Assembly (NCBI RefSeq): GCF_009900715.1
Contig: NZ_JAAAJC010000003.1
Location: 186,001-250,000, forward strand
Reading direction: 5' to 3'
Source: Halococcus salsus
Lineage (GTDB): Archaea > Halobacteriota > Halobacteria > Halobacteriales > Halococcaceae
DNA: 64,000 nucleotides
Within the stretch, counting starts at the first letter, position 1. Every line of letters begins with the position of its first letter. The notes under the pieces were generated by a model, which was not told the DNA's origin, searched no databases, and saw only the letters and a program-made list of their open reading frames with translations. Made by a program: the position numbers and the translations under genes. This document shows positions 1-64,000 of the stretch, one piece after another.

Positions 1-62
1 TGCTCTACGAGGTCGTCACCGAGGAGACCGCCGAGGAGCGGGTCGCCGAACGGCGGCGGTAG
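1..62 (+). CDS. C-terminal end of a DNA repair helicase, probably XPB/Rad25 family (partial)
   Basis: Only the last 19 codons are in the window, read in the frame that starts at base 3 and ending with TAG at 60-62. The visible tail is EVVTEETAEERVAERRR, a basic end typical of superfamily 2 helicases. The assignment to XPB is inferred from the next gene, a Bax1/DUF790 protein, because in archaea XPB and its partner nuclease Bax1 are usually encoded side by side. The fragment alone cannot prove it. Confidence 0.5.
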   Translation, partial: LYEVVTEETAEERVAERRR

Positions 63-103
63 CGGCGAGTACGGTTTTTACGTCGTGGTTCCTCAGCTTC
101 GGT

Positions 104-1624
104 GTGCTCACGAAGGACCTCCTCCGCGTGTCGCGCGCCGGCGGGGGCTACCACCCGCAGTTCGCGACCCCGGACGACCGGCGGCTCGCGGCGCGGGTCA
201 TCGGGGTCTATCAGGGCCACACCGGCGAGACACGGGCGGAGCTCGACGACGCGCTCGCCGACCTCGAACACGAGGCCGACGACTTCAAACTCGTCCGCGG
301 GTTCGCGAAGCTCGTCGATCGTGAGGCGAGCTTCGAGACACGGGCCGCCGTCGACCCCGAACGGACCCGGAGCGCCGCCTTCGCCGCGGCCGAATCGGTG
401 GGCGTGGTGACCGAGGCCGAGCGGGAGGCGGCGCTGTCGCGGGCCGCCGACGCGCTCGATGCGTCGCCGGAGGACGTCGAGCGGTCGCTCTACGCCGACC
501 TCGACGAACGGCAGGTGCTCGTAGCGGTCGACGTCCCGTGGGACCCCGACGGACTGCTCGCGCAGTACGACCTCTCGCTGGCCCAGACCGCCCTCTTCGA
601 CGCGACCGAGGTCCGGATCAGGTGTTCGGACCCGCGAGCGGTCGTCACGGCGGTGAAGCGCCTCCGACTGATGTACGAGATCCGACGGACCGGCGAGCGA
701 GGAGGGGCGCTCTCGGAGCGCGAAGTCGTCGTGACGGGCCCCGACAGCGTGTTTCGGCGGACCAGGCGCTACGGCACCCGGTTCGCCCGACTCCTCAGGA
801 GCGTCGCCGGGGCGGGGGAGTGGGTGTTCGCGGCGACCATCGACGACCACGGCACCGAGCGCGAACTCCGACTCACGGACGAGGACCTTCGCGTGCCGGG
901 AACCGAACCCGTGGTCGAGGTGAGCTACGACAGCGCGGTGGAGGCCGACTTCGCGACCCGGTTCGCCTCGCTCGACCTCGACTGGGACCTCGTGCGCGAA
1001 CCCGAACCGCTCGAAACGGGTGCGAGGGTGATGATCCCGGACTTCGCGTTCGAGTGGAAGTACGGGGACTTCCGGGTCTACTTCGAGATCATGGGCTTTT
1101 GGACCCCGGCGTACGTCGCGAAGAAGCTCTCGCAGATCGAGGAGCTCGAAGCCGTCGAACTCCTCGTCGCGGTCGACGATTCCCTGGGAGTGGGCGAGGA
1201 GCTCGACGCCCGCGACGCCCGCGCGATCCCCTACTCGAAACGGGTCCGGCTCAAGGACGTTCGGGACGCACTCCGGGGATACGAGGAGCGACTCAACGAC
1301 GAACGCGCGGCGGCGCTGCCGGACGAACTCGTTCCCGAGGCCGACGTCGTCCCGCTCGCCGAGCTCGCCGCCGACTACGGTGTCTCGGAGGGCGTCGTGG
1401 AGGGGAAGCGGTTTCCCGAACACGACCGCGTCGGGCGCACGCTCGTTCGCCCGGCGGTGCTCGCGTCGCTCGACGAGGCGATCGAACCGGGGATGGCGCT
1501 CTCGGCGGCCGAAGCCCGTCTCGACGAGGTCGGGATCGACGACGCCAGCGCCCTCCTCTCGAAACTCGGCTATCGGGTGGAGTGGGAGGGACTGAGCGGT
1601 GGTACGGTGCGCGAGAAGGGCTGA
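104..1624 (+). CDS. DUF790 / Bax1-family nuclease, partner of archaeal XPB
   Basis: Protein of 506 residues starting with GTG and opening MLTKDLLRVSRAGGGYHPQF. Bax1 proteins bind the XPB helicase and cut DNA at unwound junctions, in a nucleotide-excision-type repair. The C-terminal half has a PD-(D/E)xK-like nuclease core: IPDFAFEWK around residues 311-319, then VYFEIMGFW and a KK pair about 20 residues later. The last ~100 residues contain a small DNA-binding-like domain. It lies 41 bases after the helicase tail on the same strand, with a T-rich TATA-like stretch near 74-80. Length fits DUF790 proteins of euryarchaea. Confidence 0.85.
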   Translation: MLTKDLLRVSRAGGGYHPQFATPDDRRLAARVIGVYQGHTGETRAELDDALADLEHEADDFKLVRGFAKLVDREASFETRAAVDPERTRSAAFAAAESVGVVTEAEREAALSRAADALDASPEDVERSLYADLDERQVLVAVDVPWDPDGLLAQYDLSLAQTALFDATEVRIRCSDPRAVVTAVKRLRLMYEIRRTGERGGALSEREVVVTGPDSVFRRTRRYGTRFARLLRSVAGAGEWVFAATIDDHGTERELRLTDEDLRVPGTEPVVEVSYDSAVEADFATRFASLDLDWDLVREPEPLETGARVMIPDFAFEWKYGDFRVYFEIMGFWTPAYVAKKLSQIEELEAVELLVAVDDSLGVGEELDARDARAIPYSKRVRLKDVRDALRGYEERLNDERAAALPDELVPEADVVPLAELAADYGVSEGVVEGKRFPEHDRVGRTLVRPAVLASLDEAIEPGMALSAAEARLDEVGIDDASALLSKLGYRVEWEGLSGGTVREKG

Positions 1625-1625
1625 G

Positions 1626-2138
1626 TCAGAGGTCGCGTTGACGGCCCTTCGGGATCTGTGACCGGAGCTCGTCGTGGAGGTAGAGCCCCACACCGAGGGG
1701 TTCGGGCTCGTCGGCGACGTCGTGGGCCGCGACGAGGTAGCCCCAGTCGCCGTCCCACTCGATCGCCTGGTCCTCGCCCGCCACGAACCGCCGGGCCTCG
1801 TCGCGGGTGAGGTCGATCACGTTCTCGGTGGCGTGTCCGCCGAAGCGCTGGGCCGCGTCGGTGGTGGGTTTCCAGTGCTCCTGCCTGGTTCGGAGGCAGG
1901 TCATCCCGAGCGCCTCGATCTCGACCGGTTCCCCCATTTCGCCCGCGAAGGCCCAGACCTTCCCCGCACCCTTCTCCCAGAAGGTGTACTCGTCGAAGAC
2001 GGTGGGAGAAACGCCGTAGCGGTCGTGCCAGAACGCTACGACTTCCTCGCGGGTCGCTCGCCCGTCGACGGAGCGGTCGGCGGCGGTCGCGGGCAGGCGG
2101 TCGAAGCGCGAGCCGTCGTTCTCGTTTGAACCGCTCAT
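1626..2138 (-). CDS. Conserved haloarchaeal protein coupled to an RNA methyltransferase, possible RNA-binding (PUA-like)
   Basis: Protein of 170 residues (start MSGSNENDG). The start was chosen because its ATG overlaps the TGA of the upstream methyltransferase by four bases (2135-2138). No enzymatic motif is visible. The middle (FWEKGAGKVWAF, then ALGMTCLRTRQEHWKPTTDA) and the end (GVGLYLHDELRSQIPKGRQRDL shortened here to its character: hydrophobic-basic tail) resemble the C-terminal RNA-binding part of RsmF/NOL1-type methyltransferases. The likely job, inferred, is to help the neighbouring enzyme hold its RNA. The gene would be a split-off domain. Confidence 0.6.
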   Translation of the reverse strand: MSGSNENDGSRFDRLPATAADRSVDGRATREEVVAFWHDRYGVSPTVFDEYTFWEKGAGKVWAFAGEMGEPVEIEALGMTCLRTRQEHWKPTTDAAQRFGGHATENVIDLTRDEARRFVAGEDQAIEWDGDWGYLVAAHDVADEPEPLGVGLYLHDELRSQIPKGRQRDL

Positions 2139-3043
2139 CCCGCGACCTCCAACTTCGCACAGAAGAATCCTCCTGTGTCGTTGAGATGGGGGTAGACCCG
2201 CTTCGCGCGCTCGACGCTCGAATCGAAGTGCTCGCCCTCCCACTCGGTGATCCCGGACCTCGTTTCGAGCCCACACTCGAACTCGACGACCCGACAGTTC
2301 TCGCCATCGAGAACCGCGTCTAGCACCGCCTCGTTCTCCTCCGGCGCGAAGGTACACGTCGAGTAGACCACCGTTCCACCCGACTTGGTCGCCTGGACCG
2401 CTCGCTGGAGGATCGACTGCTGGGTGCCGGCGATCGATTCGATTCGCTGGAGGGACCACTCGTCGAGCGCGTCGGGGTTCTTCCGGATGGTGCCCTCACA
2501 CGAGCACGGCACGTCGACGAGCGCGCGGTCGAACGCCTCGAAGTCGAACGGCGCGAGCGAGTAGTTGCCGGCGTCCCGGTTCGTGACGGCCATCGAAGTC
2601 ACCCCCAGGCGTTCGGCGTTGAACCGGAGGGCCGAGAGCCGGCCGAGGTTCCGATCGTTCGCGACCACGAGCCCGCGGTCGTCGGCGAGCGCCGCGAGCT
2701 GGGTGGCCTTCCCGCCGGGGGCGGCACACGCCGCGAACACCCGGTCGCCCGGTTTCGGGTCACAGACCGTCGCCGGCAACGCCGAGACCTCCTCCTGGCC
2801 GTGGAGCCAGCCGTGGAACGCACCCCACGTCCGGCCGGTGGTCGTGCCGTCGAGCTTCACGAGCCCCGGGTGCCAGTCGGGTGACTCGAACTCGACGCCC
2901 TCCTCGTCGAGTGCTCGTTTCGCGCGCTCGACGCTCGTCTTGATGGTGTTGACCCGGGCGACGTGGCCGAGCGGGCGCTCACAAGCCGCGCGGAACGCCG
3001 CGAAATCGTCGACGAGGGGTTCGTATCTGTCGAGGGGGTCCAT
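2135..3043 (-). CDS. RsmB/NOP (NOL1/NOP2/Sun) family RNA cytosine-5 methyltransferase
   Basis: Protein of 302 residues, MDPLDRYEP start. S-adenosylmethionine-dependent m5C methyltransferase acting on tRNA or rRNA. SAM-binding motif AAPGGK at residues 107-112, the PC motif (DVPCSCEG, Cys180) and the TC motif (YSTCTF, Cys230) that holds the catalytic cysteine are all present, followed by APEENE. It lacks the RNA-binding C-terminal extension of larger family members, which may be supplied by the overlapping downstream gene. The start is the first methionine fitting the family; a longer in-frame reading upstream would run over the opposite-strand gene. Confidence 0.88.
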   Translation of the reverse strand: MDPLDRYEPLVDDFAAFRAACERPLGHVARVNTIKTSVERAKRALDEEGVEFESPDWHPGLVKLDGTTTGRTWGAFHGWLHGQEEVSALPATVCDPKPGDRVFAACAAPGGKATQLAALADDRGLVVANDRNLGRLSALRFNAERLGVTSMAVTNRDAGNYSLAPFDFEAFDRALVDVPCSCEGTIRKNPDALDEWSLQRIESIAGTQQSILQRAVQATKSGGTVVYSTCTFAPEENEAVLDAVLDGENCRVVEFECGLETRSGITEWEGEHFDSSVERAKRVYPHLNDTGGFFCAKLEVAG

Positions 3044-3124
3044 TACCGCCGGTCGTCGGCGCGGTCGCTTGTCGATTTCGGAGTCCGGGGAAGAGCTATG
3101 TCGGCGCGGCGACTGGTTCCACCT

Positions 3125-3859
3125 ATGGCCCGCATCGACGTCGTGGCCGACATCGAACTCGACTCGCCGACGCTCGTCGAGGGGCTCCCTGGGGTCGGCC
3201 TCGTCGGGAAGACCGTCGCCGACCACCTCGTGAACGCCTTCGAGATGGAGTACTACGCGGGGGTCCACTGCGACGGCGTCCCCCAGGTCGGGGTCTACCG
3301 CGGCGAACGCTCCGCGCTGGTCCCGCCGGTCCGCCTCCACGCCGACCCCGACCGGAACCTCGTGGTGCTCCAGAGCGACGTCCCCGTCTCACCCTCGGAG
3401 GCGACCGCCTTCGCCGCCTGCGTGACCGGTTGGCTCGACGAGCACGACGTCACGCCGGTCTACCTCTCGGGGCTGCCGGACCAGTCCGACGACCCCCGCG
3501 AACTCTACGGCGTCTCGACCGGAAACGGCGACCGGGTGCTCGACGAGGCGGGGATCGTCCCACCCGCCGAGGGCGGCCTCGTCAGCGGCCCGACCGGCGC
3601 GTTGCTCTACCACGCGGGCCGAGTCAGCCTCGACGGCGTCGGTCTGATCGTCGAGACTAACCCCCAGTTCCCGGACCCTGAGGCCGCCCGGGTCGTCCTC
3701 GAACACGGTGTCGCGCCGATCGCCGACATCGAGGTCGAGACCCAGGACCTGACCGAGCGCGCCGAGGAGATCCGCGAGGCCCGCGAACGGCTCGCCGAGC
3801 GGATGGCCGAGGCCGAGGACGAGAGCTCGCAGGCCGAGCCGTTGCGGATGTTTCAATAA
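3125..3859 (+). CDS. PAC2-family protein (proteasome assembly chaperone family)
   Basis: Protein of 244 residues starting MARIDVVADIEL. The signature LVEGLPGVGLVGKTVADHL at residues ~17-35 is the glycine-rich N-terminal motif of the PAC2/COG2047 family. Archaeal members are annotated as proteasome assembly chaperones by resemblance to eukaryotic PAC2; their role in archaea is not settled. The C-terminus is a charged helix (residues ~200-235, ERAEEIREARERLAERM) likely to form a coiled coil. It is divergent from the methyltransferase gene, and the 81-base gap would hold both promoters. Its TAA is followed at once by the T-run of a repeated 3' element. Confidence 0.8.
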   Translation: MARIDVVADIELDSPTLVEGLPGVGLVGKTVADHLVNAFEMEYYAGVHCDGVPQVGVYRGERSALVPPVRLHADPDRNLVVLQSDVPVSPSEATAFAACVTGWLDEHDVTPVYLSGLPDQSDDPRELYGVSTGNGDRVLDEAGIVPPAEGGLVSGPTGALLYHAGRVSLDGVGLIVETNPQFPDPEAARVVLEHGVAPIADIEVETQDLTERAEEIREARERLAERMAEAEDESSQAEPLRMFQ

Positions 3860-4179
3860 AACCCCACCTTTTGCTGCGCTCGCCTTCGGCTCGCTGGCAA
3901 AATGTGGATCAAAAGCGCTGCGCGCTCCCGTTGGTCGCGCTTGCGCCCGCTCACTCGCTTCGCTCGTTCGCGGTACAATAACTACCGACTCCGCCACCGC
4001 ACCGGCCGCCGAAGCCCTCGGCCACTCACTCCGCTCACGGGTCATTGCATTCCCCGTTCGGATCCGAGGGTCTCCCTTCGGTCGAACCTCGCTCCGTTCG
4101 GGCCTCACCCTTCAGCCACCAGGAATCGCAGAACAACGCAGCCGCGCTGCGACCGCACCGCAACCGCCGCCACGGCGGC
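3860..4179 (+). repeat. Modular intergenic element, copy A (3' of PAC2 gene)
   Basis: No gene. Order of modules: CCCCACC plus T-run (3863-3872), a hairpin closed by TTTTGC/GCAAAA (3869-3902), the block AAAATGTGGATCAAAA (3899-3914), a GC-rich part with CGCTCGTTCGCGGTACAATA, then GCACCGG..GAAGCCCTCGGC, a CACCCTTCAGCCACCAGGA-type block near 4107, and a run of ACCGC-like pentamers (~4151-4175) that ends at the gyrA stop codon. The T-run, hairpin, GTGGATCAAAA block and pentamer run occur in the same order on the other strand in copy B (6622-6932). Part of it (TCGAACCTCGC) also resembles copies E and F. Confidence 0.75.
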
Positions 4180-6621
4180 CTACTGGACTTCGGAGAGGAC
4201 GTCGAGACAGGCGACGTGGTCGCCGTCGGCGAGTTGCATCACCCGGACGCCCTTCGTGTTCCGGCCGACGGCCGAGATGTCCTCGACGTGGGTTCGGATG
4301 ATCTGGCCGCGCTGGCTCATCACCACGAGGTCGTCGTCGGCGGTGACGGTCTCGATCGCCGTCACGCCGCCGTTGCGGTCGCCGGTCTTGATGTCCTTCA
4401 AGCCCTTGCCGTAGCGCGATTGGGTTCGGTACTTCCCCATCGGGGTGCGCTTGCCGTAGCCGTTCTCGGTGAGCGTGAGGAGGTCGTGGTCGTCGTCGGC
4501 GACCACCAGCCCGGCCACCGCGTCGTCGTCGGTGAGTTTGATCGCGTTCACCCCGCGGGCGCTCCGCCCCATCTCGCGGGCCTCCCCCTTCGGGAACCGG
4601 ATCGCCATCCCCTGCTCGGTGGCGACGATCAGGTCGCCCTCGTCGTCGGTGACGGTCACGTCGACGAGTTCGTCGCCGTCTTCGAGCCGGGTGGCGATCA
4701 GGCCGTTCGAGTGGATGTTCTCGAAGTCGGTGGCGCAGGTCCGCTTGATGTACCCCTCGCGCGTGACCATCGTGAGGCACTGGTCCTCGTCGTCGAGGTC
4801 GTCGGTCGCCACCACAGCAGTAATATCCTCGCCGTCGTCGAGGTCGACGAGGTTCACCGCGGACTTCCCGCGCGCCGTCCGACCCATCTCGGGCACCTCG
4901 TAGACCTTGAGCCGATAGACGTAGCCCTGGTTGGTGAAGCACAGGAGATAGTCGTGGGTGTTGGCCCGGAAGACCGCCGACACCCTATCGCCTTCCTTGA
5001 GTTTCGTGCCGATGATCCCCTTGCCACCGCGACCCTGGGCCTCGAAGTTCGCCGCCGGCATCCGCTTGATGTAGTCGTTCTGGGTCACCACCACGACCAC
5101 CTCCTCCTCGGGGATGAGGTCCTCGCGGGTCACGGTGCCGTAGTCCTCGACGATCCGCGTCCGGCGGTCGTCGGCGTACTCGGCTTTGACGTCCCGGAGT
5201 TCGTCGGTGATCACCCGGTCGAGCTCGGCGTCGCTCCCGAGGATGGTTTCGAGCCGGTCGATTTCCGTCTGAACGTCCTCGTACTCCGCCTCGATCTCCT
5301 CGACCTCGATCGAGGTCAAGCTCCCGAGCTGCATCCGAACGATGTGGTCGGCCTGGCGTTCCGAGAGGTCGTAGGAGTCCTGGAGGGCGGCCTTCGCCGC
5401 GTTTCGGTCCTCCGCATCTCGAATGCGCTCGATGACGTCCTCCGCGTTTTCGAGCGCCGTCAGCCGGCCGTCGAGGATGTGGGCTCGGTCCTCGGACTCG
5501 GCGAGGTCGTGTTCGGTGCGCCGACGGACCACCTCGCGACGGTGGTCGAGGTAGTGCCCGAGGAGCTGTTTCAGGTCGAGGACCTGCGGCTCGCCGTCGA
5601 CCAGCGCGAGGTTGATCACCCCGAAGGTCTTCTCGAAGCAGTGTTCGAGGAGCTGGTTCTCGACGACGTCCGTCAGGGCACCGCGTTTGAGGTCGATGAC
5701 GATCCGGATGCCGTCCCTGTCGGACTCGTCACGGAGGTCGGAGACCCCTTCGAGGGTGCCGTCGTTGACCAGGTCCGCGATGTGTTCGACGAGTTTGGCC
5801 TTGTTCTGCTGGTAGGGGAGCTCGGTGACGACGATCCGATCTCCACTCGAGTTCTCCTCGATCTCGTAGCTCGCGCGCATCCGGACCCGACCGCGACCCG
5901 TGGTGTAGGCCGAGTGGATCGCCTCGCGACCGACGATCTCCGCGCCGGTCGGGAAGTCGGGGCCCTTCACGTGTTCCATCAGGTCCTCGACGACGCAGTT
6001 CGGGTTCTCGATGAGGTGGATCGTGGCGTCGATCACCTCCCCGAGGTTGTGCGGCGGGACGTTGGTGCTCATCCCGACCGCGATACCGGACGAACCGTTG
6101 ACGAGGAGGTTCGGGAAGGCCGCCGGAAGCACGTCGGGCTCTTCGAGGCGGTCGTCGTAGTTGGGGACGAAGTCGATGGTGTCCTTCTCGATGTCCGAGA
6201 GGAGCTCCTCCGCGATCGGGCTCATCCGGGCTTCCGTGTAGCGCATCGCCGCCGGCGGGTCGCCGTCGACGGAGCCGAAGTTACCCTGGCCGTCGACGAG
6301 CGGTGCGCGCATCGAGAAGTCCTGGGCCATCCTGGCGAGCGCGTCGTAGATCGCCGAGTCGCCGTGCGGGTGGTAGTCGCCCATCGTGTCGCCCACGACG
6401 GAGGAGGACTTCCGGTGGCCCGCACGGGAGGTGACGCCCTCCTCGTGCATCGCGAAGAGGATCCGGCGGTGGACGGGTTTGAGACCGTCGCGAACGTCGG
6501 GGAGCGCCCGACCCGCGATGACGGACATCGCGTAGTCGATGTAGGACTGCTCCATCTCGTCCTCGATACGAACCGAATCCATCGACGCGTCGGGACCGCT
6601 TGGGGGAATATCAGAACTCAT
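4180..6621 (-). CDS. gyrA: DNA gyrase subunit A
   Basis: Protein of 813 residues. With GyrB it forms the ATP-driven type IIA topoisomerase that introduces negative supercoils. The active-site tyrosine is Tyr128 in AAMRYTE. The quinolone-determining loop [10 protein letters not shown] (84-93) keeps Ser89 and Asp93, the equivalents of E. coli Ser83 and Asp87, so no classical resistance substitution is seen. The GyrA box QGRGGKG is near residues 527-533, followed by the C-terminal DNA-wrapping blades. It is downstream of gyrB on the same strand, but the two are separated by a 311-base repeated element instead of overlapping. Confidence 0.98.
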
Positions 6622-6932
6622 GGATCAGGGGTGTGTCGCGGTTTCGGTGGCCGGTCGGCCGCCGCGGCGGTGCGGCGGCGCGGTCGCGGTACGGTTGCGG
6701 TACGGTTGCGGTACGGTTGCGGTGCGGTCCTGGTGGATGAAGGGCGACGGCGCGAGTGAAACGAGCGCCGGAGGGCTTCTGCGGTGCTGTGCGGTCGCGG
6801 TGCGGCGTCGGAAGGTATCGTACCGCGAGCGAGGCGGAGCCGAGCGAGCGGCCTTTTTTGATCCACATTTTTTGGCCGGGGTTGAGGACCGCGAAGCGGT
6901 CCGATTCCCCGGTGAAAAAAGGTGGGGGTGCA
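6622..6932 (-). repeat. Modular intergenic element, copy B (between gyrB and gyrA)
   Basis: Same module order as copy A when read on the minus strand: CCACC plus T-run (complement of 6915-6924), hairpin GGACCGC-GAA-GCGGTCC (6886-6902), GTGGATC block (complement of 6860-6873), GC-rich part with CGCTCGCGGTACGATAC, the CGCCCTTCATCCACCAGGA block (complement of 6728-6746), then pentamer-like repeats. The last part includes an 11-base tandem repeat, GCGGTACGGTT, three times exactly (6686-6718) plus an imperfect fourth. No open reading frame in it looks like a protein. Confidence 0.78.
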
Positions 6933-9038
<2,106 letters not shown>

Positions 9039-9059
9039 GTCCCCGAAATACCACCACCA

Positions 9060-11432
9060 ATGCCATCCCTCCAATCGACACTCGACGATGGGGGGGTCGC
9101 CGCGGAGCTCGCGGAGGGCCAGCGCGCGATCTCCATCGCCGAGTTCTTCGAGAAGAACAAGCACATGCTCGGGTTCGACAGCGGTGCCCGAGGTCTCGTC
9201 ACCGCCGTGAAGGAGGCGGTCGACAACGCGCTCGACGCCGCCGAGGAGGCCGGCCACCTCCCCGACATCTACGTCGAGATCGAGGAGGTCGGCGACTACT
9301 ACCGCCTCGTCGTCGAGGATAATGGACCAGGTATCACCGCCGAACAGCTCCCCAAGGTCTTCGGGAAACTCCTCTACGGCTCGCGATTCCACAAACGCGA
9401 GCAGGCCCGGGGTCAGCAGGGGATCGGTATCTCGGCGGCGGTGCTCTACAGTCAACTGACGAGCGGCAAACCCGCGAAGATCACGAGCCGAACGGGCGGA
9501 GGGGAGGCGAAGTACTTCGAGCTCATCATCGACACCGACACCAACGAGCCCGAGGTCTCGGTCGAGGAGACGACGACCTGGGACCGACCCCACGGGACGC
9601 GGATCGAGCTCGAAATGGACGCGAACATGCGCGCCCGGGGCCAGCTCCGGGATTACATCAAGCACACCGCAGTGGTGAACCCCCACGCCCGGATCGAGCT
9701 CCGCGAACCGGGTGGGGAGTTCAAGGCCGAGCGCGCGACCGACGAACTCCCGGCCGAGACCGAGGAGATCCGACCCCATCCCCACGGGGTCGAGCTCGGC
9801 ACGCTGCTGAAGATGCTTGACGACACCGACTCCTACAGCCTCTCCGGGTTCCTCCAGGAGGAGTTCACGAGGGTCGGAAAGAAGACCGCCGCGAACGTCA
9901 TCGCGGCGTTCAACGACCGCCACTACGGTCGCGAGATGGCGTGGCGAACGCCGCACGACGGCGAGGCGATCGAGGCCGCGGTCACCGACGTGGTGGCGAA
10001 CAAGCGCGCCGAGGACGTCGAGGCGTTCGCCGCCCGCGTGGCCGAGACCGTCGGGGAGCGCGACCGCCTCGCACACCACGAGCTCGAATCGCTCGTGACG
10101 ACGGCGGCGGGCGAGACCAACACCGAGACCGGTACGACGTTCGGCGAGACGGTGTGTGAGAAGGCCGTCGCGGCTGCGTGGGAGGTGATTCGGGAGAACC
10201 GTGAGAGCGACCTCTACGAGCTCGCCGACGACGCGACGAGCACCCGAAAGGACAGCTCGACCATCGAGCCGTTCGCCGACCGGCTGGCGGCGAAGTTCGA
10301 GGGCGGGCGCGACCGCCTCCGACGCGACGACCTCGCCGAGTTCGTCGACCGCGCGGCGGCGATGACCGAGGAGCGCGACGGGGTCTCGTTCGGCGAGACC
10401 GCGCGCGAGAACGTCGTCGAGGCCGTCTGGGGGGTCTGTCGGGCGGTGCCCGACGACCCGCCGAACGTCACCGAGGTGGCCGGGGACCGCGACACCGCGA
10501 GCGCGCTGTTGGACGCGATGGGCGCGACGGACATCATCGCGCCGCCGACCGACTGCCTCTCGCCGATCACCGCCGAGCTCGTGCGCTCGGGGCTCGAAAA
10601 GGAGTTCGACGCGGACTTCTACGCCTCGGCGACGCGGGACGCGGGCGTCCACGGCGGCGACCCGTTCATCGTCGAGGCCGGCATCGCCTACGGCGGCGAA
10701 CTCCAAGCCGAGGGTAGCGTCCAACTCATGCGCTTCGCCAACCGGGTTCCCTTGGTCTACCAGCGCGGCGCGTGTGCGACGACCGACGTGATCAAGTCGA
10801 TCGGCTGGCGGAACTACGGGCTCGACCAGCCCGGCGGCTCGGGGATGCCGAACGGGCCGTGCGTCATCATGATCCACGTCGCCTCGACCAACGTGCCGTT
10901 CACCAGCGAGTCGAAGGACGCGATCGCGAACGTCCCCGGGATCGAGGACGAGATCGAGCTCGCGGTCCGTGAGGCCGCCCGCGAACTGAAGAGCTACCTG
11001 AAGAAGCGCCAGTCGATGCAACAGCGCCGCCAGAAACAGGACGTCCTCGGAGCGATCCTCCCCGAGATGGCGACCAAGCTCGCCGACGTCACCGAGCGTG
11101 AAGAGCTGGACATCGACGACTCGCTCGCGCGGATCATGAACAACGTGCTGGTCGAGCGCCGTATCGAGGACGACCACGTCGAACTCGTCGTCGAGAACCA
11201 CTCCTCAACGGGCGAGAGCCCGGAGCTCACCGAGATCGTCTCGGCCGAGCCCACGGCGGTCTCGGACGGCGCGCGCGTCGTCGAGATGGACGGCGAGTGG
11301 TTCATCAAGTGGTCGCCCGAGGTGAGCGGCAACGACGAGGCCACCCTCGAGTACGACCTCGCCGACGCCGACGCCGCCTTCGACCTCGACGTGACCGGTA
11401 TCGACGACGCGAAACTCACCGTCAACGCCTAA
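9060..11432 (+). CDS. top6B: DNA topoisomerase VI subunit B
   Basis: Protein of 790 residues, the GHKL ATPase subunit of the archaeal type IIB topoisomerase. It begins [15 protein letters not shown]-site motifs are [16 protein letters not shown] (N box), VEDNGPGI (G1) and [15 protein letters not shown] (G2). The transducer domain ends with the helix [14 protein letters not shown]. It is far longer than the crenarchaeal protein of about 530 residues because of an insertion at residues ~300-480. That insertion contains two clearly duplicated ~60-residue units (about 319-379 and 401-461), each with FA.R(V/L)A...RDRL and FGET. It is followed by top6A after 22 bases. Confidence 0.97.
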
Positions 11433-11454
11433 CTGTCACCAACAGCACCCACCC

Positions 11455-12555
11455 ATGAGCACCGACACACCCGACATCGACGCCTCGGCGCGCGAGCGGC
11501 TCATCGACCTCGCCGCCGAGTTCTACGACCAGTTCGCCGCGGGGGAGGTCCCCGAGATGCGCCTCCCGACGCGGACGAAATCCAACATCGAGTACGACGA
11601 GGACTCGAACGTCTGGGTCTACGGCGACCGCGAGAGCACGCGAAGCGCGAACTCCGTTCGTGGCGCGCGCAAGCTCCTCAAGGCCATCTACACCATCGAC
11701 TTCCTCGCCGAACAGCTCGACGAGGACCGCTCGTCCACCCTGCGTGAACTCTACTACCTCTCCGAGAGCTGGGGCGAGAAGGAGGCTCAGTTCTCCGACC
11801 AGGACGAGTCGAACCAGCTGATCGAGGATCTGGAGATCGTGTCCCACGTCACCCGTGAGGACTTCCACATGCGCCCGGAGGAGTCCGGCGCGAAGCTCAT
11901 GGGACCCCTCAGAATCCGCGAGCAGACCAACCGCGGCGACCGCGAGATCCACTGCCAGGACGACGTGGGCCAGGGCGGCTATCAGATCCCGAACAACCCG
12001 GACACCATCGAATTCCTCGACCACGACATCGACTTCGTCCTCTGCGTCGAGACCGGCGGGATGCGCGACCGCCTCGTCGAGAACGGCTTCGACGAGGACT
12101 TCAGTACCCTCGTGGTCCACCTCGGCGGCCAGCCCGCGCGTGCGACCCGGCGGATCATCAAACGCCTCCACGACGAACTCGATCTCCCAGTAGTCGTCTT
12201 CACTGACGGCGACCCCTGGTCCTATCGGATCTACGGGTCGGTGGCCTACGGCTCCATCAAGTCCGCTCACCTCTCCGAGTACCTCGCCACACCCGAGGCG
12301 CGCTTCATCGGTATCCAGCCCGCGGACATCGTGGAGTACGATTTACCTACTGACCCCCTCAGCGACTCGGACATCAACGCGCTCGAAAGCGAACTCACCG
12401 ACCCGCGATTCCAGACCGACTACTGGCGCGAACAGATCGAACTCCAGCTCGACATCGGGAAGAAAGCCGAACAGCAGTCGCTCGCGGCCCGCGGTCTGGA
12501 CTTCGTCACGGACACCTACCTCCCCGAACGGCTGACCGCGATGGGCGTGTTGTAG
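11455..12555 (+). CDS. top6A: DNA topoisomerase VI subunit A
   Basis: Protein of 366 residues, the DNA-cutting subunit related to Spo11. The catalytic tyrosine lies in [13 protein letters not shown] (Tyr100/Tyr101). The Toprim domain has [17 protein letters not shown] with the metal-binding aspartates, and a preceding glutamate-containing strand, LCVETGG. Length is normal for the family. It directly follows top6B on the same strand, the usual archaeal operon order, so both subunits should be made together. Confidence 0.97.
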
Positions 12556-12596
12556 CTCGTCCTCGATTTCGCGGGCCGAAGCTGACGCGGCCGCAG

Positions 12597-12603
12597 GTTT
12601 ATC
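12597..12603 (+). promoter_or_regulatory. TATA-like box for the DUF433/DUF5615 pair
   Basis: GTTTATC lies about 27 bases before the ATG at 12627, only some 40 bases after the top6A stop codon, so the toxin-antitoxin pair probably has its own promoter. Confidence 0.45.
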
Positions 12604-12626
12604 CCGGATGGCGGGCAAGACCATCC

Positions 12627-12905
12627 ATGACGGGGATCGTGAAGACGGACGACGTGCTCGGCGGGAACGCGCGCCTCGACGGCCGTCGGATCGCGGTGGT
12701 CGACGTTGCCGAGCGAGTTCTGGACCACAACCACGCTCCCGAGTACGTCGCCGACCAGCTCGATATCGAGATTTCGGCGGTCTACGCCGCGCTCGCGTAC
12801 TACTACGACAACATCGAGGAGATGAACGCCGCTCGCGAACGGCGTCGAGAACTCGATGCGGTCCTGAAAACCCGTTCGAAGGCACCGGAAGCCGTCGAAC
12901 ACTGA
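12627..12905 (+). CDS. DUF433 antitoxin-like protein
   Basis: Protein of 92 residues. DUF433 proteins are small helix-turn-helix proteins that usually pair with PIN-like DUF5615 proteins and act as antitoxin and autorepressor. The typical core is visible: RLDGRRIAVVDVAERVLDH, then APEYVADQLDIEISAVYAALAYYYDNIEEM. The C-terminal tail is basic and probably the toxin-neutralising part. It precedes the DUF5615 gene by three bases, so the two are translated together. Confidence 0.82.
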   Translation: MTGIVKTDDVLGGNARLDGRRIAVVDVAERVLDHNHAPEYVADQLDIEISAVYAALAYYYDNIEEMNAARERRRELDAVLKTRSKAPEAVEH

Positions 12906-12908
12906 GGG

Positions 12909-13250
12909 ATGCCTCGGCTTTCGTTCCGCGCCGACGAACACGTCGACAGGGCGTTTATCACGGCACTCAGAGCCGAAGGCTACGATGTTTCGACGGTAGA
13001 AGCGGACTACGAACGGGGATTGAGTGACGAGGACCACCTCGCCGAATGTCGGGCGAACGGGCGGGTCGTGCTCACGAACGACGACGATTTCACGAGATTA
13101 GGGCTTGATGTGGAACACGCCGGCATCGTCCGCTACAGTGACCAGGGCCTCTCGCCGGGTGCGTTCGTGCGGGGGATCAGACGTATCGACACACATCTCT
13201 CCGCCGACGAAATGAGCGATCACGTCGAGTGGTTGGAGCAGTGGCTCTGA
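12909..13250 (+). CDS. DUF5615 PIN-like toxin
   Basis: Protein of 113 residues. DUF5615 is a compact branch of the PIN-domain ribonuclease superfamily. Acidic residues expected for metal binding are seen in FRADEHVDRAF (Asp/Glu/His near residue 8-10), AEADYERGLSDEDHL and LTNDDDFTRLG. As part of a type II toxin-antitoxin pair it is predicted to cleave RNA unless bound by the upstream DUF433 protein. The active-site residues appear intact, so the toxin is probably functional. Nuclease activity has been inferred, not shown, for this subgroup. Confidence 0.8.
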   Translation: MPRLSFRADEHVDRAFITALRAEGYDVSTVEADYERGLSDEDHLAECRANGRVVLTNDDDFTRLGLDVEHAGIVRYSDQGLSPGAFVRGIRRIDTHLSADEMSDHVEWLEQWL

Positions 13251-13699
13251 GGGCGACCGCAGAGACCCAACCGTGTTTCCCACAAGAGGGTCAGCATTCA
13301 CCCCTACTTTTCCTCCTCGGGTTAGCTCGTTGTGGCTCACGGGTCGCTCCGCTCCCCGTTTGCATTGAGGTTCTCACTTCACCCGAACCTTGCGCCGCTC
13401 GTTCGCGGAACAACCACTAACCTTCCGCACAGCACCGCTTCCGCGACCGCCACACGCCTCCCCAGCCGATTCGCTTCGCTCGGACTCCGTCCTCGCTCGC
13501 TCATCCACCGTCGGAGCTTCGCTCTGACGAGCCTGCACTCGCGTTGCTCGCACAGACCTCGCACGGTGTCAGGGGTCGGCGCTCACCGTCGTTCGCACCG
13601 ACGCGAGTGCGCGCCACGGTGATTGGTCGGGAGCACGGGGAGGTATCCGCGCCATCGACAGTCGCGGGGTTGAAGACGGTCGCTCGCTCACTGCGGGGT
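13251..13699 (+). repeat. Modular intergenic element, copy E (3' of toxin gene)
   Basis: No convincing gene in 449 bases. It carries CCTACTTTTCCTCCTCGGGTTAG (13312 onward, shortened here), like copy C, a GAGGTTCTCACTTCACCCGAA block near 13369, then CCGCACAGCACCGC (13425-13438), CACGCCTCCCCAGCCGA (13453-13469) and, near the end, a hairpin GTCGG...CCGAC around CTCACCGTCGTTCG (about 13574-13602). The last three blocks recur in the same order in copy F (23654-24015). Confidence 0.65.
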
Positions 13700-15223
13700 A
13701 TGTCGAGGTCAGACCTCGCGGGGCGGGTCACGGACGTGCTCACCGTCGACGTCGATGAGTTCAACGCCCGCGCCGAGGAGGAGGCCGCGGTCGTCAAACG
13801 CGAACTCGATGCGGGCACGTTCGACAACCCACAGGCGATGATCGGGCTGGAGTACGAGTTCTACGGGGTGAATCGCGGGACGAGCGCGCTGGCGCGGGTC
13901 CCGCGCCGACTCCTCGAGTACATCGGCTTCGAGAAGGAACTCGGGCTCCACAACGCCGAGATGTGTACCAGCCCGCAGCCGCTCAACGGCTACGGGCTCC
14001 AGGCCCAGGAGGCGGAAGTCAACGCCCGCCTGCGGACCGCGCTCGACGCCGTGGCGAGTTCCGACCTCCGGCTGGTGAGCGACGGGATGTGGACCATCCC
14101 CCCGGAGGGAGAACCCGCGAACGAATACCTCACCAGCAGCGTCGCCGACGACGGGATCCGGATCGCCTCGAACATGAGCGAGTCCGTGCGCTATCACGCG
14201 ATGGCGAACACCGAGGGGGCGGATTCGGCTGGGATGCGCCTCGACGCACCCCACGTCTCGCTCTCGGCCGACACCGTGATGCCCGAGAGCCTGATCACCT
14301 CGATCCAGCCCCACTATCAGGTCTCCCACGCCGCCGACCTCCCCGAGTACTTCGCCTACGCGCTCCGGGTCGCGGGCCCGCTGCTCGCGCTCGGCGTCAA
14401 CTCGCCGTTCTTCCCGCCGGACCTCTACGACGACACCCCCGCAGAGCGCATCCTGGACGACGGCTGGATGAGCAATCGGGTCCACGTCTTCGAGGCCGTC
14501 CTCAACCCCGATGGCGGCACCGGGAAGGTCCGCTTCCCCCACGACCTCGATTCGGCCGAGCAGGCCGCCGAGCGGATCGCGAACGACGACACCGTGGTCT
14601 CGATGCCGGTCGAGGAGACCAACCGGTTCGACGACGCGTTCTCGACCTTCCGGGTGAAGCACGGCACCTACTGGCGGTGGGTGCGCCCCGTCTTCGACGG
14701 CGCGACCGAGTCGGCGGCGAACGCTCGGATCGAGTTCCGGCCGATCGCGGGCCAGCCGACGGTCAGGGACGCCATCGCGTTCCAGGCCGCCTTCGCGGGC
14801 CTCCTCGAAAGCCTCACCCGACGGGAACACCCCGTCGCGAGCCTCGACTGGCAAGACGCCCACGAGAACTTCTACGAGGCGGTCTATCACGGGCTCGACG
14901 CCGACCTCGTCTGGATCACCAACGACGGTCGCGAGACCCGGGACTACGAGGAGATCTTCTCGGACCTCTTCGCTCACGCGAAGGACGGCCTCGAATCCCG
15001 CGGGCTCTCCGAGAACGAGACGGCGAAGTACCTCTGGCCGCTCCGCCAGCGCGCCCGCCACCGGGTGACCCCGGCGGACTGGAAACGAAACGAGGTCAGA
15101 ACCCGCCTCGACGACGGCGAGGGGTTCGCGGACGCCGTCCACGGGATGCAGCGCGCGTACATCCAGCGCCAGTCCGAGACCCTGATCGGCGACCACAGCT
15201 TCGCCGACTGGATCGCCGACTGA
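13700..15223 (+). CDS. Glutamate-cysteine ligase-like (GCS2/YbdK-type) protein
   Basis: Protein of 507 residues starting MSRSDLAGRVTDV. The stretch MIGLEYEFYGVNRGTSALA (residues ~47-65) matches the N-terminal acidic strand of carboxylate-amine ligases of the glutamate-cysteine ligase superfamily. Later SPFFPPDLYDDTP, FRVKHGTYWRWVRP and ARIEFRPIAGQPTVRDA fit the ATP/metal-binding core. Haloarchaea use gamma-glutamylcysteine as their main thiol, so a role in thiol synthesis is possible. This protein is, however, longer than the characterised haloarchaeal gamma-glutamylcysteine synthetase, and the amine substrate is unknown. The start was placed at the ATG after the repeat element. Confidence 0.65.
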   Translation: MSRSDLAGRVTDVLTVDVDEFNARAEEEAAVVKRELDAGTFDNPQAMIGLEYEFYGVNRGTSALARVPRRLLEYIGFEKELGLHNAEMCTSPQPLNGYGLQAQEAEVNARLRTALDAVASSDLRLVSDGMWTIPPEGEPANEYLTSSVADDGIRIASNMSESVRYHAMANTEGADSAGMRLDAPHVSLSADTVMPESLITSIQPHYQVSHAADLPEYFAYALRVAGPLLALGVNSPFFPPDLYDDTPAERILDDGWMSNRVHVFEAVLNPDGGTGKVRFPHDLDSAEQAAERIANDDTVVSMPVEETNRFDDAFSTFRVKHGTYWRWVRPVFDGATESAANARIEFRPIAGQPTVRDAIAFQAAFAGLLESLTRREHPVASLDWQDAHENFYEAVYHGLDADLVWITNDGRETRDYEEIFSDLFAHAKDGLESRGLSENETAKYLWPLRQRARHRVTPADWKRNEVRTRLDDGEGFADAVHGMQRAYIQRQSETLIGDHSFADWIAD

Positions 15224-15589
15224 GTGACGACCGGCCGCCCGCGGCGGTCTGCGGTGCGGTCGCGGCGCGGTGGCCGTCGCGGCCAGCGGAGTGGTGTTGT
15301 TCCTGGTGTCTCGGCGAGCGTCAGCGAGCCGAGGCTCAGGAGAGCGGTGCTCTCCTGGTGGATGAAGGGCGAGCCGCGCGAGCGAGGCCGGAGGCCGAGC
15401 GAGGAGCGAACGGAGTGAGCGCACGGCGAGGGCTTCGGCGGTGCGGTTGCGGGAGCGGTGCTGTGCGGGGTCGTTAGTGATCGTACCGCGAGTGAGCCGA
15501 AGGCGAACGAGCGGCAGTTTTTAGTCCAGGTTTTTGCGACGAGTGGTTAGCGAGCGCAGCGAGCTAACCCGAGGAGGAAAAAAGTGGTC
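15224..15589 (-). repeat. Modular intergenic element, copy C (3' of korB)
   Basis: Lies between converging genes and reads in the korB direction. On the minus strand: T-run (complement of 15578-15583), hairpin closed by GGTTAGC/GCTAACC (15545-15569), a 30-base block around CCTGGACTAAAAACTG (complement of 15509-15538) that is identical to copy D at 19001-19030, CGCGGTACGATC, GCACCGCCGAAGCCCTCG, and the CGCCCTTCATCCACCAGGA block (complement of 15353-15372). An AACACC-containing tail and ACCGC-like pentamers run up to the ligase stop. No gene is seen. Confidence 0.8.
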
Positions 15590-16453
15590 TCAGTAGAACT
15601 CGCGAACGAGGTCCGTCGCGTCCTCGGGTGCGCCGTCGGGGATGTCGGCCATGTTGGCGTCGAGGTCGTGGCGCTCGTTGTAGGGCACCGAGTCCTCGTC
15701 CTGGTAGAGCACGCCCATGTACTCGGTGTCGTCGTCGGCGATCTTCTCGAGAGCCGCGTCCCTGTCGTTCGAGTCGTGGTCGGTCTCGTCGAGGTCGACG
15801 ATCGAGTCCCGGAAGTAGTCGTAGGTGTCGACGTCGTTGAACGTCACGCACGGGCTGTAGACGTTGACGTAGCCGAAGCCGTCGTGTTCGATCGCCTGCT
15901 GGACGAGCTCGGCGTGGCGCTGGGCGTCCGAGGAGAACGACTGGGCGATGAAGCTCCCGCCGGCGGCCATCGCGAGCGCCTTCGGGTTGACCGGCTCCTG
16001 TTTCGGCCCGTCGGGCGAGGTCGCCGTCTCGAAGTCCTCGCGGCTGGTCGGCGAGAACTGGCCCTTCGTGAGGCCGTAGATCCGGTTGTCCATCACGACG
16101 TAGGTCATGTCCATGTTGCGGCGGACCGCGTGGACGAAGTGGCCCGCGCCGATGGAGTAGCCGTCGCCGTCGCCACCCGAGACCATGACTTCGAGGTCGG
16201 GGTTGGCGCTCTTGACGCCGATGCCCACGGGCAGAGCGCGGCCGTGGACGCCGTGGAGCGCGTAGCTGTGCATGTACGTCCCGATCTTGCCCGAGCAGCC
16301 GATACCGGCGACCACGAAGGTGTTGTCGGGGTCGTTGCCGGTGTTCGCGAGGGCTTTCATCATGCCGTTCATCGTCCCGAAGTCGCCGCATCCGGGACAC
16401 CACGTCGGCTGCTTGTCGGACTTGAAATCCGTGAATCTGACGTCTGAGCTCAT
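15590..16453 (-). CDS. korB: 2-oxoacid:ferredoxin oxidoreductase beta subunit (probably 2-oxoglutarate type)
   Basis: Protein of 287 residues. It carries the thiamine diphosphate site: WCPGCGDFGTMNGMMKAL near the N-terminus with cysteines for an iron-sulfur cluster, GIGCSGKIGTYMHSY, and the TPP motif SGGDGDGYSIGAGHF...DNRIYGLTKGQ. With KorA it decarboxylates a 2-oxoacid, makes the acyl-CoA and reduces ferredoxin. The size (287 with a 588-residue alpha subunit) fits the haloarchaeal 2-oxoglutarate enzyme better than the larger pyruvate enzyme. Its ATG overlaps the korA stop by four bases. Confidence 0.9.
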   Translation of the reverse strand: MSSDVRFTDFKSDKQPTWCPGCGDFGTMNGMMKALANTGNDPDNTFVVAGIGCSGKIGTYMHSYALHGVHGRALPVGIGVKSANPDLEVMVSGGDGDGYSIGAGHFVHAVRRNMDMTYVVMDNRIYGLTKGQFSPTSREDFETATSPDGPKQEPVNPKALAMAAGGSFIAQSFSSDAQRHAELVQQAIEHDGFGYVNVYSPCVTFNDVDTYDYFRDSIVDLDETDHDSNDRDAALEKIADDDTEYMGVLYQDEDSVPYNERHDLDANMADIPDGAPEDATDLVREFY

Positions 16454-18216
16454 GTGGGGACCTCCTGTGGCGTGTCGAGTTCCTCGGTGATCCGCTCGGC
16501 GAGTTCGTCGGCCTTGAACTGCACGCCGTTGTACTTGTTGACGCGGTTGACGCGGGTAAGGGTGTCGTGTTCGAGTACGTCCGCGAACTGGCCGGTCGCG
16601 TTACACTCGACCACGATGACCTCCTCCGCCTCCTCGAACGCCTCGGAGAGGTCGGGTCGCGGGAAGAGGTAGGGCACCGAGAGGAACCGGACGGAGACGT
16701 CGGCCTCTTCGAGGAACCCGATCGCCTCGCGCATCGCCCCCTCGTTCGAGCCCCACGAGACCACGAGGGTGTCGGCGTCGGGGTCGCCGAACTCGCGGTA
16801 GTCCCACTCCTCCTCCTCCTGAGCGGTCTGAACCTTCTGGTTTCGTTTGTCGACCTGCTCGATACGGACGTCGGTGTCCTCGGTTCGCCGACCGAGCTCG
16901 TCGTGTTCGAGCCCGGTGGTCATGTGCGCGCCGCCCGAGGTCCCGGGGAGGGTGCGGGGGCTGACGCCGTCGGCGGCCGGGAAGTGTGGCTGGAACTGGT
17001 CCTTGTCGTTGAGCCACGTGTCGATGTCGTTCTCGTCGACGAGTTTCCCGCGGTCGACCTCGACCGCGTCCATGTCGAACTCCTCGGGCTCGTAGGTCTG
17101 TTCGGTGACCGAGAGCGCCAGGTCCGCGACTAGGTATACCGGCGTCTGGTACTTCTCCGCGAGGTTGAACGCCTCGACGGTCTTGTGGAAACACTCGGCG
17201 ACCGTGGTGGCCGCGACCACGAATCGGGGGATCTCGCCGTGCCCCCCGTAGAGCAGCATGTCGAGGTCGCCCTGTTCCTGTTTGGTCGGCATCCCGGTCG
17301 AGGGCCCCGAGCGCATCACGTCACAGATCACGAGCGGGGTCTCGCTGGTCGCGACGAGTCCGAAGGTCTCGGTCATCAGGTCGATCCCCGGACCCGACGT
17401 GGCGGTCATCGAGCGCGCGCCGGCCCGTGCCGCGCCGAGCGCCATGTTGATCGCCGAGAGTTCGTCCTCGGCCTGCATCACGTGGCCGCCGTAGCGTTCG
17501 ATCCGGCCCTTCAGGTACTCCATCACGTCCGTCGCGGGCGTGATGGGATAGCCCGAGTAGAACCGGCAACCGGCGGCGATCGCCCCCATGCCGATGGCCT
17601 CGTCGCCGTTCAAGAGGACGTAGTCGCTGTCGGTGGTCTCGACGTCGTAGCCGAAGTCGTCGCGGTCGTACTCGTCCTGGACGTGTTCCTCGCCGAGCCG
17701 GGCGGCCTTCTTGTTGTTCTCGACGATCGACTGGCCCTTGTTGCCGAAGCGTTTCTCGAGCGCCTCGTCGAGGTTCTCGATCGGGAAGTTCGCCACTTCG
17801 CACGCGGTCCCGAGTGCCACGATGTTCTGCATGATCGCGCCACCGGCGTCCTCGGCGAGCGATTTCAGCGGGACGGGGAGCCCGATCATCCCCTCGGGGG
17901 CCTCGAAGTCCTCCATCATCGTCCGCTCGCCGTCGTAGATGATGACCGAGCCCTCGTGGAGTTCGTCCATGTTCTCCTCGACCGTGCGTTGGGTCAACGC
18001 GATCAGGATGTCGAGCCGGTCGACGACGCTCTCGACCTTCTCGGTCGAACTCCGGACCTTGTAGGCCGTATAGCCGCCGCGGATGCGCGAGGCGAAGTCC
18101 TTCGAGGTGAAGACGTGTCGGCCCGCGCGCGAGAGCGCTTGAGCGAAGATCTTGCCGGTGGAGTTTATCCCGTCGCCGGCTTCCCCGCCGATGGCCCAGT
18201 TCAGATCGTCTGGCAT
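16450..18216 (-). CDS. korA: 2-oxoacid:ferredoxin oxidoreductase alpha subunit (fused gamma-alpha)
   Basis: Protein of 588 residues starting MPDDLNWAIGGEAGDGINST. Residues 1-180 are the gamma domain (GGEAGDGINSTGKIFAQAL, RIRGGYTAYKVR). The rest is the alpha pyrimidine-binding domain, with GAIAAGCRFYSGYPITPATDVMEYL and TATSGPGIDLMTETFGL, then a C-terminal transketolase-like domain with VVECNATGQFADVLE. The gamma-alpha fusion is usual for archaeal two-subunit enzymes. It is the first gene of korA-korB and diverges from a flavin reductase gene 88 bases away. The methionine at 18216 is the family start; upstream codons cross into that gene. Confidence 0.92.
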   Translation of the reverse strand: MPDDLNWAIGGEAGDGINSTGKIFAQALSRAGRHVFTSKDFASRIRGGYTAYKVRSSTEKVESVVDRLDILIALTQRTVEENMDELHEGSVIIYDGERTMMEDFEAPEGMIGLPVPLKSLAEDAGGAIMQNIVALGTACEVANFPIENLDEALEKRFGNKGQSIVENNKKAARLGEEHVQDEYDRDDFGYDVETTDSDYVLLNGDEAIGMGAIAAGCRFYSGYPITPATDVMEYLKGRIERYGGHVMQAEDELSAINMALGAARAGARSMTATSGPGIDLMTETFGLVATSETPLVICDVMRSGPSTGMPTKQEQGDLDMLLYGGHGEIPRFVVAATTVAECFHKTVEAFNLAEKYQTPVYLVADLALSVTEQTYEPEEFDMDAVEVDRGKLVDENDIDTWLNDKDQFQPHFPAADGVSPRTLPGTSGGAHMTTGLEHDELGRRTEDTDVRIEQVDKRNQKVQTAQEEEEWDYREFGDPDADTLVVSWGSNEGAMREAIGFLEEADVSVRFLSVPYLFPRPDLSEAFEEAEEVIVVECNATGQFADVLEHDTLTRVNRVNKYNGVQFKADELAERITEELDTPQEVPT

Positions 18217-18304
18217 GTGCTTGAACCGCGTACGCCATCTGCGGAGGAAAAGGCTTCGGAACACTGACCGAAGTCCCTTTGGCCGAAACCCACCGAGGCG
18301 AGCT

Positions 18305-18946
18305 ATGGAACCAACACCGACCACCGTCGAGGGGGTTCGCGACGTCGGGCCGGATACCGTCGCGCTCGACCTCGTTACTCCAGGGGGATTCGACGCCCAC
18401 CCCGGCCAATTCGTCAAACTCACGCTCGATGTCGACGGCGAGCGCGAATCGCGCTTCTACACCCTCTCCTCGCCCGCGGTCGCCGAGACCTTCGAGGTCA
18501 CGGTCGGGATCGACCCCGACGGCGACCTCGGGCCCCGACTCGCGAGCCTCGAACCGGGCGACAGTATCGAGGTCGCGGGACCGTTCGGCAGCGCCCACTA
18601 CGAGGGTGAATCATCCATCGCCGTGCTCGCCGGCGGGCCGGGTGTGGGCCCCGCCGTCGGCGTCGCCGAGCGCGCGCTCCGCGACGGCGGCGCGGCGAGC
18701 GTCGTCTACCGCGACGACGACCCCGCCCATCGCGAGCGCCTCGACGCGCTCCGCGAGGCGGGCGCGTTCGTCACGGTGCTCGACCCCGAAACGGAGCTCA
18801 CCGACGCGGTCGAAGAGGCGCTCGAAACCACCCCCGACGCCCAGGCGTTCGTCTACGGCTTCGCCGACTTCCTCGACGACGCCACCGCGGCGCTCGCGGC
18901 CGCCGGCGGCGACCCCGACGACGCGAAGGTCGAGAACTTCGGGTAA
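18305..18946 (+). CDS. FAD-dependent oxidoreductase of the ferredoxin-NADP reductase superfamily
   Basis: Protein of 213 residues. FAD-binding motif RFYTLSS (residues ~50-56), a beta-barrel first half, and a Rossmann NAD(P)-binding second half with AGGPGVGPAVGVAERAL. It lacks a [2Fe-2S] domain and lacks the long insertions of plant-type reductases. It is therefore a minimal reductase passing electrons between a pyridine nucleotide and a flavo- or ferredoxin partner. It is divergent from korA/korB; a link with the ferredoxin reduced by that enzyme is an inference from position only. Confidence 0.82.
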   Translation: MEPTPTTVEGVRDVGPDTVALDLVTPGGFDAHPGQFVKLTLDVDGERESRFYTLSSPAVAETFEVTVGIDPDGDLGPRLASLEPGDSIEVAGPFGSAHYEGESSIAVLAGGPGVGPAVGVAERALRDGGAASVVYRDDDPAHRERLDALREAGAFVTVLDPETELTDAVEEALETTPDAQAFVYGFADFLDDATAALAAAGGDPDDAKVENFG

Positions 18947-19297
18947 CACACACCCACTTTTTTACTTCGTCGGGTTCGCGCTCCGCGCGAACCGCTCCTC
19001 GCAAAAACCTGGACTAAAAACTGCCGCTCACTCGCCTTCGGCTCGTTCACGGTGAACCGCGCTCACTTCGCTCGCGCGGACGCTACCATACCCCGCAACC
19101 ACACCGCCGAAGCCCTCGGCGCGCGCTCACTCCGTTCGCTCGCGCGCCTCGCCCTTCATCCGCCAGGCACCGCGACCGCACCGCCACCGCCCCGCGACCG
19201 CCGACCGCACCGCGGCGGCCACCGCACCGCCGCACCGCCGGCCGGCCCGAAGGTCCGAGATCGAGCGGAACGGTGGGTTGATGGTCGGGCCGGTGGT
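18947..19297 (+). repeat. Modular intergenic element, copy D (3' of flavin reductase gene)
   Basis: Modules in order: CACCCAC plus T-run (18953-18964), perfect 9-bp hairpin GGTTCGCGC-TCC-GCGCGAACC (18974-18994), a 30-base block at 19001-19030 identical to copy C, CACTCGCCTTCGGCTCGTTCA, an inserted second small inverted repeat (CCGCGCTCACTTCG...), GCACACCGCCGAAGCCCTCGG-like block, TCGCCCTTCATCCGCCAGG (19149-19167), and a long run of ACCGC/ACCGCC units to about 19240. No gene is seen. Confidence 0.8.
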
Positions 19298-19855
19298 ATG
19301 TCAGCCATGAACGTGCGCGACTGGCAGGACATTCTCTCCGACGTCACGACGTCGGGTGCGGACGCGGGCGGCTGGCGCGCGGTCGCGGGCAACCGGGCCT
19401 CCGGCATCGGCGAGGACATGTACCTCGGCCACCCCTCGGCGGGCGTCTACCAGCTCAAGACCTACGCCAAGAACCCCTTCGAGGTCCGCGGCGTCGGCAC
19501 CCGCGTGGCCCGCCGGATCGACGACGACCTCGACTCGCTCTTCCCGAAGAAGGACGCGGGCCGCTTCGGCGTCCAGTCCCCGATGACCGACGAGAACGAG
19601 GCGACCGAGGCCGCTCGCGACCTCGAGAGCGTGCTCGAAGCTCACTCCGACGCGCCGACGACCCCAGGAGATCTCTTCGAGGACGTGATGGGCGCGCTCG
19701 ACAGCCCCGCCTACGGCCCGATGGAACACGATTCCTACGGGCGACCCGACGGCCTCGACGACCTCTCGGGGGAGTTCGAAGAAGCCGAACGCCTCCTCAA
19801 CACCGAACTCGACGAGCTCGTGGACGCCGACGAGACCAACCGCGGCTTTCAGTAA
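19298..19855 (+). CDS. Conserved hypothetical haloarchaeal protein
   Basis: Protein of 185 residues (MSAMNVRDWQDIL; a second possible start is three codons later). I do not recognise the family. It is acidic and soluble, with a central segment GVYQLKTYAKNPFEVRGVGTRVARRIDDDLDSLFP (shown only in part) that looks like an alpha/beta core. The tail is helical and acidic, EFEEAERLLNTELDELVDADE. It is followed 19 bases later by an NTF2-like protein and a small membrane protein, perhaps as one transcript. No signal peptide or membrane segment. Confidence 0.6.
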   Translation: MSAMNVRDWQDILSDVTTSGADAGGWRAVAGNRASGIGEDMYLGHPSAGVYQLKTYAKNPFEVRGVGTRVARRIDDDLDSLFPKKDAGRFGVQSPMTDENEATEAARDLESVLEAHSDAPTTPGDLFEDVMGALDSPAYGPMEHDSYGRPDGLDDLSGEFEEAERLLNTELDELVDADETNRGFQ

Positions 19856-19874
19856 CCCCACCGAAACCCGCCCA

Positions 19875-20267
19875 ATGACCGCCGAATCCACTATCGAAGC
19901 CTACTACGATACCCTCCGCACTGGCGACCCGCTCCCGCCCTTCTTCGACCTCGACGAGTCGACCGTCAAGTTCGGCATCGGCGAACGGCTCGTGGGCGAG
20001 GAGATCGAGGAGGGACTCCGCGAACAGACCCGTACGACCCGCGAGTGGACCGTCGAGAGCCACGCGCTCCGCGTCACCGAACGCGACGACACCGCGTGGT
20101 TCTCGGACCAAGTCCGAATGGCGTGGATCGACGACGAGGACGAGCGTCACGACCACGAGACGCGCTGGAGCGGCACGCTCGTACGTCGCGGCCCGGACGA
20201 AGCGGAGGGGATCGACGCCGACTGGCGCTTCGTCGGGATGCACGTCAGCGTGCCCGGTGAAGCCTGA
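19875..20267 (+). CDS. SnoaL/NTF2-like fold protein
   Basis: Protein of 130 residues: ESTIEAYYDTLRTGDPLPPFF at the start, then beta strands with DTAWFSDQVRMAWID, RWSGTLVRRG and DWRFVGMHVSVPGEA at the end. This is the pattern of SnoaL_3/nuclear-transport-factor-2-like proteins. Such proteins bind small ligands in a cone-shaped pocket; the ligand cannot be told. The stop overlaps the start of the next gene (bases 20265-20269), indicating translational coupling. Confidence 0.7.
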   Translation: MTAESTIEAYYDTLRTGDPLPPFFDLDESTVKFGIGERLVGEEIEEGLREQTRTTREWTVESHALRVTERDDTAWFSDQVRMAWIDDEDERHDHETRWSGTLVRRGPDEAEGIDADWRFVGMHVSVPGEA

Positions 20268-20479
20268 TGGTCGGGCCCGTCTCCCGCGAGGAGCGCCTCA
20301 GCGTCTCCCGGCGGCTCAAGATCGGGTTCGTGCTCCTCGTCGGGGCCTCGGCCGGCCTCATCACGTTTCAGGGCGAGCCGACGCTCCCCGTGGTCGCGGT
20401 CGCGGTGCTGTTCGGGCTGGTCGTCGGAGCACTCCTCGTCGTGTTCGCCTTCCCGAAGGGGTTCGCCTTCCGGGATTAG
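20267..20479 (+). CDS. Small two-helix membrane protein
   Basis: Protein of 70 residues with a basic N-terminus (SREERLSVSRRLKIG) and two predicted membrane helices, about residues 19-36 (GFVLLVGASAGLITF) and 42-63 (VVAVAVLFGLVVGALLVVFAF). No known family recognised. It overlaps the NTF2-like gene upstream and its last four bases overlap the 3' end of the converging metalloprotease-like gene. Confidence 0.6.
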   Translation: MVGPVSREERLSVSRRLKIGFVLLVGASAGLITFQGEPTLPVVAVAVLFGLVVGALLVVFAFPKGFAFRD

Positions 20480-21438
20480 GCCACTCGCGCGAGCCACTCC
20501 GCGGGCGCGTCGAGTTCGGCGTCGCTCGGCAGGTTCTCGGGTCGGTCCCAGACGAGGCTCGCGGTCTCGAGCCCGCGTTCGTCCGCCACCGTCTCGAAGA
20601 AGGCCTTCCCGCGTTCGTACTGTCGGCGTTTCATCCCCATCCCGAGGAATCGGCGCACGAGCTGTGAGATCGGTCCCTTCCCGCCCCGACGCGCGTCGAC
20701 TTTCCGTCGAAGGTCCGCGTACTCGTCGTCGAACGCCCGGTCCATCAGGAGTTCGGCGTAGCCCTCGACCGCGGTCATCGCGGCGTTCACCTCCCGAAAG
20801 GCCTCGCGGTCGATGCTGCCCTCGCCGAGCGCCGCGACGCTGCGCTCCATCCGGGCTTCGAGGTGGCCCGAGAGCCACGGCGCGGCCCCGAACTCGGCGG
20901 CGTGGGTCACCTCGTGGAAGGCGATCCACCGGCGGAAGCGCTCCTCGGAGACGTCGAGTTCGTCGGCGACCCGGACGATGTTGGGGTGGACGAAGTAGAG
21001 CGCGTGGTCCTCCGCCGGGGCGTCAGCGAGGAGGAGGGGGTCGTACTGGCCGAGGACGTTGTTCGCGAGGAAGGAGAGCGCGACCGTCATCGAGCCGGTG
21101 TTGAGAACGCGTGCGACCCCGAGGTCCGGTGCGAAGCTCCGGGTCTCGGTTTCGAGGGTGCCCATCACGCGCTCGAACGTCGCGATGTTGGCGTCGATCC
21201 AGTGGTAGCGGTTCTGGACTTCCACCACGTCCGGGAGGTCGAACTCGACGGCCGAGACCTCCTGAATACGGGTTCTGGCGTCGCGCACGTCGCGCGCGTA
21301 GCCCGACCGGGTCGCCGACGAGAGCGAGAGGTCGCCGGGCTCGGTGGCCGAGCGCGCCGCCCGGGTGACGGCGTTCCAGTCGATCAGGCCCTCACCCGAG
21401 GCCTCGGCGACCGCCCGTACGCTGTCGTAGAGGTTCAC
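20476..21438 (-). CDS. Zinc-dependent metalloprotease-like protein (DUF2342 / F420-biosynthesis-associated family)
   Basis: Protein of 320 residues starting with GTG. The zinc-protease-like motif FHEVTHAAEFGAAPWL is at about residues 193-208, with EGYAELLMDRAF further on, which could give the third metal ligand. This is the pattern of the DUF2342 family, often named coenzyme F420 biosynthesis-associated protein. Its substrate is unknown, and proteolysis is predicted from the HExxH motif only. It converges with the small membrane protein gene (four-base overlap). Confidence 0.75.
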   Translation of the reverse strand: MNLYDSVRAVAEASGEGLIDWNAVTRAARSATEPGDLSLSSATRSGYARDVRDARTRIQEVSAVEFDLPDVVEVQNRYHWIDANIATFERVMGTLETETRSFAPDLGVARVLNTGSMTVALSFLANNVLGQYDPLLLADAPAEDHALYFVHPNIVRVADELDVSEERFRRWIAFHEVTHAAEFGAAPWLSGHLEARMERSVAALGEGSIDREAFREVNAAMTAVEGYAELLMDRAFDDEYADLRRKVDARRGGKGPISQLVRRFLGMGMKRRQYERGKAFFETVADERGLETASLVWDRPENLPSDAELDAPAEWLARVA

Positions 21439-21475
21439 GGCTCATCGAGGCCCCGACGAACCAAAGCGTTTCGCC

Positions 21476-21907
21476 CTACAGCTCTTCGAACTCGTTCTCG
21501 ATGTCGTCGTCGCCGAGGTACCACCACGCGGCCAGCGCGAGGAGGCCGACCACGACCAACAGCAGGAAGGTCCGACCGATGCCACGGCCACCCGAGTCGT
21601 CGGCTTCGTCGTAGTCGGGTTCGTCTTCGACCTCGGTGTCGGGGTCGATCTCGACTACTGCGCTGCCGGTCTCGGTCTCCGTCTCGGTTTCGCTTTCCTC
21701 GTCCTCACCGATCTGGACCGTGTCGCCGCCGTCGGCGGTCGCCGAGTCCGTCTCGTCGTCCCCGAACGGGAGCGGGTCCTCGGAGCCCCCGAAGCCGAGC
21801 CGGTCGCGGAGCACCTCGCCGATGTCGGAGTTGAGTTCGAGTTCGCTCTCGAACTCGTTGTTGTCGGCGTGGAGATGGAGTTCGACCAGCGTCAGTTTGT
21901 CTGCCAT
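21476..21907 (-). CDS. Tail-anchored acidic membrane protein
   Basis: Protein of 143 residues starting MADKLTLVELHLH (an ATG nine bases earlier is also possible). The N-terminal ~45 residues are a small folded region, LTLVELHLHADNNEFESELELN. A very acidic linker follows, containing an ETETETETG run and TEVEDEPDYDEADD. A single membrane helix near the end (TFLLLVVVGLLALAAWWYL) is followed by an acidic tail. Not recognised. The topology suggests a cytoplasmic domain tethered to the membrane. Confidence 0.6.
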   Translation of the reverse strand: MADKLTLVELHLHADNNEFESELELNSDIGEVLRDRLGFGGSEDPLPFGDDETDSATADGGDTVQIGEDEESETETETETGSAVVEIDPDTEVEDEPDYDEADDSGGRGIGRTFLLLVVVGLLALAAWWYLGDDDIENEFEEL

Positions 21908-22026
21908 ACCGGCCATCTGTGGGCCGGCATCTTATCCGTTTTGGGCTTGCGTGCGCGATGGGAATCCGAGGCGTTCGGGCCGTCCGATTTCGAGCGGTTC
22001 ATGGCCACCGACCCGGTAGACGGCGG

Positions 22027-23085
22027 GTGAACGAGACCCAGCGGACGTTCCTCGACGATCTGCTCGAAACCCCGACTCCGTCAGGCTTCGAAACCCGTGG
22101 TCAGCGTGTCTGGCTCGACTACGTCGGCGAGTTCGCCGACCAGGTCTCCACCGACGACTACGGCAACGCGGTCGCGGTCCACGAGGGGAGCGACGACGCG
22201 CCGACGGTCGCGCTCACCGGCCACGCCGACGAGATCGGGTTCGTGGTTCGGGACATCGACGGCGAGGGATTCCTCCGATTGGGCTCCATCGGCGGCGCGG
22301 ACAAGACCGTCTCGCGCGGCCAGCACGTCACCGTCCACACCGACGACGGCCCCGTCGCGGGCGTCATCGGCCAGGCCGCGATCCACCTCCGCGACGAACA
22401 CGAGGTCGCCGACATCGAGGACCTCCACGTCGACATCGGGGTCGAGAGCGAGGAAGCGGCCCGCGACCTCGTCACCATCGGCGACCCGCTGACGGTCTCG
22501 ACGACGCTCGAACCTCTCCAGGGGACGCGACTCGCCGCCCGCGGGATGGACAACCGGGTCGGCACGTGGGCCGCCGCCGAGGGGCTCCGACGGGCCTGCG
22601 AGGCCGACGTCGAGGCGACCGTCTACGCCGTGAGCACCGTCCAGGAGGAGGTCGGCCTCCAGGGCGCGAAGATGGTCGGCTTCGACCTCGCACCCGACGC
22701 GGCCATCGTGATGGACGTCACCCACGCCACCGACGAACCCGCGACACCCGGCAACCGCTCCAACGGCGTCGAACTCGGGGCCGGCCCGGCCATCGCCCGC
22801 GGCGGCGCGAATCATCCCATCCTCGTCGAGAAACTGCGCGCGGCTGCCGACGAGGCCGAGATCGACGTGCAGCTCCAGGCCACCGGCTCCCGGACGGGCA
22901 CCGACGCCGACGCGATCTTCACCCAGCGCGGCGGCATCCCCTCGCTCAACGTCGGCATCCCGAACCGCTACATGCACACCCCGGTCGAAGTAGTCGACAC
23001 CGACGACCTCGATTCAGTCGTCGACCTGCTCGGCGCGTTTTCAGAATCTGTGGGTGCGGACGAGTGCTTCGCCGTCGAGATCTGA
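22027..23085 (+). CDS. M42-family metallopeptidase (aminopeptidase / TET-like)
   Basis: Protein of 352 residues. The GTG at 22027 (VNETQRTFLDDLLETPTPSG) is taken as start because the family begins here. Metal ligands and catalytic residues are visible: TGHADEIGF, ARGMDNRVG (bridging Asp), VQEEVGLQGA (catalytic Glu then metal Glu), MDVTHATD and the C-terminal IPNRYMHTPVE histidine. M42 enzymes form dodecameric TET particles that trim short peptides in the cytoplasm downstream of the proteasome. Related endoglucanase annotations of this family are usually wrong. Confidence 0.88.
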   Translation: MNETQRTFLDDLLETPTPSGFETRGQRVWLDYVGEFADQVSTDDYGNAVAVHEGSDDAPTVALTGHADEIGFVVRDIDGEGFLRLGSIGGADKTVSRGQHVTVHTDDGPVAGVIGQAAIHLRDEHEVADIEDLHVDIGVESEEAARDLVTIGDPLTVSTTLEPLQGTRLAARGMDNRVGTWAAAEGLRRACEADVEATVYAVSTVQEEVGLQGAKMVGFDLAPDAAIVMDVTHATDEPATPGNRSNGVELGAGPAIARGGANHPILVEKLRAAADEAEIDVQLQATGSRTGTDADAIFTQRGGIPSLNVGIPNRYMHTPVEVVDTDDLDSVVDLLGAFSESVGADECFAVEI

Positions 23086-23153
23086 ACCAACGCCGCTTGC
23101 CCGCGTTTTCGTCTACGAGTTGACTCAGCGAGCTATCGAGCCACTGGCAGAAA

Positions 23154-23163
23154 TGTTTAAGCG
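23154..23163 (+). promoter_or_regulatory. TATA-like box for the small membrane protein gene
   Basis: TGTTTAAGCG, centred about 28 bases before the ATG at 23186. The spacing supports that downstream ATG over the upstream in-frame starts. Confidence 0.6.
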
Positions 23164-23185
23164 AACCCTTCGAGATGCACTGAAC

Positions 23186-23653
23186 ATGAATGGAAGAAAA
23201 TACGTCGGCCGTGTCGCTCGGCTGATCGCTGTCGGCCTCTGTGTTCTCGGGATCGTCATCGCCGGCTGGGCCACGTACACCACGGCTCAGTCGACACCGT
23301 ATCTCGTGCAGGTCGACGACGTGACGACGTCGTCGTCCGAGCCGGCGATAGCCTATCGCGACCTCTCGTCATCACAGCAGGCGATCTTCGACCGGATGAC
23401 GACGGACCCCGCTGGGCCGGCCACCGGTCAGGCAACCCACGTCGAAGGCACCTCACTGGCGTTCTTCGCAAACAGCGCGGTTCGATATCGGGGTGAAATG
23501 TACACGTTCGATATTCAGTACGACCCGGGTTCGCCGGGGCCGCTGTTCGTCGGGTTCGGTGTGCTGGTCGCGCTCGTCGGCGGCTGCTCGTTGCTCCTGC
23601 TGTGGTATCGGGGTCGGCGACGGGAGGCGACTGCGGACCCGCTCGCTGCCTGA
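23186..23653 (+). CDS. Haloarchaeal membrane protein with an extracytoplasmic domain
   Basis: Protein of 155 residues starting MNGRKYVGRVARL. One membrane helix at residues ~11-32 (LIAVGLCVLGIVIAGW), an outside domain of about 85 residues with DDVTTSSSEPAIAYRDLSSS and AIFDRM, and a second helix near the C-terminus (FVGFGVLVALVGGCSLLLLWY) followed by RGRRRE as positive-inside anchor. This two-helix arrangement around a small domain is common in haloarchaea. The function is unknown. Confidence 0.65.
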   Translation: MNGRKYVGRVARLIAVGLCVLGIVIAGWATYTTAQSTPYLVQVDDVTTSSSEPAIAYRDLSSSQQAIFDRMTTDPAGPATGQATHVEGTSLAFFANSAVRYRGEMYTFDIQYDPGSPGPLFVGFGVLVALVGGCSLLLLWYRGRRREATADPLAA

Positions 23654-24015
23654 TGTGTTGTTTTGGTCGAACAGCTGATTCGCTACTACGATTGATTTGC
23701 CGACTCGTTTACGGCAACGTCCGATGCAAACGAGAGACCGCACAGCACCGCCCCGCACTGCCCACACACCTCCCCAGCCGACTGCGCTTCTCGTTCGCTC
23801 GGCTCACGGCTCACTTCGTTCGCCGTTCGCGACCGAGGTTCTCCTTTCAGTCGAACCTCGCGCCGCTCACTCCGGTGCTCATCCCTCGCACAGTGTCCAC
23901 GACCGGCCCTCACTGTCGTTCGGACCGGTCGTGAGCGCGCGCCACCGCAGCCAAATATGCGAAGATCGCGGGACGGTGACCCTCGTCGTCGACCCGAAAC
24001 GGTCGCGAACGGTCG
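23654..24015 (+). repeat. Modular intergenic element, copy F (3' of membrane protein gene)
   Basis: No gene. Shares three ordered blocks with copy E: CCGCACAGCACCGC (about 23740), CACACACCTCCCCAGCCGA (about 23763) and the terminal block, in which the hairpin CGACCGG...CCGGTCG encloses CTCACTGTCGTTCG and is followed by GAGCGCGCGCCAC. Between them is a GAGGTTCTCCTTTCAGTCGAA block, like copies A and E. The terminal stem differs from copy E in sequence but still pairs. Confidence 0.65.
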
Positions 24016-24020
24016 GTACG

Positions 24021-24026
24021 TTTAAG
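24021..24026 (+). promoter_or_regulatory. TATA-like box for lsm-rpl37e-purF
   Basis: TTTAAG, about 28 bases before the lsm ATG at 24051; the only good promoter sequence before the three overlapping or abutting genes. Confidence 0.6.
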
Positions 24027-24050
24027 AAGCGAACCCGGCGAGTGGGGGCC

Positions 24051-24275
24051 ATGAGTGGACGACCCCTCGACGTGCTGGAGGCGACGCTCGGTGACCGCGT
24101 CACCGTCCGGCTGAAGGACGGCGCGGCCTACGCCGGCGAACTCGGCGGCTACGACCAGCACATGAACGTGGTGCTCGACCCCGCGGAGGAGGACCCCGAG
24201 AACGACGCAGCGACCGAGACGGTCGAGAGCACAACGATTATCCGGGGCGACAACGTCGTGTCGATAACACCATGA
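24051..24275 (+). CDS. lsm: Sm-like (LSm) RNA-binding protein
   Basis: Protein of 74 residues. Both Sm motifs are visible: [37 protein letters not shown] (Sm1, seen in parts) and the terminal IRGDNVVSI (Sm2). Archaeal Sm proteins form heptameric rings that bind U-rich RNA and act in RNA metabolism. It overlaps the L37e gene start by four bases (24272-24275), the conserved haloarchaeal lsm-rpl37e pairing. Confidence 0.95.
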
Positions 24276-24445
24276 CGGGCTCAGGAACACCGAGTCAGGG
24301 GAAGAAGAACAAGACGGTGCACGTGAAGTGCCGGCGGTGCGGCGAGGCCTCCTACCACAAGACCAAGAAGGTCTGCGCGTCGTGCGGGTTCGGGAAATCC
24401 GCCAAACGACGCGACTACGCGTGGCAGGAGAAGGCCGGCGAGTAG
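24272..24445 (+). CDS. rpl37e: 50S ribosomal protein L37e
   Basis: Protein of 57 residues, too short for many gene finders. It carries the four-cysteine zinc ribbon ([20 protein letters not shown]) and the basic tail [11 protein letters not shown] typical of L37e. Starts [14 protein letters not shown]. It is translationally coupled to lsm upstream, and its TAG abuts the purF ATG with no spacer. Confidence 0.96.
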
Positions 24446-25870
24446 ATGCACGAGAAGTGCGGCGTCGTCGGCGTCTCCCTCGCCGACCGAGCCGCCGCGC
24501 GCCCGCTTTACTACGCGCTCTACGCCCTCCAGCACCGCGGCCAGGAGTCGGCGGGGATCATCACCCACGACGGCTTCCAACAGCACTCCCACGTCGAGAT
24601 GGGGCTCGTCGGCGACGCCTTCGACCCCGCGGACATCGAGAGTCTCAACGGCTCGAACGGCATCGGCCACGTTCGCTACCCCACCGCAGGCAGCGTCGAC
24701 AGCTCCTGCGCCCAACCCTTCGCCGTCTCGTTCAAGAGCGGTTCGCTCGGTCTCTCGCACAACGGAAATCTCGTGAACGCCGACGCGCTCCGCGACGAAC
24801 TCGCCGGGCTCGGCCACGCCTTTACTTCCGACGGCGACACCGAGGTCATCGCCCACGACCTCGCGCGGAACCTCCTCGACTCCGGGCTCGTCGAAGCCGT
24901 CGAACGAACCATGGGCAAGATACACGGCTCCTACTCGTTGACCGTGATGCACGACGATCGGGTCTTGGGCCTCCGCGACCCACAGGGCAATCGTCCGCTC
25001 TGTCTCGGCGAGCTCGAGGACGGCTACGTGCTCGCCTCCGAGAGCGCCGCCATCGACGCGCTCGACGGGGAGCTCATCCGCGACGTCAAACCCGGCGAAC
25101 TCGTCGTCCTCGAACCCGACGGCTCGGGCTACAGCACGTATCAGCTCACGGAACTCGACAACACCGCCCACTGCTTCTTCGAACACGTCTACTTCGCCCG
25201 GCCCGACTCGACCATCGACGGGGAGCTCGTCTACGAGGTCCGACGCGAACTCGGCCGGAAGCTCTGGGCCGAGAACGGCATCGACACCGACGTGGTGATG
25301 CCGGTGCCCGACTCGGGCCGGGCGTTCGCCTCGGGCTACGCCGAGGCTGCGAACGAGAACGAGGGTAGCGTCGAGTTCGCGGAGGGGCTGATGAAGAACC
25401 GGTACGTCGGCCGGACGTTCATCATGCCGACCCAGGACGAGCGCGAGCGCGCCGTTCGGCTGAAGCTCAACCCGATCAAGTCCACGGTCGAGGACAAGAC
25501 GGTGACGCTGATCGACGACTCGATCGTCCGGGGAACGACCTCGACCCAGCTCGTCGAACTCCTCCGGGACGTGGGCGCGTCGGAGGTCCACCTCCGGATC
25601 GGCTCGCCCGCCATCACCGCCCCGTGTTACATGGGGATCGACATGGCGACCCGCGAGGAGCTCATCGCGGCCGATCGAACCGTCGAGGAGGTCAGAAACG
25701 AGATCGACGCCGACAGCCTCGCGTATCTCTCGCCAGGGGCGATCGCCGACGCGCTCGACACGCAGCGGAACGACCTCTGTATGGGCTGCATTACTGGGGA
25801 ATACCCCTACGACATCGACGGCGAGCCGACGGATCGGTCGGTGCGCCAACCCGTTATCGCCGACGACTGA
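24446..25870 (+). CDS. purF: Amidophosphoribosyltransferase (purine synthesis, first step)
   Basis: Protein of 474 residues. It converts PRPP and glutamine to 5-phosphoribosylamine. The glutaminase nucleophile is Cys5 after a four-residue propeptide (MHEKCGVVGVS), which must be removed for activity. The N-terminal Ntn domain has LQHRGQESAGI and GHVRYPTAGS. The C-terminal PRPP-binding loop is LIDDSIVRGTTS. GCITGEYPYDI near the end is usual for the family. It is co-transcribed with lsm and rpl37e, linking purine supply with translation genes. Confidence 0.97.
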   Translation: MHEKCGVVGVSLADRAAARPLYYALYALQHRGQESAGIITHDGFQQHSHVEMGLVGDAFDPADIESLNGSNGIGHVRYPTAGSVDSSCAQPFAVSFKSGSLGLSHNGNLVNADALRDELAGLGHAFTSDGDTEVIAHDLARNLLDSGLVEAVERTMGKIHGSYSLTVMHDDRVLGLRDPQGNRPLCLGELEDGYVLASESAAIDALDGELIRDVKPGELVVLEPDGSGYSTYQLTELDNTAHCFFEHVYFARPDSTIDGELVYEVRRELGRKLWAENGIDTDVVMPVPDSGRAFASGYAEAANENEGSVEFAEGLMKNRYVGRTFIMPTQDERERAVRLKLNPIKSTVEDKTVTLIDDSIVRGTTSTQLVELLRDVGASEVHLRIGSPAITAPCYMGIDMATREELIAADRTVEEVRNEIDADSLAYLSPGAIADALDTQRNDLCMGCITGEYPYDIDGEPTDRSVRQPVIADD

Positions 25871-25879
25871 CTGCGCTTT

Positions 25880-26698
25880 TCAGTAGACGTCGTTCAGGAA
25901 CCCTCTGAGTGCCTCGTTGACCGCGTCGGGGTTTTCGAGGTTCGAGGAGTGCCCGGCTTCCGGGATCAGTTCCTGGCGGGCGTCGGGGAGCGCGTCGAGC
26001 ATCGGTTCGGTGCGTTCGGGGGCTATCGAGGCGTCCTCCTCGCCGTGGATCGAGAGGACGGGAACGTCGATACCCGAGAGCTTCGGCGTGAAGTCCGGCT
26101 GGTTCAGCCACGAGTGCATCTCGTGGTAGAACCCTTCGGCTGGGTAGGTCCGCCACCGGTCGACCCAGCGATCGGGGAGGGCGGGGTTCTCCGCGCGTGT
26201 GGTCTCGCCGAAGAGCCCGTCCCGCGCGACCGTGACGCCGGGCTCCGTGAATTTCCCTTCCGCGCGAGCCTGCTCGGCGAGCTGGCCGTACTGCTCGCGT
26301 TCGACCTCGGTGTACGCCTCGGCCATCGAGTCGATGAGGACCAGTCCGTCGAGCCGCTCGGGGTAGCGCTCGGCGAAACGCAGCGCCATGAACCCGCCCA
26401 TCGACATCCCGCAGAGCACGACCGTGTCGAGTTCGAGCCCGTCACAGAGCGCGTCGACGTCGTCCGCGAGGTCGTAGAGGTCGTAGGAGCTCGCGTACTG
26501 GTCCGTCCGCGCCCGGAGGTCGTAGGCCACCGTCCGAAAGTCGTCGGCGAGCGCCTCGACCTGCGGGTCGAACATCGTCCGGTCCATCAGGGTACCGTGG
26601 GCGAACACGACGGCCGGACCGTCACCGCGGTCGGTCACCACCGTCTCCGGTCGAACTCGATACCGTTCGGTCGCTGTGTCCGACGTAGTATTCGACAC
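25880..26698 (-). CDS. Alpha/beta hydrolase
   Basis: Protein of 272 residues with a GTG start. Oxyanion region FAHGTLMDRTMF, nucleophile elbow GMSMGGFMAL (Ser near residue 99), acid IHGEEDASIAPE and catalytic histidine PEAGHSSNLE: a full catalytic triad. The substrate cannot be deduced; similar proteins are annotated as 3-oxoadipate enol-lactonase-like or esterases. The 3' end converges with purF nine bases away. Confidence 0.82.
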   Translation of the reverse strand: MSNTTSDTATERYRVRPETVVTDRGDGPAVVFAHGTLMDRTMFDPQVEALADDFRTVAYDLRARTDQYASSYDLYDLADDVDALCDGLELDTVVLCGMSMGGFMALRFAERYPERLDGLVLIDSMAEAYTEVEREQYGQLAEQARAEGKFTEPGVTVARDGLFGETTRAENPALPDRWVDRWRTYPAEGFYHEMHSWLNQPDFTPKLSGIDVPVLSIHGEEDASIAPERTEPMLDALPDARQELIPEAGHSSNLENPDAVNEALRGFLNDVY

Positions 26699-26774
26699 GA
26701 TCGATGTTCGGGGTGTATCGACTTATACTCCCCCGTGGCGGCGGTGAGCGCCGAGATCACCGGCTCGACAGATC

Positions 26775-26797
26775 GGTTTCCGGAAGAACTGGAAACC
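26775..26797 (+). promoter_or_regulatory. Inverted repeat upstream of the orc gene, ORB-like
   Basis: GGTTTCC, nine bases, then GGAAACC: a perfect 7-bp inverted repeat ending 14 bases before the orc start codon. The half GGAAAC resembles the core of haloarchaeal origin recognition boxes (TGGAAAC). It could be an Orc binding site for autoregulation. A complete origin with several ORB copies is not seen in this 113-base gap. Confidence 0.35.
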
Positions 26798-26811
26798 CGG
26801 CACCGCCGCTT

Positions 26812-27840
26812 ATGTCGGTGGGCGTGAACACCAGCAACATGATCCGGGACGCCCGCGTGCTCCAAGACGAGTTCCTCCCGCGCGAGGTGGGCCATCGCGA
26901 CCAAGAGATGAACGCCCTCACCCGCGCGCTCGACCCCGTGACGCGCAACGAACCCGCCGAGACCGCGTTCCTGTTCGGGCCCTCGGGGACGGGCAAGACC
27001 TGTCTCGCCCGGTTCGCGCTCGCCCGCCTCCGCGAAGTGGTGCTCGACCTCAACTACCAGTACGTCAACTGCTGGCAGGATTACACCCGATTCCGGGCGC
27101 TCTATCGCATCCTCGAAGCCATCGGTTCGACGGCGGACATCCACCGCCAGTCGACGCCGACGGATGCCCTCCTCGAACGGCTCGAAGCCTACGACGGGCC
27201 GGAGTTCGTGGTGATCCTCGACGAGGTCGACCAGCTGCAGGACCACGACCTCCTCTACGACCTCTATCGCACCGTCGGCGTCTCGATGGTCCTGATCGCG
27301 AACAGCGAGGAGGAACTGTTCGCACGGCTCGACAGCCGGCTGGTCTCGCGCCTCCACGCCTCGACCCGGATCCGCTTCGAGAAGTACGAACTCGACGAGC
27401 TGGTCTCGATCCTCCACGACCGGGTTCGGTGGGGGCTCGACGTGGAGGTCCCCCGCGACCGGCTGGTGACCATCGCCGACGCCGCGGCCGGCGACGCCCG
27501 CGTCGCGATCGGGATCCTCCGGAGCGCCGCGCGGCAGGCCGAGAGAGTGGAGAAGGACGGGATCGGGATGGAGACGATCCGAACGGCGATCCCGGCGGGC
27601 CGAACCGAGGTCAGACAACGAAACGTCGAGCAGCTCACGCCACACCAGCGCGCGCTCTACGAGATCGTCCACGACCGCGAAACGGTCACCCCTGGCGAGC
27701 TCTACGAGGCGTATCGCGAGCGGGTCGAGGAACCCCGCTCCAACCGGACCGTCAGAAATCACCTCTCGAAGCTCGCCCACTACAACCTGATCGAAAAACG
27801 GGGTGAGGGACGCGGTCGAACGTACCATCGCCCGGAGTAG
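26812..27840 (+). CDS. Orc1/Cdc6-family replication initiator paralogue
   Basis: Protein of 342 residues. Walker A GPSGTGKT (near residue 51), Walker B VVILDEVDQL, sensor-type IANSEEE, and a C-terminal winged helix (LTPHQRALYEIVHDR...NRTVRNHLSKLAHYNLIEKRG). Haloarchaea carry many Orc paralogues and only some work with an origin. This one is on the short side and has no evident origin repeat array beside it, so it may be an orphan or a regulator. The start at MSVGVNTSN is supported by an upstream TATA-like ACTTATACT; an internal MIRDARV start is an alternative. Confidence 0.88.
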   Translation: MSVGVNTSNMIRDARVLQDEFLPREVGHRDQEMNALTRALDPVTRNEPAETAFLFGPSGTGKTCLARFALARLREVVLDLNYQYVNCWQDYTRFRALYRILEAIGSTADIHRQSTPTDALLERLEAYDGPEFVVILDEVDQLQDHDLLYDLYRTVGVSMVLIANSEEELFARLDSRLVSRLHASTRIRFEKYELDELVSILHDRVRWGLDVEVPRDRLVTIADAAAGDARVAIGILRSAARQAERVEKDGIGMETIRTAIPAGRTEVRQRNVEQLTPHQRALYEIVHDRETVTPGELYEAYRERVEEPRSNRTVRNHLSKLAHYNLIEKRGEGRGRTYHRPE

Positions 27841-27917
27841 CGCTTCTGGCACTCCCGGAAAGCCGTCCCGCTCGCTTACGACGGTCCGTCGGGATCGCTT
27901 CACTGGAGGCAACATCG

Positions 27918-28517
27918 ATGATCGGGGATCTCGCGTTCTGTCCGAAGACCGGTGCACGACTCTCAGAGGAACGGTACTATCGCGCGGACGGCCCGCCACT
28001 CAGGGTACCCGTCGACGACGAGTACGTCTCGGCCGAGGAGATAGACGGCGAACTCACCGCGGGGGCCGTCTGTTCGTCCCGCCGGGCGCTCCTCACCCAC
28101 TTCCGGCGCACCCACCAGTACTACCACCGGCCGGACGACGAGCTCTATCGGACGGTCGCGCTCCGGCTCCGCGACCTGAAACGCACCGCGAGCGGACCAC
28201 ACTCGCCGGACATGGTGGTCTGGCTCGCGCTCCACGACCACCTCGACACCACGGGGATCGACGCCGACTGGATGCTGGGCCACGTCGAGTTCCGGTGTCC
28301 ACACTGCCACGGTCGGCTGAAGTACCACCAGCACGACCCCGAAACCATCCACGCCGTGTGCGCGACGAACTGCACCGACGACAACGCCGACCGCCTCGCC
28401 GAGATCGAGCGCCTCGCGAGCGAACTCGCTCGTGACGCCCTCGACCGAACGGACGTCGAGGAGGGTCCCGGTTCCCGAACGACGGCGCGGGACGCGCTCA
28501 CCGAACCGCTCGGGTAG
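27918..28517 (+). CDS. Zinc-binding haloarchaeal protein of unknown function
   Basis: Protein of 199 residues. A clear ribosome binding site GGAGG (27905-27909) lies eight bases before the ATG. The N-terminus has CPKTGARLSEERYYRADG. A second cysteine/histidine group, FRCPHCHGRLKYHQHDPETIHAVCATNC (given in part; residues ~125-152), forms a probable zinc ribbon. An acidic, helical tail follows. It is next to orc on the same strand (77-base gap). No family recognised; a nucleic-acid-binding role is only a guess from the ribbon. Confidence 0.62.
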   Translation: MIGDLAFCPKTGARLSEERYYRADGPPLRVPVDDEYVSAEEIDGELTAGAVCSSRRALLTHFRRTHQYYHRPDDELYRTVALRLRDLKRTASGPHSPDMVVWLALHDHLDTTGIDADWMLGHVEFRCPHCHGRLKYHQHDPETIHAVCATNCTDDNADRLAEIERLASELARDALDRTDVEEGPGSRTTARDALTEPLG

Positions 28518-28949
28518 CCGCCGCCGGCGACGCGCCGCCCCCGCTCCGGTCGAGGTGCGAGGAGAGCCGTACCCAGCAGCACGGCGGAACTTTCGGCATT
28601 AAATCGTTACTTCTCGACATCTCGCGCCTGAATTCCAGTTAGATGATTGATTTCGAGATTTCTGCAATATTCTCTCGTTGTCTGCCAATTTTGAAAGCAA
28701 ACAGGTGATTATCGGAGTTCTCCAGTAGAGACAGAGACATTAGGCCGGAAGTGATGCGCGGTGGTCGGTCTGTGGAGAGTGTCAGCGACCGACGGTCGAT
28801 CCAGCTCTTTTACCGTCTCGTTGTCGTCATTCAGATGAATCCCGTCTCTCCGATCCGTTGGTCGAGCGAGCCTCTCCCGATCGGGCGTGTAAAGACTTAT
28901 TTCTGATTTCGAGTCGAGCCGAGCCGACTGGGTTCGTACCCGCGGACGG
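28518..28949. other. A+T-richer spacer without recognisable gene
   Basis: 432 bases. Bases 28590-28740 are clearly richer in A+T than the flanks (runs such as AATATTCTC and CCAATTTTG). No reading frame with sensible codon use, no tRNA and no element of the A-F family is seen. TATA-like CTTTTACCG near 28806 faces nothing obvious. It separates the core block from the pyrimidine cluster. Confidence 0.5.
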
Positions 28950-29471
28950 CTACCGGTCGGCCGGTTCGAGGATCGCGTTCCGTGCCGCGGGCGTGAGGTT
29001 CGAGGAGACGGCGTGGTCGGCGAACTCGTCGAGCACGAACTTCGAGGCGGTCTCGTTGACGCCCTCGACGGCGACGATCCGGTCGATGAGGTCGTTGAGC
29101 TGGTCGCGGCTCTGGACGCGGCTGACGACCACGAAATCGACGTCGCCCATCGTGTAGTAGACGTGTTCGACCCCGTCGAGCGCGACCAGCGACTCCCCGA
29201 TCGCCTCGGAGTAGCCGGTCTCGTGGGTCACCATGACGTCCGTGACGGCGGTCATCTCTAGCCCCAGCGCGAGGGGGTCGACGTCGGCGGTCACCCCGCG
29301 GATGACGCCGTTGGCTTCGAGTTTGTTGAGGCGATAGTGGACCGCCGACTTCGAGAGGCCGAGTTCGTCGGCGATGGTTTCGAGGCTGACGTCGAAATCC
29401 GCCTCGACCTGTTCGAGCAGCGCGAGGTCGGTCTCGTCGAGCGCCGCGGCCGCGTCCTGTGAACTGTTCAT
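28950..29471 (-). CDS. Lrp/AsnC-family transcriptional regulator
   Basis: Protein of 173 residues. The N-terminal winged HTH (LDETDLALLEQVEADFDVSLETIADELGLSKSAVHYRLNKLE, in part) is followed by the RAM/AsnC ligand-binding domain (VTDVMVTHETGYSEAIGESL, ALDGVEHVYYTMGDVDFVV). These regulators sense amino acids or related metabolites. The gene follows the class III transaminase on the same strand after 55 bases, so it is the natural candidate for controlling the pyrimidine/beta-alanine genes. Beta-alanine or beta-aminoisobutyrate as effector is an inference. Confidence 0.9.
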   Translation of the reverse strand: MNSSQDAAAALDETDLALLEQVEADFDVSLETIADELGLSKSAVHYRLNKLEANGVIRGVTADVDPLALGLEMTAVTDVMVTHETGYSEAIGESLVALDGVEHVYYTMGDVDFVVVSRVQSRDQLNDLIDRIVAVEGVNETASKFVLDEFADHAVSSNLTPAARNAILEPADR

Positions 29472-29526
29472 ACCGTCGGATGGGGGCGCGAGGGTATGAA
29501 CCTCCGGGCTGGCGATGGCGCGGCCG

Positions 29527-30861
29527 TCAGTCGTCCATCGCGTCGTCCGAGACGTCGAGCCCGGCGTCGAGCGCGTCGATGGCCTCGTCGACCTCGCGCT
29601 CGGTGATCGGGAGTGGCGGCGCGACGATCAGGGTGTTGATCATGTTCGCGACGTAGGTCCCGTGGTCGGCCGCGGTCGCCGACACCTCGTCGACCACGGT
29701 CGTGCCGGTCGAGATCTTGTCCTTTCGCTCGCCGAAGGGGACCCGCTCGTCGGCACGCTTGGTGAGCTCGATCCCTCGGAAGAGGCCGACCCCGCGTGTC
29801 TCGCCAACGCTCGGGTGGCGCTCGCCGAGCTCTTCGATCCGCTCGCCGAGGTAGTCGCCGACCTCGCTGGCGTGCTCGATCAGGTTCTCCTCTCGGTAGG
29901 TCTCGACCGCGGCCGTCCCCGCCGCGACCGCGACCGGGTGGCCGGCGTAGGTGTGGCCGTGACAGAACAGTTCGTCCTCGAAGTGGTCGGCGATCTCCGA
30001 GGTGACGATCGTCGCCCCGAGGGGTTGGTAGGCTCCCGTCAACCCTTTCGCCATCGTCATGATGTCGGGTGTCACGCCGAAGACGTCACAGCCGAACCAC
30101 TCACCCGTGCGCCCGAACCCGCTCATCACCTCGTCGCAGATCAGGAGCGCGCCGTGGTCGTGGGCGATCTCCTTCAGTCTCGGGAGGTACTCGTCCGGCG
30201 GCACCAGGATGCCGTTCGAGCCGACGATGGGTTCGACGAGAACGGCGGCGACGGTGTCGTCTTCGAGCATCAGCATCTCGTCGATGTACTCTAGACTCTC
30301 CATCGGGTCGAGCGTCGAGCCGTAGGCGTAGGGGTCGGGTGCCTTGATGGTGCCCGGAACACCGGGTTCCGAAGCGAGCCGTCGCGGGTCGCCGGTGACG
30401 CTGATCGAACCGTGGGTCGCGCCGTGGTAGGACCGGTAGCGCGAGATCACTTTCTGTTTGCCGGTGTAGAGCCGGGCGATCTTGAGCGCGGCCTCGACCG
30501 CCTCGGTCCCGCTGGTCGAGAAGAAGGTCTTCGAGAGATCCCCTGGAGTGATCTCGGCGAGCTGTTCGCCGAGTTTCGCGCGTGCGTCGGTGGTGTAGCT
30601 CGGCGCGACGAACGGCACGTCGCGGACCTGTTCGGCGACCGCGTCGGCGACCCGGTCGGCCGAGTGACCGAGGTTCGAGCACATCAGCTGGCTCGAGAAG
30701 TCGATGTACTCGGTGCCGTCGGCGGTCGTGAAGCGGACGCCGTCCGCCTCGACGACCTGGGTGGGGTCGACCTCGGACTGGTAGGACCACGTCCCGAAGA
30801 CGTGTTCCTTGTCGGTTCGCTCGACCGCGTTGGCCCCGATGGGTGACTCGGGTTCGCTCAT
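29527..30861 (-). CDS. Class III (omega-amino acid) aminotransferase, probable beta-alanine transaminase
   Basis: Protein of 444 residues, PLP-dependent. The cofactor lysine is Lys272 in MTMAKGLTGAYQPLG; ICDEVMSGFGRTG (Asp243) holds the PLP nitrogen; STSGTEAVEAALKIAR and SYHGATHG bind the phosphate. Class III enzymes move amino groups from omega-amino acids to a keto acid. Beside a CoA-acylating semialdehyde dehydrogenase, dihydropyrimidinase and amidohydrolase, the likely substrates are beta-alanine and beta-aminoisobutyrate, giving (methyl)malonate semialdehyde. It is divergent from the dehydrogenase gene, so one 169-base region controls both. Confidence 0.85.
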   Translation of the reverse strand: MSEPESPIGANAVERTDKEHVFGTWSYQSEVDPTQVVEADGVRFTTADGTEYIDFSSQLMCSNLGHSADRVADAVAEQVRDVPFVAPSYTTDARAKLGEQLAEITPGDLSKTFFSTSGTEAVEAALKIARLYTGKQKVISRYRSYHGATHGSISVTGDPRRLASEPGVPGTIKAPDPYAYGSTLDPMESLEYIDEMLMLEDDTVAAVLVEPIVGSNGILVPPDEYLPRLKEIAHDHGALLICDEVMSGFGRTGEWFGCDVFGVTPDIMTMAKGLTGAYQPLGATIVTSEIADHFEDELFCHGHTYAGHPVAVAAGTAAVETYREENLIEHASEVGDYLGERIEELGERHPSVGETRGVGLFRGIELTKRADERVPFGERKDKISTGTTVVDEVSATAADHGTYVANMINTLIVAPPLPITEREVDEAIDALDAGLDVSDDAMDD

Positions 30862-30994
30862 ACGCCACCCTCTACGGAACTACCCGTGATTAGTCTTTGG
30901 CTCGTTCGGCGATCGACTGAACGAACGACGATTTCTGGGAGAACAGTAAAACAGGAGTCGATGGATTCGGGGCTCGAACGAACGCTGTCGGAAA

Positions 30995-31001
30995 GGTTTA
31001 T
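30995..31001 (+). promoter_or_regulatory. TATA-like box for the semialdehyde dehydrogenase gene
   Basis: GGTTTAT about 30 bases before the ATG at 31031. The same intergenic region holds the divergent transaminase promoter (CTAATCAC on the minus strand) and a CGTTC-N11-GAACG inverted repeat near 30903-30923 that could bind a regulator. Confidence 0.45.
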
Positions 31002-31030
31002 GTCGAGGTGGACACACTCACGCACATCGC

Positions 31031-32506
31031 ATGACGCTCGATACCACCCCGCCGTGGGACGACGTACCGAACTACATCGACGGCGACTGGACCGCGCCAT
31101 CCGAGGAGGGTCGCGAGGTCGTCAATCCTGCAACCAACGAGACGGTCTCGACGGTCGGCTTCAGTTCGGCGGCCGACGTCGACGAGGCCGTCGCGGCCGG
31201 CGAAGCGGCGTTCGAGACGTGGCGGAAGACGCCCGTCGAGGAGCGGATCCAGCCGCTGTTCAAGCTCAAGACCCTGCTGGAGGACCACCACGACGAACTC
31301 GCGGAAGTGCTGGTTCAAGAGCACGGCAAGACGCTCGGCGAGGCCAAGGGCGAGCTCCGCCGCGGGATCGAGAACGTCGAGGTCGCCTGCGGGATCCCCT
31401 CGATGATGCAGGCGGGCCACCTCCCGAACGCCGCGCCCGGCATCGACGAGACCGCGGTCCGCAAACCGCTCGGCGTCTTCGCGGCGATCACCCCGTTCAA
31501 CTTCCCGGGGATGATCCCGCTCTGGTTCCTGCCCTACGCCGTGGCGACCGGCAACTCGTTCATCCTCAAACCCAGCGAACAGGACCCGGTAGTCGCCCAG
31601 CGCCTGTTCGAACTCCTCGACGAGGCGGGCTTTCCCGATGGCGTCGTCCAGCTCGTCAACGGCGGCGTCGACACCGTGAACGAGCTCCTCGACCACGACG
31701 GGATCGAGGGGGTCTCGTTCGTCGGCTCGACGCCCGTCGCGCGCACCATCTACGAGCGGGCGGCGGCGAACGGCAAGCGCGCGCAGGCCCAGGGCGGCGC
31801 GAAGAACCACATCATCGTGGCCGAGTCGGCCGACCTCGACTTCGCGGCGAAAAAGACCATCTCGTCGGCGTTCGCCTGCGGCGGCGAACGGTGCCTCGCG
31901 AACGACGTCGTCGTGGTCGACGAGTCGGTCTACGACGAGTTCACCGAGCGCGTCGTCGCGGAGGCCGAGGACCAGGTCGTCGGTTACGGCCTCGACGACG
32001 GCACGGACATCGGCGCGCTGATCAGCCCCGAACACGAGGAACGCGTTCGGGAGATGATCGCGACGGGGGTCGACGAGGGGGCCGACCTCCTGCTTGACGG
32101 TCGCGACGTCGAGGTCGAAGGATACCCCGATGGCAACTTCCTCGGGCCGACCGTCTTCGGTGACGTCGACCCCGACGCGACCATCGCGCGCGAGGAGATC
32201 TTCGGGCCGGTGTTGGGACTCCTCCCGGTGGCCGACATCGACGAGGCGATCGAGGTCCTCAATCGGAGTGCCTTCGGCAACGCCGCGAGCCTCTTCACGG
32301 GGAGCGGGGCCGACGCCCGCAAAGCTCGCCACGAGGCCGACGTCGGCAACCTCGGTGTGAACGCCGGCACCGCCGCCCCGATGGCCTTCTTCCACTTCGG
32401 CGGCCGGAAGGACTCCTTCTTCGGCGACCTCCACGCCCAGGGTGACGACATGATCCGCTTCTACACCGACGAGACGGTCTACATCGAGCGCTGGCCCGAC
32501 GCCTGA
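31031..32506 (+). CDS. mmsA: CoA-acylating (methyl)malonate-semialdehyde dehydrogenase
   Basis: Protein of 491 residues of the aldehyde dehydrogenase superfamily. The nucleophile is Cys288 in CGGERCLA. Instead of the general-base glutamate of ordinary aldehyde dehydrogenases it has GGAKNHIIV (residues 255-263), the mark of methylmalonate-semialdehyde dehydrogenases, which pass the acyl group to CoA. It would convert malonate semialdehyde to acetyl-CoA and methylmalonate semialdehyde to propionyl-CoA, the end of uracil and thymine breakdown. Other motifs: FNFPGMIPLWFLPYA and EEIFGPVLGLLPV. Confidence 0.92.
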   Translation: MTLDTTPPWDDVPNYIDGDWTAPSEEGREVVNPATNETVSTVGFSSAADVDEAVAAGEAAFETWRKTPVEERIQPLFKLKTLLEDHHDELAEVLVQEHGKTLGEAKGELRRGIENVEVACGIPSMMQAGHLPNAAPGIDETAVRKPLGVFAAITPFNFPGMIPLWFLPYAVATGNSFILKPSEQDPVVAQRLFELLDEAGFPDGVVQLVNGGVDTVNELLDHDGIEGVSFVGSTPVARTIYERAAANGKRAQAQGGAKNHIIVAESADLDFAAKKTISSAFACGGERCLANDVVVVDESVYDEFTERVVAEAEDQVVGYGLDDGTDIGALISPEHEERVREMIATGVDEGADLLLDGRDVEVEGYPDGNFLGPTVFGDVDPDATIAREEIFGPVLGLLPVADIDEAIEVLNRSAFGNAASLFTGSGADARKARHEADVGNLGVNAGTAAPMAFFHFGGRKDSFFGDLHAQGDDMIRFYTDETVYIERWPDA

Positions 32507-32633
32507 GCGCGGACGGGAACGATTCGCGTTCCACCCTCCCCGATCCGGCCAGCGTTTCGGGGGAGGATACAAACGAAATCCAAATTTCTCGGTTCTTGAC
32601 GAACGTTTAGCGAGAGATTCGGTGGATCGGTAG

Positions 32634-32640
32634 ACATATT
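32634..32640 (+). promoter_or_regulatory. TATA-like box for the first LLM oxidoreductase gene
   Basis: ACATATT about 28 bases before the ATG at 32667, in a locally A+T-rich 160-base spacer after mmsA. Confidence 0.45.
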
Positions 32641-32666
32641 ACGAACGAAACGAGTCGTGTGACCGT

Positions 32667-33728
32667 ATGACACTCGACGAGTTCGCGGTGACGTTCAAGG
32701 GTGACGTCTCGCCGGAACGAACGGTGGCGCTCGCGGGGCTCGCGGAGGACGCGGGGTTCGACTACGGCTGGTTCTACGACTCCCACGTCCTCTGGAAGGA
32801 CCCCTACCCGCAGATGGCACAGTTGCTCGAAAACACGGACCGGATAAAGACGGGAACGCTGGTCACCAACCCCAAAGTACGGGACGTCTCGGTGACCGCC
32901 AGCGCGTTCGCGGGGCTGAACCAGCTCTCGGGCGGCCGGGCGGAGCTCGGCATCGGGCGTGGCGACAGCTCGCTGCGAATGCTCGGCGAACAGCCGGTGC
33001 CGTGGCACGAGTTCGAGACACAGGTGGACTACATCCGCGACCTCCACCGAGGCGAGCCGATCGAACACCCGAACACCGGCAACGAGATCGAGCTGACCTG
33101 GACCGACACCGAGCTCGTGACGTGGGTTGCGGCCTACGGCCCGAGGATGCTCGAACTCGCCGGCAAGACCGCCGACGGCGTGATCCTCCAGATCTCCGAT
33201 CCCTACCTCGTGGGCTGGTTCGTCGACCAGATCCGCGAGGGCGCGCGCAAACACGGCCGCGACCCCGAGGAGATCCGGATCATGTCGTGTGCGCCGGTCT
33301 GGGTGGGCGAGGACGTAGACGAGGCGCGCGACAGGCTCCGCTGGTTCCTCGCGATGGTCGGCAACCACGTCGCCGACCTCGTCGACACACATCACAAGGG
33401 CGACCAGCTCCCCGAGGAGCTGACGACCTACATCGAGGGCCGGAAGGGCGAGGGCGCGGAGGGTGGCTACGATTACTCGGAACACGCCGAACAGGACGCC
33501 GACCACCTCGACTGGATCCCGGACCAGATGATCGACCGCTTCTGCGTGCTCGGCACGCCCGAAGACCACATCGAGAAGCTCGAAGAGCTCGAAGCACGAG
33601 GCGTGGACCAGTTCAACATCTACCTCATGTCCGGCGAGGAGGCCAGACACGTCGAGACCTACGGGAGAGAGGTACTGCCGGCGTTCACCGACGGCAAGGA
33701 GTACGCCGACGCGGGGATCGAATCGTGA
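32667..33728 (+). CDS. LLM-class F420/flavin-dependent oxidoreductase (candidate dihydropyrimidine-forming enzyme)
   Basis: Protein of 353 residues with the bacterial-luciferase-like TIM barrel: EDAGFDYGWFYDSHVL, LVTNPKVRDVSVTASAFAGLNQLSGGRAELGIGRGDS (in part), the usual cofactor-binding strands, and VAAYGPRMLELAGKTADGVILQ. It looks like the methylenetetrahydromethanopterin-reductase-like CPS_4043-type subgroup (TIGR03842), predicted to use F420. Such members occur near pyrimidine-degradation genes. Inside this cluster, which lacks a dihydropyrimidine dehydrogenase, reduction of uracil/thymine is a reasonable but untested guess. Confidence 0.82.
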   Translation: MTLDEFAVTFKGDVSPERTVALAGLAEDAGFDYGWFYDSHVLWKDPYPQMAQLLENTDRIKTGTLVTNPKVRDVSVTASAFAGLNQLSGGRAELGIGRGDSSLRMLGEQPVPWHEFETQVDYIRDLHRGEPIEHPNTGNEIELTWTDTELVTWVAAYGPRMLELAGKTADGVILQISDPYLVGWFVDQIREGARKHGRDPEEIRIMSCAPVWVGEDVDEARDRLRWFLAMVGNHVADLVDTHHKGDQLPEELTTYIEGRKGEGAEGGYDYSEHAEQDADHLDWIPDQMIDRFCVLGTPEDHIEKLEELEARGVDQFNIYLMSGEEARHVETYGREVLPAFTDGKEYADAGIES

Positions 33729-33804
33729 CGCACGGCTGGGTTCGCCCGAACGGGGATCACAACCCAAAAGAATAAGTCGGTCTCAAAACAGCCACTATCA
33801 TCGC

Positions 33805-33864
33805 ATGAACGACCGACAACCGACCAGCGAACGAGGGGACAGGGTGGAAAAGCTCCATGTCTGA
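33805..33864 (+). CDS. Possible leader peptide overlapping the permease start
   Basis: A 19-codon frame, MNDRQPTSERGDRVEKLHV, runs from ATG 33805 to TGA 33862-33864 and overlaps the permease start codon at 33857 by eight bases in another frame. A TATA-like AAAGAATAAG lies about 35 bases upstream. Coupling of the two translations is possible. It may equally be chance. Confidence 0.25.
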   Translation: MNDRQPTSERGDRVEKLHV

Positions 33865-35389
33865 AGGGGATAGTACGACGAACACCGATATCGAGTCGGG
33901 GATGGTGATATACGGGGTCGACGACAAGCCCCCGCTGGGGCGGTCGATACTCCTCGGCGTCCAACACTGGATGACGATGATCGGCTCGACGATCGCGATT
34001 CCACTGGTTCTCGCGGGGGCGCTCGGGTTCGACGCGGCCCAGACCGCCCAGCTCGTGGGGACCTTCTTCGTCGTCTCGGGCGTCGCCACGCTCGCCCAGA
34101 CCACGATCGGGAACCGCTACCCGATCGTGCAAGGGGGGACCTTCTCGATGCTCGGGCCGGCGCTCGCGATCATCGGCGTGCTCGCGGCGAGCAACGCACC
34201 GCCGGAGGTGATGATACGCCAGCTCCAGGGCGCGGTGATCGTCGCCGGGCTCGCCGAGGTGGCGATCGGCTACTTCGGGGTGTTCGGCCGGCTGAAGAAG
34301 TACATGGGTCCGATCGTGATCGCGGTCGTGATCGGCCTCATCGGGCTCGCACTCCTCAGCGTGGGCCAGATCACGTCCGCGAACCAGAACTGGTACCTCG
34401 CGGGGCTGACGCTCGCACTGATCGTGCTCTTCTCGCAGTATCTGAACAACTACGCCGAGGTGTTCAAACTCTTCCCCGTGTTGCTCGGGCTCGGAACGGC
34501 CTACCTGATCGCGCTCGTGGTCACGCTCGCGGGCGTGGCGAACGTCGTCGACCTGAGTCCGGTCGCGGCCGCGCCACCGATCCGCGCGATCGTGCCCTTC
34601 CAGTGGGGCATGCCGCTGTTCACCGGGTCGTTCGTCGTCGGGATGCTCGCCGGGATGTTGGCCTCCGCGATCGAGAGCTTCGGGGACTACCACTCCGTCG
34701 CGCGGATGGCCGGCGAGGGCGCACCCAACAAGAAGCGGATCAACCACGGCCTCGGGATGGAGGGGCTCGGCAACGTCTTCGCGGGGATCATGGGCACCGG
34801 CAACGGCTCGACCTCCTACACCGAGAACGTCGGCGCGATCGGGATCACGGGTGTCGCCTCCCGGTACGTCGTCCAGATCGGCGCGCTCGTGATGATCGTC
34901 GTCGGCTACGTCGGCTACTTCGGGGCGTTCGTGACCACGATCCCGGACCCGATCGTCGGCGGGCTCTTCCTCGCGATGTTCGCCCAGATCGTCGGCGTGG
35001 GGCTCTCACAGCTCCAGCACGTCGACATGAACCAGAATCGGAACGTGTTCGTCGTTGGCTTCGGGCTGTTCGCGGGGCTCTCGATCCCCCAATACATCGC
35101 GAACGTCGAGGCCGCCTCGGGCGTGACACTTCAGGCCGGCCTCGCGAACGTGCCGCTGCTGGGTCCGGTGCTCGGGATCCCGGAGGTCGCGAACACCATC
35201 GGGATCGTGCTCGGAACCGAGATCGCGGTCGGCGGGATCGCGGCGTTCGTCCTCGACAACACGATCCCCGGCACCAAGGAGGAGCGCGGCCTCACCGCCT
35301 GGGAGGAGATCACCGAGGACGAGAACGCCTTCGAACCCGCCCACGAGCGGTTCCTTTCGAACCGGGGCAGCGGAACGGGTGACGACTGA
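33857..35389 (+). CDS. NCS2-family nucleobase permease, probably uracil/xanthine
   Basis: Protein of 510 residues with about 12-14 membrane helices. NCS2 signatures: LLGVQHWMTMIGSTIAIPLVLAGALGF (in part) at the N-terminus, GTFFVVSGVATLAQTTIGNRYPIVQGGTFS, IESFGDYHSVARM in helix 8 and NVFAGIMGTGNGSTSYTENVGAIGITGVASR, which contains the substrate-binding region. It would import uracil, thymine or xanthine with cations at the cytoplasmic membrane. The neighbouring catabolic enzymes favour pyrimidines. Its stop overlaps the next gene by one base (TGATG). Confidence 0.92.
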   Translation: MSEGDSTTNTDIESGMVIYGVDDKPPLGRSILLGVQHWMTMIGSTIAIPLVLAGALGFDAAQTAQLVGTFFVVSGVATLAQTTIGNRYPIVQGGTFSMLGPALAIIGVLAASNAPPEVMIRQLQGAVIVAGLAEVAIGYFGVFGRLKKYMGPIVIAVVIGLIGLALLSVGQITSANQNWYLAGLTLALIVLFSQYLNNYAEVFKLFPVLLGLGTAYLIALVVTLAGVANVVDLSPVAAAPPIRAIVPFQWGMPLFTGSFVVGMLAGMLASAIESFGDYHSVARMAGEGAPNKKRINHGLGMEGLGNVFAGIMGTGNGSTSYTENVGAIGITGVASRYVVQIGALVMIVVGYVGYFGAFVTTIPDPIVGGLFLAMFAQIVGVGLSQLQHVDMNQNRNVFVVGFGLFAGLSIPQYIANVEAASGVTLQAGLANVPLLGPVLGIPEVANTIGIVLGTEIAVGGIAAFVLDNTIPGTKEERGLTAWEEITEDENAFEPAHERFLSNRGSGTGDD

Positions 35390-35829
35390 TGGCGCAGGCA
35401 GGCGACGCGACCGGGGTCGCCGAACCGGGCCAACAGTCACCGGACTCCACCGACCAGGACGAGGTCGCCATCACGCGGACTTCGCTCCGGAACGGTGGCT
35501 GGCTGGGCTACGGGAACGACGGTCTCTACGTGAAGCGCGACGGAAAGGTGAAGATCCGCGACGAGGACATCACACGGATCACGCTCCGAGCGATCGAGTG
35601 GGACCTCGTCGTGATGAGCCTCCTGCTCGTCGGCGTCGGTGGCTACGTCGCGGCGACCCGGAACCCGCTCGTCGGGGTCGGTTTCGCGGTCGCCGGGCTG
35701 TTGAGTCTCTATCGAACCTATCGAAAGCGGTACGCGCTCTCGGTCCACGTCGGGAACGACGGGCCACTCACGGTGTATCCAACCCACCCGAAGCGGTGTC
35801 ACGAACGGCTCGCCGACCGGATCGAGTGA
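35389..35829 (+). CDS. Small membrane protein coupled to the permease
   Basis: Protein of 146 residues: a soluble ~60-residue N-terminal part with RTSLRNGGWLGYGNDGLYVKRDGKVKIRDEDI (in part), two adjacent membrane helices (about residues 70-86 and 92-108, VVMSLLLVGVGGYVAATR and VGVGFAVAGLLSLY), then a C-terminal strand-rich piece. The fold resembles small PH-like/two-helix membrane proteins. No family recognised. Start overlaps the permease stop, so it is probably an accessory of the transporter. Confidence 0.65.
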   Translation: MAQAGDATGVAEPGQQSPDSTDQDEVAITRTSLRNGGWLGYGNDGLYVKRDGKVKIRDEDITRITLRAIEWDLVVMSLLLVGVGGYVAATRNPLVGVGFAVAGLLSLYRTYRKRYALSVHVGNDGPLTVYPTHPKRCHERLADRIE

Positions 35830-35938
35830 GGGGTTCCGGGAGGACGAGTCGGTGAAAGCGACCGATGACGTGGTTTTCGACGGCATCGAACGGGGAACGG
35901 AGCCCGAAGCCGTGGTGAGGTGTACGCCGGTGAGGAAA

Positions 35939-35945
35939 GCTTAAG
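35939..35945 (+). promoter_or_regulatory. TATA-like box for the M20 amidohydrolase gene
   Basis: GCTTAAG about 28 bases before the ATG at 35969, giving the amidohydrolase and the second LLM gene their own promoter inside the cluster. Confidence 0.5.
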
Positions 35946-35968
35946 AGGCCGGTGTCTGTCGTGGTAAC

Positions 35969-37204
35969 ATGCGACTCGATGTCGACAAGGAGCGGCTCGT
36001 CGAGACGATGCAAGCCCAGGCCGCGATCGGCGCGACCGAGAACGGCGGGCTCCACCGGCTGACGCTCTCGGACGAGGACCGGGCGGTCCGCGACTGGCTT
36101 CGCGACGAGATGGAGGACCTGAACCTCGACGTCCGGGTCGACGCGGCGGGCAACATGTTCGGCCGGCGCGAGGGGACCGCGGACCTCCCCACCGTCCTCG
36201 TGGGCTCGCACATGGACTCCCAGCCCTACGGCGGGATCTACGACGGCCAGCTGGGCGTGGTCGCCGCGCTCGAATTCGTTCGCTGTCTCGAAACCGAGGG
36301 TATCGAGACCGACCATCCCGTGGAGGTCGTCAACTGGACCAACGAGGAGGGCTCGCGCTACCAGCCCGCGATGCAGGGCAGCGGGATCTGGGCCGGCGTT
36401 CACGACCTCGAAGAAGAGTACGACCAGACCGACGAGGACGGGCACCGGTTCGAGGACGAACTCGAACGCATCGGCTACAAGGGCGACGTGCCGGCCGAGC
36501 CCACCGAGGAGTACGAGGCCTACCTCGAACTCCACATCGAGCAGGGGCCCTACCTGGAGGAGGGCGGCCACGACGTCGGCGTCGTCACCGGCGTGGTGGG
36601 GTTCACGTGGGGTGCGATCACCTTCTACGGCGAGGCCGACCACACGGGGCCGACGCCGATGGAGTACCGTCGGGACGCGCTGGTGCCGGCCGCCGACGTC
36701 ATCACGCAGATCCGGCGGATCCCGGGGACCCTCGGCGAGCGCACGGTCGGCTCGACGGGCTACATCGACGCCAGCCCGAACTCGATCAACATCATCCCCG
36801 GCGAGGTCACCTTCACCTGGGGCTTCCGTGACCCCTCCGACGAGATCGTCGAGGAGGCCTACCAGCGCGTGCTGGCGGAGGCGGAGGCGGCCGCCGAGCG
36901 CGAGGGTGTCGAGTGGGAGCACGAGGAGCGGATGCGTGCGCCGTCGGTCGAGTTCGCCGACCAGTGCGTCGAGGCGGTCGCGGGGGCGGCCGACGACGCG
37001 GGCTACGACTCGCGGTACATCTTCAGCGGCGCGGGCCACGACGCGACCCACATGACGTCGCTGATGGACACCGGCATGGTGTTCGCGGTCAGCGACGACG
37101 GCAAGAGCCACAACGAGGCCGAACACACCAGTTGGGACGACTGCCACGCCGCCGTGACGACCACGGTCAACGCGGCCTACGACCTCGCGACGGAGGAACC
37201 ATGA
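35969..37204 (+). CDS. M20-family N-carbamoyl amidohydrolase, probable beta-ureidopropionase
   Basis: Protein of 411 residues of the Zn-dependent allantoate amidohydrolase/N-carbamoyl-amino-acid hydrolase/beta-ureidopropionase group. Metal ligands are seen in VGSHMDSQPYGGIYDG, NWTNEEGSRY, LELHIEQGP and the final SHNEAEHTSW. The dimer-domain histidine and asparagine that bind substrate are in EADHTGPTPM and SINIIPGE, and GAGHDATHM is typical of the family. In this setting it should hydrolyse N-carbamoyl-beta-alanine to beta-alanine, CO2 and ammonia. Allantoate hydrolysis is the alternative if the cluster served purines. Its TGA overlaps the next ATG (37201-37204). Confidence 0.88.
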   Translation: MRLDVDKERLVETMQAQAAIGATENGGLHRLTLSDEDRAVRDWLRDEMEDLNLDVRVDAAGNMFGRREGTADLPTVLVGSHMDSQPYGGIYDGQLGVVAALEFVRCLETEGIETDHPVEVVNWTNEEGSRYQPAMQGSGIWAGVHDLEEEYDQTDEDGHRFEDELERIGYKGDVPAEPTEEYEAYLELHIEQGPYLEEGGHDVGVVTGVVGFTWGAITFYGEADHTGPTPMEYRRDALVPAADVITQIRRIPGTLGERTVGSTGYIDASPNSINIIPGEVTFTWGFRDPSDEIVEEAYQRVLAEAEAAAEREGVEWEHEERMRAPSVEFADQCVEAVAGAADDAGYDSRYIFSGAGHDATHMTSLMDTGMVFAVSDDGKSHNEAEHTSWDDCHAAVTTTVNAAYDLATEEP

Positions 37205-38232
37205 CGACGTTCGACCGGGTCGGGATCTGGAACTGGGAGCGCCCGGACATCGCCGAGGAACTCCACTACGCACAGTACGCCGAAGAACAGGGATTGGATT
37301 CGGTCTGGCAGGGCGAATCCCGGCTCGTACGCGACGCGATGACCGTGATGGGGGCCTACACCCAGGTCACCGACGAGATCGACATCGCGCCGGGGGTGAC
37401 GAACTGCTACACCCGAAACGTCGCGCTGATGGCCCAGACCTTCTCGACGCTCGACGAACTCTCCGGGGGACGAATGAAACTCGGGATCGGCGCGTGGTGG
37501 GACCCGCTCGCGAGCAACGTCGGGATCGACAGGGAAAATCCGCTCCGGCGGATGTGGGAGTACTGTACCGTCACGAAGCGACTGCTCGACCTCGAGAACG
37601 TGACCTACGAGGGCGACACGCTCTCGGTCGAGAACATCGAACTCGACCTCGTGCGCTCGAACGCCGACGCCCGCGACGTCCCGATCTACGTCGGCGCGAC
37701 CGGCCCGACGATGCACAAACTGACTGGGGAGCTCGTCGGTCTCGGGGTCTGCGGCGGGGTGTTCATGAACTACCTCATCCCCCCGGAGCACAACGAACTC
37801 GGGGTCGAGAAGCTCGAAGAGGGGATCGAAAAACAGGGCGGCACGCTCGCGGACATCGACCGACCACAGCTCATCGCCGTCTCGATGGACGAGGACTACG
37901 ATGCCGCCGTCGAGAACGCCCGCCACCTCGTGACCCAGTACATCGGCCAGCAGCCCCACATCCGGAAGGCCTGCGGCATCGACCCCGAACGCGGCGAGGA
38001 GATCAAAGAAGAACTCGGAAGCTGGCCGGCGAAGGAGGCGGACATCGAACGCGCGTCCCGACTCGTCGACGACGACGTCGTGACGAACGTCGTGGCGGCC
38101 GGGACACCCGAGGACGTGGTCGAACGCGTCGGGGAGTACTGCGAGGCGGGCTGTACCGAGCCGGTGGTCTACTCGCTCGGTGACAACGTCGAGGAAGTCA
38201 TCGACGTCTTCGCCGAGCACAAAGCGTCGTAG
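37201..38232 (+). CDS. Second LLM-class F420/flavin-dependent oxidoreductase
   Basis: Protein of 343 residues starting MTTFDRVGIWNWERPD. Luciferase-like barrel with QYAEEQGLDSVWQGESRLVRDAMTVMG (in part), NCYTRNVALMAQTFSTLDELSGGRMKLGIGAWW and VYVGATGPTMHKLTGELVGLGVCGG. It is only distantly similar to the first LLM gene of the cluster. It is translationally coupled to the amidohydrolase and converges with the dihydropyrimidinase gene, so it clearly belongs to the pathway. It may reduce the pyrimidine ring or a methylated variant; cofactor F420 versus FMN cannot be decided here. Confidence 0.82.
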   Translation: MTTFDRVGIWNWERPDIAEELHYAQYAEEQGLDSVWQGESRLVRDAMTVMGAYTQVTDEIDIAPGVTNCYTRNVALMAQTFSTLDELSGGRMKLGIGAWWDPLASNVGIDRENPLRRMWEYCTVTKRLLDLENVTYEGDTLSVENIELDLVRSNADARDVPIYVGATGPTMHKLTGELVGLGVCGGVFMNYLIPPEHNELGVEKLEEGIEKQGGTLADIDRPQLIAVSMDEDYDAAVENARHLVTQYIGQQPHIRKACGIDPERGEEIKEELGSWPAKEADIERASRLVDDDVVTNVVAAGTPEDVVERVGEYCEAGCTEPVVYSLGDNVEEVIDVFAEHKAS

Positions 38233-38253
38233 AATTCGGGGAGTTGTTCCTTC

Positions 38254-39657
38254 CTACTCCGCAGTCCGAGTGTGGCCCGCCGGGCCCCAATCGGGGACCT
38301 CGCGCGCGACGAACTCGCCGTGGCCCGGTTCACCGACTATTTCGCCGTCGTCGGCCACGAGCTCGCCCCTGACGAAGGTCTTCTTCACGCGGGCCTGGAC
38401 CTCGCGCCCCTCGTAGATCGAGAACTCCGAGACCGAGTGGTTGTTCGCCGGGTCGATCGCGTAGGTCTCTTCGGGGTCGAGGAGGACGATGTCGGCGTCG
38501 GTACCGGGTTCGAGGGTCCCTTTTTGGGTGAGGCCGAACGTTCGGGCGGGGTTGGTAGCCATCACCTCGACGACGAGTTCCGGGTCGAGCCCGCGGCGAT
38601 TGACGGCCTCGTCGTAGAAGACCGGCAAACTGACCTGGAGCGCGTTCGCGCCGAAGGCGCTGTCCCACCAGTGCTCGACCTCCTTCTGGTCGAGGCGATA
38701 GCCACAGTGGTCGGTCGAGACGACGCCGATAGTACCGGATTTGATGTACTCGAACATCGCTTCGATGTCGTCGGGTTTCCGGATCGGCGGGGCGATCATC
38801 GGGAGGTTGCCCAGCTCCGCGAAGATGCTGTCGTCGAGCGTGCAGTAGTGGGTGCAGGTCTCGGTGCGGATCTGGCTGCCGTCCACCTGGTACGAGTCGA
38901 TCACGTCGGCGGCCGCGCGACAGGAGGTGTGGATCCCGTAGTACTGCAATCCCGTTTCGAGCGCCATCCGGACCGCGTCGTCGGCCGCCATCGCCTCGAC
39001 GTAGTCGGGCCGCGACTTCGGATACCACTCGGGGTCGCCCTTGCCCTCCGCCTTGAACTGCGCGTTGAGGTGGTCGACGAGCGAGTCGTCCTCGGTGTGG
39101 AAGACGCCGACCGCGCCCTCGTCCGCGATGTGCGCCATCGCCCGGTGCATGAAGCCGTTCGAGAGGCCGTGTTCGTAGGTGGTGAACATCTTGAACGACG
39201 AGACGCCGGCGTCGATCACGTCGGCGAGCTCGTCGAAGACGGCGGGGTCCTCGCGCGTGATCGCGCCGTGGAGGCCGTAGTCGATCAGCGCGTCCGCGCC
39301 CTTCTCCCGCTTGCGTTCGACGCCGTCGAGGAGCGTCCCCGGCTCGTCCCAGATGCTGAGGTCGCCGGCCCAGGCCTGCCAGGCGAAGTCGATGTAAGTG
39401 GTCGTCCCGCCGGCGGCGGCCGCGCTCGTCGCCGTCTCGTAGCTGTCCACCGAAAACATGTCGTCGACGTGGACGTGGACGTCGACCGCGCCGGGCATGA
39501 CCAACTGGCCGGTCGCGTCGACGGTTTCGGCCGCCTCGGGCAGGTTCTCGGGGTCCCCGATGGCGACGATGCGACCCTCGTCGATGGCGATGCCAGTCTC
39601 GGTGCGCCCCTCGGCAGTGACGACCGTTCCGCCGGTGATGCAGCGGTCTACAACCAT
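38254..39657 (-). CDS. Dihydropyrimidinase (hydantoinase-type cyclic amidohydrolase)
   Basis: Protein of 467 residues starting MVVDRCITGGTVVT. Binuclear metal centre residues present: His61 and His63 (DVHVHVDD), Lys156 to be carbamylated (SSFKMFTTYE), His187 (FHTEDD), His243 (IHTSCRA) and Asp316 (STDHCGY). It opens dihydrouracil or dihydrothymine to the N-carbamoyl-beta-amino acid, the step before the M20 enzyme. The start at 39657 fits the TATA box TTTTATA 27 bases upstream; two earlier in-frame starts are less likely. Confidence 0.9.
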   Translation of the reverse strand: MVVDRCITGGTVVTAEGRTETGIAIDEGRIVAIGDPENLPEAAETVDATGQLVMPGAVDVHVHVDDMFSVDSYETATSAAAAGGTTTYIDFAWQAWAGDLSIWDEPGTLLDGVERKREKGADALIDYGLHGAITREDPAVFDELADVIDAGVSSFKMFTTYEHGLSNGFMHRAMAHIADEGAVGVFHTEDDSLVDHLNAQFKAEGKGDPEWYPKSRPDYVEAMAADDAVRMALETGLQYYGIHTSCRAAADVIDSYQVDGSQIRTETCTHYCTLDDSIFAELGNLPMIAPPIRKPDDIEAMFEYIKSGTIGVVSTDHCGYRLDQKEVEHWWDSAFGANALQVSLPVFYDEAVNRRGLDPELVVEVMATNPARTFGLTQKGTLEPGTDADIVLLDPEETYAIDPANNHSVSEFSIYEGREVQARVKKTFVRGELVADDGEIVGEPGHGEFVAREVPDWGPAGHTRTAE

Positions 39658-39680
39658 GCACAGTGAGACCATGGCACGGG

Positions 39681-39687
39681 TATAAAA
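39681..39687 (-). promoter_or_regulatory. TATA-like box for the dihydropyrimidinase gene
   Basis: TTTTATA on the minus strand, about 27 bases before the ATG at 39657. Confidence 0.6.
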
Positions 39688-40227
39688 TTTGTGATCCCCA
39701 CACTGGATGGCGGATCGAGGGTCGGTGTGGAAACGAGCCGCCACGATGGAACGAAGATCGGAAGGAGGCTACCGCGACCGGTGGTCGGGCGGACCGAACG
39801 AAGCGGTGACCACGAGGACGAGCGGACCTCGGGGACGAACGTACGAACCGTTCTTCGGCGATCGAGGATAGTGTTGAAATTCGTTCCCCTAAATTCGATC
39901 AAGTTCGAACTTCGTACCGGTTAGTAGCCAGATCGTCGTCTAATGTCTTAATACCACTAGTATCGACGTAACAATCATAGGTCCATTACAGACTTCCGAT
40001 CAGAAGTAATTGCGTCTCCGGGATCGTTAATCTTCGAATAGTCGACCTGAAATGGATATCCGACGTCGTTTCGTCCCGAGGAAATCGACGACGAAGTCAC
40101 CGTCCCGCGAGCGAGGCGCGAGTTCGTACTTCTGACTACCGGAAGAAAGGGCGACGACGAAGGAACGGAACGGTCGACGCCGGTGTCGTACCAGCATTAA
40201 GTGATTACAGTTCGTTGGATGACAGCG
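39688..40227. other. A+T-rich spacer between dihydropyrimidinase and the first HTH gene
   Basis: About 540 bases without a credible gene. Bases 39885-40060 are markedly A+T-rich for this genome. A small inverted repeat ACTTC-N6-GAAGT lies at 39992-40007. No transposase half, terminal inverted repeat pair or A-F element is seen. The 77-codon frame at 39691-39924 has no coding character. Confidence 0.5.
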
Positions 40228-40740
40228 TCAGTTCGTCCAGCGTTTCTTCCCGGGCTCGGTGTCGGTTTCCGTCGGAGCGGAAGCCGCGCCCCCCGTCCGG
40301 ACCGTCCTGTAGGAGAGCCCCGCTTCGCTCATGAGTTCCCGGACGCGACGGAGTTCGTACTCGACGCCGAACGTCTCGGCGATGTACTCGCGCGCGAGCG
40401 CCGGCGTCCACGTCGAGCGGTCGTAGCCGAAGTCGGTCGGCGGTCGATTGAGGGCGTCTTCGAGTCGGTCGCGCTGTTCGTCGTCGAGTTTCGGCGGGCG
40501 ACCCGGTCGCGGCGCGTCGTACACCACTTCCTCGACGGGTTCGTCCGCGAGCCGGTCGAGCCGACGGAGCCAGTTGTAGATCGTCTTCTCGGTTCGACCG
40601 TACATCCGCGCCAGCCGTCGCTGTGAGAGCCCCTCCTTGTAGTTGAGCCCGACCATCACACGCTGTGTGGCCCGTTTTCCCTCCACCTCCGCGAGGATCT
40701 CCCGGAGGTCGTCCGCCGAGACGTCTTCGAGGTGTGCCAT
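40228..40740 (-). CDS. Stand-alone IS630-type HTH protein, paralogue 1
   Basis: Protein of 170 residues: MAHLEDVSADDLREIL, then GKRATQRVMVGLNYKEGLSQRRLARMYGRTEKTIYNWLRRL (in part; first HTH), RPGRPPKLDDEQRDRLEDAL and a second winged HTH ending RVRELMSEAGLSYRTVR. This is the N-terminal DNA-binding half of IS630/Tc1-type transposases, but the DDE nuclease half is absent and nothing like it follows in 500 bases. The two other copies in the window (46871 and 57671) have the same length, ends and strand. Either remnant OrfA genes or a family of DNA-binding regulators. Confidence 0.75.
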   Translation of the reverse strand: MAHLEDVSADDLREILAEVEGKRATQRVMVGLNYKEGLSQRRLARMYGRTEKTIYNWLRRLDRLADEPVEEVVYDAPRPGRPPKLDDEQRDRLEDALNRPPTDFGYDRSTWTPALAREYIAETFGVEYELRRVRELMSEAGLSYRTVRTGGAASAPTETDTEPGKKRWTN

Positions 40741-40794
40741 TGCGGACGGGAGGCGAACGATACGTAAAGGGTTTTCGCCGGTTTTCGAACCGCT

Positions 40795-42027
40795 TCAGGC
40801 CTCGTCGAAGAGGGTCTCGCCGGCGACGAGGTGCTCGCCGACGGTGTCGAGGTCGAGCGTGAGCCCGAGACCAGGCTCGTCGGGGATCGGGAGCCGACCC
40901 GTTCCGAGCACCGTCTCCTCGACCAGGTCGTCCCACCAGCCGAGCTGGTAGGAGTGGTACTCGACCGCCAGCATGTTCGGGATCGCCGCCCCGACCTGTG
41001 CGCTCGCCATCGTGCCGATCGGCGAGGAGACGTTGTGCATCGCGAGCGGGATGTAGTAGTCGTCCGCCATGTTCGCGATCTTCATCCCCTCGCGCATCCC
41101 GCCCACTCGCGGGATGTCGGGCGTGAGGATGTCGACCGCTTCGTTCTCGACCAGGTGACGGCTCCCGTGGGTCCGGTAGACGTTCTCGCCCGTCGCGACC
41201 GGCGTGGTCGTCGCCTGGGTGACCGTCCGCTGGACGTCGTGGTTCTCGGGGGGGATCGGGTCCTCGAGCCACCAGATCGGGTACTCCTCGAGCGCGTAGG
41301 AGAGGCGTTTGGCCCCGTCGGCGGTGTACGACCAGTGGCAGTCGAAGGCCACCTCGGCGCGGTCGCCGACCCGGTCGAGCACCTCGCGCACGATCGCTTC
41401 CTTGTGTTCGATGTCCCGCGGCGAGAGGTGACGATTTGCTCTGTCCTTCTCGTCGCCCGAGGGCACGTCGAGGTCGAACTTGATGGCGTCGTAGCCTAGT
41501 TCGTCGACGACGCGTTCGGCCTCCTCGGCGTTCGAGGCGGGTTCGGCCTCGTTACCGGCGTGACAGTCACAGTAGACCCGGACTTCGTCGCGGTACTTTC
41601 CTCCGAGAAGTTGGTAGGCCGGGACACCGAGGAGCTTGCCCGCGAGGTCGTGAAGCGCGATCTCGATGCCCGATATCGAGGAGATGGCTTTGCCCGCGAT
41701 CGAGCCCTCACCCGACATCTTCTGGATCAGGTGTTCGTAGAGCCGGTCGATGTCGAGGGGGTTCTCGCCAACCAGGAACGGTCGCATTCGCTCGATGACG
41801 GCGGTCTCGCCCCCGCCCCAGTAGGCCTCGCCGGTGCCGACGACGCCGGCGTCGGTGTAGACCCGGACGAGCACCCACGGATAGTTGCCGTCGACCATCG
41901 CGGTCTGGACGTCGGTGATCTCGGCGTCACGGATCGACGCGTCGTCCTGGATCCCCATCGAATCGCCCGAGAGGTCCCGCATCGTGTACTCAGCGTTCGG
42001 GTCGCTGAGCTGTGTGTAGTCTACCAT
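40795..42027 (-). CDS. Enolase-superfamily dehydratase (mandelate racemase/muconate lactonizing group), first
   Basis: Protein of 410 residues starting MVDYTQLSDPN. Acid-sugar dehydratase pattern: capping domain with AYWGGGETAVIERM, barrel residues GYDAIKFDLD (Lys), AFDCHW (metal Asp), WWLEDPIPP (metal Glu), VATGENVYRTHG (metal Glu) and LAMHNVSSPIG (base His). Such enzymes remove water from aldonic acids, giving 2-keto-3-deoxy acids. The neighbours (second dehydratase, sugar dehydrogenase, aldolase) support that role; the sugar is not determined. It is divergent from the next dehydratase gene. Confidence 0.85.
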   Translation of the reverse strand: MVDYTQLSDPNAEYTMRDLSGDSMGIQDDASIRDAEITDVQTAMVDGNYPWVLVRVYTDAGVVGTGEAYWGGGETAVIERMRPFLVGENPLDIDRLYEHLIQKMSGEGSIAGKAISSISGIEIALHDLAGKLLGVPAYQLLGGKYRDEVRVYCDCHAGNEAEPASNAEEAERVVDELGYDAIKFDLDVPSGDEKDRANRHLSPRDIEHKEAIVREVLDRVGDRAEVAFDCHWSYTADGAKRLSYALEEYPIWWLEDPIPPENHDVQRTVTQATTTPVATGENVYRTHGSRHLVENEAVDILTPDIPRVGGMREGMKIANMADDYYIPLAMHNVSSPIGTMASAQVGAAIPNMLAVEYHSYQLGWWDDLVEETVLGTGRLPIPDEPGLGLTLDLDTVGEHLVAGETLFDEA

Positions 42028-42156
42028 CGTCGGTAGTGAGTTCACCGGAGAGGCATAAATACGGATCGGAGCATCGCCACTCGTTCCGGGAGACGGCGCG
42101 AGCCGACCGACACGAGGTAGCAAAACCTATTAGCACCGCCCTCGGAATCGCCATCG

Positions 42157-43332
42157 ATGTCGGATTTGGAAATCACGGATTTCGAGACGTACCTCGTCGC
42201 GAATCCCTGGAAACCCTGGGTGTTCGTCGAAGTCGAGACCAACGAGGGTGTCACCGGGCTGGCCGAGGCGACGACCCACGACAAGCCGCGAACCGTCGCC
42301 GCGGCCATCGACGAGATGTCGAACTTCTTCATCGGGCGTGACCCCTTCGACACGGAAGCGCTCTGGCTGGAGATGTACCGCGACGAGTGGTTCTCGAAGG
42401 GCGTCATCAACACCACCGTCTGCTCGGCGATCGACATGGCCTGCTGGGACATCAAGGGGAAAGTCCTCGACAAGCCCGTCTACGAGCTTCTCGGTGGGGC
42501 CGTCCACGGAACGGAGCTTCGGACCTACGCGAACGGCTGGTATCAGGACACGGGCCACACGCCCGAGGGCTTCGCGAAACAGGCCCAGAAGGTCGTCGAC
42601 GACGGCTACGACGCGATGAAGTTCGATCCCTTCGGGACCGCGTGGCAGTCGATGTCCCGGAAGGAGCAGAACAATTCGGTGAACATCGTCGGCGCGATCC
42701 GCGACCAGGTCGGCCCGGACGTCGACCTCATGATCGAGTGTCACGGCCGCTTCTCGGCCGGACAGGCCGTCGAGATCGCCCGCGAGATGGCCGAGTTCGA
42801 GCCCACTTGGTTCGAGGAGCCCTGCCCCCCGGACTCGATCAACAGCCTCGCGGAGGTCGCGCGGAAGTCGCCGATCCCCGTCTCGACGGGCGAACGCCAC
42901 ATGACGAAACACGACTTCTACGAACTCGTCACGCGAACCGACGTGGACCTCTTCCAACCCGACCTGATGAATACAGGAGGGATCACCGAGGGCAAGAAGA
43001 TCGCCGGCCTCGCCGAGGCCGACCACGTCGACCTCGCGCCGCACAACCCGCAGGGGCCTGTGGCGGGCGCTATCTACGGCCACTTCTGTACCTCGATCCC
43101 GAACTTCCGGATCCAGGAGATGTTCCAGACCTACGACGTCGACTGGGTCGACGACCTCATGAACAAACCCCTGGTCGTCGAGGACGGCTACATGCAGATC
43201 CCGGAGGGCCCCGGCTTCGGTATCGAACTCGACCACGACGTCGTCGAGGAGCACGAGTACACCGAGGACAAGGTCCACACCATCGACCTCTGGGAGAGCG
43301 GCTGGGAAGAGCGCGCCGACGAGAAGCGGTAG
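42157..43332 (+). CDS. Enolase-superfamily dehydratase (mandelate racemase/muconate lactonizing group), second
   Basis: Protein of 391 residues. Barrel motifs GYDAMKFDPFG (Lys), LMIECHGRFS (metal Glu and His), WFEEPCPPDS (metal Glu), VSTGERHMTKHDF (metal Glu), FQPDLMNTGGITEGKKIAGLAE (in part) and LAPHNPQGPVAGA (base His). This pattern resembles galactonate/gluconate-type dehydratases. It differs clearly from the divergent neighbour, so the two probably act on different sugar acids or epimers. It is followed 89 bases later by the sugar dehydrogenase with its own promoter. Confidence 0.86.
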   Translation: MSDLEITDFETYLVANPWKPWVFVEVETNEGVTGLAEATTHDKPRTVAAAIDEMSNFFIGRDPFDTEALWLEMYRDEWFSKGVINTTVCSAIDMACWDIKGKVLDKPVYELLGGAVHGTELRTYANGWYQDTGHTPEGFAKQAQKVVDDGYDAMKFDPFGTAWQSMSRKEQNNSVNIVGAIRDQVGPDVDLMIECHGRFSAGQAVEIAREMAEFEPTWFEEPCPPDSINSLAEVARKSPIPVSTGERHMTKHDFYELVTRTDVDLFQPDLMNTGGITEGKKIAGLAEADHVDLAPHNPQGPVAGAIYGHFCTSIPNFRIQEMFQTYDVDWVDDLMNKPLVVEDGYMQIPEGPGFGIELDHDVVEEHEYTEDKVHTIDLWESGWEERADEKR

Positions 43333-43390
43333 ACCGACACCCGCACCCCACGACCGGCCCGACGGTCGTAGCGGTTCGGTATCGCGAACC

Positions 43391-43397
43391 CTTTTTA
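43391..43397 (+). promoter_or_regulatory. TATA-like box for the sugar dehydrogenase gene
   Basis: TTTTTAT about 28 bases before the ATG at 43422; predicts a leaderless mRNA. Confidence 0.55.
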
Positions 43398-43421
43398 TCG
43401 AACGACCGATGATACGTGGGT

Positions 43422-44501
43422 ATGTCACTCACAGACTGGCTCGACGACTACGAGGAGCGGGACTGGCAGACGGCGACCGACGGAACGGTTCGCTACGCGC
43501 TGGTCGGGCTCGGCTGGTGGGCCACCGACGTCGCGATGCCCGCGATCGCCGACTCCGAGTTCGGCGAGACCACAGTGTTAGTCAGCAGTTCGAACGAGAA
43601 GGCCGAGCGGGTCGCCGAGGAGAACGACGTCTCCCGGGGGATAACCTACGACGAGTTCACCGAGGGCGAGGCGAGCGAGGAGTACGACGCGGTCTACGTC
43701 TGCACCCCGAACGCCCACCACCTGGAGTACGTCGAGGCGGCCGCCGAGCTCGACAAGGGCATCATCTGCGAGAAGCCGATGGAGGCCAGCGTCGAGCGCG
43801 CCGAGCGGATGGTCGAGGCCTGCGAGCGTGAGGACGCCCCGCTGATGATCGCCTACCGGATGCAGACCGACCCCGCGATCCGGCGCGGGCGCGACCTCAT
43901 CGAGGCGGGCTTCGTCGGCGACCCCGTCTCGGTCTACGGCCACAACTCCCAGCCGCTCCTCGAGATGATCCCCGACACCGACCAGTGGCGGCTCACCCCC
44001 GACCTGACCGGGTACGGGACGAGCGTGATGGATCTCGGGATCTACTCGATCAACACCGCACGCTACCTCCTCGACCGCGACCCCGTCGCGGTGCAGTCGA
44101 TGCTCGCGACCGAGCACGACGCCTTCGAGGGGCTCGACGACGAGCGCGCCGCGTTCATGCTCGACTTCGACGGCGTCGAGATGGTCTCGACCGCCACCCA
44201 GAACGCGCACAACGACTCCCAGCTGGTGGTCACCGGCACCGAGGGCCAGATCGAGTTCCGGCCCGCCTTCCACGGCGAGTGTCGTCTCCGTATCGCCCGC
44301 GACGGCCGCTCGGTGGACTTCGACCGCGAGGAGTTCGGGGCCGTCGAGGAGATGCGCGAGGAGTTCGACTACTTCGCCGACCGGCTCCTCACCGACGCGC
44401 CGGTCGACCCCGACGGCGAGCACGGTCTGGTCGACCTCCAGGTCGTCGAGGCCATCCACGAGGCCACCGAAACAGGTGGAACGGTCGACGTCGGGCGATA
44501 A
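43422..44501 (+). CDS. Gfo/Idh/MocA-family sugar 1-dehydrogenase, haloarchaeal xylose dehydrogenase-like
   Basis: Protein of 359 residues. Rossmann motif VRYALVGLGWWATDVAMPA, then TTVLVSSSNEKAERVAEE, the catalytic-lysine motif IICEKPMEA, and a C-terminal alpha/beta domain with the usual TGTEGQIEF. The opening, SLTDWLDDYEERDWQTATDG, is like that of haloarchaeal D-xylose 1-dehydrogenases, which oxidise sugars to lactones with NADP. With the two dehydratases and the aldolase it fits a non-phosphorylating sugar oxidation route. It may prefer another pentose or deoxyhexose. Confidence 0.82.
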   Translation: MSLTDWLDDYEERDWQTATDGTVRYALVGLGWWATDVAMPAIADSEFGETTVLVSSSNEKAERVAEENDVSRGITYDEFTEGEASEEYDAVYVCTPNAHHLEYVEAAAELDKGIICEKPMEASVERAERMVEACEREDAPLMIAYRMQTDPAIRRGRDLIEAGFVGDPVSVYGHNSQPLLEMIPDTDQWRLTPDLTGYGTSVMDLGIYSINTARYLLDRDPVAVQSMLATEHDAFEGLDDERAAFMLDFDGVEMVSTATQNAHNDSQLVVTGTEGQIEFRPAFHGECRLRIARDGRSVDFDREEFGAVEEMREEFDYFADRLLTDAPVDPDGEHGLVDLQVVEAIHEATETGGTVDVGR

Positions 44502-44529
44502 GGGAGCTTTTGGAGAGGGTTCGTCGGCG

Positions 44530-45297
44530 TTACTCGGTCTCCCGGTCGACCGCGTCGGTGACGTCCGCGAGGTGGTCGGTAAAGAGCCCGACCTCGACGC
44601 CGAGGGTGACGTACTGCACGCCGGCCTCGATCCAGCGGTTCGCGATCTCGGGGGTGTCGGCGAACGCGCCGACGACGACGTCGGCCTCGGCGGCCCGCTC
44701 GCAGACGTGGTTCATCAGCTCGACGACCCGATCGTCGGTGACTTCCCCGGGGATCCCCAGCGACTGCGAGAGGTCGTACGGACCCAGGAAGACCACGTCG
44801 ATCCCCTCGACCGCGAGGATCTCGTCGATGTTCTCGACGCCGCGCTCGCCCTCGACCTGGACGACGAGCAGGGTCCGTTCGTTCTGGTCCTCGGTGTAGG
44901 TGTCGCTCCCGACGTACTCGCCAGCGCGGACGTACTGGGAGAGCCCGCGACTGCCGAGCGGGTCGAACCGGGCGGCCTCGACCGCCGCCTCGGCGTCGGC
45001 ACGGGTCTCGACCTGGGGGACTTGGACGCCCGCGGCACCGAGGTCGAGCGCGCGCTGGATCTCGGCCTCCTCGTTGGCGCGGACCCGCACGAGCGGGGCG
45101 ACGCCCGCGTTCTGGGCCGCGGCCGAGAGGTCGAGCGTGGTCTCGGCGGTCAGCGGGCCGTGTTCCTGGTCGTAGACCACGAAGTCCATCCCGGCGACGC
45201 CCACCATCTCGGAGACCATCGCGGAGTCGAGGAGCTGGAAGGTCCCGACGGCCACCTCGCCGTCCCGAAGCCGGTCGCGGATCGAGTTCGTTAGCAT
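44530..45297 (-). CDS. HpcH/HpaI-family class II aldolase for 2-keto-3-deoxy sugar acids
   Basis: Protein of 255 residues. Motifs: VGTFQLLDSAMVSEMVGVAGMDFVVYDQEHGPL (in part; with catalytic His), LVRVRANEEAEIQRALDLGAAGVQVPQVET, and metal-binding VVQVEGERGVENIDEIL with FLGPYDLSQSLG. The family cleaves 2-keto-3-deoxy acids to pyruvate and an aldehyde, the last step after the dehydratases encoded beside it. A GGAGGAGGGGG-type ribosome binding site precedes the ATG and a TATA-like TTCTTATCC lies about 29 bases upstream on the minus strand. The gene converges with the dehydrogenase gene. Confidence 0.87.
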   Translation of the reverse strand: MLTNSIRDRLRDGEVAVGTFQLLDSAMVSEMVGVAGMDFVVYDQEHGPLTAETTLDLSAAAQNAGVAPLVRVRANEEAEIQRALDLGAAGVQVPQVETRADAEAAVEAARFDPLGSRGLSQYVRAGEYVGSDTYTEDQNERTLLVVQVEGERGVENIDEILAVEGIDVVFLGPYDLSQSLGIPGEVTDDRVVELMNHVCERAAEADVVVGAFADTPEIANRWIEAGVQYVTLGVEVGLFTDHLADVTDAVDRETE

Positions 45298-45995
45298 ACC
45301 CCCTCCTCCTCTTCGAGGGGATAAGAAACGCCCGGTGGACCGACGCTGACCCGTATCGATCCCCCGCGGTTCCTGTGTGGGGGGTCGGTCGTTTTGGGGG
45401 AGGGGTAGAGCAGCCGAAACTAGTCGGTTCTACCGAAGAACGTGACGCGCAGTTCCACGATGAAGAACGCTCAGCGTGCTGAAAGCGATGTAGTTTCACC
45501 AAATGAAGTTTCGTTCATCGATCGAGAACGCCGCAGTCGGGTTCGAAACGGGAGTCAGTATGGGGGAGTAGTGACGGAGCGACTGGTGAGGGTATAGAGG
45601 GGGCGTGCGCTCGGAAGCGAGTGCCGGTACAGGTCGTGATACGGCGCATCGCCGGCCGTCGTCCGAGGGGATCTCATCGGATCGATCGAGTTCGACAGTC
45701 CTGAATTTCGAAGGATCGAACGTCAGCACCGAATTAGACCCGATATCGAACGATCGTCGCTCGTCTTTCGGGAGAAGATCGAGGATAAGGGGCGAAGATC
45801 GGTGCCGAACCCGAGAAGGGAACCCCACAGTAGTCGAGCGGCGTTCATCCATAACGAATACGATGGATTCGACGCACGGTGGCGTCACCGATCGTTTCGA
45901 CGAGTTCGTCAGGCCAGGATGGGGTCGTCCGCCGGCGACCGGTTCGGCGTCGGCGCCGACAAGGGTTAAATAGCGCACCGCCGAAGGGAGGACGA
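45298..45995. other. Long spacer upstream of rdfA, no gene recognised
   Basis: About 700 bases. Contains the aldolase promoter at its left edge, a perfect 12-base palindrome TCAGCGTGCTGA (45471-45482) and a GTTTCACC-AAA-TGAAGTTTC imperfect inverted repeat near 45493. The open frame 45605-45973 is Ser/Arg-rich without coding character. Right end: GTTAAATA (45965-45972) and GGGAGG (45986-45991) serve rdfA. Confidence 0.45.
45965..45991 (+). promoter_or_regulatory. TATA-like box and strong ribosome binding site for rdfA
   Basis: GTTAAATA about 28 bases before the start codon and GGGAGG four bases before the ATG at 45996. A ribosome binding site this strong is uncommon in the window. Confidence 0.5.
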
Positions 45996-46622
45996 ATGCA
46001 GCAATCGAGCACGGCGTCGAGAGCCGAGAGCGACGAGCGGACGTGCAAGATCGACCGGATCGCGGTCGAGTACGACCTCGGCGACATCGCCGAGGAGCTC
46101 GGGGAGCTCTGGACGCGCGAGGAGGAACGGTACAGCCTCCGACGGCTTGCGACCCACTTCAATCGCCGCCTGCTCCGGGCCGCGATGGAGCGAAACGGGA
46201 TGGACGTCCTCGAGGGCGAAGCCGAGAACACCTACCGGCTCCTCACCGACGACGACGTGAGCGTCGGGACCCGAACCCAGGCCCGCAATCGCCTCCGGAA
46301 ACAGGGGGTCGACATCGAGGCGGTCGAATCCGCGTTCGTCTCCTACCAGACCGTGAACCGTCACCTGAAGGGCTGTCTCGACGTCGAGCGCCCGGCGGAG
46401 CCGGACGAGGACGACATCGAGAAGGCGACACAGCGCATCGCCGCCCTCCGCAACCGAACCGTCGTGGTCACCGAGAACACCCTCTCGCAGCTCCGTTCGG
46501 CCGACGAGATCACCCTCGGCGACGCCGACGTCTTCGTGGACGTCACCGTCACCTGCGCGGACTGTGGGACCCACACCACCGCCCGGGAACTCATCGCCGA
46601 CGGCGGCTGCGACTGCGAGTGA
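45996..46622 (+). CDS. rdfA: Rod-determining factor RdfA-family protein
   Basis: Protein of 208 residues. The order CKIDRIAVEYDLGDIAEELGELW, SLRRLATHFNRRLLRAAM, EGEAENTYRLLTDDDVSVGTRTQARNRL (in part), GVDIEAVESAFVSYQTVNRHLKGCL matches the haloarchaeal RdfA family, required for rod cell shape in Haloferax. The C-terminus has a possible zinc ribbon, CADCGTHTTARELIADGGCDC. RdfA-like genes are often multicopy on plasmids and in mobile regions. Here it lies in an accessory stretch between long spacers, so its role in shape is inferred from the family only. Confidence 0.78.
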   Translation: MQQSSTASRAESDERTCKIDRIAVEYDLGDIAEELGELWTREEERYSLRRLATHFNRRLLRAAMERNGMDVLEGEAENTYRLLTDDDVSVGTRTQARNRLRKQGVDIEAVESAFVSYQTVNRHLKGCLDVERPAEPDEDDIEKATQRIAALRNRTVVVTENTLSQLRSADEITLGDADVFVDVTVTCADCGTHTTARELIADGGCDCE

Positions 46623-46870
46623 GCACGGGCCGTAACACCCATACTTGTGTTATCGGGTCTGGAAACGGGACGAGACGGAGGTTTTCGGCGACGACCGAGT
46701 CGGGTCTAGACGAAGAACGAATCAGCTGTCGTCAGAAGAATTCACTCGTCTTTTGCTCCCCGACCTCGATGTTTGTAGCGGTTCGGTAGTAGTCTCGGTG
46801 GAGAAACTTGACCCAACACTCGGCGAGTGAGTGGGACATCGTCGAGACACGGATCGTTGATCGGTCGACG

Positions 46871-47398
46871 TTACGACCGCGTCGCGCTCCAGACCCGGTC
46901 CCGACGACCGTCGGTTTCGGTACCGGCCGCCACCGACCTCGTTCGGGTCGTGGTACACGACAAGCCGGCCTCCGACATCAACCGACGAACGTGTCGTCGG
47001 CAGTACTCCACGTCGAAGGTCTCCGCGATGTAGCGCTGGGCGAGGGTCGTCGTCCACGCCGTCGCGTCGTAGCCGACCGCCGTCGGCGCGTCGTGGAGCG
47101 CCGCCGCGAGTCGGTCCAACTGGTCGGGCGAGAGCGCCCGTGACTGTCCGGGTTTGGGGCCGCGTTTCTGGTCGTAGAGCACCTCCGCAGGTGGTTCGGT
47201 TTCGAGTCGGTCGAGCCGGGCGAGCCAGTTGTGGACGGTCCCCTCCGAGACGCCGTAGCGCGCCGCCAACGTCGGCTGGGTGACCGACTCCTCCTTGTAG
47301 TTGAGCGCGAGCATCAGGCGCTGTGTCGGTCGTTTGCCCTCGACCTCGTCCAGCAGACCACGGAGTTCGTCGGCGGTCACGTTTTCGAGATGGGCCAT
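46871..47398 (-). CDS. Stand-alone IS630-type HTH protein, paralogue 2
   Basis: Protein of 175 residues: MAHLENVTADELRGLL, GKRPTQRLMLALNYKEE with the HTH LAARYGVSEGTVHNWLARL, a basic linker GPKPGQSRALSPDQLDRL, and the second winged HTH ending HVRRLMSEAGLSCTTTRTRS. Nearest to paralogue 1, but with many substitutions, so not a recent copy. No DDE half follows in the 248 bases before rdfA. The tail after the HTH differs from the other copies. Upstream of the start is the small palindrome CAAGTAACTTG (near 47423). Confidence 0.74.
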   Translation of the reverse strand: MAHLENVTADELRGLLDEVEGKRPTQRLMLALNYKEESVTQPTLAARYGVSEGTVHNWLARLDRLETEPPAEVLYDQKRGPKPGQSRALSPDQLDRLAAALHDAPTAVGYDATAWTTTLAQRYIAETFDVEYCRRHVRRLMSEAGLSCTTTRTRSVAAGTETDGRRDRVWSATRS

Positions 47399-47549
47399 AC
47401 CCTTTGTCGGGGCTCCACCATCAAGTAACTTGAGCCATCTCGGTTCGAGCGGACGAGGCCGTCGACTCGCGTGATGGTTCGTGTAGCACGAAACAATGTG
47501 GATAACTCGAACTGTCGACCCAGATCGAGCAGCGAGTTTTGATCTCTCG

Positions 47550-49295
47550 TCAGTGGCCGACGCGTCCCTCGTAGACCACCCCGCGACCGGCGTCGAGGGT
47601 GACCTCGTCGCCGTCGGCGAGCGAGTCGGGGAGCGAGACGTTCGAGACCATCGGCAGGCCGGTCTCGCGCGCGACGATCGCGGCGTAGCCCGTCACGCCC
47701 TGGTGGGCGCTCACGACCCCACCGAGTTTCGTCGGATCGCCCGTGAACTCGTCGTCGAACGTCTGCGGGACGAAGAGGACGGCCCCCTCGGGTACGGTCG
47801 TGAGGTCACCGTCGGGCGCGTGGTGGAGCGGACCGGCGACCCGACCCGTGACCACCGACCGGCCCGAGGCGAGCACCTCGGCGGCGACGTGGAGTTTGAG
47901 CATGTTGGTCGTGTTCGCGCCTTCGAGGTCGGTCATCAGCCCCGCGAGCACCACCACCGTATCCCCGCTTTCGGCGACGCCCGCCGCGAGCGTGGTCCGG
48001 ACCGCGTTCCGGATCACGTTGTCGGTCCCCTCGCCTTCGCCGGTGAGCGGCGCGTATCGAGGGAGGACGCCCGCCGAGAGACAGAGCCGCCGGCGCACGC
48101 GGTCGTCGGGTGTGACCGCGACGATCGGCACCTCGGGACGGTATTTGGCGGTCTTGAGCGCGGTGTAGCCCGACTCGGTGGCCGCGACGACCGCGGTGGC
48201 GTCGGTGTCGCGGGCGAGGTAGCGCGCCGACCGCGCGAGGACCCCAGTGCGAGAGTCGTCGGGCTTCGGGACGGCCTGCTCGACGTGGTCGTCGTACTCG
48301 GGGCTGCGCTCGACCTCGCGGACGATCCCACTCATCGCCTCGACCACTCGAACCGGGTGGTCGCCGACCGCGGTCTCGCCCGAGAGCATCACCGCGTCCG
48401 TCCCGTCGAGCACCGCGTTCGCGACGTCCGAGGCCTCCGCCCGAGTCGGTCGGCGCGAGTGGGTCATCGTGTCCAGCATCTCGGTCGCCGTGATGACCGG
48501 TGTCCCCTCCGCGAGACACTCCCGGATGATCCGTTTTTGGATCAACGGGACCTCTTCGAGCGCGCACTCGACCCCGAGGTCGCCCCGCGCCACCATCACG
48601 CCGTAGGCCGCCGCCACGATCCCTTGGAGGTTGTCGACCGCGTCGGCGCGCTCGATCTTCGCCACGACGGGGATGTCGGCGTCGCGGGCTTCGAGCGCCT
48701 CGTTCACGGTGTAGACGTCCGCGGCCTCGCGAACGAAGCTCATCGCCACGAAGTCCACCTCGGCCTCGGCCGCGAGGTCGAGTTCGCGCTCGTCGGCCTC
48801 CGTCAGCACGTCGAAGCCGAGGTCGACACCGGGGATGTTGACGCCCATCCGCCCGCGCATCGACCCGCCGGAGTCGACGTGGGCGCGCACGACCTCGCCG
48901 TCGACCGATTCGACGGTGGTCTCGATCCGGCCGTCGTCGAGCAGGACGGTGTCGCCGGGCTCGACCGCGGTGATGGATTCGGAGAGGCCGACCCGGTCCG
49001 ACGACGTTTCGGCACCCTCGACGAATTCGACGGTCGAACCCGCCGCGAGGTCGAGGTCGGCGTCGAGCGGCGCGGTCCGGACTTCGGGGCCCGAGAGGTC
49101 GAGCATCGTCGCGACCGAGTCCTCGGTGGCCTCGTCGACCGATTTGACTCGTTGAATGAGGTCGGCGCGCTCGTCGGTGCTCCCGTGGCTCGCGTTGAAC
49201 CGCGCGACCGACATCCCGGCCGCGACGAGCGCCTCGATGGTCTCGCGGGACCCCGAGGAGGGCCCGAGGGTGCAGACGATCTTGGTGTTGTTCAT
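47550..49295 (-). CDS. pyk: Pyruvate kinase with C-terminal PEP-utiliser-like domain
   Basis: Protein of 581 residues. MNNTKIVCTLGPSSGSRETIEALVAAGMSVARFNASHGS (in part) is the classic N-terminus. Barrel motifs: VVAKIERADAVDNL, GVMVARGDLGVE and TEMLDTMTHSRRPTRAEASDVANAVLDGTDAVMLSGETA (in part), with the catalytic Thr/Lys region and potassium site. After residue ~470 comes an extra domain like that of Bacillus pyruvate kinase, but where phospho-histidine enzymes have TSHAA this has VTGYAA, so the histidine is lost. It makes ATP and pyruvate at the end of glycolysis and is next to a GapN-like gene. Confidence 0.95.
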   Translation of the reverse strand: MNNTKIVCTLGPSSGSRETIEALVAAGMSVARFNASHGSTDERADLIQRVKSVDEATEDSVATMLDLSGPEVRTAPLDADLDLAAGSTVEFVEGAETSSDRVGLSESITAVEPGDTVLLDDGRIETTVESVDGEVVRAHVDSGGSMRGRMGVNIPGVDLGFDVLTEADERELDLAAEAEVDFVAMSFVREAADVYTVNEALEARDADIPVVAKIERADAVDNLQGIVAAAYGVMVARGDLGVECALEEVPLIQKRIIRECLAEGTPVITATEMLDTMTHSRRPTRAEASDVANAVLDGTDAVMLSGETAVGDHPVRVVEAMSGIVREVERSPEYDDHVEQAVPKPDDSRTGVLARSARYLARDTDATAVVAATESGYTALKTAKYRPEVPIVAVTPDDRVRRRLCLSAGVLPRYAPLTGEGEGTDNVIRNAVRTTLAAGVAESGDTVVVLAGLMTDLEGANTTNMLKLHVAAEVLASGRSVVTGRVAGPLHHAPDGDLTTVPEGAVLFVPQTFDDEFTGDPTKLGGVVSAHQGVTGYAAIVARETGLPMVSNVSLPDSLADGDEVTLDAGRGVVYEGRVGH

Positions 49296-49347
49296 GCGAT
49301 CACCCACTCCCGGGCTGGTACTTCGGTCCATCGGTCGGCCCGATGGC

Positions 49348-50781
49348 TCATAGCACGACGGTCTTGCGGCGGACGAACCGCTCGATGCTCACGCCGATCC
49401 CCTCCCGACCGATCCCGGAGGCCTTGTTGCCGCCGAACGGGAGGTCGCCGAGACCGTGCGAGGGCGCACCGTTGATCCGCACCGCGCCGGCGTCGATCCG
49501 GTCGGCCAGGTCCATCGCGCGGTCATGGTCGGCCGTGAAGACCGCGGCGTCGAGCGCGAGGTCGCCCGCGTTCGCCACCCGTACCGCCTCGTCCTCGTCC
49601 TCGATAGTGGTCACGGCGACCACGGGCCCGAACTGTTCCTCGGTCACGATCCGCGCGTCGTGGGGCACGTCGGCGAGCAGGGTCGGCTCGACGAACCGGC
49701 CCTCCCGACCGCCACCGCGAACGAGCCGCGCGCCCTTGTCGAGCGCGTCCTCGATGAGCTCCTCGACCCAGTCGGCTTGATCCTCGGAGATCAGCGGCCC
49801 GAGGTCGGTCTCCTCGTCGAAGAGGTCGCCGACGACCCACTCGTCCATCGCGGGCTCGATCCGTTCGACGAGGTCGTCGTGAACCGACTCGTGGGCGAGC
49901 ACGCGCGAGACCGCCGAACACCGCTGGCCGGCGTACTTCAGCGAGCCCTTCGCACAGGCCGCCGCGGCGGCGTCGAGGTCGGCGTCGGGGAACACCACCG
50001 CGGGTGCGTTGCCCCCGAGCTCCATCAGGAGGTTGACCATGCCGCTCTTGTGCGCGACGTGCTCGCCCGCGCTCGACGAACCCGTCATCACGATCGCGTT
50101 GACCGTGTCCGACCCTGCGAGTACGTCGCCGATCTCGCTCGCCGCACCCGGCACGAAGTTGAACGCGCCCTCGGGAACCCCGGTCTCGGCGATCACCTCG
50201 GTGAGAATCCGACCGGTGACCGGGGTCTGGCTCGCGGGCTTGAGGACCACGCAGTTACCCGCCGCGAGCGCGGGGGCGACGTGGAGCGCGGTCGTCATGA
50301 GGGGGTAGTTGTAGGGCGCGATCGAGAGAACCGTTCCAACTGGTTCGGGTTTGACGAGTGCCTCCCAGCCCTCGTGGCCGTCGGTGGTGCCGGTGCGGTG
50401 CTCGCCGGTGAGGCTCCGGGCCTCGCCGGCCGCCCGCCGGAAGCGCTCGGCGGCCGAATCGACCTCGCCGCGGGCGCTCGATACCGGTTTGCCCGCCTCC
50501 CGGACGATGGTCTCGGCGAGTTCGTCCTTCCGGGCTTCGAGCCCCGCGGCGATCGCGTCGAGCCACTCGACGCGTTCGGGGATCGTGGTCTCGCGCATCC
50601 GCGCTTCGGTTTCCGCCGCCGCATCGAGCGCCGCGGTCGCCTCCTCGGGACCGGCGGCCGCGATGTGCGCGAACGTCTCGCCCTCCTCGGTGAGGTCCTC
50701 GACCGACAACCGCCCGTCGGTCGCCACCCACTCGCCGCCGACGTACGGACCGCTCCGCTGCTGCTTGGTTGCGGATGCCAT
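49348..50781 (-). CDS. gapN: Aldehyde dehydrogenase, probable non-phosphorylating glyceraldehyde-3-phosphate dehydrogenase
   Basis: Protein of 477 residues. NAD(P) aldehyde dehydrogenase motifs: SIAPYNYPLMTTALHVAPALAAGNCVVLKPASQTP (in part), TGSSSAGEHV, LMELGGNAPAVVF (catalytic Glu), KYAGQRCSAVSRV (catalytic Cys), EEQFGPVVAVTTI and PFGGNKASGIGREG. Similarity to GapN, and above all its position beside pyruvate kinase on the same strand (52-base gap), suggests conversion of glyceraldehyde-3-phosphate to 3-phosphoglycerate in the semi-phosphorylated Entner-Doudoroff route. Lactaldehyde or another semialdehyde is the alternative. Divergent from iclR. Confidence 0.72.
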   Translation of the reverse strand: MASATKQQRSGPYVGGEWVATDGRLSVEDLTEEGETFAHIAAAGPEEATAALDAAAETEARMRETTIPERVEWLDAIAAGLEARKDELAETIVREAGKPVSSARGEVDSAAERFRRAAGEARSLTGEHRTGTTDGHEGWEALVKPEPVGTVLSIAPYNYPLMTTALHVAPALAAGNCVVLKPASQTPVTGRILTEVIAETGVPEGAFNFVPGAASEIGDVLAGSDTVNAIVMTGSSSAGEHVAHKSGMVNLLMELGGNAPAVVFPDADLDAAAAACAKGSLKYAGQRCSAVSRVLAHESVHDDLVERIEPAMDEWVVGDLFDEETDLGPLISEDQADWVEELIEDALDKGARLVRGGGREGRFVEPTLLADVPHDARIVTEEQFGPVVAVTTIEDEDEAVRVANAGDLALDAAVFTADHDRAMDLADRIDAGAVRINGAPSHGLGDLPFGGNKASGIGREGIGVSIERFVRRKTVVL

Positions 50782-50905
50782 AACCGATCTTTCGCGGGCG
50801 GACACAAGAACGTTACTGCGACGAACGATGATGGTGTTCCCGTGGTTCCGCGATCGACCGGGACGGCATCAGGCCGGTCCCGAATCGAGCGGAGTCAGGG
50901 ACATC

Positions 50906-50922
50906 GTTCTGTAGAACAGAAC
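50906..50922. promoter_or_regulatory. IclR-type operator candidate 1
   Basis: GTTCTGTAGAACAGAAC: perfect inverted repeat GTTCTG-N5-CAGAAC, between the divergent gapN-like and iclR genes. A similar 17-base sequence recurs at 51031-51047 and 51875-51891. Confidence 0.5.
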
Positions 50923-51030
50923 GAATTGGTCGGGATCGGTCCTTCATGGACCGACCCGGCTCGGTCAAACGGATCTGCGGAACCCGTACCGGTGGAAACG
51001 CTGGGTCCGGGCGACGGGACGAAGCCCACT

Positions 51031-51047
51031 GTTCGGAAAGACAGAAC
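51031..51047. promoter_or_regulatory. IclR-type operator candidate 2
   Basis: GTTCGGAAAGACAGAAC, matching candidate 1 in both half-sites except two positions. It ends 30 bases before the iclR ATG, where it would cover the promoter; suggests autoregulation. Confidence 0.45.
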
Positions 51048-51077
51048 ACTCATGTGGGTACGCGACCGGTGTACCGT

Positions 51078-51851
51078 ATGGATACCTCCGAAACGCCGAA
51101 CGTCCCGGTGAAATCGGTCGAACGGTCGATACGGTTGGTCGAGGCGGTGCAGCGCCGGAGCGGGGCGAACCTCACCGAGCTCGCGGACGACCTCGGCGTG
51201 GCGAAGAGCACCGTCCACAACCACCTCCTCACGCTCGAACGCCACGGCTACCTCGTTCGGACGGACGACACGTTCCACGTCGGATTCCGGGCCCTCGACC
51301 ACGGTGGGTTCGCACGCGAACGGGTCCCCGGCTATCGGTTCGTGCGCTCGGAGCTCCACGACCTCGCGGACGAGACCGGCGAGCTCTGCCAGTTCGTCGC
51401 CCGACAGGGTGGCGAGGGGTTCGTACTGTTCCAGACCAGGGGTTCGGACGCCGTCGAGACCCAGTTCCGGGTCGGGTCACACGGTCCGCTCCACAGCCTC
51501 CCCGGCGGCAAGGCCGTCCTCGCCCAGCTCCCCGTCGAACGCATCAGCCGGATCGTCGAGGAGAACGGGCTCGGGGCGACGACGCCCGCGACGATCACCG
51601 ACCCCGGGGAGCTCTTCACAGAGCTCGAACGGACCACCAACCGTGGATACGCCGTCAACGACGGCGAATACAGCCCCGGCCTGAACGCGGTCAGCGTCCC
51701 GGTCGAATCGGACGCGGCGGTCCTGGGCGCGCTCTGCGTCGTCGGTCCAACCCACCGACTGAACGACGACGCCACCGAACGACGCCTCTCGAATCGGCTC
51801 CTCGAAGCCGCCAACGAACTCGAACTCAACGTCACCTACTCGCGGGCGTAG
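51078..51851 (+). CDS. IclR-family transcriptional regulator
   Basis: Protein of 257 residues. N-terminal winged HTH: VKSVERSIRLVEAVQRRSGANLTELADDLGVAKSTVHNHLLTLERHGYLV (in part), then the GAF-like effector domain with LPGGKAVLAQLPVERI, TITDPGELFTELERTTNRGYAVNDGEYSPGLNAVSVPV (in part) and ALCVVGPTHRL. These regulators control sugar and aromatic catabolism genes in haloarchaea. It is divergent from gapN-pyk with palindromic sites in between, so those glycolytic genes are probable targets in addition to itself. Confidence 0.9.
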   Translation: MDTSETPNVPVKSVERSIRLVEAVQRRSGANLTELADDLGVAKSTVHNHLLTLERHGYLVRTDDTFHVGFRALDHGGFARERVPGYRFVRSELHDLADETGELCQFVARQGGEGFVLFQTRGSDAVETQFRVGSHGPLHSLPGGKAVLAQLPVERISRIVEENGLGATTPATITDPGELFTELERTTNRGYAVNDGEYSPGLNAVSVPVESDAAVLGALCVVGPTHRLNDDATERRLSNRLLEAANELELNVTYSRA

Positions 51852-51874
51852 ACCGAACCCCGACCCGACGACAA

Positions 51875-51891
51875 ATTCTGGATAGCAGAAC
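51875..51891. promoter_or_regulatory. IclR-type operator candidate 3
   Basis: ATTCTGGATAGCAGAAC, a 17-base match to candidate 1 (TTCTG-N5-CAGAA), 24 bases after the iclR stop codon. Confidence 0.4.
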
Positions 51892-51955
51892 ACGTAGGCG
51901 AAAGAGGAGAGGTCGGCACCGAATCGCGATGAGACGAGGGGCGTGACCGCTTCAT

Positions 51956-51973
51956 AACAAATGTAGATTTGTT
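51956..51973. promoter_or_regulatory. 18-base palindrome, possible protein binding site
   Basis: AACAAATGTAGATTTGTT, a perfect 7-bp inverted repeat with four central bases, unusual in such G+C-rich DNA. No gene starts nearby, so its partner is unknown. Confidence 0.35.
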
Positions 51974-52503
51974 CCAAACCAGTCCGCCATCGGACGGTCG
52001 ATCATCGAGAAGGATGCTTCGACACTATAAAAAAATGCACAGTCGCTCTCGTGAACTCGCTTCACATCGAGGGAGTTCCCGAGTCTGGATCCTCAACGGA
52101 TCGAAGGAGTACGTGCGGGAGCAGAGCCAATTCGGATTCGCTGAGGACACTCTGATGGGGTCGAGCTGCACAACAACGACATCTGTGATGGAATGATCAG
52201 GGTAGTCACGGCCGAAGCCCGACGGATGACCTGCTCTCACCGGCCAACGATCCGGTCGCTATCGATCGCTCGGTAGAGTACGAAATCGAGATATTTCGGC
52301 GGATCTCCGGCGTTTTATTCAGCTAATTGGGGAATTAGCGGATTCTAATTCGACTTCGTGGCCTCTCGATAGCGGTCTCGTCGATAGTGTCGAAGTCCGT
52401 CGGCGTGTGGGAAGATGTTTGTAACTCGTTCCTTCGGTTTCCCGTCATAAGGACTGGTCCGCAGTCGAATCCACGAGTCGGACGGACGAACGGGATCGAC
52501 TGG

Positions 52504-53217
52504 TCAATCCATGTGTTCCGCGTAGAGCGCCGACCGGTCGACGATGTTCTGGACGGTGGTTCTCGTTATCCCCGCGAGCTTCGCGGTCGAGCGCTTGCTC
52601 TTGCCGTCGCGGAGCCGCTCGATGACCAGCAGCGCGGTGTTGAAGTCGTCGTTGGGGACCAGTCGTCCGTTCTCGCTGTCGAACCCGTAGGGCGGCCGAC
52701 CGACGTGTTTGCCGCTCGCCTTCGCGGCGTGGATCCCCTCGCGCGTTCGTTCCGTGCTCACCGACGCCTCGATGTCCGCGGCGATCGACAGCCCCTGCAG
52801 TATCGCGCGCTCGTCGGGAGTGTCGGTTCGGTCGGCGTGAACCGTCCCCGGCTCACCCAGTTCGAGACCGATATCGAGGACGTGGAGCGCGACCCCCGCG
52901 TCGAGGAGCGTCTCGACGAACTCGTCGAAGTCCACGACCGTCTTCGCGACGCGCGCGGCGTCGGTGACGATGACTCGTCCCACCGCCGCCGTCGCGACCC
53001 GGTCGAGCATCGCCTGATAGCCCGACGACTGGTCGGCACGCGCTTCGGCTCCCTCGTCGGAGAACATCGACACGTTCGCCGGGTTGAGGTCGAGGTCCCG
53101 CTCGGCGTAGTCGAGGATGCGCTCGCGCTGGTCCGCCACCGTCCCCGTGTTTGGCAGAACGCGGACGTAGCCGACCGTCGCCCCTTCCGTCGTGCTTGTA
53201 TCGCTTTGTGTCGCCAT
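52504..53217 (-). CDS. Serine-recombinase-like protein without the catalytic serine
   Basis: Protein of 237 residues. Overall layout of a small resolvase/invertase: N-terminal domain opening GYVRVLPNTGTVADQRERILDYAER (in part), middle FDEFVETLLDAGVALHVLDIG, long helix ASVSTERTREGIHAAKASGKHVGRPPYG (in part) and C-terminal HTH RDGKSKRSTAKLAGITRTTVQNIV. In active enzymes the motif is Y-x-R-V-S; here residue 21 is Leu. The usual D-R-L-x-R motif is also degenerate (TDAARVAK). It should bind DNA but probably cannot cut it. Start MATQSDTSTTEG. Confidence 0.75.
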   Translation of the reverse strand: MATQSDTSTTEGATVGYVRVLPNTGTVADQRERILDYAERDLDLNPANVSMFSDEGAEARADQSSGYQAMLDRVATAAVGRVIVTDAARVAKTVVDFDEFVETLLDAGVALHVLDIGLELGEPGTVHADRTDTPDERAILQGLSIAADIEASVSTERTREGIHAAKASGKHVGRPPYGFDSENGRLVPNDDFNTALLVIERLRDGKSKRSTAKLAGITRTTVQNIVDRSALYAEHMD

Positions 53218-53460
53218 CGATCGAGGTTCGTTGACGGTCTCGGTTGCCGCCGATATGTGCGTTGCGGATGGCCGGGCGGTGGCCGTCCACGCCGGTTTCC
53301 CGTTTCGGCGACGGATCGTGACCGAGGCCTGATTTTAACCCAGGGGTTATTAACACCCTGCCAGTACAAGCCGGCCCGGTATCCGGACGCTGGCCATAGG
53401 CTGCATACATCTCTCTCGACGGTATCGTAGCCGACACGCTTGAGAGGGTGGTAGAAACTA

Positions 53461-53502
53461 ATGGATATGAGCAATCGAGCGCTGGGCGAGAGCATACAAT
53501 GA
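53461..53502 (+). CDS. Possible leader peptide overlapping the binding-protein start
   Basis: A 13-codon frame MDMSNRALGESIQ ends in TGA at 53500-53502, overlapping the ATG of the ABC binding protein (53499) as ATGA. GGTGG at 53447-53451 lies ten bases before its ATG and could be a ribosome binding site. It might couple translation of the transporter operon. Confidence 0.25.
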   Translation: MDMSNRALGESIQ

Positions 53503-54656
53503 CTGGCGACCGAGGGTCGGCCTCGACGCGACGGAACGTCCTCCGTGCTGGGGCGCTCGCGGGGGTTGGAGCGCTCTCTGGATGTATTGGGTCGGGGGCG
53601 ACAGCCGGGCGAGAGCTGACGATCGGCTATCAGCCGTACTACGCCGAGGCGTGGTCCGCCGTGGTGATAAAGAACGCCGGGTTGGCCGAGGAGTTCCTCC
53701 CGTCGGGCTACTCGGTCAAGAACTGGGACTCCGCGCTGCAGGGGTCGATCGTCGGGACGCGGATGATCTCGGGGAAGAACCAGGTCGGCTACACGGGCGA
53801 CATGCCGACGATCACGGCGATCGCGAACGACAGCACCCCGATCAGCGTCGTCGGTCTCGCGGGCTACTCGGAGGGTCAGCAGTGCAGCCTCGCGGTGCGA
53901 CCCACCGGTTCCGGAGTGACGGAGGTCCAACAGATGGACGGCCGGGACGCCGCGGTCACGACCGGGAGCTGCACCCACCGATTCTACCTCAACGTCGTCG
54001 AACAGACGGGCGTCCAACCGAACCTCGTCGACAACTCGATCGGGAACATCCTGGCCGAGATCCGCCAGGGCTCGCTGCCGGTCGGCTTCGGCTGGGAACC
54101 GAACATGGCCCGAACGGTCTACCAGGAGGACGCCGCCGAGTACTTCATCAGCGGTTCGGAGTTCGACACCGGCGACGCGGCGGGGATCATCATGCCCGAC
54201 TCGTTGATCGAGAACGACCGGGAAGCCGCAATCGGCTGGCTCAAGGCCGAGCTCAGGGCCAAGGAGATCATGGCCAACGACCACGAGCGCACGCTCGACC
54301 TCGTCGCCGAGGAGGGCGACCTCGCGACCTACGACCGGTCGGTCCTGCGCTCGTGTCTCTACGAGAGCCTCCAGCTCGACCCCTCGATCAACCGACTCGA
54401 ACTCATCACGGACTACGCGGCCGTCCCGCAGGCCAACCGATTGATGACTCAACAGGGTCCACGGTTCCTCCAGGACCAGGGTGCGATCGCCGCGCTGCCG
54501 GCCGATTCGAGGTACAAACCCGGGCTCACGCAGACGGCGGCCGACGAGCTCGGCGTCGGAACCGGACTCGACCGGTTCGACAGGTCGGACGGATCGAATA
54601 AGTCGAGTTCGAACACGACAGGGACGAACGCGAGCACGTCCGGAGGCGGGCGATGA
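53499..54656 (+). CDS. ABC transporter substrate-binding lipoprotein, taurine/nitrate/sulfonate type
   Basis: Protein of 385 residues. Twin-arginine signal STRRNVLRAGALAGVGALSGC with RR at 11-12 and lipobox cysteine Cys29, so it is exported folded and lipid-anchored outside. The mature part has LTIGYQPYYAEAWSAVVIKNAGLAEEFLP (in part) and VGYTGDMPTITAIAN, the NMT1/SsuA-like fold that binds small organic ions. A low-complexity SNKSSSNTTGTNASTSGGG tail ends it. First gene of a four-gene transporter; TGA overlaps the next ATG. Substrate unknown. Confidence 0.85.
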   Translation: MTGDRGSASTRRNVLRAGALAGVGALSGCIGSGATAGRELTIGYQPYYAEAWSAVVIKNAGLAEEFLPSGYSVKNWDSALQGSIVGTRMISGKNQVGYTGDMPTITAIANDSTPISVVGLAGYSEGQQCSLAVRPTGSGVTEVQQMDGRDAAVTTGSCTHRFYLNVVEQTGVQPNLVDNSIGNILAEIRQGSLPVGFGWEPNMARTVYQEDAAEYFISGSEFDTGDAAGIIMPDSLIENDREAAIGWLKAELRAKEIMANDHERTLDLVAEEGDLATYDRSVLRSCLYESLQLDPSINRLELITDYAAVPQANRLMTQQGPRFLQDQGAIAALPADSRYKPGLTQTAADELGVGTGLDRFDRSDGSNKSSSNTTGTNASTSGGGR

Positions 54657-55501
54657 GCACGCAATCGTTCTCCGAACGGTTGCTCGGGGACCGGGCGGGT
54701 CTCGGCGTTCCGCGTCGGGTCGTCCAGTTCGGGTCGGTGCTCGGGTTCCTCGTCGTCTGGTGGGCGCTCGTCCGGTTCGGCGTCCTCGGCTTCGAGTACC
54801 TGGCCGACCCGGTCGAGACGGGGACGAACATGCTCGCCTACCTCGCCGGCGAACCGATGGCGAGCGGCGGGACCATCTATCTGCACGCGGCGTACTCGAC
54901 CTTTCGCGTCGTCTTCGGCGTCGGCATCGCGGCGGTGCTAGCCGTCCCGCTCGGGCTCGCGATCGGGACGAGCCAGCGCTTCGAGGACTACACGTTTCCG
55001 GCACTCGAGATCCTCCGACCGATCCCGCCGGTCGCCTGGGTCCCGATCAGCGTCCTCCTGTTGCCGGCACTCGATCTCCTCGGGATTCAGGTCAGCCTCG
55101 CCGTCCTGTTCGTCGTCTTCATCGGGGCCTTCTTCCCGATCCTCATCAACACGGTCGAGGGCGTTCGCACGATCGAGGACGAGTACACACGGGCCGCCCA
55201 CAGTCTCGGTGCGGAGGGGCTCCAGGTCTTCCGGTACGTCGTCTTCCCGGCGACGCTCCCGTCGATCCTCACCGGGATATCGATCAGCATCGGCCTCGGC
55301 TGGATCACGGTCGTCGCCGCCGAGATCATTGCCGGCAACTACGGCCTCGGGTACACGATCTTCCAGGCCTATCGCCTGCTCCAGACCGACGTCGTGCTCG
55401 TCGGGATGGTCGTGATCGGCGTGCTCGGCTACGCCTCCTCGGCGCTGGTGAACCGCTACGCCGCACGACGGATGCCCTGGAGCGAGCGTGAGAGCCGATG
55501 A
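54653..55501 (+). CDS. ABC transporter permease, taurine/nitrate type (first of two)
   Basis: Protein of 282 residues with about six membrane helices. The ATPase-contact EAA loop is EYTRAAHSLGAEGLQVFRYVVFPATLPSILTG (in part). LRPIPPVAWVPISVLLLPALDL is the conserved helix region of SsuC/TauC permeases. Four-base overlap with the binding-protein gene. It is paralogous to the permease at 56471, and the two probably form a heterodimer. Confidence 0.88.
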   Translation: MSTQSFSERLLGDRAGLGVPRRVVQFGSVLGFLVVWWALVRFGVLGFEYLADPVETGTNMLAYLAGEPMASGGTIYLHAAYSTFRVVFGVGIAAVLAVPLGLAIGTSQRFEDYTFPALEILRPIPPVAWVPISVLLLPALDLLGIQVSLAVLFVVFIGAFFPILINTVEGVRTIEDEYTRAAHSLGAEGLQVFRYVVFPATLPSILTGISISIGLGWITVVAAEIIAGNYGLGYTIFQAYRLLQTDVVLVGMVVIGVLGYASSALVNRYAARRMPWSERESR

Positions 55502-55595
55502 CGGGAGCACACCACGGCCGCGTCGCCGTCCCGCCGACCGCCGGTCGCACGACCGTACCGACTACCGAACGAACTCGACCGACCAACGACCACCA

Positions 55596-56471
55596 ATGAG
55601 CAACACCGACCAAAACACGACCGAGGCTGTGACCAGTACCGAATCGAAGACCGCGGCCGCGACGAACGGAACGCGGGGGAGCGAAACGGGGGCGATCGAG
55701 ATCGACGACGTCACGAAGGTGTACGACCCCGATGGCGACCACGTCGTCGCCGTCGAGGACATGAACCTCGACATCGGGGCCGACGAGTTCATCACGATCC
55801 TCGGTCCCTCGGGGTGTGGCAAGAGCACGGTGATGGAGTGCATCGCGGGCTATCTCGAACCGACCGAGGGCGAGGTCCGCGTCGACGGCACCCGCGTGAA
55901 CGGTCCCGACCCCTCCCGGGGCGTCGTCTTCCAGTCCAATCGCCTCTTCCCGTGGCTGACGATCGCCGAGAACGTCCGGTTCGGCCCACGGATGCGAAAC
56001 GAGGTCGACGACGAGCGCGTGAACGACCTGATCACGCAGATGGGGCTCGACGGCTTCGAGGATTCCTATCCCCACGAGCTCTCGGGCGGGATGCAACAGC
56101 GCGCCGAGCTCGCCCGGCTGTTCGCGAACGACCCGGACATCATGCTGATGGACGAACCGTTCAGCGGGCTCGACGCGATGACCAAGGAGCTGATGCAGGA
56201 GGCGCTGCTCGAGGTCTGGGAGAACGAGAGCCGAACGGTGATCTTCATCACCCACGACGTCGAGGAGGCGATCTTCCTCGCCGACCGGGTCGTCGTGATG
56301 AGCGCCCGACCGGGTCGAGCCAAGGACGTCCTCGACGTCGACCTCGACCGACCCCGAAACCTCGATATGATCACGAGCGACGAGTTCACCCGCGTCAAAC
56401 GCCGCGCGCTCGACCTCATCCACGAGGAGGCCGAACGCGCGATGGAACAGGCCGCGGGACGGGTCGATTGA
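55596..56471 (+). CDS. ABC transporter ATP-binding protein, taurine/nitrate type
   Basis: Protein of 291 residues. Walker A GPSGCGKST, Q-loop VVFQSNRLFPW, signature LSGGMQQRAELARLF, Walker B IMLMDEPFSGLD and switch FITHDVEEA. A 35-residue Ser/Thr-rich N-terminal extension precedes the domain. It belongs to the SsuB/TauB/NrtD group and powers the two permeases encoded either side. The 94-base gap before it lacks a clear promoter. Confidence 0.92.
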   Translation: MSNTDQNTTEAVTSTESKTAAATNGTRGSETGAIEIDDVTKVYDPDGDHVVAVEDMNLDIGADEFITILGPSGCGKSTVMECIAGYLEPTEGEVRVDGTRVNGPDPSRGVVFQSNRLFPWLTIAENVRFGPRMRNEVDDERVNDLITQMGLDGFEDSYPHELSGGMQQRAELARLFANDPDIMLMDEPFSGLDAMTKELMQEALLEVWENESRTVIFITHDVEEAIFLADRVVVMSARPGRAKDVLDVDLDRPRNLDMITSDEFTRVKRRALDLIHEEAERAMEQAAGRVD

Positions 56472-57319
56472 TGGCGACCGTCGAGAACGAACGCGGCTCC
56501 GAGTCGGGATCGGGGTCCAGCTCGGGGACCGGTGGTTCGGTCACCGTTCCGCGGTCGGTCCGCCGTGTCACCTCGGTGCTCGCCTTGCTCGTGCTCTGGG
56601 CACTCGCGACCAACTTCGGGCTGCTCAGCGAACTGCCCTCGCCGCTCGCCGTCGGGACGACGTTCCTCGACCAGTTCGCCGAGGTGTCGTTCTGGAGCGC
56701 TGCGGCCGTGAGCACGGCCCGGATCTACGTTTCGTTCGTCCTCGCGCTCGTCCTCGCCGTCCCGATCGGGTTGCTGATCGGCTGGAACCGGACGTTCGCG
56801 GACGCGGTCTATCCGGCGCTCGAGATGCTTCGCCCGGTGCCGCCGGTCGCCTGGATCCCGGTCGTCGCGCTCGTGTTCCCGATCGTCTCGGTCGGGGCCG
56901 GTGCGCTCGACTACCCGGTCGATACGGGCATCCTCTTCATCACGTTCCTCGGGGCCTTCTTCCCGATCCTGCTCAACGCGATCAGCGGGGTCAAACAGAT
57001 CGACGAGGAGTTCCCCCGGGCGGCCCGGTCGCTCGGGACGTCGCCGTTCCAGACGTTCCGATACGTGGTCTATCCCGGCGCGCTGCCGTCGATCCACGCG
57101 GGAATGGTGAGCGGGATGGGGCTCGCGTGGGTCAACCTCGTCGCCGCGGAGATGATCGCCGGAAGCGGGCTCGGCTACCTCACCTGGTCGTCGTACATCG
57201 CCGGCGACTACGCGAGCATCGTCGTCGGTATGCTCTCGATCGGCCTGCTGGGATACTGCTCCTCGCTCGTCATTCGCCGGATCGGCACGCGTCTGCTCCC
57301 GTGGAACAGCACGGAGTGA
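56471..57319 (+). CDS. ABC transporter permease, taurine/nitrate type (second of two)
   Basis: Protein of 282 residues. After a Gly/Ser-rich cytoplasmic lead come about six membrane helices. EAA loop EFPRAARSLGTSPFQTFRYVVYPGALPSIHAG (in part) and LRPVPPVAWIPVVALVFPIV closely parallel the first permease. ATG overlaps the ATPase stop by one base. Last gene of the operon. Having two distinct permease genes around one ATPase is less common in this group, where the permease is usually a homodimer. Confidence 0.88.
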   Translation: MATVENERGSESGSGSSSGTGGSVTVPRSVRRVTSVLALLVLWALATNFGLLSELPSPLAVGTTFLDQFAEVSFWSAAAVSTARIYVSFVLALVLAVPIGLLIGWNRTFADAVYPALEMLRPVPPVAWIPVVALVFPIVSVGAGALDYPVDTGILFITFLGAFFPILLNAISGVKQIDEEFPRAARSLGTSPFQTFRYVVYPGALPSIHAGMVSGMGLAWVNLVAAEMIAGSGLGYLTWSSYIAGDYASIVVGMLSIGLLGYCSSLVIRRIGTRLLPWNSTE

Positions 57320-57670
57320 GCGGGAAGGGAGAAGCCACGGGAGCGGTGTCCGCTCCCTCGGAAACGCGACCTCAGTTCTCCGTGTTCGAAAGTCGGTAAC
57401 GGAGCCGAGCGAGTTCACACCCACTCGTAGAACCGTTCGAACTCTCGACGACTGGGTGCGCGATCTCGGACTACTTCCATTATTTCGGAAAGTCCGTACG
57501 CATTGAGTCGATCTAGACCATTCTATATCGCAATATGTAATTTACCGCTGAGTAGCACGGACGTCACAGGCCATACGACGGACGATCAGATCTATTCACT
57601 CGAAACCGCAACGAACGAGACGGCCGAACCGCACAAACGGTACCGGTCGGGATCCACCGAGAGCGGCCTA
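57320..57670. other. Spacer with A+T-rich core before the third HTH gene
   Basis: 351 bases. A+T-rich between about 57470 and 57560 (CATTCTATATCGCAATATG). Nothing resembling a gene, tRNA or transposase half. It follows the ABC operon and is the 3' side of the third HTH gene. Confidence 0.45.
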
Positions 57671-58153
57671 TCAGGGCACCCAGCCACCGGAATCGTCCGA
57701 TCCGTCCGAGCCGGTTCGGCGCACCGGTCGATAGGAGAGCCCCGCCTCCTTCATCAGCCGTCGGCAGCTCGGGCGCGAGTACTCGACACCGAAGGTCTCG
57801 CGGAGGTAGCGCTGCACCAGCGGTGGGCTCCACGCGGAGGCATCGACACCCACCTCCGAAGGGGGCTGCTGGAGGGTCTCCTCGAAGGCTTCTCGCTGGT
57901 CGGCGGTGAGCTTCCGCGGACGACCCGAACGGTCGGCGTCGACGACCGCGTCGGCGAGCGGCCGTGATTCGAGCCGCATGAGCCAGCTGTAGATGGTGCG
58001 GCGCTGGACCCCGTACCAGTCGGCGAGTTCGGTCTGACTGACGCCGTTCTTGTAGGCGATCGCCGCGAGAAGGCGCTGTGCGGGTTTCGCTCCGTCGACC
58101 TCGTCGAGGGCCGCCTGCAGTTCCTCGACGGAGATCTCGTCGAGATGGTCCAT
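57671..58153 (-). CDS. Stand-alone IS630-type HTH protein, paralogue 3
   Basis: Protein of 160 residues: MDHLDEISVEELQAALDEV, GAKPAQRLLAAIAYKNGVSQTELADWYGVQRRTIYSWLMRL (in part), RSGRPRKLTADQREAFEETL, and the second winged HTH closing SCRRLMKEAGLSYRPVRRTG. The most diverged of the three copies, yet it keeps the start, both HTH units and the point of termination. No nuclease domain follows. It sits between the ABC operon and the core srp19-gar1 genes, with its start 115 bases from srp19. Confidence 0.75.
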   Translation of the reverse strand: MDHLDEISVEELQAALDEVDGAKPAQRLLAAIAYKNGVSQTELADWYGVQRRTIYSWLMRLESRPLADAVVDADRSGRPRKLTADQREAFEETLQQPPSEVGVDASAWSPPLVQRYLRETFGVEYSRPSCRRLMKEAGLSYRPVRRTGSDGSDDSGGWVP

Positions 58154-58238
58154 ACCGTAAGTGGATCCGGTGAGCGGATAGTTCTAGCGGTCTCCGTGGT
58201 AGCGGTGTGGGTGATCGCGGTATCGGTCGGGAGCAAGC

Positions 58239-58246
58239 GGTTTATC
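58239..58246 (+). promoter_or_regulatory. TATA-like box for srp19-gar1
   Basis: GGTTTATC about 27 bases before the ATG at 58269. Confidence 0.55.
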
Positions 58247-58268
58247 CGCCCGACCGCGAACCACGAAC

Positions 58269-58547
58269 ATGGTCGAGAACGTCATCTGGCCGGCGTACCT
58301 GGACGCCGGACGCAGTCGAACCGAGGGTCGGCGGGTGCCCCGAGGCGTCGCGGTGCCCGAGCCGACCGTCGACGAGATCGCTCGTGCGGCCGGACAGGTC
58401 GGCTACGACACCGTGATCGAACGCGAGAAGACCTACCCGCGCGAGCACACCGCCCGTGGCCGTGTCCTGGTGAAGGACGCCGACGACGACGGGAAGTCGG
58501 ACCTCCTCCAGGCCGTCGCGGTCTACGTCGCCGCGCTCCGGGAATGA
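58269..58547 (+). CDS. srp19: Signal recognition particle protein SRP19
   Basis: Protein of 92 residues. [33 protein letters not shown] (in part) is the hallmark of archaeal SRP19, followed by [19 protein letters not shown], which contacts the 7S RNA. It helps fold SRP RNA so that SRP54 can bind in targeting membrane and secreted proteins. Overlaps gar1 by four bases. Confidence 0.96.
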
Positions 58548-58765
58548 AACGCGCAGGCGAGGTGGTCGGCACGGCTCAGGGACTCGCCATCGTCCGGTGT
58601 GACGACGAGGGCTACCCGAACATCGGCACCCAGCTCGTCGACCAGAGCCTCTCGACGGTCGGCCAGGTCGTCGACGTGTTCGGGCCGACCGACCGGCCGT
58701 TTCTGGCGCTGAAATCGACGAACGCGCCGGCGGGGTTGCTCGGCGAGCGCCTCTACAGCGAGTAG
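58544..58765 (+). CDS. gar1: H/ACA ribonucleoprotein subunit Gar1
   Basis: Protein of 73 residues, [19 protein letters not shown]. The beta-barrel core with [31 protein letters not shown] (in part) is that of archaeal Gar1, which joins Cbf5, Nop10 and L7Ae in RNA-guided pseudouridylation. The srp19-gar1 overlap is typical of haloarchaea. Gene ends two bases before a converging gene. Confidence 0.93.
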
Positions 58766-58766
58766 G

Positions 58767-59633
58767 CTACCACCGCCAGCGGTCCGACTCCTCGACGTCG
58801 AAGAGGCTGGGGCCGTCCGCCGTGCTACCCTCGTCGAGGTAGCTCGACCGCCCCGCGAGGACGACGTTCGTGACCGCGCCGAACAGGAGCACGAGACAGC
58901 TGTAGTAGAGCCAGACGAGCACGAGGAGGACACCGCCCACGATACCGTAGGCCGTGTACTGGCCCGCGTAGCCCACGTAGATCTGGAAGGCGAACTGGGT
59001 CAGCGCCCACCCGATCGCCGACAGCACCGTACCGGGCAGGACTTCGGTCACCGAGACGTCGACGTCCGGAACGAAGTAGTAGACCGGGAAGAAGACGAAC
59101 GTGAGCCCGACGACGAGGTAGAGCGGGCTGAGGCGACCGAGAAAGGGGATCGGGAGGTTGGGGACGAACGCGAGCACGCCGCCGGTGAGCACGACGGCTA
59201 CGACCCCGAAGGCGACGCCCACGAGCACGACGAGGGCGTCACGGAGCTGTTTGGGGAGGGACTTGACGTCGCGGACGCCGTAGACCGCGTCGAACGCGAT
59301 GTCGAGCCCCCGGAAGAGCTTGAGCGCGCTCCAGAGCAGCGTCGCGAGGCCCAGCACGGACGCGCCGGTCTGGCCCGACGAGTCGGTGAGGGCGTCCGCG
59401 AGCAGTTCACGTGCGCTCCCGGTGAGCGTCGAGTTGAACAGCGCGGTGATCTGCTCGGCGAACGCCTCGCCGCCGATAACGGACGCCGCGATGAAACTGA
59501 GGAGGAACAGCGGGATCATGGAGAGGAAGGCGTAGAACGCGAGGCTCCCCGCCATGAAGGTGAGGTGGTTCTGCGTGACCTCGGCGACCATCGCGCGGGC
59601 GATAGTCACCGGCCGGGAGGAACGAATGCTCAT
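58767..59633 (-). CDS. YihY/BrkB-family membrane protein
   Basis: Protein of 288 residues with about six membrane helices. Family features: HLTFMAGSLAFYAFLSMIPLFLLSF near the N-terminus, GLATLLWSALKLFRGLDIAFDAVYGV (in part), PGTVLSAIGWALTQFAFQIYVGY and the end LVWLYYSCLVLLFGAVTNVV. The family was once called ribonuclease BN by mistake. It is an inner-membrane protein with an unsettled transport-like role. The C-terminal tail is polar (YLDEGSTADGPSLFDVEESD). Divergent from the presenilin-like gene. Confidence 0.9.
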   Translation of the reverse strand: MSIRSSRPVTIARAMVAEVTQNHLTFMAGSLAFYAFLSMIPLFLLSFIAASVIGGEAFAEQITALFNSTLTGSARELLADALTDSSGQTGASVLGLATLLWSALKLFRGLDIAFDAVYGVRDVKSLPKQLRDALVVLVGVAFGVVAVVLTGGVLAFVPNLPIPFLGRLSPLYLVVGLTFVFFPVYYFVPDVDVSVTEVLPGTVLSAIGWALTQFAFQIYVGYAGQYTAYGIVGGVLLVLVWLYYSCLVLLFGAVTNVVLAGRSSYLDEGSTADGPSLFDVEESDRWRW

Positions 59634-59810
59634 AGGCGGTCGTCCGTCCGGAAACGTGCGGAATCAACCTAATGGTTCGGTTTTCGACGTCGTTTTGTGA
59701 CCTCCCGTCCAGGGCGGTCGACCCCGGTTCGAACGTGGTGGGTGACCGACGGGTCGCTCGCACGAGTCACCGAACGAAACCCCGAAGACGGCGGCGGGGG
59801 TGGTGGAGGT

Positions 59811-60833
59811 ATGCACCAGCGCACGCGGGTGTACGCGGCGGGCGCGATGGCGGTCGCGGTCTTCGTGCTGATCCAGCTCGGGGCGGTAGCGCTGGTCGGT
59901 CCCTTCGAGCGCGCGGGCTACCAGGCCGTCGAGAACCCGACGGACCCCGCGAACAGCGCGGTCTACATCGGCGCGATCCTCGTCGCCACCGCCGCGATGC
60001 TCGCGGTGATCAAACTCGACATCCAGTGGCTCCTCCGGGGGTTCGTGGTGTTCTCCAGTGGGCTGGTCTCGCTCTACGTCTTCTCGGTGCTCGCACCGCC
60101 CGTCTCGACGAGCCTCGCGGGCGTGGCGTTCAACCCGCTCGCGGTCGGCGGGGCGGTCGTCCTCGCGGTCGCGCTGCTCGCCTACCCCGAGTGGTACGTC
60201 ATCGACGCCGCCGGGGTGGTGATGGGCGCGGGCGCGGCGGGCATCTTCGGCATCAGCTTCGGCCTCCTGCCCGCGATACTCCTGCTGGTCGCGCTCGCGG
60301 TCTACGACGCGATCTCGGTCTACGGCACCGAACACATGCTGACGCTCGCCGACGGCGTGATGGACCTCAAACTCCCCGTGGTGCTCGTGATCCCGCTCAC
60401 GCTCTCGTACTCGTTCCTCGACGATTCGCCGACGGCGAACGCGGCCGAGAGCGTCGAAGCCGACGGCGGGGAAGGCGAGGAGGGCGAAACGGACGAGACG
60501 AACGAGACGACCACGCCACCGGCGGCCGGCGACCGGGACGTGTTCTTCGTCGGTCTCGGTGACGCGGTGATGCCGGGCGTGCTGGTGGCGAGCGCCGCGT
60601 TCTTCGCGCCCGCTCGCCCCCTGATACCGGGCTTCGCGCTCTCGCTCCCCGCGCTCACCGCGATGGTCGGCACGGTCTGCGGCCTCGTGGTCCTCCTTCG
60701 GCTGGTGATGAAGGGGCGCGCCCACGCCGGACTGCCGTTGCTCAACGGCGGGGCGATCGCCGGCTACCTCGTGGGCACGGTCGCCTCGGGGATCCCGGTC
60801 GTGACCGCGCTCGGACTCGGGCCGTACCTCTGA
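59811..60833 (+). CDS. Presenilin/signal-peptide-peptidase-like intramembrane aspartyl protease
   Basis: Protein of 340 residues with about nine membrane helices. Catalytic aspartates: Asp166 in VYDAISVYGTEHM and Asp251 in VGLGDAVMPG. Between them is a long acidic cytoplasmic loop (residues ~203-243). Near the end, GLPLLNGGAIAGYL corresponds to the PAL region, with Pro kept. It cuts membrane-embedded helices. GGTGGAGGT touches the ATG, too close for a normal ribosome binding site, so an upstream GTG start cannot be excluded. Presence near srp19/gar1 is usual in haloarchaea. Confidence 0.88.
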   Translation: MHQRTRVYAAGAMAVAVFVLIQLGAVALVGPFERAGYQAVENPTDPANSAVYIGAILVATAAMLAVIKLDIQWLLRGFVVFSSGLVSLYVFSVLAPPVSTSLAGVAFNPLAVGGAVVLAVALLAYPEWYVIDAAGVVMGAGAAGIFGISFGLLPAILLLVALAVYDAISVYGTEHMLTLADGVMDLKLPVVLVIPLTLSYSFLDDSPTANAAESVEADGGEGEEGETDETNETTTPPAAGDRDVFFVGLGDAVMPGVLVASAAFFAPARPLIPGFALSLPALTAMVGTVCGLVVLLRLVMKGRAHAGLPLLNGGAIAGYLVGTVASGIPVVTALGLGPYL

Positions 60834-60885
60834 ACCCGGCGCGTCCCGACCGCGATCCTATAGGACTCGAAACGTTCGGAGACCC

Positions 60886-61368
60886 ATGAACAGCATCGAG
60901 ACGAGCGATAGCACGCCGAGCGACGAGCACACCCGGCCGAGCCTGTCGCGCTCGACGGTCGCGACCGGTCTGGAGGCCGGGGCGTTCGCTACGGTAGTGA
61001 TGACGGTCTTTCGCGAGCCAACCGCGCGCGCCCTGCCACCGACCGCGGAACTCCTCGCGCGGTGGCTGGGCGGCGACGCCGACGACTACCACCTGCACTC
61101 GCTGGGGCTGCATCTGGTCTACGGGGCCATCGCCGGCGGGCTGTTCGCACCGATACTCGCCGTGATAGACGCCGACCGAACCCACCCGGAAGCGGTCGGA
61201 CTCGTCGTCGGCGGGGTCTATGGCCTCGCCCTCTCGGTCTTCGGCGAGGCGGTCGTCCTCCAGCGCTATCTCGACATGGACCTCGCGACCGACGAGTCGG
61301 CGGTGTTCCACGCCGGCCACCTGATCTACGGGCTGGCGCTCGGTGCGTGGCTCGGGTCGCGGGCCTGA
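60886..61368 (+). CDS. Conserved haloarchaeal membrane protein
   Basis: Protein of 160 residues. A polar 25-residue lead is followed by three to four hydrophobic segments, about residues 27-42 (VATGLEAGAFATVVMTVF), 74-92 (GLHLVYGAIAGGLFAPILAV), 104-120 (VGLVVGGVYGLALSVFG) and 143-156. Conserved-looking histidines occur in YHLHSLGLHLVYG and FHAGHLIYGLAL. Resembles DUF6789/DUF1440-like small membrane proteins. Function unknown. TATA-like CCTATAGG at 60857 precedes it. Confidence 0.6.
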   Translation: MNSIETSDSTPSDEHTRPSLSRSTVATGLEAGAFATVVMTVFREPTARALPPTAELLARWLGGDADDYHLHSLGLHLVYGAIAGGLFAPILAVIDADRTHPEAVGLVVGGVYGLALSVFGEAVVLQRYLDMDLATDESAVFHAGHLIYGLALGAWLGSRA

Positions 61369-61416
61369 GCTTGGCGAGTTTTCGGCCCGCCGAAAGATCG
61401 GAACGGCTATGTTTTG

Positions 61417-61430
61417 TTAGGCGAGCCTAA
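61417..61430. promoter_or_regulatory. DtxR/Idr-type iron box
   Basis: TTAGGCGAGCCTAA, a perfect inverted repeat TTAGGC-GA-GCCTAA, five bases before the ATG at 61436. It closely matches the palindrome bound by DtxR-family metal regulators (TTAGG..CCTAA). At this place, over the start of transcription, a bound repressor would shut the gene when iron is plentiful. Confidence 0.65.
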
Positions 61431-61435
61431 TTCGT

Positions 61436-62680
61436 ATGTCACGCGACGCTACCGATGGCTCGACGCGCCGCCGGTTCCTCAGGACCGGTGTCGGGGTCGG
61501 TCTCGCTGGGTTGTTCGCCGGCTGTTCGAGCGGAAACGACGCGGGGAGCAACGGGTCCAACGAAACGGGCGGTGGGGCCGGCCCGGCGAGCGCGACGGCC
61601 GGGTCCGGCGGATCGACCGCTGGCGGTTCGACGGACGGGACCACGAGCCAGGGTGGAGCCACTGAGAGCGGCGGGACGACTGGAGAGTCGTACTCGGTCT
61701 CGATGGCACCGGTCGGGAGCGTCACGTTCGACTCCGTTCCCCAGACGTGGGTTCCGTTCACCGGCGACTACGCCGACATGGGCGTCGCGCTCGGCCAGTC
61801 GGACGGCCTCTCGGCGATCGGCGTCGCCGCCCGGTACGGCGCGTTCTACTACGACGACCTCCCGGGGGTATCGGTCGACACGGGCAGCCTCACCGAACTC
61901 TATCAGGGTGACAGCGTCGGGAAGGAGGTCTTCTACGAACTCGACGCCGACGTCCACGTCGTCGACCCCAACTTCATGGTCAACAGGCTGAGCTGGAGCC
62001 AGGGCGACGTCACGGAGATAACGAACCAGGTCGCGCCCTTCTTCGGCAACACCACCTTCACGCAGGTCTACGACTGGCACGACTACCGCTACTACACGAT
62101 GGAGGAGCTGTTGGGGAAGCTCGGTGCGGTGTTCGACCAGCGCGGACGCGCCGAGGCGTTCACCGAGGTGCTCGACGACGTCCACTCGACGGTCGAGAGC
62201 GACCTTCCGAACGAGACCCCCTCGATCGCGCTGCTGTACCCCGCCGACGTCCCGCCGGAGTCGTTCTACCCCTACCTCGTGGGCGAGGGGACGACCTCGA
62301 AGCAGTGGCGGACCCTCGGCGTCGAGGACGCGCTGGCGGCGAACGACGTGGCCGACGCCCAGGCGGGTGGGAGCGCGATCGACTTCGAGACGCTGCTCGA
62401 GGTCGACCCGGACGTGCTCGCGGTGCGCCTCCAAGACGAGATCACCGACCAGTACTTCCAAGAGAACATCGTCACGCCCCTCGAAAACCACGAGGTGGCC
62501 TCCCAGCTCAGCGCGGTCCAGAACGGTCGAGTGATCTACGCCGGGCTGACCTACCAGGGTCCGATCATCTACCTCCACCAGCTCGAACGCGCGGCCCAGG
62601 GCGTCTACCCCGACGCGTTCGGCGGCAGTCAGCTCTTCGACCGCCAGCGCGTCGCGGACATCGTGACCGGGGACGGATGA
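61436..62680 (+). CDS. Iron/siderophore-type ABC substrate-binding lipoprotein
   Basis: Protein of 414 residues. Twin-arginine signal STRRRFLRTGVGVGLAGLFAGC with lipobox Cys30, then a Gly/Ser/Thr-rich linker (~residues 31-80), typical of surface lipoproteins, and a periplasmic-binding-protein class III domain of the FepB/BtuF type (TWVPFTGDYADMGVALGQSDGLSAIG in part, DADVHVVDPNFMV, DVLAVRLQDEI). The iron box in its promoter suggests an iron-complex ligand. No permease or ATPase gene follows, so it must share a transporter encoded elsewhere. Confidence 0.85.
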   Translation: MSRDATDGSTRRRFLRTGVGVGLAGLFAGCSSGNDAGSNGSNETGGGAGPASATAGSGGSTAGGSTDGTTSQGGATESGGTTGESYSVSMAPVGSVTFDSVPQTWVPFTGDYADMGVALGQSDGLSAIGVAARYGAFYYDDLPGVSVDTGSLTELYQGDSVGKEVFYELDADVHVVDPNFMVNRLSWSQGDVTEITNQVAPFFGNTTFTQVYDWHDYRYYTMEELLGKLGAVFDQRGRAEAFTEVLDDVHSTVESDLPNETPSIALLYPADVPPESFYPYLVGEGTTSKQWRTLGVEDALAANDVADAQAGGSAIDFETLLEVDPDVLAVRLQDEITDQYFQENIVTPLENHEVASQLSAVQNGRVIYAGLTYQGPIIYLHQLERAAQGVYPDAFGGSQLFDRQRVADIVTGDG

Positions 62681-62763
62681 CCGACCGCGACGTCGCCGGC
62701 CCCGAACGGGTGCTCGATGCGCTCGACGACGACGCGATCCATGAGTATCTGGACGGGAGCTGA
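62677..62763 (+). CDS. 28-codon open frame coupled to the binding-protein gene
   Basis: Begins MTDRDVAGPERVLDAL and ends HEYLDGS. Its ATG overlaps the TGA of the binding-protein gene as ATGA, and its own TGA is three bases from the end of the converging cyclodeaminase gene. Codon use is like the neighbours. It may be a genuine acidic microprotein or the stub of a lost permease gene. Confidence 0.4.
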   Translation: MTDRDVAGPERVLDALDDDAIHEYLDGS

Positions 62764-62766
62764 GGG

Positions 62767-63771
62767 TTACTCGCCAGTGAGGGCCTGGCTGCCCGGCGCG
62801 AACGCGAGCTCGGTGCCGAGGCCCTCCTCACGGGCCTTCTCGTAGACCAGATAGCCCGCCGCGACGGTCTCGATACCGGTGCCACCGGAGTCGAAGACCG
62901 TTATCTCGTCGTCGGACTCACGGCCGGGGGCCTCGCCCGCGACGACCGCGCCGAGTTCGGCGTGAATATCGTCCTCGGTCACGACGCCTTCCTCGACGGC
63001 GTTGATGAACGAGCCGGCGTCGTTCATGACCCGCTCGCGGAGGTCGGGGACGTACTTCGCGCGCTCGACGGTGGTCGCGTCGAGTTCGTGCTTTTCGGGG
63101 TGATACTGGCCCATCGCGGTGACGTGTGCGCCGTCCTCGAGGAGTTCGCCGTCGAAGACCGGTTCGGATGCACTCGTCGCGGTGATCACCACGTCCGCAC
63201 CCTCGACCGCGGCGTCGCTCGACGCCACGGCCGCGACCGCGGGGTTGAGCTGTTCGTTCATCTCGGCGGCGAATTTCTCCCGGTTCTCCGCGGTCGGCGA
63301 ATAGACGTTCACCGTCTCGAAGCTCCGAACGGTCGCACAGGCCTGAAGCTGACCGCGGGCCTGGGCACCGCTCCCGATGACCGCGAGCGTCGTCGCGTCC
63401 GTTCGCGCGAGCGCGTCGACGCCGACCGCACCCGCCGCGCCGGTCTTGAACGGGTTGAGGCTCGCGCCGTCGAGCAGGGCGATCAGGGCCCCCGACTCGG
63501 CGTCGAACACCGGCTGGACGAACTGGGCGTCGCGGTTGCCGAAGCCCGCGGCGTACATGTAGCCACCCATCGCGCCCGTCTCGGGCAGGATGGCGGTGTA
63601 GCCCGTGAGCATGCCCGGCGGCTCCTCGTTCGTGAGTTTCGTCCGCGGCGCGGCCGGCGCGCCCTCGCCGCGCTGGCGGTAGCCCTCGCGCACCGCCCGG
63701 ACGTACTCCTCGGGCGTCGCGAGCCCCGCACACTCCTCGCTGGTCAGAAACAGCGTTCCGTCGTCGGTCAT
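62767..63771 (-). CDS. Ornithine cyclodeaminase/mu-crystallin family protein
   Basis: Protein of 334 residues. Substrate part: GAPAAPRTKLTNEEPPGMLTGYTAILPETGAMGGYM (in part), FGNRDAQFVQPVFDAESGALIALLDG; Rossmann part: LAVIGSGAQARGQLQACATV, the family's NAD(P) motif, then DVVITATSASEPVFDG and HVTAMGQYHPEKHELD. Members include ornithine cyclodeaminase, archaeal alanine dehydrogenase and ketimine reductases, and which activity applies cannot be told. A TATA-like CATAAAGCC lies about 28 bases upstream on the minus strand. Confidence 0.85.
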   Translation of the reverse strand: MTDDGTLFLTSEECAGLATPEEYVRAVREGYRQRGEGAPAAPRTKLTNEEPPGMLTGYTAILPETGAMGGYMYAAGFGNRDAQFVQPVFDAESGALIALLDGASLNPFKTGAAGAVGVDALARTDATTLAVIGSGAQARGQLQACATVRSFETVNVYSPTAENREKFAAEMNEQLNPAVAAVASSDAAVEGADVVITATSASEPVFDGELLEDGAHVTAMGQYHPEKHELDATTVERAKYVPDLRERVMNDAGSFINAVEEGVVTEDDIHAELGAVVAGEAPGRESDDEITVFDSGGTGIETVAAGYLVYEKAREEGLGTELAFAPGSQALTGE

Positions 63772-63814
63772 ACGGGCACAAGGGCGAGCGAGGCTTTATG
63801 AGTGGTGGCTCAAG

Positions 63815-64000
63815 TCACCCCGTCGCTTCGGATTCGAGGAAGCCGCGAAGCGCGTGACACAGCTGCGACCGCCCCGCCGGGCCGAGGAAGTGCCGTTCGT
63901 CGGGGAGGGTGAGGACCTCCCGGCACTCCGGAAAGGTCGTCCGAATGCGGGGGCCGATCGTTCGAGCCGGGAAGAACGGGTCGTCGGCCGCGACCACGCC
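63815..64000 (-). CDS. C-terminal part of an alpha/beta hydrolase (cut by window end)
   Basis: The last ~61 residues of a protein that starts beyond the window: GVVAADDPFFPARTIGPRIR holds the acidic member of a triad (Asp) and TLPDERHFLGPAGRSQLCHALRGFL the catalytic His. The ending ESEATG is followed by TGA at 63815-63817. The pattern is that of alpha/beta hydrolase-fold C-termini; substrate unknown. Confidence 0.6.
   Translation of the reverse strand, partial: GVVAADDPFFPARTIGPRIRTTFPECREVLTLPDERHFLGPAGRSQLCHALRGFLESEATG

Follow-up and report, generated by a model that had tools for sequence, protein, structure and literature searches.

The 64,000-nt stretch of DNA analysed here (the window, G000:C3:186001-250000 of a 3.52-Mb haloarchaeal genome) carries gyrB (6933-8861, minus strand, 642 aa, stop codon TAA at 6935-6933) and, behind it on the same strand, gyrA (4180-6621, 813 aa, start at 6621). 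The two genes are separated by a 311-nt spacer (6622-6932), the whole of which is occupied by one element in the orientation of the genes. The spacer begins with TGCACCCCCACC-T6-CA and enters block A (6863-6925, minus strand), a hairpin of the form CCAC-C-T6-..GGACCGC-TTC-GCGGTCC..-A6-T-GTGG, of which the 5' arm contains the sense T6 and the 3' arm A6, and of which the right half is a motif found widely in the order. The sense T6 (6915-6920), followed by C, lies 12 nt past the gyrB stop codon. On the plus strand, the A6 that pairs with it reads as a first T-run (6868-6873), and a second sense A6 reads as another T-run (6854-6859), which adjoins hairpin B and follows it in the plus reading. Block B itself (6822-6853, minus strand) is a GC hairpin that contains tandem TC/TC mismatches, which on the plus strand are GA/GA. 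It is followed by block C (6728-6779, minus strand), the genus-specific core in which GAAGCCCTC and CGCCCTTCATCCACCAGGA enclose a 24-nt stem, and by block E (6675-6729, minus strand), which consists of tandem GC-rich CCGCAACCGTA/CCGCACCGC repeats.

Folding as RNA gave -35.5 kcal/mol for the gyr block A closed by CCAC/GTGG and T6/A6 (z -3.8, with 0 of 200 shuffles as good), and the whole 311-nt spacer reached a z of -3.4 (0 of 100 shuffles equal). The spacer is gene-free and, as in palindrome-associated transposable elements (PATEs), too short to encode a transposase. The idea that it represents a curated Rfam RNA was rejected: no match was obtained within the 64-kb window at the gathering score, and a search of 3800-7000 at E ≤ 1 gave none in the spacer and one microRNA-family match inside gyrA, far below the cut-off. 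A terminator scan of 3700-20000 called 11 sites (8.0 expected), and the gyr site was not among them.

Positions 6622-6932 proved to be a full copy of a dispersed repeat, as the preliminary description had proposed for a complete element lying right after the gyrB stop with a T-run and a hairpin; the T6 begins after 12 nt and is part of the hairpin arm. At least 45 matches to the spacer, itself included, were found in the same genome (40 of 190 first-look candidates scored). Three further copies containing blocks A to C lie within the window. The second (3862-4124, plus strand) is located between the gene at 3125-3859 (plus strand) and the convergent gyrA, the third (15353-15583, minus strand) past the stop of the gene at 15590-16372 (minus strand), and the fourth (18956-19168, plus strand) past the stop of that at 18305-18946 (plus strand). 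Searches with the core 19-mer at up to three mismatches yielded 45-85 sites per genome in ten genomes of the genus (0-3 with the reversed pattern); at up to two mismatches, 33-75 sites were found in the genus versus 0-1 in eight genomes drawn from three other genera within the family. Of 146 genomes of the order, own genus included, 103 contained the block-A motif AAAAANCTGGACNAAAAA (≤1 mismatch), sites of which can also be written CCACCTTTTTT..AAAAATCTGGACCAAAAA, and they represent 42 of the 56 genera; by our own count, the reversed pattern gave 12 hits in nine genomes. The 20-mer GGCAAAATGTGGATCAAAAG, which represents block A in most copies of this genome, was detected at up to two mismatches in 10 of 59 genomes; the present one has 49 copies (for example G000:C1:47678-47697) and three congeners have 4-12, an abundance that may reflect either lineage-specific amplification or homogenisation. 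Matches to blocks A and B also occurred in twelve plasmid records of named haloarchaea, two of them to the right half alone, and none of the twelve had an annotated gene under the match; phage records gave no match to the element. The copy on the Halobellus limi plasmid directly adjoins a stop codon. Of the other 11, according to an incomplete gene table, five have an upstream gene ending at a distance of 104-274 nt as the nearest one listed, three have it on the other strand and three have none listed within 400 nt.

The copies analysed below were collected by the core motif, and gene calls relied on an in-house codon score that is known to miss some genes (e.g. L008). In 44 of 59 copies, a coding-scored frame had its stop 2-22 nt ahead of the base that precedes the T-run, with a mode of 6-7 nt, whereas nine shifted positions gave 0-3 of 59; four more copies, in which the T-run was absent by the rule used, were left out of the 59. 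The remaining 15 were not anchored to a coding-frame stop, and some of these lie in divergent spacers. Among 30 loci examined outside the genus, 27 had a T-run and 16 of the 27 were anchored to a stop, mostly with gaps of 2-9 nt (0-1 at five shifted positions). A position after stop codons, where the preliminary description had the element insert or grow, therefore holds for most copies (44/59 and 16/27), and these share with archaeal T-stretch terminators a T-run just 3' of the stop codon. Classification of 63 copies by neighbouring genes gave 25 in convergent, 22 in tandem sense, 7 in tandem antisense and 7 in divergent arrangement, with two incomplete, and the upstream gene was on the same strand in 48 of the 62 copies for which one was called. 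Copies behind tRNA genes were observed both within and outside the genus: those at L006 and L219 directly follow tRNA-Leu genes, and those at L019 and L228 lie ~140-170 nt behind a tRNA gene and adjoin an apparent tRNA 3'-end fragment. The sense T-run was T4 in 38, T5 in 3, T6 in 16 and T7 in 1 of 58 copies. The two A-runs that follow it were equal in length in 51 of 58, as (4,4) in 32, (5,5) in 18 and (6,6) in one, so that the other strand carries two matched T-runs.

The core has the general form GAAG-CC-C-TC-stem-TC-G-CC-CTTC, with stems of 14 to 248 nt that are of even length in 56 of 63 copies and comprise 51 distinct sequences. Core arms formed stronger duplexes with their own partners than with swapped ones (-11.0 kcal/mol, n = 42, versus -6.4 kcal/mol, n = 398; P = 2 × 10−10), and the core hairpins are conserved as structures rather than as sequences. 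Simple core stems end in a three-base TNC loop in 41 of 46 copies of this genome and 29 of 30 of the nearest species, and in the distinct simple stems of the two species a single one of the 318 standard pairs read on the sense strand was G.T, and 74 of 86 mismatches were TC or CT. The same pattern extended to the three-base-loop hairpins from the T-run to the core, in which 307 of 347 mismatches were TC/CT. The loop statistics, restricted to three-base loops, gave TNC 103, GNA 30 and other 21 of 154 in this genome, 98, 27 and 27 of 152 in the nearest species, and 18, 5 and 16 of 39 at order-wide loci; the corresponding numbers for control coding blocks were 34, 35 and 537 of 606. On the strand opposite to the gene, TNC loops read as GNA loops and TC/TC mismatches as tandem GA mismatches, both of which are very stable, above all in DNA. 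This grammar points to the strand opposite to the gene as the one that folds, a suggestion to which energy models give partial support. As RNA, core C reached -19.4 kcal/mol (z -2.7) on the other strand versus -14.5 (z -2.3) in sense; as DNA, the values were -9.5 and -8.2, with nearly equal z. Hairpin B was no better than shuffles on the plus strand (z +1.1 as RNA, +1.6 as DNA), and as DNA it did not beat shuffles on either strand. Sense block A gave z values of -3.8 (gyr), -2.0 (3862) and -3.3 (18947) in the window copies, and that of the third copy (15353-15583) was no better than shuffles (z +0.6). A stem lay directly beside the second A-run in 16 of 57 copies of this genome versus 36 of 1,140 shuffles under a simple stem rule, and in 12 of 54 versus 29 of 1,080 in the nearest species, an excess of about 8-9 times the shuffle rate and yet a minority of copies. 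The layout of the gyr copy, with a hairpin and then a T-run, is thus not general. The make-up of the element is mosaic, with hairpins nested within hairpins.

Comparison of this species with its nearest relative (63 of 64 copies here, 58 of 60 in the relative) identified an orthologous copy for 56 of the 63, 47 of them by both flanks. Coding flanks had a median identity of 91%, and fourfold sites were 83% identical. The right 12-mer anchor was identical in 49 of 56 pairs and the left 9-mer in 51 of 56, numbers that are biased upward by the use of that motif in finding the copies. The core stem was identical in only 4 of 53 orthologous pairs, and its median identity was 0.48 in orthologous and 0.50 in random pairs; the corresponding medians were 0.67 (random, 0.61) for block A, 0.81 (0.50) for block B and 0.69 (0.62) for linkers. 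Stems at least 90% alike between the species numbered 9 of 45. In 14 of 49 differing pairs, one of the two stems recurred without change at a different locus in the other genome, and exchange between loci is one reading of this turnover. The gyr locus has the reversed pattern, with the same core stem in both species and differing blocks A and B. Loci and anchors therefore persist, and the replacement of most stems outpaces change at fourfold sites. This turnover in place poses a puzzle that lends itself to direct tests: structure and anchors stay and most stems differ at ~91% identity of the coding flanks.

At the gyrB-gyrA junction, a spacer of 132-349 nt with element sequence was present in all ten genomes of the genus examined (the G008 length, ~220 nt, was taken from printed sequence) and was degenerate in two. 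The strict search found the core there in eight of the ten, the remaining two being degenerate or deletion-fused. In G005 (L115), the left half of block A is joined to the right half of block C within a 132-nt spacer, as expected from a deletion between two similar hairpins. The gyr T-run is T4-T5 in six relatives and absent directly past the stop in three. A core on the 3' side of gyrA occurred in five of the ten genomes; among element sites of the compared stretch whose flanking gene was found, the gyr junction was the best kept. Outside the genus, 30 genomes of the family and order were queried, two of which were not measurable; the spacer was at most 42 nt in 19 of the 28 and at least 92 nt in 9, and in five named haloarchaeal records the gene distance was -4 to +4 nt. 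The statement that haloarchaeal gyrB and gyrA normally abut was thus mostly right, and in all ten genus genomes the element splits a gene pair that adjoins in most relatives. Within the own family, the spacer was 0 nt in three genomes of genus g4, 113-132 nt with no visible element in three genomes of g2, and 367 nt with GC repeats in one genome of g3. Families f6, f7 and f14 each include one genome with a hairpin element directly past the gyrB stop; one of the three elements clearly belongs to the T-run/A-run type, another to the core type, and the third, whose arms are TTTTACC..GGTAAAA, only resembles block A. Two other f7 genomes have gyr spacers of 18 and 22 nt. Occupancy across the genus and in other families indicates that the element at this site is at least as old as the ancestor of the genus, and occupation of the junction has probably occurred on more than one occasion. 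An event recent to this genome does not agree with occupation in all ten members; nor was the spacer an ancient feature devoid of element-like sequence, since element sequence was found in it in all ten.

For the analysis of promoters, a matrix was trained on 122 divergent starts from ten stretches. A promoter-like site preceded gyrB in 10 of 10 species (score 5.6-7.3, at or above the 98th percentile of operon-internal starts). The score of gyrA was -1.7 in this species, the 2nd percentile of divergent starts, 0.3 in the nearest relative and up to 4.1 in other species. Nothing in the gyr spacer of this species rose above coding background; the highest score in it falls on the T-run and is no better than those seen in coding blocks, and a gyrA promoter in the spacer was rejected. 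Tandem genes downstream of the element had a median score of 2.5 (n = 22), above that of operon-internal starts (-0.3, n = 44; P = 6 × 10−5) and below that of divergent starts (4.7, n = 122; P = 0.004), as expected of a unit boundary. At gyr, an element of the unit-boundary kind is set inside an old operon, and gyrA needs either read-through or an unseen promoter.

The element is close to three known kinds, namely T-stretch terminators, REP/BIME mosaics and PATEs, and the PATE link that was tested fails. Archaeal T-stretch terminators, as described in passages of PMC7237163, likewise have a T-run followed by C just past genes, with hairpins near some sites; the gyr element differs in being a multi-hairpin composite with T-runs paired on both strands that belongs to a dispersed repeat family. 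In the Haloferax volcanii test reported there, a T5C stretch ended 95% and a hairpin 59% of transcripts, and the gyr T6C resembles, by analogy, this T5C signal. Termination in archaea through aCPSF1 and U-tracts is treated in parts of PMC8716108 and PMC7515710. Dispersed intergenic imperfect palindromes arranged in mosaics, as found here, also characterise REP/BIME sequences in the sections of PMC3733652 and PMC12306157 that describe them, where roles in termination, mRNA stability and supercoiling are proposed; REP/BIME sequences are also marked by a GTAG/CGTC tag and a REP-associated tyrosine transposase. The gyr-type element is a much longer composite, and no Y1 transposase adjoins any copy in this genome, whose single Y1_Tnp match lies at a locus lacking the element. 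The PATEs of Haloquadratum, according to the account in part of PMC3119063, are similarly short and non-coding haloarchaeal palindromes with inset small elements and no visible terminal inverted repeats; unlike them, the gyr-type element is anchored to stops, its loci are mostly kept across species, and no link to an IS605-type gene was found. Neither the core nor the block-A motif was present in the 3.1-3.4 kb around 12 TnpB-domain matches and one Y1-transposase match of this genome, apart from one isolated half-site, and IS200/IS605 parentage was rejected. No word starting with "halo" occurs in the main text of PMC3733652 or PMC12306157, and no description of the element was found in the literature searched, which included parts of these two papers and of PMC3404096, PMC3402447, PMC4666352, PMC3119063 and PMC7237163. 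The motif letters, looked up as text, occurred in ten papers that by title seem to have no relation to it.

The element is genuine and of long standing in the genus; most copies are anchored to stops, and its features are terminator-like. The explanation that we favour, at slightly less than even odds, is that the gyr spacer is one copy of a composite haloarchaeal 3'-end element that acts as a two-way transcription stop or insulator, splitting the operon so that gyrA is reached by read-through. A polymerase leaving the gene would halt at the sense T-run, and one arriving from the other side would halt at hairpin B and the paired T-runs; on the plus strand of gyr, hairpin B would be met directly before the first T-run reached. 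In favour of this explanation are the anchoring to stop codons within and outside the genus, the copies directly behind tRNA-Leu genes, the predominance of convergent and tandem sense arrangements, the A-runs of equal length, the better promoter-like sites of tandem genes downstream, the preference of core arms for their own partners, the excess over shuffles of stems beside the second A-run, and the transcript ends at T-stretches and a hairpin in Haloferax. The odds of a two-way stop are lowered by the contact of hairpin B with the T-run in just 16 of 57 copies. The T4 length of 38 of 58 sense T-runs also speaks against it, as do the shorter or missing gyr T-runs of relatives, the 15 copies not anchored to a coding-frame stop, the plasmid copies other than that of Halobellus limi, the folds of hairpin B and of block A in the third window copy that did not beat shuffles, and the terminator scan that passed over the gyr site. 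The missing promoter-like site of gyrA bears on the question in two ways: it argues against a strong stop ahead of an essential gene, and with a working stop it would force read-through. Leaky read-through is therefore likely, the element serving as an attenuator that would lower gyrA relative to gyrB, and an altered balance of gyrase subunits is a reasonable prediction.

A different account regards the element as a palindrome of the REP/BIME or PATE kind, one that is dispersed or swapped at the DNA level, has no role in transcription and lies at gene ends because these are tolerated sites. It is possible, although we doubt it. The mosaic make-up, the nested hairpins, the fast change of stems, the amplification of one block-A subtype in this lineage and the near absence of G.T pairs on the sense strand all agree with it, whereas the spacing of ~6 nt from the stop and the sense orientation are hard to explain by tolerance alone; the anchors, even if their identity is biased upward, are kept compared with 83% at fourfold sites, and the motifs are absent from the TnpB-domain and Y1-transposase loci. 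In E. coli operons, REP sequences protect mRNA from 3' decay or act at processing sites. A comparable 3'-UTR structure that shields the upstream mRNA or sets a processing site, such that gyrB mRNA outlasts gyrA mRNA, would fit the position right past stops and the sense folds of block A, which beat shuffles in three of four window copies. We consider it unlikely: the remaining fold, that of the copy at 15353-15583, did not, TNC loops (103 versus 30 GNA of 154) and TC/TC mismatches would be stabler in the form that they take on the other strand, and core C as RNA is likewise more stable there. That the gyr copy is a decaying relic without effect is very improbable, despite the degenerate copies in two of ten species and linkers that diverge almost as much in orthologous as in random pairs, given the occupied junction throughout the genus and hairpin elements at the same place in three other families.

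If transcription stops at the composite element, as the two-way-stop explanation holds, it would constitute a recognisable and widespread haloarchaeal terminator/insulator module, which would allow transcription units to be read off the sequence, and the gyrase subunit balance of the genus would hinge on read-through. A wider hypothesis, put forward here as speculative and on the whole less than probable, is that these elements form a shared haloarchaeal class at gene ends, in which fixed anchors carry interchangeable hairpins and the terminator works on two strands with length-matched T/A runs and a GNA-loop/tandem-GA grammar on the opposite strand. Its stems would turn over faster than neutral point mutation alone could achieve, perhaps because loci exchange them via single-stranded DNA, and the class would repeatedly have split gyrB-gyrA into an attenuated operon.

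Several separate observations were made in the course of these comparisons. A core variant outside the genus, CTCGCCCTTTCTGAGTCCACCAGGA, was traced to the left end of a larger unit, 1.65 kb in length, which carries an OB-fold, RPA-like gene. The unit (L344:1849-3500, L343, L345-L352; plasmid hits H13-H37) has sharp ends and consists of a left GAAAGCCCTC hairpin, a ~650-nt leader, the OB-fold/RPA-like gene and a T6 behind the gene; no other frame of at least 250 aa lies wholly inside it. It was found at 310 places in 177 plasmid records, haloarchaeal among the matches listed, and at least 80% of it in 103 records. The unit was not adopted as the parent of the element, matches to its protein in the genus being 30-42% identical over longer stretches and at most 48% over short OB-fold stretches. 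In three genomes of the order (L270, L271 and L272), gyrB is interrupted in frame after about residue 439, giving open frames of 898-1100 aa, and the interruption is probably an intein. Within the window, 12627-13250 (plus strand) contains a pair of small genes resembling those for a DUF433 antitoxin and a PIN-like DUF5615 toxin.
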